A stretch of 64,000 bases of DNA from Diacronema lutheri (lineage: Eukaryota > Haptophyta > Pavlovophyceae > Pavlovales > Pavlovaceae). This document shows, in pieces, positions 1 to 64,000 of the stretch. The notes under the pieces were generated by a model. It did not search any database and had not been told where the DNA came from. It saw only the letters and a list, made by a program, of their open reading frames with translations. Numbering within the stretch: the stretch's first letter is position 1; each line of letters starts with the position of its first letter. The stretch is taken from assembly GCA_019448385.1 (NCBI GenBank), contig JAGTXO010000005.1, positions 1,302,001 to 1,366,000 on the forward strand. The letters run 5' to 3'. The position numbers and the translations under genes were made by a program.

Positions 1-1
1 G

Positions 2-3000
2 TTGGCCGCCGAGTCGTACACTTTTGCCGATGACGGCGAGCTCTACTTTGAGAAGATGGTCGCTTTCGTCTCGCGGCTGCTCGCCGAATGGACGCGGCGC
101 GGCGTGACGCACTCCCTGACGCTCGTGCTCTTCGCGCGGCGGGTGCGGCCGGCGGGAGGGGCAGGCGGCGGCGAGGGCGAGCCGACAGACCTCTTCAAGG
201 TCGTGTGCGACCGCAAGACGCTCGTTGATTGGACGCAGCTCGTCCGGCTGCTCAAGGCCGAGGTGCTCCGCTTCTTGCCGTGCGCGCAGTGGCGCGCGGG
301 CGTCGGCGGCGCGGCCGCGGCGGACGGCGCGAGCGGGTGTGCGCGCGCGGGCGAGCGCTCCGCGCCGGGAAGCCCGCTCGTCGGCGCCGCCTCTGCCGCG
401 CCGCGCGCCTCCGCGTGGAGCACCGGCGCGCGTGTCAATCTGAGCAGCGCGGCGTGTGGCAACCTTGTCGAAGCGCTCAATCTTTCCCTCGACGCGATCG
501 AGGAGCCTTTCCTCAACCGCGAGCTGAGCAAGACGGGGCAGCAGATTGTGCTCGTCTCGCCGTCGTCGGGCTATTTTGAGTGCCCCGCCGAGCTTCTCCG
601 ACTCACCTCCGCGCGGATGGAGGCGAGCGGCACGGGCTGTGACCTCGTCTGCTTGGGCAGACCACCACGCCACACAGTGCCGCTCATCCTTGCGACAGTG
701 CGCGCGCAGGGCAAGGAGGGCGGGAGCAGCGGCGGCAGCGCGAGCGGGCCGTCCTCGCCGCTCCTCGGGCCGACCGCCGCCGCCCACGTCGCGCACGCGA
801 CCGTACCGACCGGCGGCACGTGCAGCGGCGGCGGCGGCGGTGGTGGCGGCGGTGGCGCCACGCCGGCTGGCAACGGTGGTCGCCTCGGCTTCGAGTTGCA
901 CTCGCCGGACTGGCTCAACACGATGTTTACCGACCCACCGCTGCCGTTCAATCCCGCCGCGTCGCGCGCCGTCGCAGCCGTCACCTCCGCCAACACCCTC
1001 GACCTGTCGCGCGCGTCGGAGGATGGTGAACGCGGTGGTGACCGCGGCGGAGGTGACCGCGACGACGGTCATGTGCCGCACGCGCTGCGCGGCTGCGCCG
1101 ACGGCTCGCCGCCGCACGCGCGGCGCGCGCGCACACTCGTTTGGCCGCTCGCAACGAGGCAGCCATGCGAGCCGCCACACGGCGCAGAGTTGATCGACAC
1201 GGCACAGAGCGACGTGGGCATGTTCACGCGCGCGTGCGCGGCCGGCGCGAGCGCGACTGTCGCCGCGGCGGCGGTCGCCGCGGCCGCGCTTGCGGAGGGG
1301 CGGCTGTGCGAGATGCCCGCCGGTGCGCGCAGGGTGCCGCTGCTCGTCGGCCGCACGTGGCCCGCCATGACCGCGCACGCGGCCGCGCCCATCTTTCGCC
1401 AAGCTGAGCATACGCACACGGACGATCGAGGGAGGGAGGCGTGCGGGCCGGGCGGCACGCCGAGCCCTCAGCCAAGCGGAATGCGGCGCAATGGAAGCCA
1501 TCGCTTCTATTGCGCGGGCGCGGGCGGCGGCAGCGGCGGGCTCAACGCCGCTGTGGCGGGCGGCGGCGTGCCCTACTCGCGCTCAGCCACGTTCTTGCCT
1601 CTCGATCTGCTCCCGCCGTCCACGCCGCCGCTCCCGCCCTTTGGCGCAGCAGCGGCCGCCGCGGCGGTGGCCGCCGGCGCGGCGGCGGGTGGCGGCGGTC
1701 GCAGCCGGCACGCAGCGCCCGCTGGCCCGGGCGCGTGCGCGCCGCACGCGATGCTCACCGCGGCGGCTGGCGCGTGCGACTTTGCGCGCCGACGCGACGA
1801 GGGCGCGTGTGGCGGGTTGGACGGGAGCGAGGGCGCGCTGCTCTGTTTTGCCGAGAACGCGCTCGGCGCGTCGGTGGAGCCCTCGCTGCTTGCCGCGCTC
1901 GAGCACGGCGCGCAGGGCGGCGGCCCGCCGGCCAGCTGGCAGCACGGTCGGCTCGCCGCGCCGACGGCCAACGCGAGCACTCGCACGACGGCTCAGCCTC
2001 ACGAGACGGGTGCCGCCGGTCGAATGCACGGCCTGTGCACGGGCGCCATGTGCATGAGCGCGCTCGCGGCTGGCGGCGGCTCGAGCCCCGAGACAAGTGC
2101 ACCGTCTATTGGCTCGGCTTCGTCCACGTCGCTCACCGAGCAGCTCGCGTCCGCCGACGCGTGCGCCGCCGCCTCGCCGCCCGGCGCGCAAGCCGAGCAT
2201 GCGACGGCGCGGCCGCGCGCCGGCTCGCTCGTCGCGTGCTACCCGCCGCCCGTTAGCAGCCGCTGCTCGCGCGGCGCTGGCAGTTACAGCAGCGGCGGGC
2301 TCTTCGCGCCCGCCGGCGCCGCGCCCGTCCTGCCCGCCGCGGCGGGCCAGCCGGCGCACGCGCACCAGCCGCTGCCGCACCTGCCAACGCACCGCGGCCT
2401 GCTCGCACCCGTGCCCAACGCGGAGCGCGTGAGCGTGGCGGTGCGCGGCCTGCCGAACGGCGGCGGCGCGGGGTGCGGCGGCGCATGCACCGCATCCGCG
2501 CCGCTCAACATGGACAGCGGTTGGTGTGCCAAGCCGTGCGGCGCGCCGCATGTCAACCCCATCACACCGAGCCCGTCGTCATCGCACCTGCATAGCCTGA
2601 TCTACGCGCACAAGAGCGCGCACAGCGGGCTGCTGCGCGAGCCGACGGCGCACTCATGCCTGTCGGCCGACGCGTGCGTGCCCTTCAACCCGCTCGAGAG
2701 CCAGCCCGCGCCCGCTGGCCGGCTCGAGCCCAAGGGCGGTGCGCGCGCGGTGACCGCGCGCCAGTGGCTGCACGTCGTCTCGTCGTCGCTCTACTCGCCG
2801 TCGGAGCGGATGTGGCTGTCGCTGTGCGAGCCGGCGCTGCTGCCGCTCAGGACGGACGAGGTGCCGCCGCTGCTCGTCCACGAGGACCTGAGCTTCGACC
2901 TCGCCTCGCACACCGTCGACTCGTCGCTTCTGCAGCCGCCGAGGCGCGGCGCCGAGGTGCGCGCGCTGCTCGACGAGCTCATCTGCCAACGGCTCGAGCA

Positions 3001-4399
3001 GGACTTTCAGCTGATCGCGCAGCCGGAGCAGCCGGACCGCGCCGCACAGCTCGGCGCGCCGGCGCCCGGCGGCGCCGGCGTGCCGTCCGCGCCGCCGCAC
3101 TCGTCGACGCCGGCGCGCGCGCCCACGTGCGTGGCGGGCGGCATCTCGTCGGCGGAGGCATCGTCGAGTTTCTACTTGTGCATGGGGCACTCGTTCCACC
3201 TGCTGCAGCTCAAGGCGAAGGAAGACGGCGTGCACGCGGACATCAGCGTTACCATGTACCGCAAGAAGCGCGCCGAGCAGCAGCTGCAGTGCGCGTACGC
3301 GTGCCACGTGTGCGGCGCCGACCACGACGGTTATGAGCCGCACGCTGCGACCTTCCGCTCGCGCCAGGGCGCGCTCTTCAACTGGAACCACCTCGACTTC
3401 ATGGTTGCCGGCTGGATCGCGTGGGGCGAGCACGAATGGATGGAGAGCCGCGTCGTCGCCTTCGTCCTCCTCTCGCGCGAGGGCGGGCGGCGCGCCAACG
3501 GTGCGGCGCGCGGCGACGCGCCGCTGTCGTCGCACCCGACCGACGCGGCTGGCGCGCGCACCGAGAGCGCGGCCGGCGGGGAGGAGGAGGAGGACGACGC
3601 GCTGCGCTCCATCGCGCTCGAGCCCGACGCCTTCCGCAAGTTTGTGCTCGGCATCGAGTCGCGGGTCGGCGTGGCGCGCGACGTTGCGATCAGCGACGCG
3701 CGGGCGCCATCGCTCAGCGTCCGGTCGCGCGCGCCGGCCGCCACCACGTCGCCTGCCGCACCGGGCGCGCGCGCGGCGGGTGCGGCGCGTGAGAAGCTCG
3801 CTCAGACGCTCACGTCCGAGGGCGCCGACGGGCGCGCGCTGAGCACCGTCGTCGAGATGGACCGGCAGATGGTGCCGTGGAGGGCATGGCGGCTCGCGTT
3901 TCGATGGCGGCTATCGGTTGGCGTGACGGTCGACGAGCTGCTCGCCTTCCTTCGGCGCAAGGCGCTGAATGCGGACGCGCGGCTCGTGCAGGTGCCCGCC
4001 GGCGACACGCACGTGCGTAGCGGCCGCGCGATGGGCGGCCCGTTCTCGCCCCCCTTCATCGTGCCGTGCGCGCACGACGTGCTGCCGTACGCGCTGCGCG
4101 CGCTCACGTCGGCGCACGGCGGCTTCGACTTTGTGCTCGAGCGCGAGGGCGAGCTGGGGCCCGGCGGGCCAGGTGCGCGCTACGTGCAGCGCAAGGGCAT
4201 CGCCCTCGTCGAGGTGCGCGACGCGCGCTTTGCGTGGGTGAGCAACGCGCTGCACGCGCCGTCGGGTGACGAAGGCGGCAGCAAGGGCGGCGGCGGCAAG
4301 GTGCGCTCGTCGCTCGAGATGCTCGCAGACTTTCGGCGGCTTGTCGCGCTCGAGCACCAGCGCAGGCAGCCGCCCACGTCCCTGCGAGAGGTGGCGTAG
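2..4399 (+). CDS. DEPDC5: Iml1/DEPDC5-like GATOR1 subunit, 5' partial
   Basis: The 1,465 visible codons run in one frame without an intron to TAG at 4397-4399 and continue off the left edge; the first visible codon is TTG, so the true start is outside. In other eukaryotes Iml1/DEPDC5 is the GATOR1 subunit that contacts Rag GTPases and restrains TORC1 at the lysosome or vacuole when amino acids are scarce. The N-terminal part shows the Iml1 domain: GELYFEKMVAFVSRLL and VTHSLTLVLFARR at the start, then SKTGQQIVLVSPSSGYFE and GCDLVCLGRPPRHTVPL near residues 180-230. The C-terminal third has YLCMGHSFHLLQL, FNWNHLDFMVAGW and a likely DEP-type region near residues 1290-1350. The middle is low-complexity Ala/Gly/Pro/Ser/His insertion. 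The last nine codons lie inside a perfect palindrome. Family assignment is firm; the length is slightly short of the usual 1,550-1,600 because of truncation. Confidence 0.88.
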   Translation: MAAESYTFADDGELYFEKMVAFVSRLLAEWTRRGVTHSLTLVLFARRVRPAGGAGGGEGEPTDLFKVVCDRKTLVDWTQLVRLLKAEVLRFLPCAQWRAGVGGAAAADGASGCARAGERSAPGSPLVGAASAAPRASAWSTGARVNLSSAACGNLVEALNLSLDAIEEPFLNRELSKTGQQIVLVSPSSGYFECPAELLRLTSARMEASGTGCDLVCLGRPPRHTVPLILATVRAQGKEGGSSGGSASGPSSPLLGPTAAAHVAHATVPTGGTCSGGGGGGGGGGATPAGNGGRLGFELHSPDWLNTMFTDPPLPFNPAASRAVAAVTSANTLDLSRASEDGERGGDRGGGDRDDGHVPHALRGCADGSPPHARRARTLVWPLATRQPCEPPHGAELIDTAQSDVGMFTRACAAGASATVAAAAVAAAALAEGRLCEMPAGARRVPLLVGRTWPAMTAHAAAPIFRQAEHTHTDDRGREACGPGGTPSPQPSGMRRNGSHRFYCAGAGGGSGGLNAAVAGGGVPYSRSATFLPLDLLPPSTPPLPPFGAAAAAAAVAAGAAAGGGGRSRHAAPAGPGACAPHAMLTAAAGACDFARRRDEGACGGLDGSEGALLCFAENALGASVEPSLLAALEHGAQGGGPPASWQHGRLAAPTANASTRTTAQPHETGAAGRMHGLCTGAMCMSALAAGGGSSPETSAPSIGSASSTSLTEQLASADACAAASPPGAQAEHATARPRAGSLVACYPPPVSSRCSRGAGSYSSGGLFAPAGAAPVLPAAAGQPAHAHQPLPHLPTHRGLLAPVPNAERVSVAVRGLPNGGGAGCGGACTASAPLNMDSGWCAKPCGAPHVNPITPSPSSSHLHSLIYAHKSAHSGLLREPTAHSCLSADACVPFNPLESQPAPAGRLEPKGGARAVTARQWLHVVSSSLYSPSERMWLSLCEPALLPLRTDEVPPLLVHEDLSFDLASHTVDSSLLQPPRRGAEVRALLDELICQRLEQDFQLIAQPEQPDRAAQLGAPAPGGAGVPSAPPHSSTPARAPTCVAGGISSAEASSSFYLCMGHSFHLLQLKAKEDGVHADISVTMYRKKRAEQQLQCAYACHVCGADHDGYEPHAATFRSRQGALFNWNHLDFMVAGWIAWGEHEWMESRVVAFVLLSREGGRRANGAARGDAPLSSHPTDAAGARTESAAGGEEEEDDALRSIALEPDAFRKFVLGIESRVGVARDVAISDARAPSLSVRSRAPAATTSPAAPGARAAGAAREKLAQTLTSEGADGRALSTVVEMDRQMVPWRAWRLAFRWRLSVGVTVDELLAFLRRKALNADARLVQVPAGDTHVRSGRAMGGPFSPPFIVPCAHDVLPYALRALTSAHGGFDFVLEREGELGPGGPGARYVQRKGIALVEVRDARFAWVSNALHAPSGDEGGSKGGGGKVRSSLEMLADFRRLVALEHQRRQPPTSLREVA

Positions 4400-4766
4400 T
4401 CTCACGCTGAGACCTGCACCCATGCAGTTCACGTGCGCGATGAACTCCCCCCCCGGTCGATGAGCGATTACTACAACCGGTTTGGCACGGCTACGCAGCG
4501 AGTTGCTAGAGTGCGGGTCGCATTTTGTTGAGATAAAGTAGCAGACTATACGAGGCAGCTACCCCGACGTCGGGGTAGCTGCCTCGTATAGTCTGCTACT
4601 TTATCTCAACAAAATGCGACCCGCACTCTAGCAACTCGCTGCGTAGCCGTGCCAAACCGGTTGTAGTAATCGCTCATCGACCGGGGGGGGAGTTCATCGC
4701 GCACGTGAACTGCATGGGTGCAGGTCTCAGCGTGAGACTACGCCACCTCTCGCAGGGACGTGGGCG
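4371..4766. repeat. Perfect 396-bp palindrome
   Basis: The two 198-base arms, 4371-4568 and 4569-4766, are exact reverse complements with no spacer; the centre is GACGTC. The match even includes the eight-base C and G runs and ends at the next base on both sides. The left arm starts within the last nine codons of the Iml1-like gene, so a reversed copy of that gene's 3' end lies in the right arm. It could be a real inverted duplication or a fold-back sequencing or assembly artefact. Confidence 0.95.
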
Positions 4767-5004
4767 ATTACCCCGACGTCGTGTCGGGCGACGTCGTGTC
4801 CGGCGACGTGGTCGTGTCCGGCGACGTGTCCGGCAACTCGCTGCGTAGCCGTGCCAAACCGGTTGTAGTAATCGCTCATCGACCGGGGGGGGAGTTCATC
4901 GCGCACGTGAACTGCATGGGTGCAGGTCTCAGCGTGAGACTACGCCACCTCTCGCAGGGACGTGGGCGATTACCCCGACGTCGTGTCGGGCGACGTCGTG
5001 TCCG
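4631..5004. repeat. Direct duplication of the palindrome's right arm plus GACGTCGTGTC minisatellite
   Basis: Bases 4631-4802 recur as 4833-5004 with an offset of 202. The copy covers the outer part of the right palindrome arm and the flanking GACGTCGTGTCSGGC units. Between the copies, 4770-4832 is a short minisatellite of units like GACGTCGTGTCCGGC. A further partial copy of the arm's outer end (CTCGCAGGGACGTGGGCGA) begins near 5006. No coding capacity is evident here. Confidence 0.85.
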
Positions 5005-5272
5005 ACTCGCAGGGACGTGGGCGAGTCAGCTACCCCGACGTCGTGTCCGGCGAGGCGGGACCGGTGCTTTCCCGGGAGATAGGAAAGCATGGCGTCTCAC
5101 ATTCTTAGTGTGGGACGCGTGGCCGCGCAGGTGACTGGTGCACACAGTACCTGGCGGTGACGAACGTGCCGAGTGCTAGGTAGCTCGGGCGTCTCGGGTG
5201 ACATGCTATCATGCTGTGCCCGAGCGGAGAGAGCCAACTCCGTCACAAACTTCCCAGATCGAACTCGGGTTA
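5005..5272. other. Non-coding spacer in the rearranged patch
   Basis: About 270 bases between the direct duplication and the second hairpin. It holds the end of the GACGTC minisatellite and otherwise unique sequence of lower GC than the genes. A stretch near 5213-5275 faintly resembles tRNA A and B boxes, which I did not accept as a tRNA. I see no gene. Confidence 0.5.
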
Positions 5273-5358
5273 TGTTGAGATAAAGTAGCAGACTATACGA
5301 GTCAGCTACTCCGACGTCGGAGTAGCTGACTCGTATAGTCTGCTACTTTATCCCAACA
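5273..5358. repeat. Second copy of the foldback core (86-bp hairpin)
   Basis: Arms 5273-5315 and 5316-5358 are reverse complements with one mismatch (5278/5353). The arm sequence, beginning TGTTGAGATAAAGTAGCAGA, is the same as the central part of the large palindrome (4526-4611) apart from a few substitutions. Two independent copies of one perfect hairpin in otherwise different surroundings suggest a small foldback or MITE-like repeat family. Confidence 0.85.
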
Positions 5359-5365
5359 CATTTGA

Positions 5366-5415
5366 TGCAGCCCGTGTCGAGGAGCACCGTCAGCAGGTAC
5401 GCGTTGACCGCCACG
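5366..5415 (-). pseudogene. Fragment copied from the ABC1K kinase gene
   Basis: Read on the minus strand this encodes AVNAYLLTVLLDTGC, close to AINAYLTMLLDTGC of the intact ABC1K gene at about 10675-10724. The nucleotide match is about 85% with a three-base insertion. It has no surrounding kinase sequence and sits between a foldback repeat and the left end of an inverted-repeat element, so it is a stranded gene fragment. It keeps the same strand as its source. Confidence 0.7.
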
Positions 5416-5517
5416 TGGCTGCACCCTTCCATACAATCATATACAATCATATGGGGGGTTCGGCTAGTATTGGCCCGCCGCTAGCGTTGGCCCGCGTTCG
5501 TGTTTTTTGCGCGGGAG

Positions 5518-6899
5518 ATGCCCAAGTCCATGGGCGGCTCGAGCGGGCGGCTCAAAGGCCAGCTCGGCAGTGCCGCGCGCAACAAGGCAGCCGCCAGCAA
5601 GGCCGTGCGGGTCGATGTCGTCCAAGCACCGCGAGGGCGTCTCTCGACGGGCTCGGCGGGGTCGGCGGAGTCGACGCGGGCGGCGGCGGGCCCGGCGCTA
5701 ACACCGTCGGATGCGTTCGCCTTCATGCAGCGGGCGATCGCCGACGGGCAGCAGGCGGCGGCGCTCGAGGCAGAGCTCGCCCGCGTCAAGGCAGAGCTCG
5801 ACGTGCTCAAGACGGCGGAGGCGGCGCGCTCGGCGCGCTTGCGGAGAACGCTGTCGGCCGCGCCGGCCGGCCACACGCGCGGGCAGGGAGGGCTCTGCAG
5901 CCGCGCAAGCCACGGCTGTTCAAGCCGCACAAGATGGAGAAGCTCAACGCCGACGTGGGCTACTTCAAGGACGCCGAGGACTACCTGCAGTGGGACCTCA
6001 CTCGCCTGCTCCCGACACCGCCGGGCGCGGCGGACGTGGCCGCCACGAGCAGCGCGGCCGCGTGCACGCAGGCAGCCGCGCCCGCAAGTGCGCTGGCGAC
6101 TGACCCCGCTGCGGCTGAACCCGTTGCGCTCGCACTCGCCGCGCCTAGCGCCGCGCCGGCGCCGCCAGCCTCGGCCTCCGCAGCTGACGCCGCCCCGCGC
6201 GTGCCTGGCCCCGCGCCTGTCCTCTCGCACTTTGACGGACGGGGCGCGGTGCACGATGAGCAGCGTGCGACCCAGCTTGCTATCGAAGAGGCCAGGCGCG
6301 ACGTGGATAAGATCTTCGCGCTCAACCGTGTGCTCAACGACGTGCAGCAGCCAGCGGTGCCGCGGCCGACGGAGGCCATCGTCCGCACCAAGGCCGTGCG
6401 CGCCAACAATATGTACGGCTGCATCGTCGGCTCCGACGAGTTCACGGACGCGAGGGCGACGGTGGCGGGCGCTGCGATCAGCAACACCGCCAAGAAGGCG
6501 GCCACCGCGGCCACGTTCTGGGCCAAGCACCGCGAGGCCGTGCTGGCGGCGGAGGCCGATCTCGAGGCATCCGGCGGCGACCTGACCAAGCTGACCAACG
6601 CTGCGCAAAAGGCGCTCGTCACCTCGCGCACCGGGCGCATCTCCAAGGCCAAGGTCAAGAACGAGGGCGAGTTGCCCGCCGAGGTGATTGCGGCTCTGGG
6701 CGCGAGCGACACGACAATCATGCCCGAGGTGGTGTCGCCCGCGCTCGCCGGAATCGGCAGCTCTGTCGTCGCGCGCTGCTGCCCGTCGTGCGACATGATG
6801 CTTGTCGCGGGTCTGCCTGCGCCCGACGAGAATGGCCACATCTGGTGCGACGAGTGCGGAGGGGCCCTCAGCGGCGATGAGTCCGCGCCTGAAATCTGA
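5518..6899 (+). CDS. Unknown zinc-ribbon protein inside the TIR element
   Basis: Proposed exons 5518-5802 and 5901-6899 (427 residues). The 98-base intron runs GTGCTC to CTGCAG, joins two frames and leaves GAC|CCG in phase. The start is ATG at 5518 (MPKSMGGSSGRLKG). Residues 60-95 form a short Ala/Glu helix that could be a coiled coil, the middle is a low-complexity Ala/Pro linker, and residues 210-370 look helical. The C-terminus has a four-cysteine zinc ribbon: CPSC, then CDEC about 20 residues later. I recognise no DDE motif, HTH or nuclease. Being bounded by terminal inverted repeats suggests a role in mobility or DNA binding, but that is inference. A splice-free alternative would be a frameshift near 5880. 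Confidence 0.5.
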
Positions 6900-7013
6900 T
6901 TCTGGCTGCATCAGCATGCGGCCGCGACCGCGCCCGCGGCCACGGGCACCTGCCGCCAGCCGCCTGCCGCTGAGTGCCAGCCGGCTGCGCATGAGCGGTT
7001 GCGCGGCATACTA

Positions 7014-7249
7014 GCGGCTCATTGGTGGTCGAGTCGTGGTCCTTGAGCACTCTATGTTCGCTCAGTGTGGACTCGGCGAGGAGCCACGCGCAAGCAGCGC
7101 GTTCACGACTTCACGTGCGCCGCGTGACAGTGTCCACGCTCGACCACCACCACGACGGTGCGCGCGCGGCTGCGCGTGGCAGGCGCATCTTGCGTGGCCT
7201 CCGAGCGGTTCATTGGTGGTCGAGTCGCCGCCCTTGAGCGCTCTGCATG
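7014..7249. repeat. Pair of 43-45 bp direct repeats in the 3' part of the TIR element
   Basis: GCGGCTCATTGGTGGTCGAG at 7014 recurs at 7205 with one change, and the similarity continues for about 43 bases (CCTTGAGC.CTCT..ATG). The spacing is about 190 bases. They lie downstream of the zinc-ribbon gene and upstream of the right terminal repeat, where transposon subterminal binding sites often sit. The rest of 6900-7495 has no gene that I can see. Confidence 0.75.
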
Positions 7250-7562
7250 AAGCTGGGAAGAGGAGCGCGCTCAGCGCGCGCCATGCGCGCGCCCGGTCAG
7301 TGTTGGCCCAGAGGAGATTTTTTGGGTCAGTTTGGGCGCGCTGTCGCGGCGCGAGGTGAGCTCGGTGGCCGAGTTCGCCAGCGGCAAAGTTAGCGAGACG
7401 GACGTGCCCAAGCCGTTGCCGAAAGCGCGAGGTCTCACGCCCAGCCGGACGGGCGTCAGCCATGCTGGCGTTGCGACTGGTTTTGGCGGTTATCGTGGGC
7501 CAATACTAGCCGAACCCCCCATACTCATCCAATCATAGCTTTCAAAATCGGTTTTCGCGCCC

Positions 7563-8558
7563 ATGGCGTGCACGCCCGCGGAGGCGGCGCGGCTACTCGA
7601 GGAGATCGACGGGAGGCCAGCAGCCTCGCAGGGCGTGCGCGTTGAGGCGTTGCAGCCGCTGTGGAGCGGAATGGGCGGCGTCTTCCTGCTTGATGGGCGC
7701 GTGATCCTCAAGAAGGCTCTGTTCGCGCCGCCGGGCGTTGGCGGCCAAAACCCACTCTCCCTCGCGCGCTACACCGCAAGCTATCGCACGGAGGCGCGCT
7801 TCTACGAGCTGCACGCCGCGCGGCTGCTCGCGCCGCCGGTGAGCATCGAGCTCCCGCGCCCGCTGCGCGTGCGCTCGAGCTCGGATGGATGCCCCGTCAG
7901 AGCTCGAGCGGATGTCAACATCCGGATGGGAGGGGCGTTTACGCGCCGCCGCGCGCGCCATCGACGAGCGCTGCAAAGCCGACGCGATGCAGACATGCGT
8001 GCACGGCGACGCCGAATGGGCCAACATGCTCTTCCGGCGCGACGTGGACGGCCGCCTTGTGGCGCAGTTGTACGACTTTCAATTTGTTGGCCGTGCGCCA
8101 CCGACCAAGGTGAAATGGAAGGGCGTGGCGTGCGCGCCTGTCGTGTGCAGCACGCGCGTCGCGTCACCGGCGCATGCCTCCCGATGCCCGCCTGCGTCGT
8201 GCAGGACGTTGCCTACCTGCTCTACACCGCGACAGACGCGCCGTACGGCTCGGCGGAGGAGCGCTCGCTCGTCGCGCACTACCACGCGGAGCTCACGAGC
8301 GTGCTCCACGCACGCGGCATCGCCCCGCCCGGGCTGGCGGCGTTCGAGCAGTCGCTCGACGTGGCGTCGGCCGATCTGGCGCGGTTCCTTGTGGGCTGGG
8401 GATGGTGGGCGCGCCCGGGCCTCGCAGCGCGCACGCGCAAGCTGCTCGACGAGCTTGATGGTGGCACGCAGCTCTCGGCGAGCCTGTACGCCACAGCTCT
8501 CGCCGCGGCGCGGCCGGCCAGCTTTGGCCGCAGGGCGGGCCGTGGCGGGGCCGCGTGA
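7563..8558 (+). CDS. CHK/APH-fold small-molecule kinase gene, internally deleted
   Basis: Starts at ATG 7563 (CCATGG). The first part, to about 7880, gives an N-lobe: GMGGVFLLDGRVILKKALF and TEARFYELHAARLLAPP. A second part in another frame, up to 8109, gives the catalytic loop VHGDAEWANMLF and the metal-binding YDFQF. A clear intron, 8110-8204 (GTGAAA to GTGCAG, phase 0), joins PPTK to DVAYLLYTATD, and the C-lobe continues to 8558. These are hallmarks of the CHK (ecdysteroid/choline-kinase-like) family. Between N-lobe and catalytic loop about 100 residues usual for the family are missing and the frame changes with no usable intron. The junction near 7873-7912 has GCTCGAGC on both sides, suggesting a microhomology deletion. 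Probably inactive, or a decaying copy. Confidence 0.55.
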   Translation: MACTPAEAARLLEEIDGRPAASQGVRVEALQPLWSGMGGVFLLDGRVILKKALFAPPGVGGQNPLSLARYTASYRTEARFYELHAARLLAPPVSIELPRPLRVRSSSDGCPVRARADVNIRMGGAFTRRRARHRRALQSRRDADMRARRRRMGQHALPARRGRPPCGAVVRLSICWPCATDQGEMEGRGVRACRVQHARRVTGACLPMPACVVQDVAYLLYTATDAPYGSAEERSLVAHYHAELTSVLHARGIAPPGLAAFEQSLDVASADLARFLVGWGWWARPGLAARTRKLLDELDGGTQLSASLYATALAAARPASFGRRAGRGGAA

Positions 8559-8588
8559 CATGCGTCACGCGGCCTTCTCTAAGCCGCG

Positions 8589-8777
8589 AGTCGCGCCAGG
8601 CGCCCAGGCGCTCCGCGGCCTGCGCCGTGTCCTCGTCGGGCTGCAGCACGCTCGGCTGGGCAGGAGGCTGCACGCGCGCCGCGCCGGACAGCGACACGGC
8701 CGGTGGCGCGGACGCCGGAGCGTGCACGCCCTCGCCCCCGTCCCTCGCCTGCCGCTCGTCGTCCTCGCGCGCGCGCG
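8589..8777 (-). pseudogene. 189-bp fragment copied from the CEP120-like gene
   Basis: This stretch matches 12757-12945, inside the last exon of the CEP120-like gene, at a constant offset of 4168 with only a few changes near 8599-8605. It is in the same orientation as the source and has no flanking exons. The copy and the ABC1K fragment at 5366 preserve the relative order of their sources. The high identity suggests a recent event. The rest of 8559-8941 shows no gene. Confidence 0.9.
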
Positions 8778-8941
8778 GCGGGAGCATAGGGCTCGCCTGT
8801 TGGGCATCTGAGGGTGTACGCAGCCCCAGCGCAGGGCTCAAATGAGTGTTGTGTTTTCAAAAAAATGGTGGTCGAACAAGTCCGCCGCCCGACCAAACGG
8901 CGCGCGAAGGCAGCGCGCGTCTCCGCGCCGCGCGCGCGCGC

Positions 8942-11914
8942 TCAGGCCTTAGGTGTGGAGAGCGCGCGCGCAGACGCCTGCGACGACTGTACGACGGTCA
9001 CCGCGGCGAGCGGCGCATCCTGCGCCGACGCGCCGAGCACGGCGACGGTGGCCGGCTCGCCCTCGAGCGACGTGGCGAGCGTGGCTGCGCGCTCGGAGAA
9101 GACCTCCGAGAACGCGCGCGCGAGCGGGCGTGCCCGCTCGGTGTGGCCGTCGAGCTCAACGCGCGCGGCGACGCGGCGGAGGAGCGCGACGCCAAACTTG
9201 CGCGAGAGGTTGCCGATGCGCGGCAGCTGCCGGCGCAGCGCCGACGTCGGGTCGGAGAGCTCGGGCCACAGCCTGTCGGCGGAAAGGCCGAGCGGCCCAA
9301 GCAGCTCGTCGATCGGGCTGAGCATCTCGTTGAGCGCGCCGCCGGCCGCGCCCTCCGCGCGCACGCCCGTCGCCACCTCGCGCGCCTCCTGCTGCGCGCG
9401 CAGCCGCGGCGCGAGCTTAGTCCACACCTTGTCGAGCGTGTCGAGCGTCGCGCGGTCGCCCTCGTCAGGCGCGGCGAGTGACGGGATGAGGCCGGCAAGC
9501 TCGTCGAGCATGTCGGCGGGCGCGGCGAGCGGGCCGGGCAGGGCAAAGGGGAGGGTCTGCGCAAAGAAGCGCTTCGGCGCACGCAGCATTGCGCCGAGCG
9601 CCTCGGCCGGCCCCCACGCAGCCGCCTGCGCAATGCGTTCGCGCACGACCGCGTCTGCGAGCCTCGCCGCCTCCTCGAGCAGCAGCTCTTGCACGTACCC
9701 ACCATCCTCGGAGGTGAGCAGCTCGACGAGCGCCTCCTGCGCCTCCCTCGCGCCCTCGTCACCGTCCGTGTCCACCGTGCTCGCCGTGTAGGACGCGAAA
9801 CCGTCGCTCATCTCGAGCAGCTTGGCGAGGCCCCGAGGAGAGCCGCCCGACGAGATGGGCTTGTCCCAGCCGTACACGGACGCCTTCACCTTTGCGGGCG
9901 CCTGCACCGCCGGTGCCGCGATGAGCGACCTCTCGTCGCTCGAGCCGTAGATCATTGAGCGCAGCGCCGCCTTGGCGCGCGGCGAGTTGTCGGTGAGCAG
10001 CCTGCGCGAGAGGTAAGGGAACGCCTGCTTGACGATCGAGTAATCGTCGCTCACCGTCAGGCCGATGCCCTCGAGCGTCGCGAACGCGCGCGAGACGTAC
10101 AGGATGTACGGCGGCACGTTGAAGAGGTCGCGGTTACGCCGCGACATCTCCTCAACCACGTTGGTCACGCCCTGCACGTTGACGCCCTCGGAGCGCAGTT
10201 GCTCCTGCGGCGCGAGGCGCGCGCGCGCGCGCGCCGCGTCGGCGCGGCGCGGCGCGGCGCGGCGCGGCGCGGCGCGGCGCGCGCGTACCTCGACCTTTGC
10301 GCGCATCTCCTCGCGCGCCTTTTCGCGCAGCTGGTCGGCAGTAAGGTCGTCGCCGTAGCGCTCCTTCAGCTCCTCGAGCACGCGCTCTCCCATCTTCTTG
10401 GGGCCGCCGCCCTTGCCCAGCTGGCGCAGCACAAATGACACGCCCTCCGTCATGCCCGACGTCTTCACCTGCTCGAGCTTGTCCGGCGGGGTGAAGCCGA
10501 GGTTGACAAAGTCCTGCGGGATCGAGTCGAGGTCCTCAGCGTTCACGTGCGCGATAAACTCGATGAGCGAGTACTGCAAGTCGTTTGGCACGGGCAGCGT
10601 CATCCCCCAGTCGAGGATGCATAGCCGGCCATCGCGCGTGCGCAGCAAGTTGCCCGGGTGCGGGTCGCAATGGAGGCAGCCCGTGTCGAGGAGCATCGTC
10701 AGATACGCGTTGATCGCCACGGCGCACAGCCGCGGCACGTCCGGGCTCTTGTCGCGGTCGAGGCGCGTGCCGTCAACCCACTCCGTGACGAGCACCTTGC
10801 GCGTCGACAGGTTGCGCACGACAATCGGTGCGGTCACGGCGTCGAGGCCGCGGTTCTGCATCGCCTTGACGAAGGTCTCCGTGTTCTGCGCCTCGTAAAT
10901 GTAGTCCGTCTCGGCGACGAACCCGCGCCCCCACTCGTCGACGAGCGCGCGCGCGAGCTTGATGTCCTCGGGGAAGGTCTTCTGCCCCGAGAGCGCATTG
11001 CTCACGCGCACCTGCCACGGCGCGAGGAGGCGGAGGACGAAGAGGTCGAGCGCAATCTCGGAGAGGATGTTGGGCCGCTGCACCTTCACCGCCACTTCGC
11101 GCCCGTCCTTGAGCGTCGCCTTGTACACCTGCCCGATCGACGCGGACGCGAGCGGTTTGTCGGAGATCTTTGCAAACACGGCGGAGAGGTCCTGCACGTT
11201 CAGCTCGTGCCGCATGATCTCACGCGCGCGCTCCGAGTCGAAAGGGGGCACGGCATCCTGCAGCGCGCGCAGCTCAAGCGCGTACGCCTCGGGGATCAGG
11301 TCCGTCCGGATCGACAGCGCCTGCCCGAGCTTGATGAACGTCGGGCCGAGCTGCGTGCAGAGCACGAGCGCCTCCTTGGCGCGCTCCTTCTCGTTCTTCT
11401 CCGTGTTGCCTAGCCGCCAGTCGAGGAGCAGCTTGATGTTGAACGCGGCGGTGAGCGTCGCCAGCCGCACGAGCCGCGCGGCCACCAGCGGCGCGCGCTT
11501 GCCGTAGTATCGCTCGGCCTTTTCGGGCGTGTAGGCGGTCGCGCCCGACGCGTACGGCGCGCCGTCGAGCATCGGCTTCGCAACGGCGAAGAGGAGGAGG
11601 AGCGCGCCGCCGAAGCCGACGCCAAAGGCAGCGTCGGGCGATGCGGCCAGCCACTCGGCCGTGCGCGCGCCATAGCCGAGCGCGCCGTGCACCACCTGCG
11701 GCAGCACGACGTCGACAGTCGGCATCGACTTGATCGCGGCGGCCGTCGCCTCGAGCGCGGCGACCGTCCGGTCGCGCGCAACGTCGACGAGGACCGGGTC
11801 GATCAGCGCCATAGCGGGCGCGATCCGCGGCGTGGCGAGCGGCACCCGAGGGCGCAGCGCCGACGCGCGCGGCGCGACGTGGGCCGACGCGCAGAATGCG
11901 AGGAGCGCTAGCAT
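8942..11914 (-). CDS. Plastid-type ABC1 atypical kinase (ABC1K)
   Basis: Exons 11914-10289 and 10204-8942 (962 residues); the 84-base intron 10205-10288 (GTACGC to GCCGCAG) is a GGCGC-rich tract kept open in frame. ABC1/UbiB kinases act in quinone and prenyl-lipid metabolism; in plastids they sit at plastoglobules. The start MLALLAFCASAHVAPRASAL looks like a signal peptide followed by a transit peptide, as for complex plastids. Motifs: FIKLGQALSIR (KxGQ, about residue 188), ASASIGQVYKA (Ala-rich loop), VAVKVQRP (about 273), AETDYIYEA (ExD), LHCDPHPGNLL (about 414) and LDWGM in place of DFG. The C-terminal 350 residues are a helical extension seen in long plastid ABC1Ks. It is a paralogue of the gene at 18583. 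A fragment of this gene is duplicated at 5366. Confidence 0.88.
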   Translation of the reverse strand: MLALLAFCASAHVAPRASALRPRVPLATPRIAPAMALIDPVLVDVARDRTVAALEATAAAIKSMPTVDVVLPQVVHGALGYGARTAEWLAASPDAAFGVGFGGALLLLFAVAKPMLDGAPYASGATAYTPEKAERYYGKRAPLVAARLVRLATLTAAFNIKLLLDWRLGNTEKNEKERAKEALVLCTQLGPTFIKLGQALSIRTDLIPEAYALELRALQDAVPPFDSERAREIMRHELNVQDLSAVFAKISDKPLASASIGQVYKATLKDGREVAVKVQRPNILSEIALDLFVLRLLAPWQVRVSNALSGQKTFPEDIKLARALVDEWGRGFVAETDYIYEAQNTETFVKAMQNRGLDAVTAPIVVRNLSTRKVLVTEWVDGTRLDRDKSPDVPRLCAVAINAYLTMLLDTGCLHCDPHPGNLLRTRDGRLCILDWGMTLPVPNDLQYSLIEFIAHVNAEDLDSIPQDFVNLGFTPPDKLEQVKTSGMTEGVSFVLRQLGKGGGPKKMGERVLEELKERYGDDLTADQLREKAREEMRAKVEVRARRAAPRRAAPRRADAARARARLAPQEQLRSEGVNVQGVTNVVEEMSRRNRDLFNVPPYILYVSRAFATLEGIGLTVSDDYSIVKQAFPYLSRRLLTDNSPRAKAALRSMIYGSSDERSLIAAPAVQAPAKVKASVYGWDKPISSGGSPRGLAKLLEMSDGFASYTASTVDTDGDEGAREAQEALVELLTSEDGGYVQELLLEEAARLADAVVRERIAQAAAWGPAEALGAMLRAPKRFFAQTLPFALPGPLAAPADMLDELAGLIPSLAAPDEGDRATLDTLDKVWTKLAPRLRAQQEAREVATGVRAEGAAGGALNEMLSPIDELLGPLGLSADRLWPELSDPTSALRRQLPRIGNLSRKFGVALLRRVAARVELDGHTERARPLARAFSEVFSERAATLATSLEGEPATVAVLGASAQDAPLAAVTVVQSSQASARALSTPKA

Positions 11915-12659
11915 GGCCTCCCACAAACCTGCCCGCGACGCGCGGGAGCTTCCAGAGAGGTCCGCTTTCGCGCCAGATGCCACTGAAACTGCGCCGGGTA
12001 TGGGTATCCGTTCTCGCTTCTCGGTCTGGGCCGCGGAGGACAGCGCCGGGTCTGTTCTTGCATGGTAATCGGCGCGGGCTGCGCTGCTCGTCGCCGACGT
12101 GTACTCCGCATGCTCGCGCGCCTGGCGCAAGGCGCGCGCGACTCTCTCGCGCTCTGTGGAGTCATTTGAAGTCGCACGCTCATTTCCCCGCGCTCTTTGG
12201 AGTCGCTCGCTCGTTCTTCCGCAACCTCGTTGACTCGGGCGCGAGAGAGTCGCGCGCCTTTGAGCATGCTGTTCATACGCGCGCCCACTTACCCTTCTCG
12301 CTCGCCTTTGCTCCCGCGTCGCTGCCCGTAGGCAGCGCGGCCAACGGATTTGACTGCGTTTGCTTTGCACAGACGTCCCTCCTGCGCTGGTCGGCGGAAA
12401 CGCTGTGGCAAGTTGCGGAGCAGTTTCCGGCCGCGGTAGTGGGTGAGCTGCAAGCTGCATGGCCTCACGCAAGCCGTTGCAACGTCTGCCGCCTTCAACA
12501 TGATCGCCGACGTGACGACGGCTGCATGTTGCAGCACAGCTGGACTCGGTGTTCCTGTTCGCATCGGCGAATTGATGAGGCGGGCGCTGGGGAGGCCTCA
12601 TGGCAGCAACAGTCACGCGGCGCGAGCCGTTTAGGCCTAGACCTACATGGCGAGCATCG
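11915..12659. other. Intergenic region upstream of ABC1K
   Basis: About 745 bases between the CEP120-like stop and the ABC1K start, both on the minus strand. An open frame on the plus strand (11896-12738) has no recognisable domain and I treat it as chance. On the minus strand a near-consensus donor GGGTAAGT (12294-12287) and a possible acceptor GCAG (ending at 11929) could define a 364-base 5'-UTR intron of ABC1K. Composition is less GC-rich than the genes, as expected for a promoter and leader. Confidence 0.4.
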
Positions 12660-15600
12660 TCAGAGCGCAGCGGCTCGGTGCGCAAGCGCCTTGAGCTGCG
12701 CCTGCATGCGCACGATGAGCGCGTCCGAGGCAGTGTAGAGTCCGCTTTGGAGCAGAGAGTCGCGCCGGACGCGCAGGCGCTCCGCGGCCTGCGCCGTGTC
12801 CTCGTCGGGCTGCAGCACGCTCGGCTGGGCAGGAGGCTGCACGCGCGCCGCGCCGGACAGCGACACGGCCGGTGGCGCGGACGCCGGAGCGTGCACGCCC
12901 TCGCCCCCGTCCCTCGCCTGCCGCTCGTCGTCCTCGCGCGCGCGCGCCGCCTCGGCGTTGAGCTGCTCGCGCAGCGCGGCGAGCTGCACGGCCTCCTCCT
13001 GCTGCTCCTGACCGTGCGAGCGCGCGAGCGCCTCGAGGCCGAGGCTCGCCGTCTGCGCGCAACGCGAGGGCGGGCGCGCGGGCGGCGCGGCGCGCAACGC
13101 GTCGCAAAAGGCAAGCGAACGTGGCACGCGACGCACGCGGGCGCACGCCGCGCAGTGCTCGGCTGCGCAAACCTGCTTGGCCGTGTGCTGCAGCAGCCGC
13201 GCAATCTGCCGCTCGTGCGCCAGCCGTACGGCTTCCGCCTCGTGCAGCGCGGCGCGCAGCCGCGCGTCGCCGGCCTGCGCAGCGGCGGCCGCGGCGGCGC
13301 GCTGCGCCTCGCGCTCGGCAAGGGAGGCTTCAAGCTGCGCGGTGGTCTCGCGCAGCGCCGCCGCTTCGGCGCGGCTCTGCGCGAGCTGCGTCGCGCTGCT
13401 CTCGCGCGTCGATGCGAGAGCGGCCTTGGAGCTGTGAAGCTCAGCACGCAGCGCGTCCGTTGCCGCGCTGGGCCGGGCAGGGCGCGGCGAGGCGGAACGG
13501 CGGGGCGCGAGGGTCGTCGAGGGGGCGGCGCGGGTGAAGCGTGAGTCCGAAAAGGACGAGCGCGAAAGGCGCTGCAGGGGGCGGGCGCGCGCAAGCCGCG
13601 CCTCGGTCGTGTCGCGGTGCGCGCCGCAAGCGCGCGCGCGCACGCGAGCTCAGCATGTTTCGCGGCCATCCGCGCCTGCTCCGCGTCGAGCTCGTGGCGC
13701 TGCTGTCGCGCGGCGAGTGCGGCGGCGGCGAGCGCGCTCTCGGCGGCGCGCAGCCGCGCAGCGTGCTGCGCACCTGCGCCCGCCTCGGCGGCGGCGAGCG
13801 CCGCCTCGCGGGTGCGCAGCACGGCCGCGTGCGCGCGCAGCTTCGCCTCGATCGCGAGCAAAGCCTGTGCCTGCCCGTGCTGCGCCTGTTCGCGCTGCCG
13901 CTCGCGCAGCGCGTACTGCCGCTGCACCGCGTCGAGCAGCCGTCTCGGCACGCTCTCGCCGCCGTCGGCAGCGGCTTTGGCGCGCATGCTGCCCCCGCGC
14001 GCCGTCCGCGGCGCGCGCGCGCCGTCCGCAGTCGCCGGCCGGCGGTGGGCAGCTGCGGACGCGGTGGGCGGCGCCTCGTCGGCGTCGACAGCGCGCGCGC
14101 GCGCGCTGCGCGGCGGCGGGAGCGGCGACTCGAAGAGCTCGAGCAGGACGAGCGCGAACGCGCCGGGCGCGCGGCCGAGCGCGCCTTCGCCGGGTTTGCC
14201 GCCGACGGCGTGCAGCGGCACGTGCAGCCGCAGCTCGCGACGCCAGACGGGCGCGACGGCGGGCGCGACGCCGCGCGCGGCGGCGGCGCGCGCCGCGCCA
14301 CCAAGCGCCGCCGCGAGCGGTACGGGCGAGGGCGGCACGGTGAGCAGCTCGACAAGATCAACAGTCCCAGCCGCAACCGGCTCATCCGCCGCGTACCGGT
14401 CGCGATGCCATAGCTCGAGCAGCAGGGGGCACGCGCTCAGCGCGGAGAGCAGCGCGGCGGGCGTCGCGGTGAGGACGAGCGCGAGCGCGTGCGGCGGGAG
14501 CGCCGCAGACGAGCCCTTGCGCAGCGCAACGGCCGGGCGCGTCGCAACGGCGCGCGCGCTCAGCGTGCCGCCGGTTGGCGGCACGCCGTCCCCGCCGCCG
14601 TCGCGCGCGCCCGCCGCGGCACCGAGGTGCGTGTAGAGCTTGGCGAAGAGGTTGAGCGCGGCCGACGTGGCAAAGCCGGCGTCGGTCACACGCAGCATCG
14701 ACGCGCACAGTCGAAACTGCCACTCGCTCGACCGGCTCGCGCCGCCAACGGGCACGTGCGCGCCCGCGAGGCCGCCGCCGCCCGCCGCGAGCGCCGGCTG
14801 CTGCTCGCATGCCCACGCAAAGTCGCGCACGGCGGGCGCGCGGCGGACGGGCGGCGGCGGCGGCGAGCGCGCAGGCGAGCGCACGCTCGTCTGCGGCGGC
14901 GAGCGCGAGCGCGCGCGCGCGCGCGGCGCAGCGCGCGCCGGCGCGGCCGCCTGCGCGCACAGCTGCGCGTGCACGGTCACCGCGCAGATGGCATCGTCCG
15001 GCAAGCCTTCGGCCGCCCAGCTGTCGGCGGCGATGCTCGACGCGGCCGAGGAGGCGTCGGCCGGCGCACTAAAGTAGCGCTCCGCGCCGGCTGCGAGCGC
15101 GAGCATGCCATCGCACGGCAATATGGCGGACGTGGCGAGCGCGCCATCGTGCGCTCCTCCGCCACCCCCCTGCGCGAGACCCATCCGCGCGGCTGCGAGC
15201 GGCGTGAGGGGCACGGCGCCAGCGGCAAGCTCGAGGGGCGAAGGCTCGGCGTCGCCGCCGCCTTGCGCGCGCTGCGCGTGCAGCACGAGGCGCACAACCA
15301 CCGGCGTGTCGCGCACCGCGCGCAGCACGGCAGCGTCCCCAAACTGGGCGGGTGAAAAGTCAAGCCGCGCGAGCGCGCCGCCCACAAATTCGGTCGCGAG
15401 CGCAAAGGGCGGCTCGGCCGGAGCGCTGTCCGCGGCGGCGGCGGCGACGCTGCCTTGGACCGCGCCGCCACGCGCCTCGCGCTCAGCCTCGTGCGCGCGC
15501 GCAATCTCGCTCCACTGCACGAGCGCAGACGCGAATGGCGCAGAGCCGGCAAACGACGCCTCGAGCTGCAGCGCGCCCAGCACGGCGAGCGGCGAAAGAC

Positions 15601-16294
15601 CGCGGCGGAGGCGGAGCGTCGAGAAGCGGAGGAGGAGGTGGAAGCGCGCGCGAGCCGGCGGCGCATCTACCGCGCTCGGCGCCACGCACGCGCGCCGGGC
15701 GCCGCCGTCGGCGTCGGCGAGCGCGCGCGCCCCGGCCTCGCTTGCGCCGGCGCGCAGCCGGAGGCGAAGCCGACAGCGCCACGCGCCCCAGCCGATCGGC
15801 TCGTGCTCGTGCGCGGGTGCGCCACTTTGCTCCGCCGCGCCCGAGCCCTCCGCACCGGCCCCCGACGGCGCCAGCGCCGGCGCGCGCTCCGCCGGCTCGG
15901 CGCGCATGCCGCCGTCCGCGAAAGCCCAGCCGGACGCCGCGTCGCTCGCGTCGGCGCCGTCGAGCCGCGGCTGTGCGAGAATGCACGTCGCAAGCACGCG
16001 CGGCTGGCTGTTCACCTGCGCGCGCTCGAGCACCTCCACGCGCACCGGCTCGTTCGTCGCCACCCACGCCGCCGCCGCGTCCGCCTCGCCCGACAGGCGA
16101 AGTGACGCGGCGAGCTGCGCGGCGCAGCGGCCGCCCTCGGCGGCCGGTGAGAACGCGACGGGCGCGAAGCGCTGGCCAAAGGCGATAGCGCGCAGTGAGA
16201 GCTCCCGCCTCGCCGCATCCTCGCCGAGCGGGCCCTCGACGGCGATCGCGACGTCGAGCTCACACGTCGGAGGACTGCCTCCAACGCTTTCCAT
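12660..16294 (-). CDS. CEP120: CEP120-like centriolar C2-domain/coiled-coil protein
   Basis: Exons 16294-13644, 13467-13173 and 13052-12660 (1,112 residues). Introns are 176 bases (GTGCGC to GGCCCAG, phase 2) and 120 bases (GTTTGC to GCGCAG). In animals CEP120 controls centriole elongation and ciliogenesis. Three C2-like regions can be read: residues 1-110, a DUF3668-like stretch about 240-420, and a third (WQFRLCASMLRVTDAGF, then LLLELWHRDRYAADEPVAAG) about 530-740. A long Ala/Glu/Arg coiled coil follows to the C-terminus (RRLLDAVQRQYALRERQREQ, LAALREQLNAEAARAREDDE), as in CEP120 (986 residues in human). Low-complexity Ala/Gly/Pro inserts separate domains. The axonemal dynein in the same window fits a flagellated cell. 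I chose the start giving a C2 strand directly; another Met lies 12 codons upstream. Confidence 0.62.
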
Positions 16295-16356
16295 CGTTCG
16301 GCCCTTTTTAAGTCGCACTTTGGCGCCCACTCGCCGCGAGGTGCACCTGCGCGCTC
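16295..16356. promoter_or_regulatory. 62-bp divergent promoter
   Basis: Only 62 bases separate the starts of the CEP120-like gene (minus) and the DUF2358-glutaredoxin gene (plus). It contains CCCTTTTTAAG (16303-16313), an AT-rich island in very GC-rich DNA. With so little space the two 5' leaders must be very short, or one start is further inside. Confidence 0.5.
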
Positions 16357-17664
16357 ATGCGCGCTGCCCTTGTGCTCGTGCTCGCTCTGCCCGGGGCGTC
16401 GGCGGCGCGCGCAGGCGCCGCGCCCGCGCGGTTGCGCCAATGCTGCTGTCGCGCGCGCGTCTTCGCGAAGGAGCGCCGCTCCGGCGGCGAACGCGACGAC
16501 GAGCCAACGCTTGCGGCCAAGGGCGCATGGTACGCGGCGGAGCTCGTGGGCAACCTCGCCGCGCGAACGCGGGGACGGCCGGCGGCACGCGCGCAGGCGG
16601 CGCAGGCGGGCGCGCCCAGGACGCTGCGTGAGGCCATCTCCCGCCTCGAAGCCGACTACGCGCGCCGCTACTTCATCATCGGCGCGATGGACGAGGCGCT
16701 CTACGCGGACGATTGCGAGTTTGCCGATCCATTCACGTCGTTCCGCGGGCGCGACCGCTTCGTGTCGAATTTGGCCAACCTGGCTGGCGGCTTCATCACC
16801 GATTCGCGCGTGCGCACGCTCTCCGCGAGCGCTGCGCCGGCCGCGCCCGGCGAGCGGATCGCCTACACGACGCGGCTGCTCGTCAAGCTGCAGCTCGCGC
16901 TGCCATGGCGGCCGCTGCTCGCGTGGGTGTGGGGCGTGACGCACGAGGTTGATCCGGAGACGCTGCTCGTCGTGCGCCATGTCGAGAGTTGGGAGGTCTC
17001 GCCTGCCGAGGGCGTGCGCCAGCTCTTCACGCCCGGCCCGGCGCGCGGCCTCGATGTGGGCACGCAGCCGCCGCAGCCGTCCGGAAGCGCGACGCAGGCG
17101 CGGCCGCAGCTTGATCCGGTGCTCGGCCCGCTTGTGCGCGTGGCTCGGTCCTCCGGGCTGCTGCGGCCCGAAGCGGACGGCTGGGAGGGCGAGCCGTCCG
17201 CGTGGGCGCGGCCGGACTCGCTCGCTCAGCGCGCGTCCCTCTTTGCCGCCAATCGATTGCGCAGCGTCAAGCAGGCCATCGTTGATGCGGCGGCGGGCGA
17301 CTTCGACCCTGCGCGCATCGACGCGCGCATCGCGGCGGAGAGCGCCTCCGCGCCGGTGTTCCTCTACTCCTTCTCGACGTGCCCCTTCTGCAAGCGCGCC
17401 AAGGAGATCCTCGATCAGGAGGGTGCACGCTTCACCGCCCTCGAGCTGGACGTCGAGCCAGACGGGCCGGCGATCCGCGCGAGGCTCGGCCGGCTGACGG
17501 GCAGGACGTCGATGCCTGCCATTTGGGTCGGCGGCGAGTACGTCGGCGGCTGCAACGACGGCCCAGCCGACGGCCCGCCCGGCATCGCAGCGCTCGCGCA
17601 GAGCGGTGCGCTTCTACCCAAGCTGCGCAAGGCGCGCGCGCTCGATACACGGCGGCGCGCCTGA
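16357..17664 (+). CDS. DUF2358-glutaredoxin fusion, probably plastid
   Basis: A single exon of 435 residues. The start MRAALVLVLALPGASAARAG is a signal peptide, followed by a basic Ala/Arg-rich transit-like stretch. Residues 90-215 match DUF2358, a SnoaL-like fold common in cyanobacteria and plastids: LREAISRLEADYARRYFI, then DDCEFADPFTSFRGRDRF. Residues 330-420 are a glutaredoxin: FLYSFSTCPFCKRAKEIL with the dithiol CPFC active site, TSMPAIWVGGEYVGGCND with the cis-Pro and GG-C-D glutathione-binding loop. The likely role is a plastid oxidoreductase using glutathione, coupled to a DUF2358 domain of unknown substrate. It sits between two plastid-type ABC1K genes and head to head with the CEP120-like gene. 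Confidence 0.83.
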   Translation: MRAALVLVLALPGASAARAGAAPARLRQCCCRARVFAKERRSGGERDDEPTLAAKGAWYAAELVGNLAARTRGRPAARAQAAQAGAPRTLREAISRLEADYARRYFIIGAMDEALYADDCEFADPFTSFRGRDRFVSNLANLAGGFITDSRVRTLSASAAPAAPGERIAYTTRLLVKLQLALPWRPLLAWVWGVTHEVDPETLLVVRHVESWEVSPAEGVRQLFTPGPARGLDVGTQPPQPSGSATQARPQLDPVLGPLVRVARSSGLLRPEADGWEGEPSAWARPDSLAQRASLFAANRLRSVKQAIVDAAAGDFDPARIDARIAAESASAPVFLYSFSTCPFCKRAKEILDQEGARFTALELDVEPDGPAIRARLGRLTGRTSMPAIWVGGEYVGGCNDGPADGPPGIAALAQSGALLPKLRKARALDTRRRA

Positions 17665-17793
17665 GCGCTGCGCGCGTTCTGGAGCCGGTGCTGGTGCGTG
17701 CATTCCGCTGGCGCGAAGCGCGACGGCGGCGGGAGGCCGTGCGGCGCGGGCAGCCGGTCCTTCTTTGCGCGCAGCCACCTGCGCACACACGAG

Positions 17794-18392
17794 TCAAGCC
17801 GGCCGAAGCGCGCGCGTGGCGCGCCGAGCATCAGCCCGTTGTTCAGTTTGCTGGTCGAGAAGCGGCTCGCCTCGTACGTCATGCTGCGGTAGCAGCCAGG
17901 CAAACGCGATGCGCGGCATCAATACCGCCTCCGCCGCCGAGGGGAAGGGCCCGTGCATGCGCATGAACGCAAACTCGCGCGCGCACGCCCAGGCGGCGTC
18001 GCGCTGCGGAGGCACGTCGACGTGCACGACGATCTCGCGCGGATTCCGCACGAGCGCGGCGGCGAGTGGCGAAAGGCACGCGAAGCCCGGGAACAACGCG
18101 CCGCCGACGAACACCGCGTGCACCATGTCCGGCACGACGTCGCGCGGCGCGCGCTCGAGGTCAAAGGTACGGAGGTGCTCGAACAGCAGCGGCGGCTCGC
18201 GCCGGCGCGCGTGGTGCACGACGCCGGCGCCGTCGGCCAGGCGCAACGCAAGCTCAACCCACGGCTCCGACGAGTGCAGGAAGCTCTCGATCGGCGCGTC
18301 GGGCACCTCGCACCGCGCCGCGACCGTGCGCGACGCCTCGTCGGCGCGCCACGAGCGCGCCGCGACTGTCGCGTTGCCGAACAGGCACGCGA
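17794..18392 (-). CDS. Unknown protein, last exon(s) only
   Basis: The minus-strand frame from 18392 to the stop at 17794 has a balanced, non-arginine-rich composition (CEVPDAPIESFLHSSEPWVE, DMVHAVFVGGALFPGFACLS, NPREIVVHVDVPPQRDAAW), unlike shadow frames here, so it is likely coding. An acceptor (CGCGCAG, ending at 18393) suggests at least one upstream exon that I could not place. From about 17895 a second frame also reads plausibly (TYEASRFSTSKLNNGLMLGA), so the C-terminus is uncertain; that frame would run into the opposing glutaredoxin gene. I recognise no family. Confidence 0.35.
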
Positions 18393-18582
18393 CTGCGCGC
18401 GGACGGCCGGTCTAGCCAATCAGCAGCGGCAGCTCAAGCTCGACGAGTTCGCCTGTACGCCCGCGCCGGCTCCACGTGCCTCCGCGACGCGGCTGGAAAG
18501 ACGAGCAGCAGCGCGCAGAGTCCTTCCGCCTGCCATTGTTTCAATTCTCCGGCCGCGACGGAGATTCACGTGAATTCACGCG

Positions 18583-21153
18583 ATGCTGTGGCTCGCCGTG
18601 CTCGGCCTCGCGGTGGATCCGGCCGGCGCGCGCTCTGTGGCGCGCGGCAGGGCGGCGTGGCCCGCGCGGCGCGCGGCCGTACGCGCCGCCCTTAGCGTGC
18701 CGCCCGAGCTCGGCGCGGCGTATGCGCAGGCGGCGGCGAGCGGCTCGACGCTGTGGCGCGAGCTGCTGCAGACGCGCGTCGGGACGCCAAACCTGGCCGA
18801 CATGTTGCTGCCCGCGCCGCAGCTGCCGGTGTTCGCGCAGCTCGGCCCGGCGGTCTCCGGCGCGATCGCCGCGCTTGGCTTTGCCGCCGTCAGCCTTGTG
18901 CTGCTCGCCGACACGCGGCTCGAGACCCCGTACCCATCCGGTCGGTACGACGCAAAGGAGGCGGACCTCTACTTTGCGGAGCGGCCGGGCGCGCTACTCG
19001 TGCGTTCGCTCGACCTGCTCCGCCTCGGCCTGCGCTTTGGCATCGCGCTCTTCATTGACTGGCGCTTCGACGCCCTCGAGAGGAACGAGAAGCAGCGTGC
19101 GACGGAGCTGGTCGTGCTGCTCACGCGGTGCGGCGCAACGTTCATCAAGATTGGCCAGGCCCTCTCGATCCGGAGCGACCTGCTCGCGCCAGCGTACATC
19201 GCGGCGCTGTCGCAGCTGCAGGACCGCGTGCCCCCTTTTTCCAACGAGGTCGCCTTCGACATGATCCGCGCCGAGCTCGGCCTGCCCGCGCCGCCGCCGG
19301 GCGCGAGCTCAGCGGAGGTGCCGTCTGCTTTCTCGTCCCTCTCCGCTCAGCCCGTCGCGGCCGCGAGTCTCGGGCAGGTGTACCGCGGCACGGTGCGCGA
19401 GACGGGGGTTGAGGTGGCGGTCAAGGTGCAGCGCCCCGGCGTCCTCGAGGCGATCGCGATGGACATGTACCTGATCCGTGGCGCCGCGGGCCTCGCGAAG
19501 CGCGTCTTCCCGTGGATCAACACCGACCTCGTCGGTGCGGTCGACGAGTGGGGGCTGCGTTTCGTCGATGAGCTGGATTACGAGATGGAGGCGCAAGCGG
19601 CGATGTCCTTCCGTGACGAGATTGGCAAGACGCCGCTCGCCAGCGTCGTCTGCGCGCCGCTGCCCGTGCTGCCGCTCTCGTCGCGCCGCGTGCTGACCGC
19701 CGAGTGGGTGAACGGTGTGCGGCTGGACAATGCACAAAACACAAAAGGGGACATTGGCAGGCTGTGCGCGGTGGCGCTCACGGCATACTTGACGATGCTC
19801 CTCGAGACCGGCGTGCTGCACTGCGACGCTCATCCGGGCAACCTGCTGCGCACAGACGATGGCCGACTGTGCATCCTCGACTGGGGCCTCGTGACCGCTG
19901 TCGATGGCGAGCTGCAGATCTCCTTCCTCGAGCACATCGCGCACCTCACCTCGCGCGACTACGACGCAATCCCGGCGGACCTTGTGCGCCTCGGCTTCGT
20001 GCCCGCGGGCAAGGAGGACGCGATTGCGCAGGCGGGCGTCGCGCAGGTCCTCGCGCAGCTCTACGAGCAGCTCGCGGGCGGCGGCGGCGCCAAGAAGATC
20101 GACGTGGGCGAGGTGGGACGCACGCTCACGGGGCTGACGCAGTCGTACGGCAACCTGTTCCAGATCCCGCCCTACTTCCTCTACATCCTGCGCGCCTTCA
20201 CCGTCCTCGAGGGCATCGGACTGCAGAACGACCCGGACTATTCGATCATCGATGCGTGCCTCCCGTACATCACGCGCAGGCTCGTCACCGACCAGTCGCC
20301 GCGCTCGCGCGCGGCGCTGCGCTCCTTCGTCTCGTCGCAGGCGGCGAGCGGCGCGGGCAGGCAGATTGACACGCGCCGCGCGCAGCAGCTCGTCGGCGGG
20401 CTGAGCGGTTATGCGTCCGCGACGCGCGGCGTGAATGCGTCGGGCACGAGCGAGGAGGAGGACGCGGTCGCGATCGGCGCGCGGCTGCTCCTCGACGAGC
20501 GTGGCAACCCGGTGCAGGCGCTCCTCCTCGAGGAGGCCGCGCGCGTCGTGGACGCCGTGCTGCGCGACTACGCCGGCACCGTCTCGTCGATGCTCGAGCG
20601 CGCCGGACCCGCCGCGCGCGCGCTCGACCCGCTCGGCGCGTGGGGCGTCGCCAAGCGGATGCTCGCGAAGGAGGAGGAGGACGAGGAGGTGCTGCGCACC
20701 GTGCGCTCGCTGCTGCTCGGCGCCGCGCCGCCGCAGGCCGGCGCGCCGGCGCGCGCACTGCCTGGCGCGCAGCCCGCAGGCGCGCTCGCGACCGCCGGCC
20801 GGCTTGTCGACGGTTCGGAGCCTCCGCGCGCGCCCACCCCAGCCGCGCTGCGCGCCGCGCTCGACGAGATCGACCCCGAGCTGCGGCGCAAGCTCGCGCG
20901 CCACGTGTGGGAGCAGCGCGCCGGCGCGCCGGCGCTCGCCACGCGGCTCGCCGCGCGCATGCTGCTGCGTGCCTCGGAGCGGCTCGGCCGGCTGAGCGCA
21001 CCCGGCGTGGCCGACGGGCAGGTGCGCGACGAGGTCTTCATCGCGATCGCCTCGGTCGGCAAGGCGGCGACCACGCTCACCGCCGCGCAGCTCGATGCGC
21101 TCGGCCGCCCCGCGAATTCGGAGCACGCGCCGGACGAGCGCGCGCAACGCTGA
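18583..21153 (+). CDS. Second ABC1 atypical kinase (ABC1K paralogue)
   Basis: An intronless 856-residue ABC1/UbiB kinase. The N-terminus MLWLAVLGLAVDPAGARS is signal-like, followed by a basic stretch, again consistent with plastid import. Motifs: FIKIGQALSIRSDLL (about residue 186), AAASLGQVYRG, VAVKVQRP (about 276), DELDYEMEA (ExD), LHCDAHPGNLL (about 413) and LDWGLV. The core aligns block for block with the ABC1K at 8942-11914, including the tail segments FQIPPYFLYILRAFTVLEGI and DYSIIDACLPYITRRL. The other copy has an intron and a longer tail. The role is probably regulation of plastid quinone or tocopherol metabolism; the substrate cannot be read from sequence. Confidence 0.88.
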   Translation: MLWLAVLGLAVDPAGARSVARGRAAWPARRAAVRAALSVPPELGAAYAQAAASGSTLWRELLQTRVGTPNLADMLLPAPQLPVFAQLGPAVSGAIAALGFAAVSLVLLADTRLETPYPSGRYDAKEADLYFAERPGALLVRSLDLLRLGLRFGIALFIDWRFDALERNEKQRATELVVLLTRCGATFIKIGQALSIRSDLLAPAYIAALSQLQDRVPPFSNEVAFDMIRAELGLPAPPPGASSAEVPSAFSSLSAQPVAAASLGQVYRGTVRETGVEVAVKVQRPGVLEAIAMDMYLIRGAAGLAKRVFPWINTDLVGAVDEWGLRFVDELDYEMEAQAAMSFRDEIGKTPLASVVCAPLPVLPLSSRRVLTAEWVNGVRLDNAQNTKGDIGRLCAVALTAYLTMLLETGVLHCDAHPGNLLRTDDGRLCILDWGLVTAVDGELQISFLEHIAHLTSRDYDAIPADLVRLGFVPAGKEDAIAQAGVAQVLAQLYEQLAGGGGAKKIDVGEVGRTLTGLTQSYGNLFQIPPYFLYILRAFTVLEGIGLQNDPDYSIIDACLPYITRRLVTDQSPRSRAALRSFVSSQAASGAGRQIDTRRAQQLVGGLSGYASATRGVNASGTSEEEDAVAIGARLLLDERGNPVQALLLEEAARVVDAVLRDYAGTVSSMLERAGPAARALDPLGAWGVAKRMLAKEEEDEEVLRTVRSLLLGAAPPQAGAPARALPGAQPAGALATAGRLVDGSEPPRAPTPAALRAALDEIDPELRRKLARHVWEQRAGAPALATRLAARMLLRASERLGRLSAPGVADGQVRDEVFIAIASVGKAATTLTAAQLDALGRPANSEHAPDERAQR

Positions 21154-21205
21154 CCGCCCCGCGCCACGGCTCGAGTGTCGTAGACGCGGCGCGCCATGGC
21201 GTGTC

Positions 21206-21317
21206 TATTATGAAATTGAGACGGAAAATGAATTTGAGACGGAAAATGAGTGTACAAGGTGTGAGGCGGGGCAGGCCAGGCCAGGGGGGAAGGGGGGGGG
21301 GGGGGGGGGGGGGGGGG
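21206..21317. repeat. Tandem 17-18 bp repeat and 26-base G run
   Basis: AATTGAGACGGAAAATG is followed at once by AATTTGAGACGGAAAATG (21213-21248), then a purine-rich stretch ends in an uninterrupted G run at about 21292-21317. This is the 3' intergenic space between convergent ABC1K (plus) and RING (minus) genes; a G run this long can form quadruplexes and hinder polymerases. No other feature is seen in 21154-21451. Confidence 0.8.
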
Positions 21318-21451
21318 CGGTGTAAAAGCTAAGCAGCTCCATCGCCATTTTGAGCCGTTGCTCTTGCGCGCCGCCTCACGCCGCCCGTCGCACGCGCGCG
21401 CAATGCGGTGCCTGCCCGCGCGAAGCACGGGTGCACACGGCCGCGCCCTGC

Positions 21452-22939
21452 TCAGAGACGCCAGCGCGGCTTGCTCTGCGGAGGCGCGGCCGAATGGTCG
21501 GTGTGCGACGAGAAGCTGCTCGCGCTGTTGCTCCCCTCCCCGCACGCCGGCAGTTCGCTCCCGCCGGCGCCGCTGCTTGGCTCGGCATTGGCGGGCGCCG
21601 CCGCGGCGCCCGTCGATGCTGCGGCGGAGCGCTCGCCATGCTGAACGACGACGACGTGCTCGAGGCGCGCAGTGTGCGAGCCGCGCGGAGACCGCGCGCC
21701 CGACGAGCACTGTGGCCGCTCGTCGACCGAGCAGGCGGTGGCGGACGAGCTGACGTCCGCCTCGTCCTCTGCGCCCGTCAGCGCGTCGCACGCGGGCGCG
21801 GCGTCGAGCTCGCGCGAGGCGATCGTGCGCGCCGTCGCGGCGAGGCTCTGCGGGCGTGCGCTCTCCGCGTCCGCCGGGTCGGCCGCGTCGACTGAGAGCG
21901 GATCCTGCCGCGCGCCAGGGGCGGGGCCCTCCTCGGACGGCGTGTCGGTCGAGAGGAGCGTGTCCATCTTGCACATCGGGCAGCGCCGCACGGCCGCCTT
22001 GGTGTATCGAAACCAGTGGTCGACGCAATGGCGGTGGAAGACGTGGCCGCATGGCAGCATCGACAGCTGCTGCTCTGCGCCGAGTTCGTCAATGCACACC
22101 GGGCACGACTCGGTCTGCACGCTCGTGAGCTGCTCGGCTGTCAGCTCGAGCTCGAGCAGCGAGCCGTGTCGGCAGCGCGCGATCGCCGCGTCCGCTTCCG
22201 CCTCGTCCTTGAGCTCATCCGCGCGCAGCGTGCGCTTGTGCGCCTCCATGTCGCTCCGCAGCCGGTGCTGGCAGAAGAACCAGCTCCAGTACTGCGAGCG
22301 CGTGCGCGGCTCCATGCCGTGCCGGTGCGTGTACGTGACGAGCCACGACGAGCGCGTGAGCGCACCTACGCAGCCGACGATCATCAGGCAGACGATGAGC
22401 GTCGATGCGATCCCATGCGGCGTGTCGAAGCCAATGATCGAGCGACCCTCCGCGTACGAGTAGAGGAAGGCCAACTTGAAGGGCACGCCAGGCTCGGTCT
22501 CGAGCGAAGTGGACACGGTCTCATCGTAGTAAGTCGTCCATGTCCCCACGCCCACCCGTTGGATCTGCTGGACGGTTCGATACCGCCGACCGTAGAAGGC
22601 CATCATCGTCAGCATCGGCCTCGCGCTCTCCGCATTGTCCGCGCGCGTGAAGTTGACGTGGAACGAGACGCGCGACGAGGTGTCAGACGCGCCCGAGCGC
22701 TCGGGCGTCATCACCCACGTGTGGTTGCTCGTGCAGCACGCGTCACACTCGAGCTCGATCGGTCGCGGCGTGGTTGTCGCGACGATCGAGATGACGCACG
22801 ACGGTTGCCGGTTCATCGTGTCCGTCGCGATGCGGCCGCCCGGGCACGTGTATGCGCCGTGGCATCCGTCGCCGGGCGTGGCCGCCCCACGCGCCGCGAG
22901 GAGCGCCACAGCCGCGAGGATTCCTCGCGTTGATTGCAT
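21452..22939 (-). CDS. Membrane-anchored RING-H2 E3 ubiquitin ligase
   Basis: Intronless, 495 residues from ATG 22939 (MQSTRGILAAVALLAARGAA), which gives a signal peptide; an in-frame Met lies 34 codons upstream but would bury it. Residues 20-170 look lumenal, with a CDACC cluster and N-glycosylation sites (NHT, NFT). One transmembrane helix lies at about 174-196 (IASTLIVCLMIVGCVGALT). The RING-H2 at about 277-322 reads CPVCIDEL, then MLPCGHVFHRHCVDHW, then RRCPMC, a complete C3H2C3 set. The C-terminal 170 residues are low complexity. The architecture (signal, lumenal domain, TM, cytosolic RING) resembles PA-TM-RING or ATL-type ligases, though I do not recognise the lumenal domain. Confidence 0.82.
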   Translation of the reverse strand: MQSTRGILAAVALLAARGAATPGDGCHGAYTCPGGRIATDTMNRQPSCVISIVATTTPRPIELECDACCTSNHTWVMTPERSGASDTSSRVSFHVNFTRADNAESARPMLTMMAFYGRRYRTVQQIQRVGVGTWTTYYDETVSTSLETEPGVPFKLAFLYSYAEGRSIIGFDTPHGIASTLIVCLMIVGCVGALTRSSWLVTYTHRHGMEPRTRSQYWSWFFCQHRLRSDMEAHKRTLRADELKDEAEADAAIARCRHGSLLELELTAEQLTSVQTESCPVCIDELGAEQQLSMLPCGHVFHRHCVDHWFRYTKAAVRRCPMCKMDTLLSTDTPSEEGPAPGARQDPLSVDAADPADAESARPQSLAATARTIASRELDAAPACDALTGAEDEADVSSSATACSVDERPQCSSGARSPRGSHTARLEHVVVVQHGERSAAASTGAAAAPANAEPSSGAGGSELPACGEGSNSASSFSSHTDHSAAPPQSKPRWRL

Positions 22940-23274
22940 CGGCCCTGCGGTTAGTCTGCGGGGGGCGCCCCGCTCCTTCGAACGCGCGGTCTTCCTGACC
23001 TCTTCCTGGGTCGCGAAAATAATAATATGAATATCCCTCATATGAAATTTTAGAATGTCGAAAATTCAAAATTGGACTGGGCCCAACCGCCGACGCAAGT
23101 CACCGGAACTTGGGGTGACGTCACACGCGGTGACACGCGCTGAACAGACGCGCATTCGAACTGGCGCGGTGTGTGTGCGCCACGTCTTGGCCTTGCCGCC
23201 ACTCCGCCTCGCCGCGCGGGCAGTGCGCGCGCGGAGCGCGCGGTCGCGCGGCGCGCGCCGCCGGCCTGAAACGC
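22940..23274. promoter_or_regulatory. Upstream region of RING gene with AT-rich island and CRE-like palindrome
   Basis: About 335 bases between the RING start and the MIC60 stop, both on the minus strand. An AT-rich island (23018-23073, with AATAATAATATGAATATCC and GAAATTTTAGAATGTCGAAA) lies 80-130 bases upstream of the RING start. TGACGTCA, a perfect CRE/ATF-type site, is at 23116-23123. Factor use is inference. Confidence 0.4.
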
Positions 23275-24818
23275 TCACGCGAGCGCGCACGCGAGCGTCG
23301 TCACGTGCGCGCGCACGAGCGTGACGGCCTGCTCAAGGGCGACGCGCTGCGAGGCCGCCTCAACCCAGTCGGACGTGACGGTGCGCGGAAGGCCGCGCAA
23401 AGTCTGCAGCTCCTGCACCGCCTGCACGCGCGCGGTCGCGCGCGGCGCGGTCGCGCGCACGCACGCGCGCGCGACTCAGCGGCGCGCGGCGAGTCGCCCC
23501 GGCGCGGCGCGGCCGTGCGCACCGGCTGGAGCTGCTCGCGTGCGACGTAGTAATGCGCGCGCGATATGACGGCGGCCGCGTCGACGGGCGGCACGAGACC
23601 GCGCTCTTGGAAGGCGAGGAACGCGACAAGCGCACCGATCAGCTGTCCGGCGATGCCCGAACCCTCCGGCACGTAGGACGCAATCCGGCCGTGCGATGCG
23701 ACGCTCTCAAAACGCAACTGCAGCTCGCGGCACGTGGGCACACGGTCGGCGGCGAGCACGGCGGCGGGCAGGCTCGCGAGCGCCGCTTCGATCACCTCGT
23801 CGGCCGGCGCGGCGGCGCGCAGCGCGCCGAGCCGCACGCCGAGCGGAGCGTCCGTTGAGCGGCCGCCGAGCGCCTCCTCGAGCGCAAAGAGCGCGGCCGT
23901 CAGCCGATGGACGCCATGCGAGCGGCTCTTGTACTCAGCGTCGTACGAGTAGGCGCGGTCGAGCGCCTCGACCTGCGCGCGCAGCTCGGCGAGGCGGCCG
24001 AGCCGCTCCGACGACTCCGCGAGCCGCGCCTGCTCGTGCTCGGCCGCCTCGTTCTGACGGAGCACGTCGAGCCTCGCGGCGCAGTCGGCGTTCAACTCCT
24101 CCGCCTGCTGCGCGAGCGCGTGCTCGCGCAGCTGCGCGGCGCGGCGAGGCGCGCAGCGCAGCCGGGCGGGCGGCGGGCGCGGTGCGAGCGCGGCGGAAGG
24201 AGGCGCGTGAGCGCGGCACGCGCGGCGCGCGGCGGGACGCGGCGCGCGCGGCGCGCGGCCGAACGCACCTGCTCGAGCTCGGCTGTGAGCGCGCGCGCGG
24301 CCTGCGCGTGCTGCACGGCAAGGTGGTCGGCCTGCTCACCCAGCTTGTCCGCGGCGACCGCCTCCCACACCTTCTCCTGCGCCTGCAGCAGCCGGAGCAG
24401 CTTCAGCGAGTCCTCCTCCTCCTGCCTCTGCACGGCCGCCTGGACGCGCGCCGCATCCGCGTCGGCCTGCGCTGCGACGGCCGCGCGGCCGCGTAGCGCT
24501 TCGAGCTCGGCGGAGGCGGCCGAGAGGCGCTCCTTGAGCGCGTCGACGAGCTGGCGGGTGCCCGTCTCGAGCAGCGCGGCTGCGCAGCGGAGGGTCCGGC
24601 GCGCGCGCGCGCGTGTCACACGCGGCGCGCGGGCGCGGCGCGCGGGCGCGGCGCGCGGGCGCGGCGCGCGGGCGCGGCGCGCGCGTCTTACGGTCCCTAG
24701 CGGCGGCAGGCTCGGCGTGCGCCAATGTTAGCAGCGCGCCGCCGCCGAAGAGTGCGCCAACCGGCAGCGCGACCCCCGCGGCTGAGCGCGCGAGCCGCGC
24801 GGCTCTCTGCCACGCCAT
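23275..24818 (-). CDS. MIC60: MIC60/mitofilin, MICOS core subunit
   Basis: Four exons, 24818-24692, 24579-24269, 24131-23523 and 23421-23275, give 397 residues. Introns are 112 bases (GTAAGA to GCGCAG, phase 1), 137 (GTGCGT to GCGCAG) and 101 (GTGCGC to GTGCAG), all in phase. MIC60 shapes crista junctions at the mitochondrial inner membrane. The start MAWQRAARLARSAAGVALPV is a presequence followed by a membrane segment (GALFGGGALLTLA). Exon 2 is a Glu/Ala coiled coil. Exons 3-4 carry the mitofilin signature: SRSHGVHRLTAALFALEEAL, VASHGRIASYVPEGSGIAGQ, and AVQELQTLRGLPRTVTSDWV at the C-terminus. It is shorter than yeast (540) or human (758) because the linker is short. It shares an 81-base upstream region with the kinase gene. 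Confidence 0.9.
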
Positions 24819-24899
24819 CACACGCACTAGGCGCAAGGCGTGCGAATTGCCCCCGTCCCTTTGCCCTCTGCGGTCACCCGGGCCGTGCACCCGCGCGTC
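24819..24899. promoter_or_regulatory. 81-bp divergent promoter, MIC60 / NAK kinase
   Basis: The two ATGs (24818 minus, 24900 plus) are 81 bases apart, so both promoters and leaders lie here. There is no TATA-like or AT-rich element, only GC-rich sequence with a pyrimidine stretch (CCCCCGTCCCTTTGCCCTC). The shared space could make the pair co-expressed, but that is inference. Confidence 0.45.
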
Positions 24900-27320
24900 A
24901 TGCCGACGCGCGCGGGGACGCCGCAGCGGCTGCGCGGACTGGGCGCGGGGCTTGGCGAGCGCGTGGTGGCAGCCTCGCGCTCGGTAGGCAAGACAAGCCG
25001 CGCGCTCGCCTCGAAGGTGCGCAACTCCTCGCGCCCGCAGATCGTGTGCGACGAGGTGGACGCCGACGGCGTCGTGCGCGCGCGCACGTTCACGCTGCAC
25101 AAGATGATCGGCGGGGGCGCCTACTCGTGCGTCTTCAAGGCGTGCGAGCGGCAACCTGACGGCCGCGCACACGATTACGCCGTCAAGAGAGTGCGCGCGC
25201 AGGATACGGAGGCGCGCCGGCGTGTAAGGGGCGAGATCGAGCTCATGCGCCGGCTGCCGCCGCACCCAAACATCCTCCACATGACGGCCTGCTCGGTGGA
25301 CGAGGCGGGCTATGGAATGGTCGCATACCTCGTCCTTGAGATGTGCCGCTGCGGCTCCGTCGCGCAGTACCTCATCTCGCGCGACGGCGAGCCGCTCGAC
25401 TTGCCGCAGGTCTACAAGCTGCTCTTCGACATGGCGCATGCGCTCGCGCACCTGCATGCGCAGCACCCGCCGATCGCGCACCGCGACTTCAAGCTGGAGA
25501 ACATGCTGATTGCGTCGGACGGCTTCGCCAAGCTGTGCGACTTTGGCTCGGCCACCTGCCGCGCGCGGGCCTACACGGGGACGAGGGAGAGGGAGGATGC
25601 CGAGGAGGAATTTCACCGCATGTCCACCGCGCAGTACAGGCCGCCGGAGATGTTTGACCTGCACCGCGGGCACGTCGTGAGCGAGAAGGCGGACGTGTGG
25701 GCGCTTGGTGCGTTCGCATGCCACCGGCCCGCGCGCCCGCGTCCCGCCGACGCGCCGCCGCTGACGGCGCGCGCCGCGCGCGCCGGCCGCAGGCATCGCC
25801 TTCTTCAAGCTCGTATGCAACCGTGACGCGTGCGCGCCAGGCGAGGAGAGGCTCAGTGCGCTCAACGGGACGTGGCGCCAGCGCATCCCCGACGGGCAGC
25901 CCGGCGCGATCAACCGCGCGCGGCTGCGCACACCCGACCCGCTTTCAACGCGTCTCCTCGAGATGCTGCTCACCGAGACGCCCCAAAGCAGGCCGTCAGT
26001 GGCTGAGCTGCTGCAGTGGCTGAGTGCGCAGCCTGCGCGGCCAGGCGTCATGCCCGCTGGCGGGTCCACCGTCTCGCCCGTTGGCGAGTCGTACCGGCCG
26101 GGCCGGCTGTGGGTAAGCGTGCGTGGCGCGCGCGGCCTGCTGTGCAAGGGCGTTGTAACGAGCTCACCGATCTGCTATGCGCGCGTCGTGAGTGAGGGGA
26201 TGGCACGCGAGACGGTGGACGCGACGGGGCCTGCACCCGTGTGGGACGGGCGCTTCGCCTTCATCACGCACTCTCTCTCGCGCGTGCACGTCTCCATCTG
26301 GCAGCGGCAACCGGCGGGCCTTGCGCACGAGTTCTTAGGGCAGAGCGTGCCGCGCGTCGCCGCGCTGCTGCGCGAGCAGGGCGCGAACGGCGCGGCGGGC
26401 TGGCTGGCGCTCGATCAGCGGTCGGACAAGTCGCACGTTGCCGGTAGCGTGCACGTCAAGCTCGAGTTCGAGCCGCTCACGCCCAGCCGCGACGACTGGG
26501 CTACGTGGAGTGCCATGATGGACAATGGCGGCCATGGAGGAACGTGCCACGCGCCGCGCCGCGACGAGCCGGCCGGTGGCGAGCGCGACGGCGGCGGCGG
26601 CACGTGGCACGGCACTGCCAACGGAGCGGCGCAGCTCGGCGTCGCGGCCGCGCCGTCTGCACGCGCGCATGCGCCGCCGCCCGCCGCGTCGGGCGCGCGC
26701 GCGCAGGGCGCGGGCGGCGCCGGTTATTTTGGGGCGGCAGACGGCGCTGACGGAACGCTCGACGGGCACGCGGCCGAGCGGCCGAGCGCGCCGGGTGCGC
26801 CGGCGCTCACTCTGATCGACCTGCACGACGGTAGCACTCCACCCAGTGTGACGCGCGCGCCTCACCCGGCCGTCGACGCGCGCGCGCGCGCGCCTCCGCG
26901 CGGCCGGCCTCTTGTGGCAACCCACGCGGTGGCTGTGACCGGCGCGGCAGCGGGTTTCGGCACGCGCGGCGGCTTCGCCGGCGCGCGGCCAGCAGCGCAG
27001 CCGCTCGTCGAGCCCGCGAGCCTTGGCGCAAGTGGCGCAGCGGGCGGGTGGCAAGGCGCAGCCGCGGGCGCCAGCGGTTTCGGCCCGTTCGGTTTCGACC
27101 CGTTCGGGCTGGGCGCGTTCGGCGACGACGACGACGACGACGACGACGAAGACGATGTGCGCGGGTCGACTGAGCTCATCTCGTGGCAGGTGCGCGCGCG
27201 TCGTGCGCGCGCGTGCGCCCGCGCGCACCATCGCCCGCGCCCGTGCCCGTGCGCCCCCCCCCCCCCCCCTTCCCTCCCCTCCCTTTCTGAACGAGCTGCG
27301 CCGCGGGCGCGCGCGCAGGA

Positions 27321-27358
<38 letters not shown>

Positions 27359-28287
27359 GCGCTCCGACGCTCGCGGCGCACGCGCGGCAGGCGGCAGGGT
27401 TTGGCGCACGCGGCGATCCGGCATGGGGCGCGCCGCAGCTGCTGCAGCAGCAGCCGGCTGCCATGCACTTCGCGCGTCCGGCGAGCGGCGGGAGCAGCCG
27501 AGCGGGACCATTCTTGCCATCGTTATCGCCATCGCCCTACGGCAGCTGCGCGCAGCAGCCGTCCGCGTGTGCATCGAGCAGCCTCGCAGGCAGCTGTGCG
27601 CGCGGCGGCGCAGCGGACGGCGGCTGCGGCGGCGGCGCGCCGACTTTGGATCGACCTTTCGCGCCGACTTTAGATTTATTCGACCTTGTCGCAGATCCGC
27701 TCGCCCGGCCACCCGCGCTGCCGCCGTCGCTGCACGAGCGCGAGGCGGAGAAGGCGGCGGTGGATTGGCACGCACCGCTGCCCCCGGCCAGCTTTCAATC
27801 CGGCGACGCGCCGCCAGCCCGCCCCTCTCTCCCAGCCGACCTGCTCGGCATGGACGACCTGCTGCTCGACGATGTGCAGCCTGCGCGGCCGCAGCCGCAG
27901 CCGCAGCCGCAGACGCGCATCTCGTCGCCGCCGCGCTCGGTGCAAAGCGCGATGCTCGACGCCTTCGCGCCGCCCATGCTCCCCACGCAGCAGCAGCCGC
28001 CCATGCTCCCCACGCAGCAGCAGCCGCCCATGCTGCCCACGCAGCAGCAGCCGCCCATGCTCCCCACGCAGCAGCAGCCGCCCATGCTGCCCACGCAGCA
28101 GCAGCCGCCGCTGGTGCCCAACGGCGGCGCGTGGGCGTCGCCCGCGCAGCCGGCGCCGGCGCTGGCCGGCAGCGCGCCGCCGCTGCCGCTTGGTGCGCAG
28201 TGGCAGGCGCCGGTGCTTCGACCGCAGCCGGCGCGCGCCCAACCCGCCGCCGAGCCCCTGCGCGGCCCGGGCACGTTCTGGAGCTAG
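24900..28287 (+). CDS. NAK-family (AAK1/GAK-like) Ser/Thr kinase with C2-like domain and clathrin-adaptor motifs
   Basis: Exons 24900-25707, 25793-27189 and 27319-28287 (1,057 residues); introns 85 bases (GTGCGT to CCGCAG, phase 1) and 129 bases (GTGCGC to GCGCAG, with a poly-C tract). NAK kinases phosphorylate clathrin adaptors. Kinase motifs: MIGGGAYSCVF, YAVKRV, HRDFKLENML, the family hallmark CDFGSAT, then QYRPPEMFDLHRG and SEKADVWALG. Residues about 370-495 resemble a C2 domain (LWVSVRGARGLLCKG, PVWDGRFAFI). The disordered tail has DPF (GFDPFGLGAF) and clathrin-box-like DLFDLVADP and LLGMDDLLLDD motifs, and five PPMLPTQQQ repeats, supporting a role in endocytosis. The open frame extends 20 codons upstream to a GTG, but the first ATG is at 24900. 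Confidence 0.85.
27970..28104 (+). repeat. Five tandem 27-bp coding repeats (PPMLPTQQQ)
   Basis: Five in-frame copies of a 27-base unit encode Pro-Pro-Met-Leu-Pro-Thr-Gln-Gln-Gln in the tail of the NAK-like kinase. Copies differ only at one Leu codon third base, so the array is young or kept uniform by gene conversion. The next codons (PPLVPNGG) look like a decayed sixth unit. Confidence 0.9.
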
Positions 28288-28511
28288 TGGAGGGGGGGGG
28301 GGCGTCAAGGACGCGCATTTCAACTCGTCGCTGGACGTAGATGCACGGCGCGGGGGCGGGGCTTCGGCAACCAGGCCGAGCTGCCGCTGCACCGACGCCT
28401 TGACGAATCCGAGCGCGAGCAGCGACGACCTACGCAGTCCGTGCCACGCTCGGAAGGTCTTTCTTGCCTTGATCGCCCAAGCGGCCAAGGTCCAGTCACG
28501 ACTCACGAGCG

Positions 28512-29085
28512 ATGGAGGCCGATTTCGCGTACTTCGAGGGAGAAGCGATCGGCACGCCGATGGAGGTCGTCGAGCAGCCGCGCGCGCCGCGCGGCTGCGC
28601 GGAGGACGAAGACATGCCGCTGCTGCCGGATGACGTGTGCGACGCACTCCGAGGTGCGGGCGCGCCGCTGCTCCGACAAATCGTCTGCCCGGAGGTGTGG
28701 AGCACGCTCTTCACGGCGGACGAGCGCGAGCAGCTCGCGGCGCACCTCCCACTCACACCCGCAGCAACGGCTGACGTGCAGATGATCGGCCGGCTTGCGC
28801 GCAAGGGTGGCGACAGCTTCCACTTTGTCCATCCCTTTGAGCGCGTCATCGACCTCCTCAACTCGGGCGCGCTCTGCGAGGACGGCGCGCGTCGGCACGC
28901 CGCGGCGTTGCGCGTGGAGCGCGAGGCGCACCGCGAGCGAGTGCGCGCCTATCACGACGGCATGGTGGACGCGCTGCTCATGATACCTTCGACGTGGCTG
29001 CTGACTGCACGGCGGCCCTTGGTGCAGCTGCTCGCGCCCACGTTGCAGGCTAAGCTGCCGCCCGCGAAGCGCGCGCGCAAGGTGA

Positions 29086-29120
<35 letters not shown>

Positions 29121-29278
29121 TGCAGCGGCGGTTTCGGCGTGGCACCGCACGGGGGCACGATGGTGCAGCCCGTTGGCGGGGTGTCGCCGCTAGGCCTCGC
29201 TGCTGCCGCCCCATGCTCGCCAGTGGACGGCGCTTCGGCTGGCGCGAGCTGCAGCAACGGCAGCCTGGCGTGGCTGAC

Positions 29279-29334
<56 letters not shown>

Positions 29335-29335
29335 T

Positions 29336-29367
<32 letters not shown>

Positions 29368-31438
29368 TGCAACTGCAGCAGCAGCTGCAACTGCTGCAGC
29401 ACGGCATGCGGCCGGCAACGGCGCTCGCAGCCTCGCCGGGCTACGCACGCGCGTGCGCAGGCGGAGGCGGTGACGACAAGCTGGAAGGCGCCACGCCCGC
29501 GCGGTTGCCCCCGCGCACCACCGACTCGCAGCCGGACGCGCCGGGCGCGCTTGGCGGAGCGGCCTGCGGCACGGACGGGTGCGGCGCGATCGCGAGCGCG
29601 TCGCCGCCTCCGCCGCCCTCGGCCGCTGCTGCTGCGACAACGGCCCCACCTCCGTCCTCGTTTCTCGCCCTCGTGCGCGAGGCAATCTGCCAGGCGCCCG
29701 ACCGGATCGCGCCGACCGAGTACTTGTGCAGGCAGGTGGCGCGAAGGCTTGAGCTGCTGCCCGCGGGCCTCGCTGCGCGCTGGCTCCCCGCCGAGGTGAC
29801 AGCGCGTGATTACCTTCTCTCCGCGCTCAAATTCCTCGCCGCTCCTCCGCCCGAGTACAACGGCGCGGAGGGCGCGGTCGAGCTGCCAACCGCGCCCCTC
29901 CTTGCCTTTGACAGTTCCACGCAGGTACGCGCGCGATCTTGAGCGGGGCGGCTTTGGCCTTCGAGGCGCACGCTGACCGCGCGGTATTGCGCGTGCTGCG
30001 CGCGTGCGCCGCCACATCGCCACCCCGCGCCCGGCGCCCCCGCGCCCCCGCGCCCCCGCGCCCACTCGCTCTGCTGCTTGCGCCCGCCGCTCTGCTGCTT
30101 GTGCCCACTCGCTCTGCTGCTTGCGCCCACTCGCTCTGCTGCTTGCGCCCACTCGCTCTGCTGCTTGCGCCCACTCGCTCTGCTGCTTGCGCCCACTCGC
30201 TCTTCGCTCTGCTGCTTGCGCCCACTCGCTCTGCTGCTTGCGCCCACTCGCTCTGCTGCTTGCGCCCACTCGCTCTTCGCTCTGCTGCTTGCGCCCACTC
30301 GCTCTGCTGCTTGCGCCCACTCGCTCTGCTGCTTGCGCCCACTCGCTCCGCTGCTTGCGCCCGCCGCTCGCTTCGCGCCGTCGCGCAGGCGTACACATGG
30401 GTCGGCAGACGGCACACGCCCGCCCTACCCGCGGTCGAGCCCGCCGCGGTCGCATCCGCAGCGGCGGCTCGAGCAACGGACGCCGCCGCTGACGACGACG
30501 ACGACGACGAGCTGGCGGTGGTCGACTGCCTCGACGAGATGCACGCCGCGCTGTACGGCCAGCAGCTGAGCAACGGCGCCGCGTTCTCGACTGGCCGCTT
30601 TGGCGCGCAATCAGCGAGCGCTCTGCTCGGCCGAGCCGTGCCGCGCGCGGGGGCGACGGTCGTGCGCACGTCGGCCGCCGCGGCTGAGCGCTTCCGCGAG
30701 CAGGAGACGGTGCGGTACGCGCAGCCCGACCGCCCCTTCCGCTTCGAGTTCACCGCGCGCGATTCGACAGGCGCCGAGCGCACCTTCTTCACCGCAGTCG
30801 CGGCCGTCAAGCGCGGCGCGCCCAACCCGTCGACCAAACCGCGCGAGCACGCGCTGCTGCGCAGCGAGCGGCCGGCGCACGTGACGATCCTCACGCTCGT
30901 GCGTGACGCGGCCGCGCGCCTGCCCGACGGCGTGGGCACGCGCGCCGACGTCTCCGAGCTGTTGCGCGACTCGCAGTTTGTCGTCGACGGCGCGAGCGAG
31001 GCGCAGCTGGCGCAGGTTGTGTCCGGAGCGCTCGACCGGCTGCATTACGAGAAGGACGCGTGCGTGCGCTACGAACCAGAGCGCAAGTTGTGGATCTACC
31101 TCCACCGCAACCGCGCGCTTGACGAGTTTGGTGCACGCGCCATGCACTCGGCGGCGCGCACGCCGCGCGCCCGCGCGTTCGCCGCCCCTCACGCGCGCCA
31201 CGCCCGCCCCCCGCGCGCGCGCTCGGCGGCTCGGCGCGCAGGCCAAGCGCAGGCGGGCTCGGCGCGCAAGCGGCCGGCGCCGCCGCCGCCCGGCGCGCCG
31301 ACGCCCGCGCAGGCGAGCGCTGGCCTGCGCGGGCCGGTGCAGCCGCTGCCGCCCGGCGCCGCGCCGCCGCCCGGCACGGTCAGCACCGCCGGGCTCGTGC
31401 GCCCCGCCGCTCCGCGGCCGCAGCCTGCGGCGCCTTGA
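28512..31438 (+). CDS. NFRKB: NFRKB-like INO80 complex subunit
   Basis: Exons 28512-29924, 30389-31130 and 31242-31438 (783 residues). Intron 1 (464 bases, GTACGC to GCGCAG) holds a 22-base tandem array; intron 2 (111 bases, GTGCAC to GCGCAG) is inferred because it restores EFGQAQAGSARKR, like the family's EEFERIHQAQ segment. NFRKB is the deubiquitinase adaptor (DEUBAD) subunit of the INO80 remodeller. Residues 35-150: LLPDDVCDALRGAGAPLLRQ and FHFVHPFERVIDLLNSG. Residues 385-475: the winged-helix region, SFLALVREAICQAPDRIAP and DYLLSALKFLA, continuing across the splice as TQ|AYTWVG. The C-terminal block is the best conserved: HVTILTLVRDAAARLPDGVG, SGALDRLHYEKDACVRYEP, KLWIYLHRNRALDEF. A poly-Gly and a long poly-Gln tract sit between domains. 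Confidence 0.87.
29281..29400 (+). repeat. CAG/TTG triplet tract encoding poly-Gln (about 40 residues)
   Basis: A nearly pure CAG run broken by TTG and CTG codons encodes a Gln-rich block with a few Leu in the NFRKB-like protein. It follows a GGC run (29090-29120) encoding poly-Gly. Such tracts are length-unstable, so strain variation is likely. Confidence 0.9.
30068..30362. repeat. 22-bp tandem array inside NFRKB intron 1
   Basis: About a dozen copies of GCTCTGCTGCTTGCGCCCACTC in direct tandem, with a six-base GCTCTT insert recurring twice. The array fills most of the 464-base intron and keeps all frames nearly free of stops. There are no spacers, so it is a minisatellite and not a CRISPR. 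Confidence 0.85.
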
Positions 31439-31618
31439 TCGCGAGGCGCGTCGAATGCGCGCCGACGTTGGCCTCCGCGCCGCTGCGTCCGACAAAACGA
31501 CGGTGCGAACTGATGAGGGCAAGTCAGTCACAGATGGTGCAGTACTACAAGGATCCCCCTGAACCGCCGGCGACTCACCGGACGCAGCGCCTGTGGCGCC
31601 GCACGCGCCCTCGGTTGC

Positions 31619-31640
31619 GGCTCGAAAAATTTAAAATGGG
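31619..31640. promoter_or_regulatory. AT-rich island upstream of asparaginyl-tRNA synthetase
   Basis: CTCGAAAAATTTAAAATGGG is the only AT-rich stretch between the NFRKB stop (31438) and the synthetase ATG (31724), about 85-105 bases upstream of it. Similar islands precede other genes in the window. A core-promoter role is inference. Nothing else stands out in 31439-31723. Confidence 0.4.
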
Positions 31641-31723
31641 CGCTACGTCCGGGTGTGACAGTAGTAGTGACGCTTTGCCCGTGCCACGCGCGTCGCCATC
31701 GTCGCGGCCCAGGTCCTGGAGCC

Positions 31724-33977
31724 ATGTCGCTCGATAAGTACCTCGAGGAGATCAAGCTGCAGGAGACGCTGCACCGCATGTGCGCGCCCTTCGCCGCCGC
31801 CGCGCGGCACGTGCGCAACGCGCGCATTCGCGCCGCGCAGCTCGACCCCGCGGCCGTCTGCGCGCTCACGCTCGGTATCCTCGCGCGCCACGCGCGCCAG
31901 GGCAAACGAGGTCGCGAAGGCGATGCCGGCCAACCCAACGGACTTCATGATCGATCACCTGCTTAAGCTGGGGTGCGCGTCGGGCACGGAGCCCGCGCTC
32001 GTCGCGCGGCTGCGCGAGGTGCGCGCGACGCTCGCGGCGGACGCGGCCGAGGCCGAGGCGGTGCGGGCGCGCAAGGACGCGCTCGAGGCGGAGAATGCAA
32101 AGCTGAGCTACCGGATCGAGCTGCTGCTCAAGACGCTCGACGAGATGGAGGCGGGTGGCGCCAAGGCGCCCGCCGTCGCCTCCTCCGCCGCAGCCGCCAG
32201 GCTCAGCGGCGCCCCTCCCACCGGCCACTCTGCCTTCTCGTGGCAGGCGGGCGCCGGCTCGGTGCCGCTCGGTCACTCGAGCTTCAGCTGGCAGGGCGGT
32301 CTGCAGGCGCAGCCAAACGGCGGCGGGGGCGGCGCTGCGACGGGTGCCGCCGTCGCCGCTCGCCCCGCCGCCGCCGGCTCGGACGGCTTGCTCGTGCGCG
32401 AGCCTTTCTCCGACCGCGTCGCGATCGCGCGCGTGCTGCGCGCGGGCAAGCGCGCGACCGGCCAGACCGTCACGGTGTGCGGCTGGGTGAAGACCAACCG
32501 CGCGCAGAAGGAGCGCTCGTTCGTCGAGCTGAACGACGGCTCGTGCCTCGCCAACCTGCAGATCGTCGTCGACAGCACCTGCGCAAGCCGCGAGACGGCC
32601 GTGACCGTGGCGGGCGCGGCGACCGGCGCGTCAATGCGCGTCGTCGGCGTGCTCGTCGATTCGCCGGGCTCGCAGGAGACGGAGGTGAAGGCGAGCGAGG
32701 TGCATCTGCTCGGCACGGTCGACGCGTCGACCTACCCGCTCGCCAAGAAGGGCCACTCCCTCGAGTTCCTCCGCAGCGTCGCGCACCTGCGCGCACGTAC
32801 CAACACGCTGGGCGCCGTTATGCGCGTGCGCAACGCCCTCGCGTACGCGACGCACGCCTTCTTCCAGCAGGCGGGCTTCCTGTATGTGCACACGCCGATC
32901 GTCACCGCGTCCGACTGCGAGGGCGCGGGCGAGATGTTCCAGGTGACGACGCACAAGCTGCGCGCCGGCGTCGCGCCCGCCGTGTACAAGCCCGAGGAGG
33001 ACTTCTTCGGCAAGGAGGCGTTCCTCACGGTGAGCGGCCAGCTGAACGGCGAGTTCTACGCGTGCGGGCTTGGCAGCATCTACACCTTTGGGCCTACCTT
33101 CCGCGCCGAGCACGGGCACACGACGCGTCACCTCGCTGAGTTTTGGATGATCGAACCGGAGATTGCCTTTGCCGACCTCACCGACGACATGAACCTGGCA
33201 GAGGCCTACCTCAAGCACTGCTTCGCGCACGTGCTCGCCTCGTGCGCCGAGGACCTCGCCTTCCTCAGCGACATGTACGACAAGGACAAGCCCGGCCCAA
33301 AGCTCGCCGCGCGGCTGTCGCAGATTGTCGACGAGCCCTTTGCGCGCGTCACGTACACCGAGGCGATCGAGCTGCTGTGCAAGGTGGAGGGCAAGGCATG
33401 GGAATTCCCGCCAAAGTGGGGCGAGGAGCTGCAGACCGAGCACGAGCGCCACCTCTGTGAGCACACCTTCTGCAAGCCGACGATCGTGTACAACTACCCG
33501 AAGGGCTGCAAGGCTTTTTATATGCGCCTCAACGACGATGGCAAGACCGTCGCGGCCATGGACGTGCTCTTCCCTAAGGCGAGCCGCCGCGCGCGCGCCG
33601 TGGCGTCGCGCGCGCCGCGCGCTCGCCGCCGCGCATGCGCCCGCCGCCGCGCGCGCGCCCGCCCACACGCAGCGCCGTGCGCCGCGCGCGCGCCACGACC
33701 GTGTCACGACCGCGCCGCGCCGCGCCGCGCGCAGGTGGGCGAGATGGTGGGTGGCTCGCAGCGCGAGGAGCGGCTCGACGTGCTCATCTCGCGCATGACG
33801 GAGCTCGGGCTCGAGCCCGAGCCGTACAAGGCCTACCTTGACACGCGCAGGTGCGGGACGCAAAAGCACGCCGGCTTTGGCCTCGGCTTTGAGCGGCTCG
33901 TGCTCTTTGCGACGGCGATGGACAACATCCGCGACGTGATTCCCTTCCCCAGATGGCACGGATCCGCGATGTTTTAG
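31724..33977 (+). CDS. NARS: Asparaginyl-tRNA synthetase with Dpy-30/RIIa-like N-terminal extension
   Basis: Exons 31724-31779, 31901-33578 and 33735-33977 (658 residues). Intron 1 is 121 bases (GTGCGC to GCCAG, phase 2); intron 2 is a 156-base GC-AG intron (AAG|GCGAGC to GCGCAG), placed where family sequence reads VLFPK|VGEMVGGSQREER. The enzyme charges tRNA-Asn. The OB-fold is at about 200-300 (TVTVCGWVKTNRAQKERSFV); class II motif 2 is FRAEHGHTTRHLAEFWMIEP and motif 3 GFGLGFERLVLFATAMDNIR. No plastid or mitochondrial leader is seen, so it is probably cytosolic. The first 160 residues are unusual: LHRMANEVAKAMPANPTDFM plus IDHLL resembles a Dpy-30/RIIa docking helix pair, then a coiled coil, then two GHS[AS]FSWQ repeats. 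The join at exon 1 to 2 is required to form this motif. Confidence 0.9.
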
Positions 33978-34167
33978 GCCGCGGGGCCTCGATACACTCA
34001 CACCGAGGCCACGCGCGCCTCAATGCGTGCCCACCGGCAGGCGGCGCATTGAGTTGGCGGGCCGCGCGCAGTCGGCTGCGCGCACGCGCGCGTGAACGCG
34101 CCGGCCCGCGGCCGCGAGCATCGAGCAGTGGTGGCGACTGGCGAGACAAGCGCGCGATGAGAGTGAT

Positions 34168-34190
34168 TGGCGGAAACGTTTTAAAAACGG
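34168..34190. promoter_or_regulatory. AT-rich palindromic island upstream of SQOR
   Basis: GGAAACGTTTTAAAAACGGC lies about 65-85 bases before the SQOR ATG; CGTTTTAAAAACG is nearly self-complementary. It is the only AT-rich stretch in 33978-34253, which otherwise holds no feature. A core-promoter role is inference. Confidence 0.38.
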
Positions 34191-34253
34191 CGGTACATAC
34201 AAACCTGCTGCCTTCCGACTTCGGCGACCCTTCGGCGCCGGAAGGCCGGCGGA

Positions 34254-35701
34254 ATGCTCCGCAACCTTCCGCGCGTGCGCGCCGCGGCCGGGGCTCTCGG
34301 CGCGGTGGTGGGCTATGGTTGTGGCCTCCTCGCAGAGCACCGAGCCGAGACGAAGGCATCATCGGCGGAGCGCCACTCGATCGTCGTGATCGGCGGCGGC
34401 GCGGCCGGCCTGTCGGTCGCGTCGCAGCTGCTGCTGAAGCTAGGAACCACCGCGGACGTCGCGATCGTCGAGCCGTCTGAGTGGCACTATTACCAGCCGG
34501 GCTGGACGCTCGTGGGTGGCGGCATCATGAAGGCCGAGGAGACGCGCAAGAAGATGTCCTCGTTCATGCCCAAGGGTGCCACGTGGATCAAGGCGGCCGT
34601 GAGCGCGATCGACCCGGACCAGAATTGTGCGCGCGCGCGCGTGCGCGCACCCAACGCACGGGCCCGCGCAAGCGGGTCACGCGTGTTGGTCGTTCGTCTT
34701 TCCGCGTGCGCGCGCGTTGCACAGCGCTCTCGCTTGCGGACGGCCGGCAGGTGGGCTACGACTTCCTGGTCGTCGCGCCCGGGCTGCAGATCGACTTTTG
34801 CTGCGTGAAGGGCCTCAAGGAGGCGGTGGGCCATGACGGCGTCTCGTCGATTTACGACTATGAGCACTGCCAGGCCACGTGGGAGGACGTGCGCGCCTTC
34901 AAGGGCGGCACCGCCGTCTTCACGCAGCCCAAGAGCGGGATCAAGTGCGGCGGTGCGCCTCAGAAGATCATGTGGCTCGCCGAGGATTACTGGAGCCGCG
35001 CGGCCGTGCGCAAGGACGTGACCGTCAAGTTTTGCACGGGGCTCGGCTCCATGTTCGCTGTGCCGAAGTACCGCGAGGCGCTCGAGCGCCTCGTCCGCGA
35101 GCGCGGCGTCGACGCGTCATTTGGGCACGAGCTCGTCGAGGTGGACGGCGCTCGCAAGGTGGCCACGTTCGAGAAGGCGGACGGCAGCCGCGTGTCCCTC
35201 GAGTACGACCTGCTGCACGTCGTGCCTAGGATGGGCGCGCCCGCGTTCATCAAGGCCTCGCCGCTCGCGTGCAAGGCGACGGGTTTCGTCGAGGTGGATA
35301 AGCAGTCGCTGCAGCACGTCGCCTACCCAAACGTGTTCGCGTGTGGCGATGTGGCCAGCACGCCCAACTCAAAGACGGCCGCTGCTGTCACGGCGCAGGC
35401 GCCCGTCGTGGTGCACAACCTGATCAGGCAGATGGAGGGCAAGCGGGGCAAGGCGCAGTACGACGGGTACGCGAGCTGCCCGATCCTCACGAGGCGGGGC
35501 GAGCTGCTGCTTGCAGAATTCAAATACGGCGGCGTGCTCGCGGAGACGTTCCACGCGCCGCCGTTGCTCGACCAGGGCAAGCCGCAGGCGCTCTTCTACT
35601 ACATGAAGACCATCGTTTTCCCCTTCGCGTACTGGAATTTCATGCTGCATGGCCGCTGGTTCGGCACGCGCACATTCTTCGAGCCGCGCTACACAGAGTA
35701 G
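34254..35701 (+). CDS. SQOR: Mitochondrial sulfide:quinone oxidoreductase
   Basis: Exons 34254-34626 and 34725-35701 (449 residues, matching human SQOR at 450). The 98-base intron is GTGCGC to GCACAG, phase 1. The FAD enzyme oxidises sulfide and passes electrons to ubiquinone on the inner mitochondrial membrane. MLRNLPRVRAAAGALGAVVG is a presequence. Motifs: IVVIGGGAAGLSVASQLL (Rossmann FAD site), WHYYQPGWTLVGGG, then the redox cysteines in IKCGGAPQKIMWLAEDYW and YASCPILTRRGELLLAEFKY, equivalent to the human pair. NVFACGDVASTPNSKTAAAV binds the flavin second site, and the C-terminal helices (FYYMKTIVFPFAYWNFMLHG) would dip into the membrane. It converges with the branching-enzyme gene, 87 bases apart. 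Confidence 0.93.
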
Positions 35702-35788
35702 TGCGCGCATCAGGACCGACCAGTTCACACGTGCGCTCTGCAAAGCGTCGAGCGCGCGGCCGTAGCGAGGGCCGCCGAGACTGCGGTA

Positions 35789-38083
35789 TCACGGGATAAG
35801 CGGCGTGAACAGCACAGCCCCGCCCTGGGGGCCATCGACTCCGCCGCCGAGCGCGATCGCAGCATGGGCCGCGCCCGGCGCGCCAGCGGTGGCGCCCCAC
35901 GGCTCGGCGGGCCGCACGTCGAGGTCGCAGCTCGCGAGGATGAATGCGCAGGCGGGCGGCACGGTGAGGAGCAGCTCGTGCGGCCGCACCGTGCGCTGCA
36001 GCACGAGGGAGCGCGAGCGGCCGCCCCATAGCGCGTCGTCGGTGGAGAGGACGAGGGTCGAGTAGTCGCCGCTCACGCACACAGGGTAGGCCTGCACCGG
36101 TTGCTCGGGGTGCGCGTTCACGACGAAGAGCAGGCGCGCGCGCTCAAAGGCGATCAGCTGCACGCCCTCGTCGACGCACGCGAGCCGCGCGTGCGGCGCG
36201 TGCAGCCAGCCGTGCGCCTCCGCTGCTTCGTTCAGCGCGCGGTCGTAATCGTACAGCCAGCGGTAGCGGAGGAGCGGGTCGTCGACGAGATCCCACCGCC
36301 GGCGCGCCTTGTCGAGGGAGTAGGCGTTGCCCTCGCGCGGAAAGTCCACCCACTGCGGGTGCCCAAACTCGTTGCCCATAAAATTGAGGTACCCGTCGCC
36401 GCCGAGCGCGCTCGTCAGAAGCCGTACAAGCTTCAGCGCCGCGACGCCATACTCAATGCGCGGCGTGAGCGGCGAGAGGCGGCTCATGTGGTGGTACATG
36501 TCGGTACCCATCAGCCTGAACGCAAGCGTTTGCGCGCCAACGAGCGAGTGGTCGTGGCACTCGGCGTAGGCAATTGTCCGGTCGCACAGCCTGCGCTTGC
36601 ACAGCTCCGACGCCACGTGCGCGAGCGGCCACCTGCCGGGCGGCGACTCGGCGAGGACGTGGATCCAGAGCGGAGGGATGCCAATCGCGAGACGGTAGTC
36701 GAAGCCGAGGCCGCCGCGCGCGGGCGGCAGGCAGAGCGCGCAGTGCCCGCTGCACTCCTCCGCGACCGTCGTGAGCGGGAGCGGCAGGCCAAAATGCTCT
36801 CTCTCCTCGTGCAGCATGCTGTTCGCGAGCATCAGGTAGACCGCGGCGTCGATGTCGAGCTCGGAAGAGGGCGTGGACGACGACGAGCCATCCGAGCCGT
36901 GCGAGTCGACCGACGAGCTGCGCGCGAGGGAGCAGCACGCGGGCGGCGAAGCGCGCGGGACTCTAGCGGCGTGCGCGCGCGCGCCGTCGCGGCCGCCGCC
37001 TCCGCCACCGAGCGTTGGCGCGCCGTCGGGCTGCTCGCCGCGCGGGCTCGCCGGCCCGGCGCTCGCCGTTCCACACGGCTGCAACCCGCGGTGTGTGTAC
37101 AGCATCGTCGTCACCGCGTCGAAGCGGAAGCCGTCAAAGGCATACGCGCGTGCGTACCAAAGCAAATTGCTCAGCAGAAAACGCAGAACCTCGTCGCGCC
37201 CGTAGTCGAAGAGGCGCGAGCCCCAGACGCGGTGGTGGCCGCGCGCGCCCGAGTGGAAATACTGCGAGCGCGAGCCGTCGAAGCGGCTCAGTCCCTCCGC
37301 CGAATTTGCGCTCGCGTGCGAGTGGACAACGTCCATCAGAACGCAGAGGCCGAGCCCGTGCGCGGCGTCGATCAACGCGCGCAGCTCGTCGGGCGGGCCG
37401 AAGCGGCAGGCGGGCGCGAAGAAGGAGGTGACGTGGTAGCCGAACGACTCGTAACATCCGTGCTCCTGCACCGCCATCAGCTGCAGCGCGTTGTACCCCA
37501 GGTCGGCGACGCGCGGGAGCACGCACTCACGGAACTCGGCCCATGTCGCGATCCGCGGCTCGTTGGACGACATGCCGACGTGCGCCTCGTAAATGCGGAG
37601 CGAGGGCGGGCGCGGCGGGCGCGGATGCCGCCACGCGTACTCCGCGCGCGTCGGATCGACGTGCACGCCGGCGAAACCGCCCGTGTCCTCGTCGCGCGTC
37701 GTTTGGCGCACCCACGCGGGCACGCGCTCAACGAGGTGCACGTCGTGCGGCGGCGCGGGGCTGCAGATGCCGACCAGCACCTTGATGCGCGAGCCGGGCG
37801 CAATCGCAGGCGCGCCTCCCACGTCGGGCATGTACAGCTCCCACACGCCGCGCTCGTTGCGCGCGCACGCGTGCGCGCTCGGCCGCCAGCCGTTGAAATC
37901 GCCGATCAGGCTCAGGCTCGTCGCGGCCGGCGCCCATTCGCGGTAGACGAGGCCGTCGCCGCAGCGCGAGATGCCGTAAAAACTGAGCCCATTGTCGATC
38001 ACAAAGGCGCGCAGCGAACCCTCGTCCTGCTCGATGCCGAGCTTGGTGCGAACGAACGCGTCCGCGAGATCGTACATACCCAT
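35789..38083 (-). CDS. GBE1: 1,4-alpha-glucan branching enzyme (GH13)
   Basis: One exon of 764 residues from ATG 38083 (MGMYDLADAFVRTKLG). It makes alpha-1,6 branches in storage glucan. The N-terminal CBM48 region includes REWAPAATSLSLIGDFNGW; the GH13 barrel includes YNALQLMAVQEHGCYESFGY, LGLCVLMDVVHSHAS, DGFRFDAVTTMLYTHRG (nucleophile Asp, about 324), AEECSGHC (acid/base Glu, about 442), and AECHDHSLVG (third Asp, about 509), then NFMGNEFGHPQWVDFPREGN. The last of these and the domain order are diagnostic. A 75-residue low-complexity insert follows THRG. It has phase-matched GT and AG sites and may be a small intron or a surface loop. There is no targeting leader, so cytosolic glucan storage is likely. 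Confidence 0.92.
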   Translation of the reverse strand: MGMYDLADAFVRTKLGIEQDEGSLRAFVIDNGLSFYGISRCGDGLVYREWAPAATSLSLIGDFNGWRPSAHACARNERGVWELYMPDVGGAPAIAPGSRIKVLVGICSPAPPHDVHLVERVPAWVRQTTRDEDTGGFAGVHVDPTRAEYAWRHPRPPRPPSLRIYEAHVGMSSNEPRIATWAEFRECVLPRVADLGYNALQLMAVQEHGCYESFGYHVTSFFAPACRFGPPDELRALIDAAHGLGLCVLMDVVHSHASANSAEGLSRFDGSRSQYFHSGARGHHRVWGSRLFDYGRDEVLRFLLSNLLWYARAYAFDGFRFDAVTTMLYTHRGLQPCGTASAGPASPRGEQPDGAPTLGGGGGGRDGARAHAARVPRASPPACCSLARSSSVDSHGSDGSSSSTPSSELDIDAAVYLMLANSMLHEEREHFGLPLPLTTVAEECSGHCALCLPPARGGLGFDYRLAIGIPPLWIHVLAESPPGRWPLAHVASELCKRRLCDRTIAYAECHDHSLVGAQTLAFRLMGTDMYHHMSRLSPLTPRIEYGVAALKLVRLLTSALGGDGYLNFMGNEFGHPQWVDFPREGNAYSLDKARRRWDLVDDPLLRYRWLYDYDRALNEAAEAHGWLHAPHARLACVDEGVQLIAFERARLLFVVNAHPEQPVQAYPVCVSGDYSTLVLSTDDALWGGRSRSLVLQRTVRPHELLLTVPPACAFILASCDLDVRPAEPWGATAGAPGAAHAAIALGGGVDGPQGGAVLFTPLIP

Positions 38084-38168
38084 GACGGCCTCCGTCCGCC
38101 CTCGTGCGCGTGCACGCGTGCTCGCGGAACGAAACCCTTCGAATCCCGAAAAGGGCGGCAATAATAAA
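38084..38168. promoter_or_regulatory. 85-bp divergent promoter, branching enzyme / thymidylate-synthase-like
   Basis: The starts at 38083 (minus) and 38169 (plus) are 85 bases apart. The region contains TTCGAATCCCGAA and, just before the plus start, GGCAATAATAAA, an AT-rich island. Nothing else is seen. Confidence 0.42.
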
Positions 38169-38852
38169 ATGGTGCAGGCTACGAGCGCGTCGGCCATGCG
38201 CGCCACGCCTGGGGTACCCGGGCTGCCCCGCTACGCGACGCCGCGCGAGATGCTCGACGCAATGGAGGCTGCGACGCGCGAGCTCCCGCCAGATGGTTGC
38301 CTCCGCAACTGGATTGGCGTCGTCGAGCAGATGGACGCGAGCGCGATCGTCGTGGAGACGGACCTCTTCCCCGCGGACGCGCTCGCCTTCTACACGTTCC
38401 ACAATCTGGCAGGCGCCGTCGCCGCGCCCCCCGAGCTGCTCCCACGCATGGACGAGCTGCGCGCGCAGTACTACGCCGCGGCGCGAGGCGGCGGTCAGGG
38501 CGACTACCGCGCGGGCATCGCCGCAAAGGTGGCCGACGTCGTCGCGTGCCTACAGGCGCACCCGGGCAGCAAGCGCGCAGTGCTGAGCATTCCCTTCTCC
38601 TCCGGCCGCGGGAGCCACGAGGTGCGCCACGGGGACACGGACGAGGCGAAGTGCCTCCGCGAGCTCCACTTTTACATCGATGCTGGCGACGACCGCCTCC
38701 ACTGCTCGGCGTTCATGCGAGCGCAAGCGACGTCCATCTTTCCCAAGAACATACATCTCATCGGAACGCTCCTCGGTGCCATTGCGCAGCAGCTAGGGCT
38801 CGCGCCGGGCACGTACGTGCACTTTGTGACCACGCTGGTGCACGGGCGCTGA
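38169..38852 (+). CDS. Thymidylate synthase-fold protein (divergent)
   Basis: One exon of 227 residues from ATG 38169 (MVQATSASAMRATPG). The C-terminal half reads like the thymidylate synthase/dCMP hydroxymethylase fold: KCLRELHFYIDAGDDRLHCS and AFMRAQATSIFPKNIHLIG, then GLAPGTYVHFVTTLVHGR. By position, the Cys of KCLRELHFYI would be the catalytic nucleophile and FMRAQ matches the YQRS-D phosphate-binding segment. The protein is shorter than ThyA (about 264) and lacks the usual C-terminal folate-binding tail. The substrate is therefore unclear: dUMP methylation, hydroxymethylation of a pyrimidine, or a non-catalytic relative. Divergent from the branching enzyme. Confidence 0.7.
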   Translation: MVQATSASAMRATPGVPGLPRYATPREMLDAMEAATRELPPDGCLRNWIGVVEQMDASAIVVETDLFPADALAFYTFHNLAGAVAAPPELLPRMDELRAQYYAAARGGGQGDYRAGIAAKVADVVACLQAHPGSKRAVLSIPFSSGRGSHEVRHGDTDEAKCLRELHFYIDAGDDRLHCSAFMRAQATSIFPKNIHLIGTLLGAIAQQLGLAPGTYVHFVTTLVHGR

Positions 38853-38979
38853 CTGGACGGACTGGCCGGTCGGGTGGCGAGAAAACGCCTCTCAGCATCT
38901 CGAAGCCGCTCGAGCACACCAACGCACACGAAGTCGGCCACGACGCGCCGGCGCGCGACCGCACACTTGGCGCGCCGCG

Positions 38980-39730
38980 CGCATGTCGTCCGTGTTGCAG
39001 AGCGGGTCGCGGATGCCGCAGAACACGTCGACGAGGATGCCAGGGCCGGGGGGAAAGTACAGGAGCGGGCCGGCACGGAATGTCTGGTTTCATCGCGCCC
39101 ACGCGGTGTCGATGGACATCATGCTGGGCGCGCGCACGGGCAGGCGTTGCGCGCGCGCGCGCGTGTCCGCGCGGCGAGAGGCTTCGCACCGCGCGCAGCA
39201 CCAATAGTGCGCGATCACGCGCGGCAGGTGGCGCAGCTCGCTAGCGCCGCCGCGGCAGTTGGAGATGTGGGCGCACGTGCAGTCGCGCTAGCAGTAGAGC
39301 AGCCTGGTCGGCTCGCGCACCACGTCGATCCACAGGAGCAGCTCGTTTGGCAGCCGGCTGATGTCCGCGTACCAGACATGCGCGTCGTAGAGCATGGGCG
39401 CCTCGGAGCGCACGCGCGCGGCTACCCACTTGGCGTAGAGGGCGGGCGTGTGCATAGGCGGGAGCGCGCCCTTCTGATGGTTCACCTGGAAGCCGTTCCG
39501 TTTGCCCGCGACCGTGACCATCGAGAGCACCGTCACGCCTTTGCGACGCGGTTGTGCACGACACGCGCCGGCGCATTGTGCACGTTGCACCCCGACCCCG
39601 CCACGGCGATCAGCAGCTCGTCCTCAGCATCGAGCGCGGGCAGGGACGCGCCACGCCGCGCGTCGGCGAGCGCAGCCACCGCGCAGAGCACTGCGCCCCG
39701 CGCAGCACGTGCGCCATCAAGGCCTTGCAT
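38980..39730 (-). pseudogene. Unknown gene, probably decayed
   Basis: Three minus-strand stretches have coding-like composition but do not join. From ATG 39730 to about 39548: VLCAVAALADARRGASLPAL and DELLIAVAGSGCNVHNAPAR. From about 39555 to 39288 in the next frame: GVTVLSMVTVAGKRNGFQVN, ALYAKWVAARVRSEAPMLYD, LPNELLLWIDVVREPTRLLY. A further piece near 39078-38980 (YFPPGPGILVDVFCGIRDPL) is in yet another frame. The first two abut at AAAGGCGTGA with no possible intron, so one base is missing there, by mutation or sequencing error. I recognise no family. Bases 38853-38979 show nothing. Confidence 0.35.
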
Positions 39731-40658
39731 GACAGCTTTTCGCGCCCTCATGAACGGGCCCGGTGGCATGACGACGCGATGGGACGGGGTCGCGGAGCTC
39801 CTCGCCCGCGGCGAGAGCATGAGCGCATTGCTCGACGCGGACGCGCGCGCGTTACTCGCACAGCCGCTCCTTTCCCACAGAGGTGAGGCCGCACGCGACG
39901 CCCATGCGGACGGCGCCGAGCTCGAATGCGGCGGCGAGGTGCTCAGGCTGCAGGCGTGCAGCCCGGCGCCGCACAGCCTGGTGCGCAGCCTGCCGTACAT
40001 CGTTCTCCTCCCGCCCGTTTCGATGGATGACTGCGGCGTGCACCCGCACTTCATCACGAGCGCCGAGGCGGTCGACGATGGCGACAAGGACGCGCTCGAC
40101 TCGTACGCCGAGAGGGCGCGCGGCGAGCGCGGCAGGGTGCGCGAGCTCCGCGACGCGATCCACGCGTGCGCGTCGGGGCGGAGCGAGCATGGCGCGTTGC
40201 TCGCGCTCGTCGAAGGGCCATTCGACGCAGCTGACGCGCTTGGCGTCGAGGAGGTGCAGCTCCTCCGTGCCGCCGAGCCAGCCGCGCTGTGCGCGCTCGT
40301 GGCCGGCCTTGCGCAGAGCGGCGCGTGTCCCGCCCGCATCGCGACATTTGCCGAGCTGCTGCTGCGCGACGTGCTACCGCACTTTGCGCGCTTGGCGTGC
40401 ACGTCTGGCCGCGCGCACGCGCTCCCGCCCGAGCTCCGCTCACTGCTCTGGCAAGTGCTGCTTGCGAGCGACGCGCTGTCGCATAGCGCGGACGAGTTTG
40501 CGCTGCTCATCGAGTGGACGCTCGCGCGAGCCGACGCGGAAGCGGCGGATGGGGAGGAGCCCGCGGGCGCGCTCGAGTGCCTGGCGATGAGTGCCGCCGA
40601 GATCTATGTCGAGCACGCCACGTTTGACGAGGGCCTGGCGATGAGTGCCTGGCGATGA
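39729..40658 (+). CDS. Unknown helical protein
   Basis: The frame from ATG 39729 (MTAFRALMNGPGGMTTRW) to TGA 40656-40658 has strong coding-like composition over 309 residues: helical, Ala/Leu/Glu-rich, with LVRSLPYIVLLPPVSMDDCG and LPPELRSLLWQVLLASDALS. I recognise no domain. Its ATG overlaps the ATG of the opposite-strand remnant within one CATG, so the true start may be the Met at 39750 or in an upstream exon. At the 3' end a frame-changing short duplication makes it stop early; the following frame from 40655 (NAAEIYVERQIERAQASRLT) continues in a natural-looking way. It is followed on the same strand by the Y-family polymerase. Confidence 0.5.
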   Translation: MTAFRALMNGPGGMTTRWDGVAELLARGESMSALLDADARALLAQPLLSHRGEAARDAHADGAELECGGEVLRLQACSPAPHSLVRSLPYIVLLPPVSMDDCGVHPHFITSAEAVDDGDKDALDSYAERARGERGRVRELRDAIHACASGRSEHGALLALVEGPFDAADALGVEEVQLLRAAEPAALCALVAGLAQSGACPARIATFAELLLRDVLPHFARLACTSGRAHALPPELRSLLWQVLLASDALSHSADEFALLIEWTLARADAEAADGEEPAGALECLAMSAAEIYVEHATFDEGLAMSAWR

Positions 40659-40682
40659 ATGCCGCCGAGATCTATGTCGAGC
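40580..40682 (+). repeat. Short direct duplication at the 3' end of the unknown gene
   Basis: CCTGGCGATGAGTGCCGCCG and the next 15 bases (40580-40614) recur at 40648-40682 with one change, an offset of 68; a 14-base partial copy lies between at 40634. Because 68 is not a multiple of three, the second copy is read in another frame and the first frame ends at once. Confidence 0.85.
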
Positions 40683-40922
40683 GACAGATCGAGCGCGCCC
40701 AGGCGTCGCGATTGACGAGGCGTGAGCGCGGCGAGCTGATGCAGGATGCTCGATGTGCGCTGCGTCATCAGCAGGGCTATGCGAGCCACAGCACGATCGT
40801 CCAGTCCCGCGCTGGCGGCGCGAGGTCGGCGCACCTTGCGTCCACCGAGCCACCGAGTGCGCGCCTCACACCGCCCTCACACTGAAGACGCTCACTTCGT
40901 TTGCGGCCAAAACGTGAGCGCG

Positions 40923-43007
40923 ATGGCGTCTGCCATCCGAGAGGACATGAGCGACCAGGATTCGGCGCGGACGGACGAGGCGGAAGACGAGTGGCACGAC
41001 CTCGCGGCAGCGTGCAAAGTCGCAAGCTGCACGCCGACTCAGGCTCTGCGCGACGCGGCCGTGCGCGCGCGACCGGATCCCGCACAGGGCCGCTTGATCG
41101 CGCACGTGGACGCCGACACCTTCTTCCTCGCCGTCCATGAGCGCGTGGACCCGAGCCTGCGCGACGTGCCCGCGGCGGTATGGCAGTACAACGACGTGAT
41201 ATGCGTCTCACACTCCGCGCGGCCGCTTGGCGTGCGCAAGCATATGCGGCCCGAGGCGGCGCGGCCGCTCGTCGAGGCCGCGGGCGGGCGGCTCGTGCAC
41301 GCATTCTGGCGCGATTGGCCCGGGCCACGCGTGTGGTACGGGCCGTACAATGCAGCATCGCGCGAGCTCTTCGCCGCGCTGCGGCACGCAGCTTCCGACG
41401 CCGTCGCCGCCGCCGTGCCGGACAGGTGCGCGCGCGCCGCACCGCCTCTCGTCGAGCACGCGTCGATTGACGAGGGCTACGTCGACCTGTCGGCGCTGTG
41501 CGCGCCGTGCGCCGTGGTTGGGCCGCCCCGCCTCCCGGCCGCCGAGGCATTCGACGAGCGCGCGCTTGCGGCCATCGCTGAGCGCGTTGGCGCGCGACTG
41601 CGCGGCGCAGTCCGCGCGTCGACGGGGCTGGTGGTGAGCGTCGGCGTGAGTCATTCGAAGCTTCTGGCAAAACTCGCGTCGAGCGCGGCAAAGCCGCCCG
41701 ACGGCGGGGGCGTGCGCGTCGCCGTCGGCGAGGCGGCGGCGCGTGCGCTGCTCGACGGGTCGCGCGCGCGTGCGCTGCCCGGGCTTGGCAATCATGCGCA
41801 CGCGCTCGACGCGCTCGGCGTCGGCACGGTCGCCGAGCTGCGCGCGCGCTTCGCCTCGCCCGCCGAACTGCGCGCCGAGCTGCACCTCGGCGAGGCGCAG
41901 GCGTTGGCCGTGTGGGCGCGCGCGCGCGGCGAGGCTGACTGCGGCGCCGTGCGCGCTGTCGTGCCGCAGAGCGTGACGGTGACGAGCTGGAGCACGCACA
42001 CGACTGTTGCGCAGCTGCTGCCGGCCGCAGGCGCGCAGCCGCTCCCGGCAGGCGGCGTGCGCATCGGCTCTGCCGGCTGGGCCTTCGTACCGCACGCGAG
42101 CCGCGGCAAGACCAACGATTCGCGCCCCGGCTGGCTGCTGCTCGCGCTCTGCCTCGACCTGGACGAGCGCGTGCTCGAGCATGCACTGCTGCACGGCCGA
42201 CTGCCCACGCGTCTCGCCCTCGCCCTCCAGGGTCCGGGCAATTGCCCCGAGCCGTCCCCCGGCTATCGCGCGGGTCCCGTCCGCTCTCGCGCCGTCGACT
42301 TTCCGCTCGAGGCGTACGCCGCGTGCGCGCGCACGGATCTGGCGCGCGCGCTCGATGCGCTTGAGAGCCCGCTCGGAGGTGCGCCGTCGGCAGCGGGCGC
42401 GGTGCCGCAGGCGAGCGCGGGCGGAGGCGGCGGCGCCGCGGCGCTCGACGAGCCGCGCTTTGCGGCGCGCGTCGGCGCGCTCGTCGACGCGGCCGCGGGC
42501 GCCGTGCACCGATGGGCGGCCGAGGAGGGCAGCAGGCGGGTCGCGCAGCTCACGCTGGTTGCGAGCGCATTCCGCGCGGTCGAGGCGTGCGCGACCGGCC
42601 GGCAAGCGCGGCTTGTGCTGCAGTCCGACGCCCGGCGCGCCGCGACGCCCAACACCTCGCCGGCGCACGCTGTGCGCGCGCGCTGCGCGCAGCCGGCGTC
42701 CGGCACCTCGCCGGACCGCAGCATCGACGTGCGCGCCGTCGACCCGGCGGTGCTCGCCGAGCTGCCGGCCGAGCTGCAGGAGGAGGTGCGCGCGGCGCTC
42801 GCCGCGAGCGCGAGCACCGCCTTGCCTTGCAGCACGGCGGCGTCCGTTCCGGCAGCGTTGGGCGACGCGCGGCGAGCGCGAGCCGCCGACGCTGAGCGCG
42901 AGCTCCCGGCGCCGCGCCGCGCCAAGGGCGCGGGCGCGGCGCCCAGGCTGGCGGCGCGCGGCACGCAGCCGTGCATCTCGGCCTTCTTCGCGCCCGCGTC
43001 AGGGTAG
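40923..43007 (+). CDS. Y-family translesion DNA polymerase (Pol eta/iota-like)
   Basis: One exon, 694 residues from ATG 40923. Y-family polymerases copy past damaged bases. Palm motifs: LIAHVDADTFFLAVHERVDP (metal-binding Asp), SARPLGVRKHM (finger loop), WYGPYNAASRELFAALR, and ASIDEGYVDLS (the Asp-Glu pair). VVSVGVSHSKLLAKLASSAA and ALPGLGNHAHALDALGVGTV are the thumb and helix-hairpin. The little-finger region is about 340-560. Near residue 604, VDPAVLAELPAELQEEVRAA is a ubiquitin-binding motif (UBM) with the central Leu-Pro, and the C-terminal QPCISAFF fits the PCNA-binding PIP box exactly. UBM is typical of Pol iota and Rev1, not Pol eta, which usually has a UBZ finger; there is no BRCT. 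Its stop is 26 bases before the dynein ATG. Confidence 0.85.
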   Translation: MASAIREDMSDQDSARTDEAEDEWHDLAAACKVASCTPTQALRDAAVRARPDPAQGRLIAHVDADTFFLAVHERVDPSLRDVPAAVWQYNDVICVSHSARPLGVRKHMRPEAARPLVEAAGGRLVHAFWRDWPGPRVWYGPYNAASRELFAALRHAASDAVAAAVPDRCARAAPPLVEHASIDEGYVDLSALCAPCAVVGPPRLPAAEAFDERALAAIAERVGARLRGAVRASTGLVVSVGVSHSKLLAKLASSAAKPPDGGGVRVAVGEAAARALLDGSRARALPGLGNHAHALDALGVGTVAELRARFASPAELRAELHLGEAQALAVWARARGEADCGAVRAVVPQSVTVTSWSTHTTVAQLLPAAGAQPLPAGGVRIGSAGWAFVPHASRGKTNDSRPGWLLLALCLDLDERVLEHALLHGRLPTRLALALQGPGNCPEPSPGYRAGPVRSRAVDFPLEAYAACARTDLARALDALESPLGGAPSAAGAVPQASAGGGGGAAALDEPRFAARVGALVDAAAGAVHRWAAEEGSRRVAQLTLVASAFRAVEACATGRQARLVLQSDARRAATPNTSPAHAVRARCAQPASGTSPDRSIDVRAVDPAVLAELPAELQEEVRAALAASASTALPCSTAASVPAALGDARRARAADAERELPAPRRAKGAGAAPRLAARGTQPCISAFFAPASG

Positions 43008-43033
43008 GCCTAGCGCTCGCGGGCGGCTCGGCC

Positions 43034-46000
43034 ATGTCTCTGTTTGCTTCTGATCCACTGGAAGGAAGGCCGTTGCCCAACTCTGCTCGCCGGCGGTTTC
43101 TGCTCCGGGCGATGGTGACGACGGTAAGGCCCGGCGAGGTGGCGTGGGCACGGGCCGAGGCCAAGGGCGACGCGCCGGGCCCGCGCTCGGGCCACTCGAT
43201 CAGCGTAGTGAATGGCGCGGCGATCGTGTTTGGCGGCTGCGGCGTCGAGGGCAAGGAGGCGTGCACCGTCTACAATAGCACGCACGTCCTGCACCTCGCC
43301 GAAGAGCCGCCCCGCTGGGAGCTGCTCGACCCGCTCGGCGACGTGCCAGAGGAGCGGTGGCGGCACACGGCGACGGTGCTGCCTGACGGCCAGAACGTGC
43401 TCGTCTTCGGCGGTCTCTGCCGCGGCCGCCGCTTCAATGACACGTGCGTGCTCAACGTTGGCCGGCGCGAGTGGCATTACAAGGAGTGCGCCGGCACGCC
43501 GCCGCACGCGCGCTCGCACCACACGGCGACGCTCGTCGAGGCGGGCGAAGAGGATGGCGGTATCGGCGGTCAGGCGGGCACGGTGCTCATCTGCGGCGGC
43601 TTTGGTGGCCCGTCGCCCAGCTACCGCGATTTTTTGATGGACGTACACCTACTCGACCTTGAGGGGTGGAGCTGGAGCCGCGTCGATGAGACCAAGGGGC
43701 ACTCGCCGACGCCGCGCTCGGACCACACGGCGTGCGTCTCGGCGGGCTGTCTATACATCTTGGGCGGGCGCACGTGGGCGACAAAGACGCACAGCGGCTT
43801 CCTCGACGACATGCAGGTTCTCGACCTCCACGCGATGCGCTGGCTCGAGCCGCCCGCCGATGAGCCGACGCGCGCGGACGGCGCGGCGCGCGGCGACGAC
43901 GAGGACGCGGAGGCGACGCCGTCGTGGCCGGGGCTGGGCACGGCGCGTTGGAACCACTGCGCCGTGCTCATCGAGTCGGTGCCGCACCCGTATCTCTTCG
44001 TGTTCGGCGGACAGACGGCCGTTCGCACGTACAGCAACGACCTGCGCTGCCTGCAGCTTCGGCCGCACCGGCTGCGCTGGTTCTCGCCGCAGCTGGCGGG
44101 CGCGCCGCCCGAGGCGCGCGAGGACTGCGGCTTTGCGTACGACCGCGCCACGTCGTCCATCGTGCTGCTCGGCGGCTGGCGGCACAAGTGGCTCAACGAC
44201 GCGTGGACGCTCAACGTCGCGGGGATCGTCGGCCCGTCGTACGCGGTGCAGTCGATCGTGCCCTCGTCCGGACCGGTGACGGGCTCGGCGCCGGTCACGA
44301 TCGGCGGCCTGCGCTTCCGACCGAGCCAGCGGATCACCGTCAAGTTCACCGACGGCCGGCACGACGCCGTCGTGCCCGGCGAGTTTAAGTCGGAGCGCGC
44401 AATCATCGCGCGCACACCCATTCTGGACAAGCTCGCGCCGACGCACGTCAGCGTCTCCGTCTCCATCGACGGTGAGCCGTACACGGTGAACCGCTGCCAG
44501 TACGTGCCCTTCCTCAACACCAAGGCCGCGCGCTGCGTCGCCTACGGCCCGGGCGTCGCGTCGCGCGGCACGGTCGGCGTCGAGGTGGTCTTCTTCATCC
44601 AGGCCAAGGACTCTGGCGGCACAAACCGCACGACGGGCGGCGACCCGATCGCCGTCGAGATCGTCGGACCGCCGGCGCTCTCGACGGTGAGCGCGGCGGC
44701 GGCGGCGGCGGCGGGTGGTGGGCCCGACCCGCTCGACGTGCGCGTGCACGACTTTGGCGATGGCCGGTACCGCGTCGCGTACACGCCGCGCGCAGCCGGC
44801 GCCCACTCGACCAGTGTGCACGTGTCGGAGGTGGCGTACGGCGGCGAGGCGGAGGTGGCCGCGTCGCGCATGCCGATCCGCGCGTCGCCGTTCACGATGA
44901 CAGCCGACGATGCGTGGAGCCGCCTTCGCCTCGGCGGGCTGCCGCCGAGCGCGCGCTCGCGTGTCTTCCTCGCGTGCGCCGGCGGCTCGCGCTTCTGCGC
45001 CTTTGCTTTCTCCGAGCTTGAGCTCGCCGGCGTCGCGGACGGGAGCGACGACGACGGCGCGGACGGGATCGACGAGGAGTGGGATGCGCTTCATGCCGCC
45101 AACGCCGCGTCCGCCACCGACGATCGCGCCGCGCGCGAGCAGCAGCCTGAGACGAGCGGCTCGCCGCGCGCCGCGCTGGCCGACGACGCCGACGCGTCGC
45201 CCGCGCCGCCCGCGCCGCGTGTCACCGACGATGAGCTCGCGCGCTGGCTACCCGCGGCGCCGGCGGACGCGTGGATGTTCGACCTCGCCGAGCTGCCCGC
45301 CGGGCCCAACGCGCTCCCAGTGTGGTCGTACGTGACCGACCAGACGCAGGTCGACGCGCTCGTCGACGCCGCCGTGCGCGCGCGCGCCGCACGCGCCGCG
45401 GCCGTGCGCGCGCTGCAGCTGCCGGCCGAGCTCGAGCGCGCGCTGTTGCTGCCGCCCGCAGCCGCCGCACCGTGCGCCTCGCTCGCGCTACCCGCCGCGT
45501 CCGCGCCCGCGCCCGCGCCGCGCTGCGCGTACGAGGTGGGCGTGCAGGACGGTGCCGTCTACCTTTACGGCGGCACCTCCGCCGCGGGCGTGCACGACGA
45601 CGTGTGGCGGCTCGGCCGGCCGGCAGCGGGCGGCGCGTGGGCGTGGCGGCAGCTGTACGGCGGGTTCGAGGGCGCGGCCGGCGTCAACGGCTCGCCGCTC
45701 TGCGCCGTCGCGTGCGTGCGCGCGTCCGTGCGCGTGCTCGAGCTCACGCGCTCGGCTTTCGGCGACTCATTCGATCGCGCGCGGATCCTCAACGTGAGCT
45801 CGCTCGAAACGCGCGAGAGCGCCGAGCAGGCGATGCTGCGTGGCGCCGACGCCGAGCTCCTCCGCGTCGACGAGCTCGCGCGCCGCGTGCACGGCGCGCT
45901 GCACAAGGCGCTGCCGCCCGTCGCGACCGACGGCGGTGCGCGCGACGAGCCGCCGCTCGACGCCGGCGCGCTGCAGCGTGCGATGCGCGGCATGCACGAG

Positions 46001-49000
46001 GTGCGCGTGCACAACGAGGCCATCGACTTTGCGCTCGAGCAGCTGCGCGAGGCATATGCTCACCTCGAGCGCGCCGCCGCTGCGCCGGGCGGCGACGCGG
46101 CGCGCGGCGCGCTCTCGGCCAAGCAGCTCGCGCGCGTCGACGGCGCGGCCGAGAAGTGGGCGGCGGCCAAGAAGGCGGCGCCCGCGGTGAAGAAGGCGAC
46201 AAAAGCGCACGCAGAGGCGGAGGCGGCGGCCGTCGCCGAGCGCGCGCGCGCCCTTGAGACGCGCGTCGCCGACGCGCGCGCGCACTTTGCCACCGGCGGC
46301 GTCGGCGAGCTCGAGGCGGGCGTCGACGGCGCGTACGCCAAGTGCGACGATGCGCACGCGCTGCTCGTCGAGCTCGAGCGCGAGCACGCGGCGCTGCTCG
46401 AGATGGCCGAGATCTGCGACAACGTCGAGCTCGTCGAGCGCGCGCGCGCGCAGCTCGGCGAGGCGCGCACCGAGGTGGTGCTGGTGAAAGGGATGTGGGA
46501 CCTGGTCGCCGTAAGCGAGGGGCTGCTCGCGCAGTGGGAGCGCACGCTCTGGGCGCACATCGACACGGCGGCCATTGAGGAGGAGACCAAGCAGCTGCTC
46601 AAAGCGCTGCGCGCCCTCGGTGCGCGCGCGCCCGCGCGCCCATGCGCGGCGCAGCTCCGCCGCGCCGCGCGCGCGCCGACGCTGCGCGCGCGCCTCACGG
46701 CGTGCCGCCAACGGCGGCGCGCGCGGCGCGCGCGATCGCAGACAAGCGGCTGCGCGAGATGCCCGTCTTCAAGGCGCTCGAGCAGCAGGTGAAGAACTTC
46801 TCGCTCGCGCTCCCGTGCGTGGGCGACCTGAAGAGCCCGTCGATGCGCGACCGCCATTGGTCGCAGCTCGCGAGCATCACGGGCAGGGCGATCCCGCTGC
46901 CGTTCCCGCCCGACTTTGCGCTCCGCCAGCTGCTGCAGCTGCAGCTGCACAAGTACGTCGACGACGTGGGCGAAGTGGTCGATCGCGCGATCAAGGAGGA
47001 CAAGATGGAGATGCAGCTCGCCAAGCTCGGCAGCGTGTGGGCGGGCATCGAGTTTGCCTTCGAGCCGCACGGCGAGAGCGGCGTGCAGCTCATCTCGATG
47101 CGCGAGGAGGACTTTGACGCGCTCGAGGAGAACCAGCTGCTCGTGCAGGGCATGATGGCCTCAAAGTACCTCGCCACCTTTGAGGAGGAGGTGACGCGCT
47201 GGCAGCGCGAGCTGTCCAACGTGTCCGACGTCCTCGGCACCATGTCCGAGGTGCAGCGCCGCTGGGCCTACCTGCAGACGCTCTTCATCGGCTCGGACGA
47301 GGTGAAGAACGAGCTGCCCGCCGACGCGGAGCGCTTCGTCGGCATCGACGCGCTCTTCAAGACGTGCCTCGCGGGCATTGTCGAAGTGCGCAACGCCGTG
47401 AGCGCGTCAAACCGCGCCGGGCTGCTGCGCGACCTCAACGACATGTCGGACAAGCTCGAGCTGTGCGAGCGCGCGCTCGCGGACTTCCTCGAGTCGAAGA
47501 AGCGCATCTTCCCGCGCTTCTACTTCGTCGCGACGGCGATGCTCCTCGACATCCTCTCGAACGGCAACCGGCCCGCCATCGTCGCGCAGCACATCAACGC
47601 GTTGCTGCAGGGCGTCAAGGCCCTCGAGCTGAGCGGGCCAAACGCGGCGACCGTCGAGTCGATCACGTCCAACGAGGGCGAGGTCGTGCCCTTCGACCGG
47701 ACGGGCGCGCTGGCGCTCACGGGGAAGGTCGAGATCTACCTGAACGACCTCATCTTCAAGGTGCGCGACGAGCTGCGCACCAAGCTCTCCGCCGCGCTGC
47801 ACGACTACCGCGCACAGGGCCGGCGCCGCGCCGAGTGGCTCTTCGACCACGTCGCGCAGGTCGTCCTCGTCACGACGCAGATCGAGTGGACGGAGGCGAC
47901 CGAGGCGGCGTTTGGCGCGCTCGGGCGCGGCGAGCGCGGCGCGATGCAAGCCTACTCGGCCAAGCAGATCGCCGAGCTCTCGGAGCTGATCGAGCTCGTG
48001 CAGGGCAAGCTCGAGAGCCTGCAGCGGCGCAAGATCATGAACATGATCACGCTCGAGACGCACTCGCGCGACATCGACCTGATGCTCATCCGCGACCAGG
48101 TGCCGCACAAGGAGCACTTCAAGTGGGCCTCGCAGCTCAAGACCACGTGGAGCACCTGGGGCGGCTCGGACGCGCCCGACTGCCACATCTTCAACTGCGA
48201 CGCGCACTTTTGCTACTCGTACGAGTACCTGGGCAACGCGCCGCGCCTCGTCATCACGCCGCTGACCGACCGGATCTACACGACCGCGACGCAGGCGTGC
48301 CACCTCGTCCTTGGCTGCGCGCCCGCCGGCCCCGCCGGCACGGGCAAGACGGAGACGACCAAGGACCTGTCGGCGCAGCTGGGCAAGGCGGTGTACGTTG
48401 TCAACTGCGGGCCCGAGATGGATTACCGCACGATGGGCGACATCTTCAAGGGCCTTGCGAGCGCGGGCGCGTGGGGCTGCTTCGACGAGTTCAACCGGCT
48501 CCTCGCCGAGGTGCTCTCCGTCTGCTCGACGCAGTACAAGGCGGTGCTCGACGCGATCCGCACGGCGGGCTCGACGTACCGGATGGACGGCATCGAGTAC
48601 ACGCTGCACCCCGACGGCTGCATGGCGTTCATCACGATGAACCCGGGCTACCTCGGCCGCACCGAGCTGCCCGAGTCGCTCAAGGTGCTCTTCCGCCCCG
48701 TGACGGTGATGGTGCCCGACATGCAGATGATCATGGAGAACATGCTGATGGCGGAGGGTTACACGACGGCGAACACGCTCGCCAAGAAGTTCTTCACGCT
48801 CTACCGGCTGCTCAAGGACCTGCTCTCGCCGCAGATGCACTACGACTGGGGCCTGCGCGCGATCAAGAGCGTGCTTGTCGTCGCGGGCGGCTTCAAGCGC
48901 GGCGAGCCGACGCAGCCCGAGGGCGGCCTGCTCATGCGCGCGCTGCGCGACTTCAACCTGCCCAAGATCGTCGAAGACGACATGGTCGTCTTCATGGGCT

Positions 49001-52000
49001 TGATCAAGGACCTGTGGCCCGACGTCTTCGACTCGATGCCGCGCAAGCGCGACCTCGCCTTCGAAGGCCTCGTCAAGGGCGTTGCGCACGAGTGCCTGCT
49101 GCAGGGCTCGGACTACTTTGTGCAAAACGTCGTCGACCTGCAGGACCTGCTCGATATCCGGCACTGCGTCTTTGAGCTGGGCTCGTCGGGCAACAACAAG
49201 AGCAAGTGCTGGCAGACGCTCGCAAAGGTGTGGACCAAGGGCGGCGTGCGCGGCAAGACGACGTTCCGCGACATCGACCCGAAGGCGATCACGCCCAACG
49301 AGCTGTACGGCTACGTCAACATGTCGACGCGCGAGTGGAAGGACGGGCTGCTCTCGTCGACAATGCGCGAGATGGCCGCCGTGCCCGACACGCACCCCAA
49401 GTGGATCATCCTCGACGGCGATCTCGACGCCAACTGGATCGAGAACATGAACTCGGTGATGGACGACAACCGGCTGCTCACGCTCGCGTCCAACGAGCGC
49501 ATCCGGCTGCTGCCGCACATGCGACTCATCTTTGAGATCCGCGACCTGGCGTACGCGTCGCCCGCGACGGTCACGCGTGCGGGCATCCTCTTCATCTCCG
49601 AGATGCGCCAGTGGAAAAACTTCGTCAAGTCGTGGATCGAGGCGCGCCGCGCGGCCGAGCCGGCGAGCATGCCCGCGGACGCCAAGGCCGCGCGCGCGGC
49701 CAAGCTCGAGGAGCTCTTCAACAAGTACTGCGAGCCGACGATGGTCGAGATCGTGCGCACGTTCAAGACCGTCGTACCCATCCTCGACTTCAACATGGCG
49801 CAGACGCTCTGCTACTTCCTCGACGGCCTGCTCACCGAGGAGAACGTCGGGCGCGGCACCGACAGGCTCGAGATCTTCTTCGTCTTTGCGGCGGTTTGGG
49901 CGTTCGGCTCGGCCATGTCGGTCACGTCGGGCGTCGACTACCGCAAGCGCTTCTCGATCTGGTGGAAGGACACGTGGAAGGCCATCAAGTTTCCGCACCG
50001 CGGCGAGGTCTTCGACTTTTACGTCGACTCGAAGAAGGGCGAGTTTGCGCCGTGGGCTGACGTCGTGCCCGAGATCGCGTACGCGTCGAGCACGCCGATG
50101 TCGGCGGTGACGGTGCCGACCGGCGAGACCGCCGCGATCACCTTTTGGCTCGACAACCTGATGGCGCGCAAGTACCCGGCGATGCTCGTCGGCAACGCGG
50201 GCTGCGGCAAGACGGCGATCATCAACGGCAAGCTGCGCGCGCTGCCCGACGAGTACATCTCGGCGACGACCAACATCAACTACTACACCAACTCGTCGCT
50301 CTTCCTGAAGGTGCTCGAGGCGCCGCTCGAGAAGAAGGCGGGCAAGAACTACGGCCCGCCCGGCTCGAAGAAGCTCGTCTACTTTGTCGACGACCTCAAC
50401 ATGGCCGCGCTCGACAAGTACAACACGGCGTCCAACATCTCGCTCATGCGGCAGCACCTCGCGTACGGTCATGTGTACGACATGACCAAGCTGACGCAGA
50501 AGGTGCTGCTCAACACGCAGTACCTCGCCGCGATGAACCCGACCGCCGGCTCGTTTGTCGTCAACCCGCGGCTGCAGCGCCTCTTCGCGACGTTTGCGGT
50601 CGGCTTTCCGGGCGCAGAGGCGCTCACGACGATCTACTCGACCTTCCTCAGCGGTCACCTCGTGGGCTTTGCGCCGGAGATTGCGCAGGAGGAGATGGGA
50701 AAGCGCATCGTGCAGGCGGCGCTCCAGCTGCACCGGCGCGTCGCGTCGACGTTCCGCAAGACCGCGTCCAACTTCCACTACGAGTTCAACATCCGGCACA
50801 TGGCCGGTGTCTTCCAGGGCGTCCTGATGGGCAAGGCGGCTGAGTTCGCCGAGCCGCTCAAGCTTGCGCAGCTCTGGCTGCACGAGAGCGAGCGCGTGTA
50901 CGGCGACCGCCTCGTGACGCCGCACGACCTCAAAAAGTACAAGGACCTCGCCGCCGAGACGGCCAAGAAGGTCTTCAAGGAGATGTCGCCCACCACGTTG
51001 ATGGCCGAGCCGCTCTTCTTCACGCACTTCGCGCAGGGCGTCGGTGAGAAGCAGTACGACCGGCTGCCGTCGTTCGCCGAGCTGTCGACCCTTCTCGCGC
51101 AGGCGCTCGCCGACTACAACGAGACCAATGCGGTCATGCATCTCGTGCTCTTCGAGGACGCGATGCGGCACGTCTGCCGGATCTCGCGGATCATTGAGTC
51201 GCCCGGCGGCCACGCGCTCCTCGTCGGCGTAGGCGGCTCGGGAAAGCAGTCGCTCTCCAAGCTCGCGTCGTTCGTGGCCAACTTTTCGCTCTACCAGGTC
51301 GTCATCTCGGCCACGTACGGCGTCAACGAGCTGCGCGCCGACCTGCAGGCCATGTACCGCAAGACGGGGCTCAAGGGCGAGGGGCTTACGTTCCTCTTCA
51401 CAGACCAGCAGATCTCCGACGAACGCTTCCTCGTCTACATCAACGACCTGCTCTCGTCGGGCAACATCCCAGGCCTCTTCCCGCCCGAGGACCAGGACGA
51501 CATCGTCAACGCGATGCGCCCGTTCGTCAAGCGGAGCGGGCTTGCGGACACGCGAGAGAACGCATGGGCCTTGTTCATCGCGCAGGTGCGCGCCAACCTG
51601 CACGTTGTCCTCTGCTTCTCGCCCGTCGGCGACCCAATCAAGGTGCGCACGCGCCGCTTCCCCGCGCTCGTCAACTGCGTGACGATCGACTGGTTCCAGC
51701 CGTGGCCCGAGGAGGCGCTGCTCTCGGTCTCGAAGAGGTTCCTCGGCGAGCTCGAGCTCGGCACGGACGCCGAGAAGGCGAGCATCATTGCCTTCATGCC
51801 CTACTCGTTCCTCGCCGTCAACCACGCGTCGGCGCAGTACGTGGAGCGCGAGCGGCGGTACAACTGGACGACGCCAAAGTCCTTCCTCGAGCTGATCGCG
51901 CTCTACAAGGCGATGCTCGCCAAGCGGCGCGCGCAGACGACGTCGGGGATCACGCGGCTCTCCAACGGCGTGACGAAGCTGCTTGCCACCGCGGAGGAGG

Positions 52001-55000
52001 TGTCGACGCTCGAGGAGGAGCTCAAGGTGAAGCAGGTCGAGGTCGACGAGAAGAAGCAAAAGTGCGACGAGATGATCCCGCGGCTCGAGGCAGAGAAGGG
52101 TAAGGCGGACGACGAGATGAAAAAGGCATCCGAGATTGCCGCGCAGGCCTCCGAGAAGGAAGTCGCCGTCTCGCAGATGAAGGAGAAGATTGAGAAGGAC
52201 CTCGCGAATGCCGAGCCCGCGCTCGAGAAGGCGGCCGCCGCGCTCAACTCGCTCAACAAGAAGGACTTGGGCGAGCTCAAGTCGCTCGCCAAGCCGCCCG
52301 CGGGTATCGACGACGTGACCGGCGCGTGCGTCTACCTTCTGCACGACGGCGCCAAGGGCAAGATCGACGCGTCTTGGAAGGCTTCGCAGGGCATGATGAA
52401 GGACGTGAACAAGTTCCTCGACGAGCTCCTCACCTTCAAGGACAAGATCGACGCGGGCAAGGTGCCCAAGCAGAACTTCAAGAACATCCGGCCGCTGCTC
52501 GAGAAGGAGTGGTTCAACGTCGACACCATGCGCAACAAGTCCTCCGCCGCAGCGGGCCTGTGCGACTGGGTGATCAACATCACCGTCTACTGGGACATCA
52601 ACGAGGACGTCGAGCCGATGCGCGAGGCTGCGGCCGCCGCCGTCACGCAGCTCGAGGAGGCGATTGAGGCCAAGGACACGGCGCTCGCGGTGGCGGCGGC
52701 GGCGAAGGCGACCGTCGCCGAGCTCACCCAGGCCTTCAACGAGGCGGTCGCCGAGAAGGAGGCGGTGATCGCCGAGGCGGAGGCATGCGAGCGCAAGCTC
52801 GGCTTCGCGCAGCGGCTCATGGCGGCACTCGGCTCGGAGGGCAAGCGATGGAGGGCGGGGATCGCCGCACTGCAGGCGGAGCTCGGTCTGCTTGCGGGCA
52901 ACGCGCTGCTCGCGTCCGCCTTCGTCTCCTACTCGGGCTGCTTCAACCGCTCGTTCCGCGAGATGCTCCTCGAGCAGCGCTTCCGCCCGTTTTTGATGGG
53001 CGAGCTGCCCGCCACGAAGGGCGTCGCAATCCCGATGACGCCCAACGCTGACCCGCTCAAGATCCTGACCGACGAAGCGCAGATCGCGCAGTGGTCGAGC
53101 GAGGGTCTACCCACCGACCGCGTGTCCGTCGAGAACGGCACGATCGCGACCAACTGCGCGCGCTGGCCGCTGATGATCGACCCGCAGCTGCAGGGCATCG
53201 CGTGGATCAAGAGCCGCGAGGAGAAGAATGGGCTGCACGTCGTGCGCCTGGGCCAGAGGGGGCTGATCGCCAAGCTGGAGGACGCGCTGCAGCGCGGCAA
53301 GCCGCTCGTCATCGAGAATATGCAGACGACCATCGACGCCGTGCTCGCACCTGTGATCGGCCGGCAGGCGACGCGGCGCGGCCGGACGGTCTTCGTCAAG
53401 CTGGGCGATAAGGAGGTGGACTACCACCCCGATTTTAAGCTCTACCTGCAGACCAAGCTGTCCAACCCGCACTACCCGCCCGAGATCCAGGCGGAGTGCA
53501 CGCTGATCAACTTCATGGTGACCGAGGACGGGCTCGAGGACCAGCTCCTCGCGCTCACCGTCTCAAAAGAGCGCGCCGACCTCGAGGAGTCGAAGTCGGA
53601 GCTGATCGCGCAGATGAACGCGTTCAAGATCAAGACGAAGGAGCTCGAGGACGGCATCCTCAAGCAGCTCGCCGAGGCTGAGGGCGACATCCTCGAGAAC
53701 ATTGCGCTGATCGAGAACCTCGAAGACTCGAAGCGCGTCGCGCTCGAGATTGCCGACAAGGTGAAGGTTGCAGAGGTGACCGAGACGGAGATCAACGCGG
53801 CACGCGAGCTGTACCGGCAGGTGGCGACGCGCGGCTCGATGATGTTCTTCCTCCTCGCATCGCTCAACCGCGTGCACTCCTTCCACCACTACTCGCTCAA
53901 CGCCTTCGTGACGGTATTTGCGCGCGCGGTCACGGGCCGGCGCGGCAAGCTCGTGTGGAACGAGGAGGCGGTCATGTCGAGCATGGCGCCGGACAAGCTT
54001 AAGCGCGCGCTCAAGACTGAGGCCGCGGAGACGAAGAAGGGCGAGCTCGTCGGCCAGCCCGGGCTTTTCGAGGCGCGCCTCGCGTTCCTCGTCGAGTCGA
54101 TCACGTTCCACACGTTTGCGTTCGCGCGCCGCGGCCTCTTCGAGCGGCACAAGCTGATCCTCGCGACGCAGCTGCTGCTCGCGGTGATGCGGCGGGACGG
54201 CGAGCTGCAGCCCACCGAAGCCGAGTATTTGATCGTCGGGCGCAAGGCGCTCTCGCCGCCGCACATGACTGCACGAGTGCAGGAGTACCTGACGCATGTG
54301 CAATGGGCGGCTGCGTGCGCGCTGAAGGACGTGGACGCGTTCAAGAACCTGCCCGAGGACCTTGAGCTCGCGACGGACGCGTGGAAGGAGTGGCTCGACG
54401 CCGAGCGGCCCGAGGACTCGCCGCTGCCCGGCGACTGGGCCAAGCGCACGACGCCCTTCCAGAAGATTCTGCTGCTTCGCGCGCTTCGCTCCGACCGCGT
54501 CACGACGGCGATCGCGGGCTTCATCGAGGCGCGGCTCGGCGCAACGTACATGCAGCAGGAGGCCTTTTCGATCGATGACGCGTACAACGATTCGTCCGCC
54601 GCGATGCCGCTCTTCTTCGTCCTCTTCCCGGGCGTCGACCCGGGCGAGGCGCTCGAGGGGCTCGGCAAGCGCCTCGGCTTCACGCAGGCGCGGGGCAACT
54701 ACGTGTCCATCTCGATGGGGCAAGGGCAGGAGGCGCACGCGGAGAACACGCTTGACCGCTTCACCACGGATGGCGGCTGGGTCTTCTTGCAGAACATCCA
54801 CCTCATGCAGACGTGGCTCGCGACGCTCGAGCGCAAGCTCGAGCTCGCGGCCGAGAGCGGCCACGACGACTTCCGAGCCTTCCTCTCGGCAGAGCCGCCG
54901 CCGCTGCCAGACATGCAGACGGTGCCCGAGGGCATCATGCAGCAGGCGATCAAGGTGGCCAACGAGCCGCCCACCGACCTGAAGGCGACGCTCCGCTCGT

Positions 55001-56850
55001 CGTACGCGCTCTTCGACCAGAGCACGCTCGACGGCTCAACCAAAAAGTGGGTGCATCGGCCTATGCTCTTCGCCCTCGCCTTTTTCCACGCGCTCGTGCT
55101 CGGCCGGCGCAAGTTTGGCTTCCAGGGCTTCTCGCGCAACTACCCGTTCAACAATGGCGACCTGACCGTCTGCGCGTCCGTGCTGCACAACTACCTCGAG
55201 GCAGCCACCGACAGCGTGCCCTGGGAGGATGTGCGGTACATCTTTGGCGACATCATGTACGGCGGGCACATCACCGATCCGTGGGACAGGCGCGTGACCA
55301 ACACCTACCTCGAGGTCCTGCTCCAGCCAGACCTCGTCGACGAGAAGGTGCGCTTCTGCGCGCGCGCAAGGAGTACGGTGCAAAGCGGAGGGCAGGGGCG
55401 CCGAGCGCGCACTCACGCGCGCCGCGCCGCGTGCGGCCGCCGTCGGCGCATGGGGTCGCAGGCCTCCTTCGAGCTGACGCGCGGCTACCGGCCTCTGCTT
55501 GAGGGCTCGTACGCCGACTACCGGCTGTACGTGGAGAACGCGCTGCCGGCGGAGTCGCCCGTGCTCTTTGGGCTTCACCCAAACGCAGAGATTGGGCTGC
55601 TCATCTCGGTGTGCGATGCGCTCTTTGAGGCGGTCTTCGCGCTGCAGGGAGGAGGCGGAGGGAGCGGAGATGGGGCGGAGGGCGGCGGCGGCGGCAAGGA
55701 GGCCGCCGTGCGCGAGAGCCTGCACGACCTGCAAGGCAACCTGCCCGACGAGTTCCAGATGCTCGATGTGAAGGCGCGCGTGGGCGAGAAGACGCCGTAT
55801 GTCGTCTGCGTCCTGCAGGTGCGATGCGCCACGCGAGCGAGCGCGCGCGCCGGGCGCCCCATCTCCGGCGCGCACGCCGGGTGCCCCATCTCCGGCGCGC
55901 ACGCGCGCGCGCCGCCGCCGCCGGCCGCTCACCGCGCGCGCGCGCGCCGCTGGTCGACGCCGTTCCGCGCCGCGCAGGAGCTCGAGCGGATGAACGGCGT
56001 GCTCGGCCTGATGGCGCGCGAGATGCGCGAGCTCGAGCTTGGCCTGTCCGGCGCTCTCAACATCTCAGATTCGATGGACACGCTCATCACAAACCTGTAC
56101 ACCAACAAGGTGCCGCCCGGCTGGCTCAAGATCTGCGGCCAGATCGGCCCAACCGGCGTGTACAACCGCAAGCCCCTCGGCCTGTGGTACTCTGACCTGC
56201 TGCAAAGGCACAAGCAGCTGCGCACCTGGGCCGACGAGCCCGACGTGCTGCCACCCTGCGTGTGGGTCGCAGGCCTCTTCAACCCGATGGGCTACGTGAC
56301 CGCGTGCCTGCAGGTGACCGCGCGCGCGAAGGGCCTGCCGCTCGACTCGATGACGATCGCCACCGAGGTGCTCAAGGTGCATGCGGACGCGATCGACGCG
56401 CAGCCCGAAGAGGGCACCTACATCCATGGCCTCTTCATGGAGGGCGCGCGTTGGGATGCGCTCAATGGCACGATCACTGACAGTCAACCAAAGGCGCGCG
56501 CCGCGCCGCCGTGCGCCTCCCCCCCCCCCCCCACCCCCCCCACCCCCAATAGCGCCCAGTCACGTGGCGGCTCGGCATTGCGAGGCGCGCGGCTGACGTG
56601 TGCGCATACGGCCCGACGTGATCGCTCGCGTTTGGCGCTGGGCGCGCAGGATCTTTTCCCGGCGCTGCCGGTGATGCACGTGCGCGGCATCACGTCCGAC
56701 GAGGTGCAGGACGATGGCGCATACCAGTGCCCCGTCTTCACGACGCGCATCCGCGGGCCAACCTTCACGTTCGCCGCGCCATTACGCACGCAGCGTCCAG
56801 CGTATGCGTGGGTGCTTGCGGGCGTGTGCCTCGTCATGCAAGCCGACTAG
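43034..56850 (+). CDS. Outer-arm axonemal dynein heavy chain, kelch/IPT/filamin type
   Basis: Exons 43034-46619, 46742-55347, 55462-55818, 55978-56493 and 56650-56850 give 4,421 residues. Introns are 122, 114, 159 and 156 bases; the last is GC-AG (AAG|GCGCGC), the others GTGCG. The N-terminus has kelch repeats (VLVFGGLCRGRRFNDTCVLN, YILGGRTWATKTHSGFLDD), an IPT domain near residue 400 (SIVPSSGPVTGSAPVTIGG) and a filamin-type Ig about 490-620, the arrangement of the Chlamydomonas alpha heavy chain. Then tail, linker, and AAA P-loops: AAA1 GPAGTGKTETT (about 1725), AAA2 GSSGNNKSK (about 2008, altered), AAA3 GNAGCGKTA (about 2345), AAA4 GVGGSGKQSL (about 2691). The antiparallel stalk is about 2940-3215. 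It drives flagellar beating. The ATG at 43034 is 26 bases after the upstream gene; Met at 43112 is an alternative. Confidence 0.95.
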
Positions 56851-56956
56851 CCGATCAGTGTGTTCTTGTTTCAAAAGTCGCAAGAGAACTCGGCTGGTGT
56901 GTTCGCCTCCCGCCAACCTCTTATCTTCTGTGCGTCTTTGCACGCGGCCTTGAAGA

Positions 56957-58128
56957 ATGGTGAGCTACGCGTTCGCGATGTTTTTGCGGCGGCCGCGAAC
57001 GATCGCGGGGCTGCGCGCGATGGCGCGCGTCGGCATGGCCGGCGCGGCCTTCGGATTATCGTGGGCGAGCGCGACGGCGCATGTCTCGGCAGCCTCGCCT
57101 GCGGCGCACCCGACGCTCGGCTTCAGGGCGGACACGTACCACGGCGTGATCATCGAGCAGCCGGCGCTCGCGGACATGAGCGCGGCGCAGTTTGGCGAGG
57201 CGCTGCGCCAATCGTGCGAGCGGTGGAGCGAGCAGGGGAAGCGTGGCGTCTGGCTGCACGTGCCGCTCGAGCACAGCGAGCTGGTGCCGGCCGCCGTGTC
57301 CAATGGCTTCAAATACCACCACGCGGACGAGGAGACGCTCACGCTCGTCCGCTGGCTGCCGGATACGCCGTCCACGCTCCCGCCCGGGCCGGCGCACCAG
57401 ATCGGCGTCGGCGCCTTTGTGATGAACGGGCGCGGCGAAGTGCTGGTGGTGCGCGAGCGCACGGGCCCGGCCGCCAAGCACGGCGTATGGAAGGTGCCGA
57501 CGGGACTCATCGACCGAGGCGAGGACCTCTTCGACGCCGTGCGGCGCGAGGTGCTCGAGGAGACGGGCGTGCACACGTGCGTCGATGGCGCGCAGATCCT
57601 CTCCATACGGTGCGTTCAAGAGAGAACAGAGCTGCACGCGCGTCCATGTCGACCTCGCGCGTGCATGCGAATGCCCATGCGCGCGAGTGCGTCTGCGCCC
57701 GTTGCTGGGCCAACGGCTTTGCCCCCTTCCCGACTGTGTGGCGCCTCGCGACGCGCGCTCGCAGGCACGCGCACCCGGTGAGCGCGGGCGGCATCTCGGA
57801 CGTGTTCGTGATGATCTCGCTGAGGCTCGATCCGGCGCGCCCCGACGGCGAGGCGCTGCGGATTCAGGAGAGCGAGATTGCCGAGGCGAGATGGATGCCG
57901 CTCAGTGAGCTCACGGCGCTCAAGTACTACGCGCCCGGCTCGATGCTCTACGAGATGGTCCTCGCGGCCGCGACCGAGGACCAGGGCGGCTTCTGCGGCC
58001 GGATGGTTTCCAACGGCTCGTACAGGCCGGGCGCGTCGCAGGTCTACCGCAACCGCGCGCGCAGCATCGGCTCAGCGTCTGAGTCAGGCGCCAACGGGGC
58101 GGTCGCCCACGCAGGTGCGGCAGCGTGA
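56957..58128 (+). CDS. NUDT6-like Nudix hydrolase
   Basis: Exons 56957-57609 and 57765-58128 (338 residues); 155-base intron, GTGCGT to TCGCAG, phase 2, giving ILSIR|HAHPVSAGG. Nudix enzymes cleave nucleoside diphosphates linked to other groups. The first 45 residues (MVSYAFAMFLRRPRTIAGLR then a hydrophobic stretch) look like an organelle leader. Residues 65-135 are the pre-Nudix region of the NUDT6 group (GFKYHHADEETLTLVRWLP). The Nudix box is complete: GLIDRGEDLFDAVRREVLEE then TGV, with both catalytic Glu of REVLEE. ARWMPLSELTALKYYAPGSM follows, as in NUDT6. The substrate is unknown. It starts 106 bases after the dynein stop and converges on the thioesterase gene, 14 bases apart. Confidence 0.85.
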
Positions 58129-58142
58129 GCCGGCCCTCACAT

Positions 58143-58888
58143 CTAGGGCGGGAGCACGTCCTCGAGGAAGCGCCCGAGGTCTGCCATCTCCGCACCGCAG
58201 CTTGAGTGCGCCATGCCCGGGTACAGCCGCATGCGCGCGGGCACGCCCGCGGCAGACAAGGCCTCTGCCGTCATCTGCGCGCACTCGGCCGAGACGACCG
58301 AGTCGCTTAAGCCGTGGGCAATGAAAAAGTCCTGCCGGCCGGAGCGCAACGCGCGCCGTCGGGCGCGACGCGGGCGGAGGCGCGTGATGCGCCGCTCCGG
58401 CGTGCGCGTTGGCTCGGCGCGCGCGCCGCGCGTCGGCGCACTGTCTTGGCATTGGCGCTCTGCGCGATCGGCTCCGTGTTGACAAAGGGCGGCCAGCCGC
58501 TCAGCATGACGCAGCCGCCAAGGCGTTGCGAGTAGCGCAGCGTCGAAATGAAGGCGAGCGCCGCGCCCTGCGAGAACCCGCCGATCACCACTCGCTCCGG
58601 CGGGATGCCGCCCTCGATCGCCTTGTCCACCGCGCGGTGCACGATCTCGACCGAGCGCGTGATCGTCGGCTCGTCGTCGAATGCGCCGGGCGTAACGGGG
58701 ATGTCGTGCAGGTCCATCCACGACGTCATGACCATCCCGCCATTGCACGTGACGCGCGCCTTGGGCGCCTCGGGCAGCTCGAACGTGACGTACGCCAGCC
58801 GCGTGCCGAATGCCTCGCGCAGCGTCTCCGCCCAGCCGTGGGGCGTGTCGCCGAGGCCGTGGAGGAAGAGGATGCGCGCGGGCCGCAT
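58143..58888 (-). CDS. Acyl-protein thioesterase / carboxylesterase (APT/LYPLA family)
   Basis: Exons 58888-58442 and 58331-58143 (211 residues; family usual about 220-230). The 110-base intron is GTGCGC to CGGCAG, phase 0. These alpha/beta hydrolases remove palmitate from proteins or hydrolyse small esters. Motifs: ILFLHGLGDTPHGWAETLRE (oxyanion loop), MTSWMDLHDI, VVIGGFSQGAALAFISTLRY (nucleophile Ser in GFSQG), FFIAHGLSDSVVSA (Asp) and YPGMAHSSCGAEM (His). The usual HGDxDPVV is changed to HGLSDSVV, but the Asp is kept. No signal peptide is visible, so cytosolic. Confidence 0.87.
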
Positions 58889-59864
58889 CGACGGTTCGCC
58901 CGAGCCGAGGCCGCGACGGACAGTGGGGGAGGGCGGCTCGTCTGATGCGCTCTACCCTCGCCGCGCCAAGGTACTGCGCACGGCGTAGTCCACAATTCGG
59001 GCTGTCAATTCCAAGTTTCCAACACGGAATTCGGCGCAGGAGCCCGCATGCGGTAGAATGAGTGGGCCGGCGAGGGGTGGCTAGGCGTGCGTGCGTGTCC
59101 GCCCATGCCGCGTCCAGCCGCGTCCTTGCCGTCCCGGCCGTCCCCGCTGCCGGCGTGCACAGTGTCGACGCCCTGACTTCGGCCCGACGTTGCGTGCGTC
59201 CTTTTCGCTCGCTCCGTTGCGCGCATTCCGAGCGAGAATCGGGATCACGATCGCGGCGTCCGCGCGGTGCGATTCGGCTGCGCCGAGCTGGTGCACGGGC
59301 GCGGCGGCGGTGGGGAGTTGCGCGCGCGGCCGGCGCGGGAAGGCGGCGCCGAGGCGGTACGACGTTGCCGCGAGCAAACCGAGCGCGCAAAAGCGCGCTT
59401 TGCACCCGTGCGGAGCGCGGCCAGCGGCGAAGCGCGCCCGATGCAGAGCGGGGTCGATCGCGCCCGTCATCGCGGACGGAGCACTCAAAAGTCCAAAAAG
59501 TCAAAACATTTTCGAATGTCAAAACGGCGGCGAGCCTGCTCGCGCCGCTGCCGCCCAAGGAGCTTGACGACCGCAGCCAGCGAATCACGAGCGCATTTTC
59601 CGCGCTCTCGAGCTCGGAGGAGCATTCGGCCGGCCTCGCGCTGTGGCAGAGCCACCCGCTTGAGGGGCGCGCTCTGTGGGAGGCGAATAAGAAGGAGCGG
59701 CAACGTGCACGCTGCTGCTTGGACCACTGCTGCCTCGCGTCCTGGCTGAGGGCATGACAGCGGGCATGAGCTGTCCGTCCAGACTCCAGTCGGATTCGCC
59801 TGTCGATCTTTGCTCACGAAGCGCTCATGACGTGGGAATGAGGAGAGAGCCAGTCCTCAGAGTC
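58889..59864. other. Intergenic region with a possible small coding exon
   Basis: About 975 bases upstream of the thioesterase and downstream of the propeller gene. Near 59008-59033 AATTCC and GGAATT form a short inverted repeat. An AT-rich island (59486-59525, CAAAAAGTCAAAACATTTTC) is followed by the open frame described separately. Other open frames here are Arg-rich shadows without recognisable domains. Confidence 0.4.
59497..59757 (+). CDS. Possible small hypothetical protein or 3' exon
   Basis: In one plus frame the composition turns balanced: SNVKTAASLLAPLPPKELDD, then RSQRITSAFSALSSSEEHSA and GLALWQSHPLEGRALWEANK, ending in a cysteine-rich RCCLDHCCLASWLRA and TGA at 59755-59757. There is no ATG in frame close by, so it would be a terminal exon of a gene whose 5' part I could not define. 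No family is recognised. It could also be chance. Confidence 0.22.
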   Translation, partial: KVKTFSNVKTAASLLAPLPPKELDDRSQRITSAFSALSSSEEHSAGLALWQSHPLEGRALWEANKKERQRARCCLDHCCLASWLRA

Positions 59865-60163
59865 TCAGTCAGTCATGCATTGTGCCCAGCTGATTGTGCC
59901 ATCCCCAAGCGTGGCTGGTTGCTTCCTCTCAGCGTCCCGCCCGTCGCGTGGCGGCGCAATGCTGAGGACCGAGCGCGCCTTGAGCGGCATGCAGAACAGG
60001 ACGCCGTCCACTTCGACGCCGCCTTCCCACTTGTTCAACCCCACGAGCGGACCGCATGGCTGGATTGTTGAGACTTCGCCCGTCTCCGGCACGACGCGAA
60101 GGATGGATTCGGCCTGTCGACGCGGCGCGGAGGGAGGCTGGTCAACGTGCGTACGGGGTAACA

Positions 60164-60200
<37 letters not shown>

Positions 60201-61314
60201 GGGGGGGGCGCACTTTGAGCGGGATGCCATAGACGCAGCCGTCCAGGCCGAGGAAGCCGTTCTGCCATTTGTTCTGCTCAATCCGCTCCATGGCGCGCAG
60301 CGAGCCGCCGATCGTGTGCGCGCTGCCCGTCTCAGTGTCGATGCGCAGGACGAAATCCGCATCGCTCGGGAAGCAGATGATTGAGCCGTCGCGCGCGAGC
60401 ACCGCGCCCAAATATTTGTATTTGCCATCGGTCCGGTGCTGCCCGCTGAGGATCGGACCGCTGATCTGGACTGCGATGTCCTCGCCGTCCACGCCGCCTC
60501 CTGGCACGATGCGCAGCAGCGTATCCGCGTTGGCAGGGATGCCCCACACGCAGCCGTCCGGTGCGACGACGCCACCGTGCCATTTGTACCCGCCCTGCAC
60601 GCGCGCGCGGCGGGTCGGGCGTGCGCGCGGGGTTGGGCGCGCGCGCGGCGGGTTGGGCGCGCGCGCGACCACGCGCACCGGCGAAAAGGAGCCGACCAGC
60701 GAGACGGTCGCCGACGCGCCATGCGGCACAATCTTCAAGCACGCGCTCGCATTTGTCGGCACGCCCCAGATCGCGCCGTCGGGCGAGCGCAGCCCGCCGT
60801 ACCACTTGTTGTGCATCGCGCCGAGCGACGGCCCGATGAGCGAGGTCGTGTCCGACGTCGCATCGATGCGCAGCACGCGCTCGGCCTTTTGCGGGATGCA
60901 GAAGACCGAGCAGCCGTCCGCCGCGACCACGGCACCGTGCCATTTGAATAGACCCGCGTACGAGTCGCCGATCAGCGCCACCTCGCCCGTGGACGTGTCA
61001 ATCTTTAGCACGCGCTCGTGATGGCACGGGATGCAATAGATCTTGTGCCCGCAACGCACGCCGCGCAGCCACTTGAATGATCCGCGCCACGCCGGGCCGA
61101 TCGTGACGACCTCGCCAGTCTTGGGCACGATCTTGAGCACGCGAGGCGCCTTGCCCGGGACGGCGTAGACGCAGCCGTCGGCCCCCAGAACGCCTCCCAA
61201 GTACTTCTCGCTGCCCGCCACGTGCCCGAGAAGCTCGCACTCCACCCCGTGCGCCGGCTTGGCGCCCGGCGCCGGACTTGTGCCCGACGACAGGCTCGCG
61301 CCCGACGTCGGCAT
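59865..61314 (-). CDS. Eight-repeat beta-propeller-like protein
   Basis: Exons 61314-60679, 60594-60214 and 60113-59865 (421 residues). Introns are 84 bases (GTGCGC to GTGCAG) and 100 bases (GTGCGC to CGACAG, with a long C run). After a 25-residue Ser/Ala leader there are eight repeats of about 40-45 residues: [YF]KWxGGVxxxDGxVxxIPxxAxxVLRIxPxTGEVxxIG. Examples are YLGGVLGADGCVYAVPGKAP and HGGVVAPDGCVWGIPANADT. The pattern resembles lyase/NHL/SMP-30-type propeller blades, and eight repeats would close one ring. No catalytic residues can be named, so the role (sugar or lactone binding, or scaffold) is open. Both introns fall between or inside blades without breaking them. It is divergent from the oxygenase gene by 15 bases. 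Confidence 0.78.
60167..60209. repeat. 33-base G run in intron 2 of the propeller gene
   Basis: An uninterrupted run of about 33 G, one T and eight more G on the plus strand, which is poly-C on the transcribed strand just after the GTGCGC donor. Such runs are quadruplex-prone and error-prone in sequencing, so the exact length is uncertain. Confidence 0.85.
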
Positions 61315-61329
61315 CGCCCACCGTCCACG
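61315..61329. promoter_or_regulatory. 15-bp gap between divergent start codons
   Basis: The propeller ATG (61314, minus) and the oxygenase ATG (61330, plus) are separated by 15 bases, so each transcript must begin inside the other gene's coding region or one true start is internal. No motif can be named in so short a stretch. Confidence 0.4.
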
Positions 61330-62376
61330 ATGGCGGCCCACGAGACCCACGACCTCGACAGCCTGCTCGACGAGGATGTTCTCCGCGCGCTGAGCGGGGC
61401 GGGCGCCTTCTCGGTGCGGCTGCCCAACGAGCTCGTTGCACTCAACGCTGAAGTGCTGCGCTGGTTTGGCCTCTTCGACGCGCAGCCGTCCGAGCGCAAG
61501 CAGCGCCACGCGCTCGTGCCCGACGGAACAGGCGAGAACAACGGATGGCACGGCCCGGGCGGGCTGAGCGCGTACAACCGCTTCCGTGACGGCTACATCT
61601 TCCAAGCGAGCGAGCCCATTTGGTCCATGCTCGACGGATCGGCCGGCGCCGAGTTTGCCGCGGCGCACGAGCGGTGGCGCGCTGCGCTGCACGCCGTTGG
61701 CCACGCGCTCATCGCGCGGCTGGCGCGCGCGCTCGAGGTGGGCGCGGATCAGTTTGGGCCAGGCGGCCGGTGCGACATTGCCGCCGGCGCGCAGTTCCAC
61801 CTCAAGGCAATCCGTGCGGCCGCGTCCGAGCTCTGCGCGCCCGGCGCGACCGGCGCAACCGCGGATGGGCGCATGATGACACTGCCCGCGCACCGCGACC
61901 CGTCGGTGCTCAGCCTTGTCGTCGCGACGCGCCCGGGCTTGCAGCTGCTCGTCGAGGGAGAGGGGCGGTACGAGGATGTGCCGCGCTGCGGTCCCGACGT
62001 GTGCACCGTGATCGCCGGCCAGCTGCTCACCAAGCTCACGCGCGGCCTCGTGCGCAGCCCGCTGCACCGCGTTGTCTCGGAGCCGCGAGAAGCCGTGTGC
62101 GCCGAGCGCGTCGCGGCCACTTTCTTCTTCCAGCCGCCGCTCGACGCCGTGCTGCAGCCGCTCGAATCGCCGACGATGGCCCGCCTTGCGCGCCTCGCCG
62201 ACGCAAGCCCGGAGCGCAGCGCTCGTGCGCACACCAAGGTGCGCGCGGGAGGTGAGCGCGGCAACGGCAAGCCCTTTCTCCCGGTCACCTATCGCGAGTG
62301 GAAGCATCGCGCCTACAGCGGTTATTACGCGCGCGCCGCGGCCAGCGCCGGCGCCGCCCGCCTTGACAGCGCGTAA
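61330..62376 (+). CDS. 2-oxoglutarate/Fe(II)-dependent oxygenase (IPNS-like)
   Basis: One exon, 348 residues from ATG 61330 (MAAHETHDLDSLLDEDVLRA). The fold is the isopenicillin-N-synthase/plant 2OGD type, which hydroxylates or desaturates small molecules. The N-terminal region is shortened. The iron triad reads H-x-D in LPAHRDPSVLSLVV (about residue 188) with the distal His in VRSPLHRVVSEP (about 244); the Arg of AERVAATFFFQP would bind 2-oxoglutarate, in place of the usual RxS. RPGLQLLVEGEGRYEDVP is the core strand after HxD. YSAYNRF-type substrate pockets (GLSAYNRFRDGYIFQ) are seen at about 77-92. There is no signal peptide. The substrate is not predictable. Confidence 0.83.
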   Translation: MAAHETHDLDSLLDEDVLRALSGAGAFSVRLPNELVALNAEVLRWFGLFDAQPSERKQRHALVPDGTGENNGWHGPGGLSAYNRFRDGYIFQASEPIWSMLDGSAGAEFAAAHERWRAALHAVGHALIARLARALEVGADQFGPGGRCDIAAGAQFHLKAIRAAASELCAPGATGATADGRMMTLPAHRDPSVLSLVVATRPGLQLLVEGEGRYEDVPRCGPDVCTVIAGQLLTKLTRGLVRSPLHRVVSEPREAVCAERVAATFFFQPPLDAVLQPLESPTMARLARLADASPERSARAHTKVRAGGERGNGKPFLPVTYREWKHRAYSGYYARAAASAGAARLDSA

Positions 62377-62797
62377 AAGTGCTTTTGGAAGTATAGATGG
62401 TCAAGCCAAATCCGATCAGGGGCACGATCGAGCGCCCCGAGTGCAGCGCGGGCCATTCGGAAGGACGTCCTTGTGAGGGAGCTCTTCGCGTTTGGCGAGC
62501 GGGGGAGCACGACGCGCAGCGTTGCTGCGGCGGCGTGCGGGCGGCGAGCAGCGGTCGGGCTGCTCGCGACGAGGCCGGAGCAGACGGCGCCGTGGCCGCC
62601 GGCGCAGGTGACGCGCGCCGACGAGCCGTAGCGAGCGTCCGTGATCCGCACGGCGGTTGGAGCGGGCCGGCTGGTGCGGCGCGCTCGGCCACGGGTGGCG
62701 GCGTGCACGGGCGTGCCGAATGCGGTACGCGTCGCCAGCCGCGCGCGACCTGGGCAGAGCCCGCAAAGCGTCGACCGCTGCGCGGCTCGGCCGTGCG
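62377..62797. other. Non-coding region downstream of the Fanzor-like gene
   Basis: About 420 bases between the oxygenase stop and the Fanzor-like stop. Short self-complementary pieces occur: GGGGC...GCCCC (62419-62438) and AAGGACGTCCTT (62461-62472). In characterised Fanzor and TnpB loci the guide (omega) RNA overlaps the 3' end of the nuclease gene and runs into this position, so this is where one would lie; no guide is demonstrated. Confidence 0.35.
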
Positions 62798-64000
62798 TCA
62801 ACGCCGGCCGCGCTTCGGCCCGCGCGCGCTGCCGCCGCCGGCACTGGCGCTGGCAGCTCCGCGGGCGGGGGTGCGGGCGCGAGCGCCGCCGCCGCCACCG
62901 CCGCCGCGCCCGCCGCCGTCGTCGCCACCGCCGTCGCCGCCGCCGCCTCCCCCGCCGTCATCGTCGTCGTCGCCGCCGCCGCCTCCGTCGCCGTCGCCGT
63001 CGCCGTCGCCCTCGCCGCCGCCGCCGTCGCCGCTGGCGTCGTCGTCGTCGTCGTCGTCGCCCTCGTCGTCGCCCTCGTCGCCGCCGTCGCCCTCGTCGTC
63101 GCAGTCGTCGCCCTCGCCGTGCACCATGCGCTCCTCACGCTCCCACACCTCGCCGCGCGCCCACCAGGCGAGCACGAGGGCAAAGCGCTCAGGCGTCGAC
63201 GTGGTGTCGCGCCCGGCCGCGCGCGCCGCAATGTCGTGCACGTCGTAGAAGATGTTGCGCGCGGCGTTGTAGTCGCGGTGCACGGGCTTCTTGCCGCCGT
63301 TGCACGCCGGGCAGATGACGAGCGCGTGCACCGTGCGCGTGCCGCCCTTTGCCACGGGCAGGCGCGGGTTCTGCGCGAGCTCCGCGCCGCAGCGCTGCAG
63401 CCTGCCGCCCTTGGCGAGCCGCGGCATCGAGCAGTGCATCGACGTGTACGGCTCGGGTACGAAGACGGCCGCGACGCCGCGCCGCCGCAGCTCGCGCAGC
63501 AGCCCCACCTGGAAGGCGGGCGGCGCGCCCTTGGGCTGCGCGCCCTTGTGGTCGTGCAGCCACTTGCCCACGCACACGAGCAGCCGGTCGCGCGTCACGC
63601 CGTCGACGCAGTGCGCCGCGATGAGCGCCTCGGCGACGCGCGCCGCGTTGGACCGCCCGCCGCTGTCGCGCCGCCAGCGCTCCTTGCGGCGCGCCGGCGC
63701 GTCGTACACGTGCTCGGCGGCGCGCTCGCGCACCCGCGCGCTCTCGCGGTGGAAGGCGATGTATTTGCCCGCGTCGAGCACCTTGGCGCTGTGCGCCTCG
63801 CCAAGCCGCGCCTCGTCCGCCTCCACGCTGAACTCCTCGCCGCGCCCGTCGGTGCGCACGCGCCGCCGCGCCGCGTTGGTCTTGGCCGTCTCGCGCGCAA
63901 AGCCCGCGGCGCGCGCGCGCGCGCGCTGCGTGAACTGCCGCCAGACGGCCGCCCGCCCGACGTGCGCAGAGTAGGTGGTGATGTTGCCCATGTTCGGATC
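62798..64000 (-). CDS. Fanzor/TnpB-like RNA-guided nuclease homologue, 5' partial
   Basis: The frame enters from the right edge and ends at TGA 62798 (400 codons visible). It begins DPNMGNITTYS, which fits the RuvC-I motif (DPGxxN) with its Asp at 63998-64000. RuvC-II is VAAVFVPEPYTSMHCS with the Glu at 63452-63454, after the arginine-rich bridge (RRKERWRRDSG) and LLVCVGKWLHDHKG. A zinc-finger pattern follows (HC..., RCG, then ICPACNGGKK) and RuvC-III is KPVHRDYNAARNIFYDV with its Asp at 63272-63274. This order is that of TnpB/Fanzor, the transposon-encoded ancestors of Cas12. All three acidic residues are present and there is no stop, so it may be active. The N-terminal wedge and REC part lie outside the window. 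The last 110 residues are an Asp/Gly-rich tail, unusual for the family. I cannot tell Fanzor1 from Fanzor2 securely. Confidence 0.75.
   Translation of the reverse strand, partial: DPNMGNITTYSAHVGRAAVWRQFTQRARARAAGFARETAKTNAARRRVRTDGRGEEFSVEADEARLGEAHSAKVLDAGKYIAFHRESARVRERAAEHVYDAPARRKERWRRDSGGRSNAARVAEALIAAHCVDGVTRDRLLVCVGKWLHDHKGAQPKGAPPAFQVGLLRELRRRGVAAVFVPEPYTSMHCSMPRLAKGGRLQRCGAELAQNPRLPVAKGGTRTVHALVICPACNGGKKPVHRDYNAARNIFYDVHDIAARAAGRDTTSTPERFALVLAWWARGEVWEREERMVHGEGDDCDDEGDGGDEGDDEGDDDDDDDASGDGGGGEGDGDGDGDGGGGGDDDDDGGGGGGGDGGGDDGGGRGGGGGGGARARTPARGAASASAGGGSARGPKRGRR
62880..63118. repeat. GCC/GTC triplet-rich tract encoding an acidic Asp/Gly tail
   Basis: About 240 bases of imperfect GTC/GCC triplets on the plus strand, read on the minus strand as runs of Asp and Gly in the C-terminus of the Fanzor-like protein. 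Low-complexity triplet expansion is common in this window. It keeps the frame open in all three phases. Confidence 0.85.

Follow-up and report, generated by a model that had tools for sequence, protein, structure and literature searches.

At the right end of the window analysed here (a stretch of 64,000 nucleotides from Diacronema lutheri, contig JAGTXO010000005.1, positions 1,302,001 to 1,366,000), the minus strand carries a stop-free frame of 400 codons (62798–64000 (−)) that continues off the window's right edge, as described in an earlier note made from the letters alone. That note read the frame as a Fanzor-type nuclease homologue, and the residues that it named are real and stand in TnpB/Fanzor order: the first Asp of a putative RuvC triad in DPNMGN (residue 1 of the window part, 63998–64000 (−)), a putative triad Glu in VPEPYTS (residue 183, 63452–63454 (−)), six residues ahead of the first Cys, and a putative last Asp in HRDYNAARN (RD at residues 242–243, with the D at 63272–63274 (−)). 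Their spacing agrees with the published TnpB/Fanzor signature D-X(125,275)-[TS][TS]xx-zinc site-RD (PMC3627910), the motif D-X(125,275)-[TS][TS]xxC...RD being matched with 185 residues from D to TS, the sequence TSMHC and RD at residue 242. The part from the RuvC I Asp to the stop codon ends in an Asp/Gly-rich tail of approximately 106 residues from GEGDD (62801–63118 (−)), close to the 110 or so estimated earlier and within the frame of all 19 scorable copies among 20 loci examined.

Agreement with the Fanzor fingerprint, which comprises DPG, a Glu at the alternative (Ealt) place and two CxxC knuckles (PMC10711439), is partial. The window copy has DPN at RuvC I where the fingerprint has DPG; the Ealt place is filled (E-PYTSMH-C), and the position aligned to the canonical Glu place is GKW at residue 145, which holds no Glu. 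Cysteines occur at residues 190, 204, 230 and 233. Those of C230-PA-C233 form a CxxC, bearing out the CPAC half of a zinc finger noted before, whereas C190 and C204 stand 14 residues apart and the first knuckle of the fingerprint is absent.

Pfam PF07282 (Cas12f1-like_TNB) recognises the window frame at 1.6e-6 and 28.6 bits, above its cut-off of 26.3, and NCBIfam guided_TnpB, a model built for prokaryotic TnpB, scores it at 0.014 and 14.7 bits, under its cut-off of 100. The single window sequence had no significant match among solved structures (best 0.26 and 0.38), and no characterised Fanzor1 was matched among them. We regard the frame as more than a chance one because its residues recur on the genome's contigs at at least 104 places with 97–100% identity (104 of 442 candidates scored). 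By sequence, the window protein is a relative of the TnpB/Fanzor superfamily, and a distant one given the low guided_TnpB score and the lack of a significant structure match. It appears to be a divergent Fanzor1-like protein that fails DPG and the first CxxC, and we do not claim full Fanzor1 membership for it. The proposed homology thereby holds for the superfamily, through the motif, PF07282 and Ealt, and does not extend to DPG and the first CxxC; that a GC-rich alga hosts a protein of this superfamily is supported.

A high-copy element of 21–31 kb

Beyond what the earlier note could see, the window end is the tail of a high-copy element of 21–31 kb that carries a chromodomain in the same frame. 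The assembly surveyed comprises 43,492,796 bases in 103 contigs, with a reported 73.25% GC and 22.9% repeats (PMC8379373, in whose main text the word stem 'transpos' is absent). Copy-to-copy similarity breaks off abruptly at window base 62391 and at C82:1385842, delimiting a window copy of 21,452 bp that extends to the right of the window and has its 3′ end inside it (62391–64000 (−)). The 3′ terminus, CTATAC (62391–62396 (−); GTATAG on the plus strand), is common to the copies and was found in 21 of 22 distinct flanks, the exception stopping at a contig end. At the other terminus, CTATATA(C/G) precedes GGCGCGG in 18 of 23 places read, with the window copy among the five deviants. No long terminal inverted repeat was seen.

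A 24-base pattern of the 5′ end and the terminal 22-mer of the 3′ end, each allowed up to two mismatches, matched the genome 248 and 221 times, respectively, and their reversed-pattern controls 0 times. Among the matches listed for contigs C1 to C43, 99 5′ ends and 88 3′ ends gave at least 61 end pairs within 40 kb, falling into size classes near 21.5, 26.2–26.9, 29.1–29.4 and 31.0 kb. With three overlapping or nested-looking pairs left out, 58 pairs cover at least 1.61 Mb, or 3.7% of the assembly; extrapolated to all 248 ends, the element would make up approximately 9% of the genome. High copy number is not in itself new, because Fanzor elements have already been reported at hundreds of copies in one host (PMC10711439).

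The copies sit in varied surroundings: 20 different 3′ flanks were found at the 21 places read, those on C68 and C69 sharing one. No motif was shared among the 5′ or 3′ flanks at the places read, including any candidate target-adjacent motif, and no target duplication was found in the five copies that were read on both sides (on C82, C27, C34, C101 and C21). CTAT was considered as a target motif and dropped; we count CTATATA as the element's own because it is absent at the joint in repeats without an insertion. At several insertions (5′ flanks of L036, L038, L043, L045 and L051, and also L022, L026 and L028), the element lies within a dispersed repeat or at its end; the repeat ends in a form of TAAGCGYCGTTAGTATA and is perhaps the end of another element.

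Ten contigs (C1, C3, C5, C10, C12, C14, C26, C29, C43 and C71) start or end within approximately 10 bases of the element's 3′ terminus, and C32 is the sole contig seen to start at the 5′ terminus. Such contig ends may have arisen in assembly or may be true ends of chromosomes. Elsewhere, C9 at both ends and C30 at its start terminate in (CCCCTA)n or (CCCTAA)n repeats.

Gene content and a predicted chromodomain–Fanzor protein

With genes listed in the order in which the Fanzor is read, the element holds pieces of a PIF1-like helicase in different frames (6.3e-19 and 2.1e-24), a ubiquitin-hydrolase-like (ubiquitin-protease-like) gene (1.8e-15) and two stretches whose codon-position GC pattern marks them as coding. 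The first of these is a single frame from 7.1 to approximately 19.19 kb, that is, some 12 kb or 4,000 codons, with a YqaJ match just below the cut-off (3.4e-4) and a chromodomain above it (PF00385 Chromo, 8.1e-14). The second, from approximately 19.3 to 21.04 kb, is the Fanzor frame; by copy comparison its exon starts outside the window at C82:1366525, equivalent to 64525 in window numbering (minus strand; element positions 19318–21042). Coding sequence for a putative N-terminal part does lie outside the window, as the earlier note had anticipated in pointing to an N-terminal part beyond the edge. A Ulp1-like protease guessed by eye in the large frame had no Pfam match, and that claim was dropped.

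The change of frame coincides with a 128-nt GT-AG stretch across which PLRTHN is joined in phase to VPRNVRL, and which is probably an intron joining the large frame to the Fanzor C-terminal half. In all 19 scorable copies the stretch is present and is followed by an exon that runs 574 or 575 codons to a shared stop (the locus left unscored, L012, begins too far in and duplicates L013; L016 and L021 have a common flank and may be a single copy). Upstream, 18 of the 19 have a frame that stays open as far as the locus extends, and L011 has a stop 411 codons upstream. From the chromodomain to where the Fanzor region begins there is no in-frame Met, the nearest ones preceding the chromodomain. Because of this frame and putative intron in the copies and the lack of an intervening Met, we predict a chromodomain–Fanzor protein of at least approximately 1,060 residues, or one of approximately 4,500.

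Alternatively, the Fanzor could be a separate protein with its own transcript start or splicing, the chromodomain then ending an upstream protein, so that no natural fusion would exist. Long open frames are common in GC-rich DNA, the fusion relies on one such stop-free frame, and Mets within the Fanzor region (from frame position 3823) could act as starts. Against this stand the Met-free interval, the codon-position GC pattern that continues through the junction, the openness of the frame in 18 of 19 copies and a second Fanzor family (below) that likewise sits in a longer frame, of at least 1,318 codons in L087, there with no chromodomain match. We consider separate translation somewhat improbable.

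In the 31-kb form, of which 19.8 kb were read, the helicase is preceded by a conserved 247-residue protein with no Pfam match that has five relatives on other contigs (53–73% identity in a protein search). This form, as seen in L051 and L052 (C4:20662–40461), also has a long coding frame of another kind ahead of the part that the size forms share. P0003, one of the element's own proteins, gave only a Dda-like helicase match in PHROGs (8.4e-4). In the parts of the element read, no transposase was found.

Relation to other mobile elements

Combining a helicase with these termini recalls the Chlamydomonas Helitron2 elements, in which Fanzor1 is already known (PMC3627910). An unusual rolling-circle transposon with Fanzor cargo would account for the PIF1 helicase, for an 18-base palindrome close to the 5′ end and a stretch resembling a hairpin close to the 3′ end, which parallel the palindromic stretches near Helitron2 ends, and for the shared absence of a terminal inverted repeat and of a target duplication in the five copies examined. 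However, the D. lutheri element is far larger and has no TTTT-like target motif, nor any other insertion motif at its flanks; neither the window copy nor the 19.8 kb covered of a 31-kb copy (which leaves approximately 11 kb) shows a convincing Rep/HUH pattern, and Helitron_like_N was found once genome-wide, on C63. We therefore judge a Helitron2-like origin unlikely, and do not accept a Helitron proper because no Rep was found in those same sequences, a verdict that is not final. The ends, CTATATA(C/G) and CTATAC, also differ from the 5′-TC...CTRR-3′ of Helitron1, and no target motif was seen in the flanks.

If the element were a linear replicon or an integrated virus attached at broken or natural chromosome ends, this would explain why target motif and duplication are lacking and why ten contigs end so near the 3′ terminus, and a helicase with a weak YqaJ-like nuclease would suit it. 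We find this improbable: the contig ends are possibly an assembly effect, no capsid or polymerase was matched among the pieces scanned with Pfam, and phage records held no relative of the 247-residue protein, the one protein searched there. Scans of IMG/VR with patterns for the Fanzor, the second family and the 247-residue family returned 0, 28 and 1 matches, respectively, of which none was confirmed as a viral relative, and a viral origin was set aside.

In size (>20 kb), number of accessory genes and copy number, the element resembles the KDZ elements of Ectocarpus and the Terminons of rotifers (PMC12477816, PMC6431247), the latter also located at chromosome ends (PMC6431247). It differs in that no reverse transcriptase or KDZ transposase was matched in the D. 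lutheri pieces scanned, and in having a Fanzor, a word absent from the main text of both sources.

A second Fanzor family in the same genome

A genome search with PF07282 ranked 31 places above the first full copy of the window family (150 of 306 candidates scored). The 15 of these that were read comprise eight members of a second Fanzor family (L073–L077, L080, L081 and L087), four variants of the window family (L078, L083, L085 and L086) and three places (L079, L082 and L084) in which the scan found no motif-bearing frame. Among the variants, L078 and L083 (on C49) have DQN at RuvC I and lack the stretch bearing the second cysteine, and L078 is also without the chromodomain and everything from there to the Fanzor C-terminal half.

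The second family is more typical than the window family: it keeps DPG and E-x6-CxxC, both of which the window family lacks, and it has no chromodomain match in its frame, at least in L087, where one frame of at least 1,318 codons (L087:46–3999 (−)) carries three repeats of approximately 95 residues upstream. What the two families have in common is a homologous C-terminal part and a location in a longer open frame. Profile-to-profile comparison aligned them at 93.4% and 2.4e-7, and with longer sequences at 93.2% and 3e-7, in both cases over the C-terminal part only, so that the N-terminal part sought in the earlier note has coding sequence and no significant similarity to this family. A joint profile of three sequences that combined the window family with the second one, the type of search that the note had suggested, matched Cas12f1 at 1.4e-5 and, weakly, the Guillardia Fanzor1 at 0.0085; the other five matches listed were superoxide dismutases at 0.33. 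Superfamily membership draws on these profile matches, together with the match between the two families. The second family aligned weakly to the Spizellomyces Fanzor (0.1), and a PDB search with its own profile returned no Fanzor at 0.1. Two protein searches for Fanzor relatives (best 8,000 candidates scored in each) yielded P0001, a 570-aa protein 94% identical whose contig has 2,435 bases; the first also gave a SAM-domain protein of D. lutheri with 11% of the query aligned.

Constraint, RNA and structure

Changes between copies were counted with the window copy as reference, and copies not aligning from the first base were dropped. The RuvC part shows 4 synonymous versus 3 amino-acid changes, a ratio of approximately 0.26 from small counts (11 of 13 other copies scored). 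Ahead of RuvC the figures are 8–10 versus 10–14 (15 of 18 copies scored), for the Fanzor N-terminal half 5–6 versus 19–20 (6 of 9 other copies scored) and for the tail 1 versus 4 (15 of 18 copies scored). Many of the compared copies are nearly identical and so do not count as independent. A hint of constraint is confined to the RuvC part, and the counts are too small for a firm statement.

These data bear on the possibility that the Fanzor is a true relative that is now inactive or drifting baggage, the element moving by other genes. DPN in place of DPG, the missing first CxxC, the many amino-acid changes outside RuvC between subfamilies and the loss of a cysteine-bearing stretch in L078 and L083 all point that way. 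Working against it are the RuvC ratio, small as its counts are, an exon that is unbroken in each of the 19 scorable copies and the D, E and D kept in the window copy, and we are doubtful of it.

Between the Fanzor stop codon and the terminus lies a right-end region of 407 nt (62391–62797 (−)), a candidate place for a guide RNA, which is 98.0–100% identical between compared copies. It folds no better than shuffled sequence (z −1.25; 13 of 100 shuffles as good), and a search of Rfam with it gave no relevant match. Structure predictions, at a pLDDT of 49.1, and of 37.9 for P0001 (pTM 0.27), were too poor to place the three acids or to judge a RuvC fold and a REC/WED lobe.

Discussion

On the element, its termini, copy number and domain order as observed here, and on superfamily membership by sequence, we postulate a recently multiplied giant element whose last domain is a Fanzor1-like RuvC nuclease within a chromodomain protein and is RNA-guided, a reading that we hold to have about an even chance of being right. 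The Fanzor would be the C-terminal part of a very large chromodomain protein, with a short intron inside the Fanzor region. RNA read from the element's right end into the copy-specific flank would act as guide and take the nuclease to a matching site without the element, where it may cut; repair of the break from an element-bearing copy would keep or spread the element. The chromodomain may hold the complex on marked chromatin. Cutting of the element-free site with repair copying the element back is a proposed role of TnpB and Fanzor (PMC10432273). That the nuclease gene lies at the extreme right end and is read towards the terminus, together with the varied flanks (20 different at 21 places), fits a flank-templated guide and is no proof of one. 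Counting against our preferred reading are DPN, the absent first CxxC, scant constraint outside RuvC, a right-end region with neither a better-than-shuffled fold nor a relevant Rfam match, the lack of a flank motif, second-family similarity that stops short of the N-terminal half, and the missing cysteine-bearing stretch in L083 and L078.

A bolder proposal, which we advance with low confidence, is that these copies represent a class of giant element that is new to the literature and has no known transposase, its RNA-guided nuclease being contained in a chromodomain protein of approximately 4,500 residues. The chromodomain would pick the chromatin and flank RNA the site, and through the nuclease the element would be retained and would spread over several per cent of the genome.

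Like Fanzor1 of eukaryotic transposons (PMC3627910, PMC10432273, PMC10711439), the window protein has the RuvC D-E-D, the alternative Glu place and a zinc region, and is housed in a transposon-like element. It differs from known Fanzor1 in DPN, the lack of a first CxxC, its Asp/Gly tail and a chromodomain upstream in frame, and its host element is 21–31 kb with no recognised transposase in the parts read. In the literature covered on Fanzor with chromodomains, polyproteins, haptophytes or giant transposons and on TnpB with chromodomains, including PMC6338049 and with most subscription papers outside it, there is no apparent description of such a protein and element.

If a chromodomain is indeed joined in nature to an RNA-guided nuclease, it would offer a new way of steering such enzymes to chromatin that would interest genome engineers. 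What Fanzors do for transposons also becomes testable with this element, whose numerous near-identical copies carry a potential guide each and lie together in one small algal genome.

Some minor observations concern the element and its neighbourhood. In L030, a 90-nt inverted repeat (4161–4250 and 4391–4480) lies within the element beside the helicase gene, its arms 93% complementary and 140 nt apart. In the window, positions 60142–61300 (−) hold a frame with repeats of the KWHGGVVAPDGCVWGIP kind (721-aa frame, no Pfam match), and 61222–62376 (+) a 2OG-Fe(II) oxygenase-like gene (PF03171, 4.6e-9) that ends 15 bases short of the element terminus, the element lying directly behind its stop codon.
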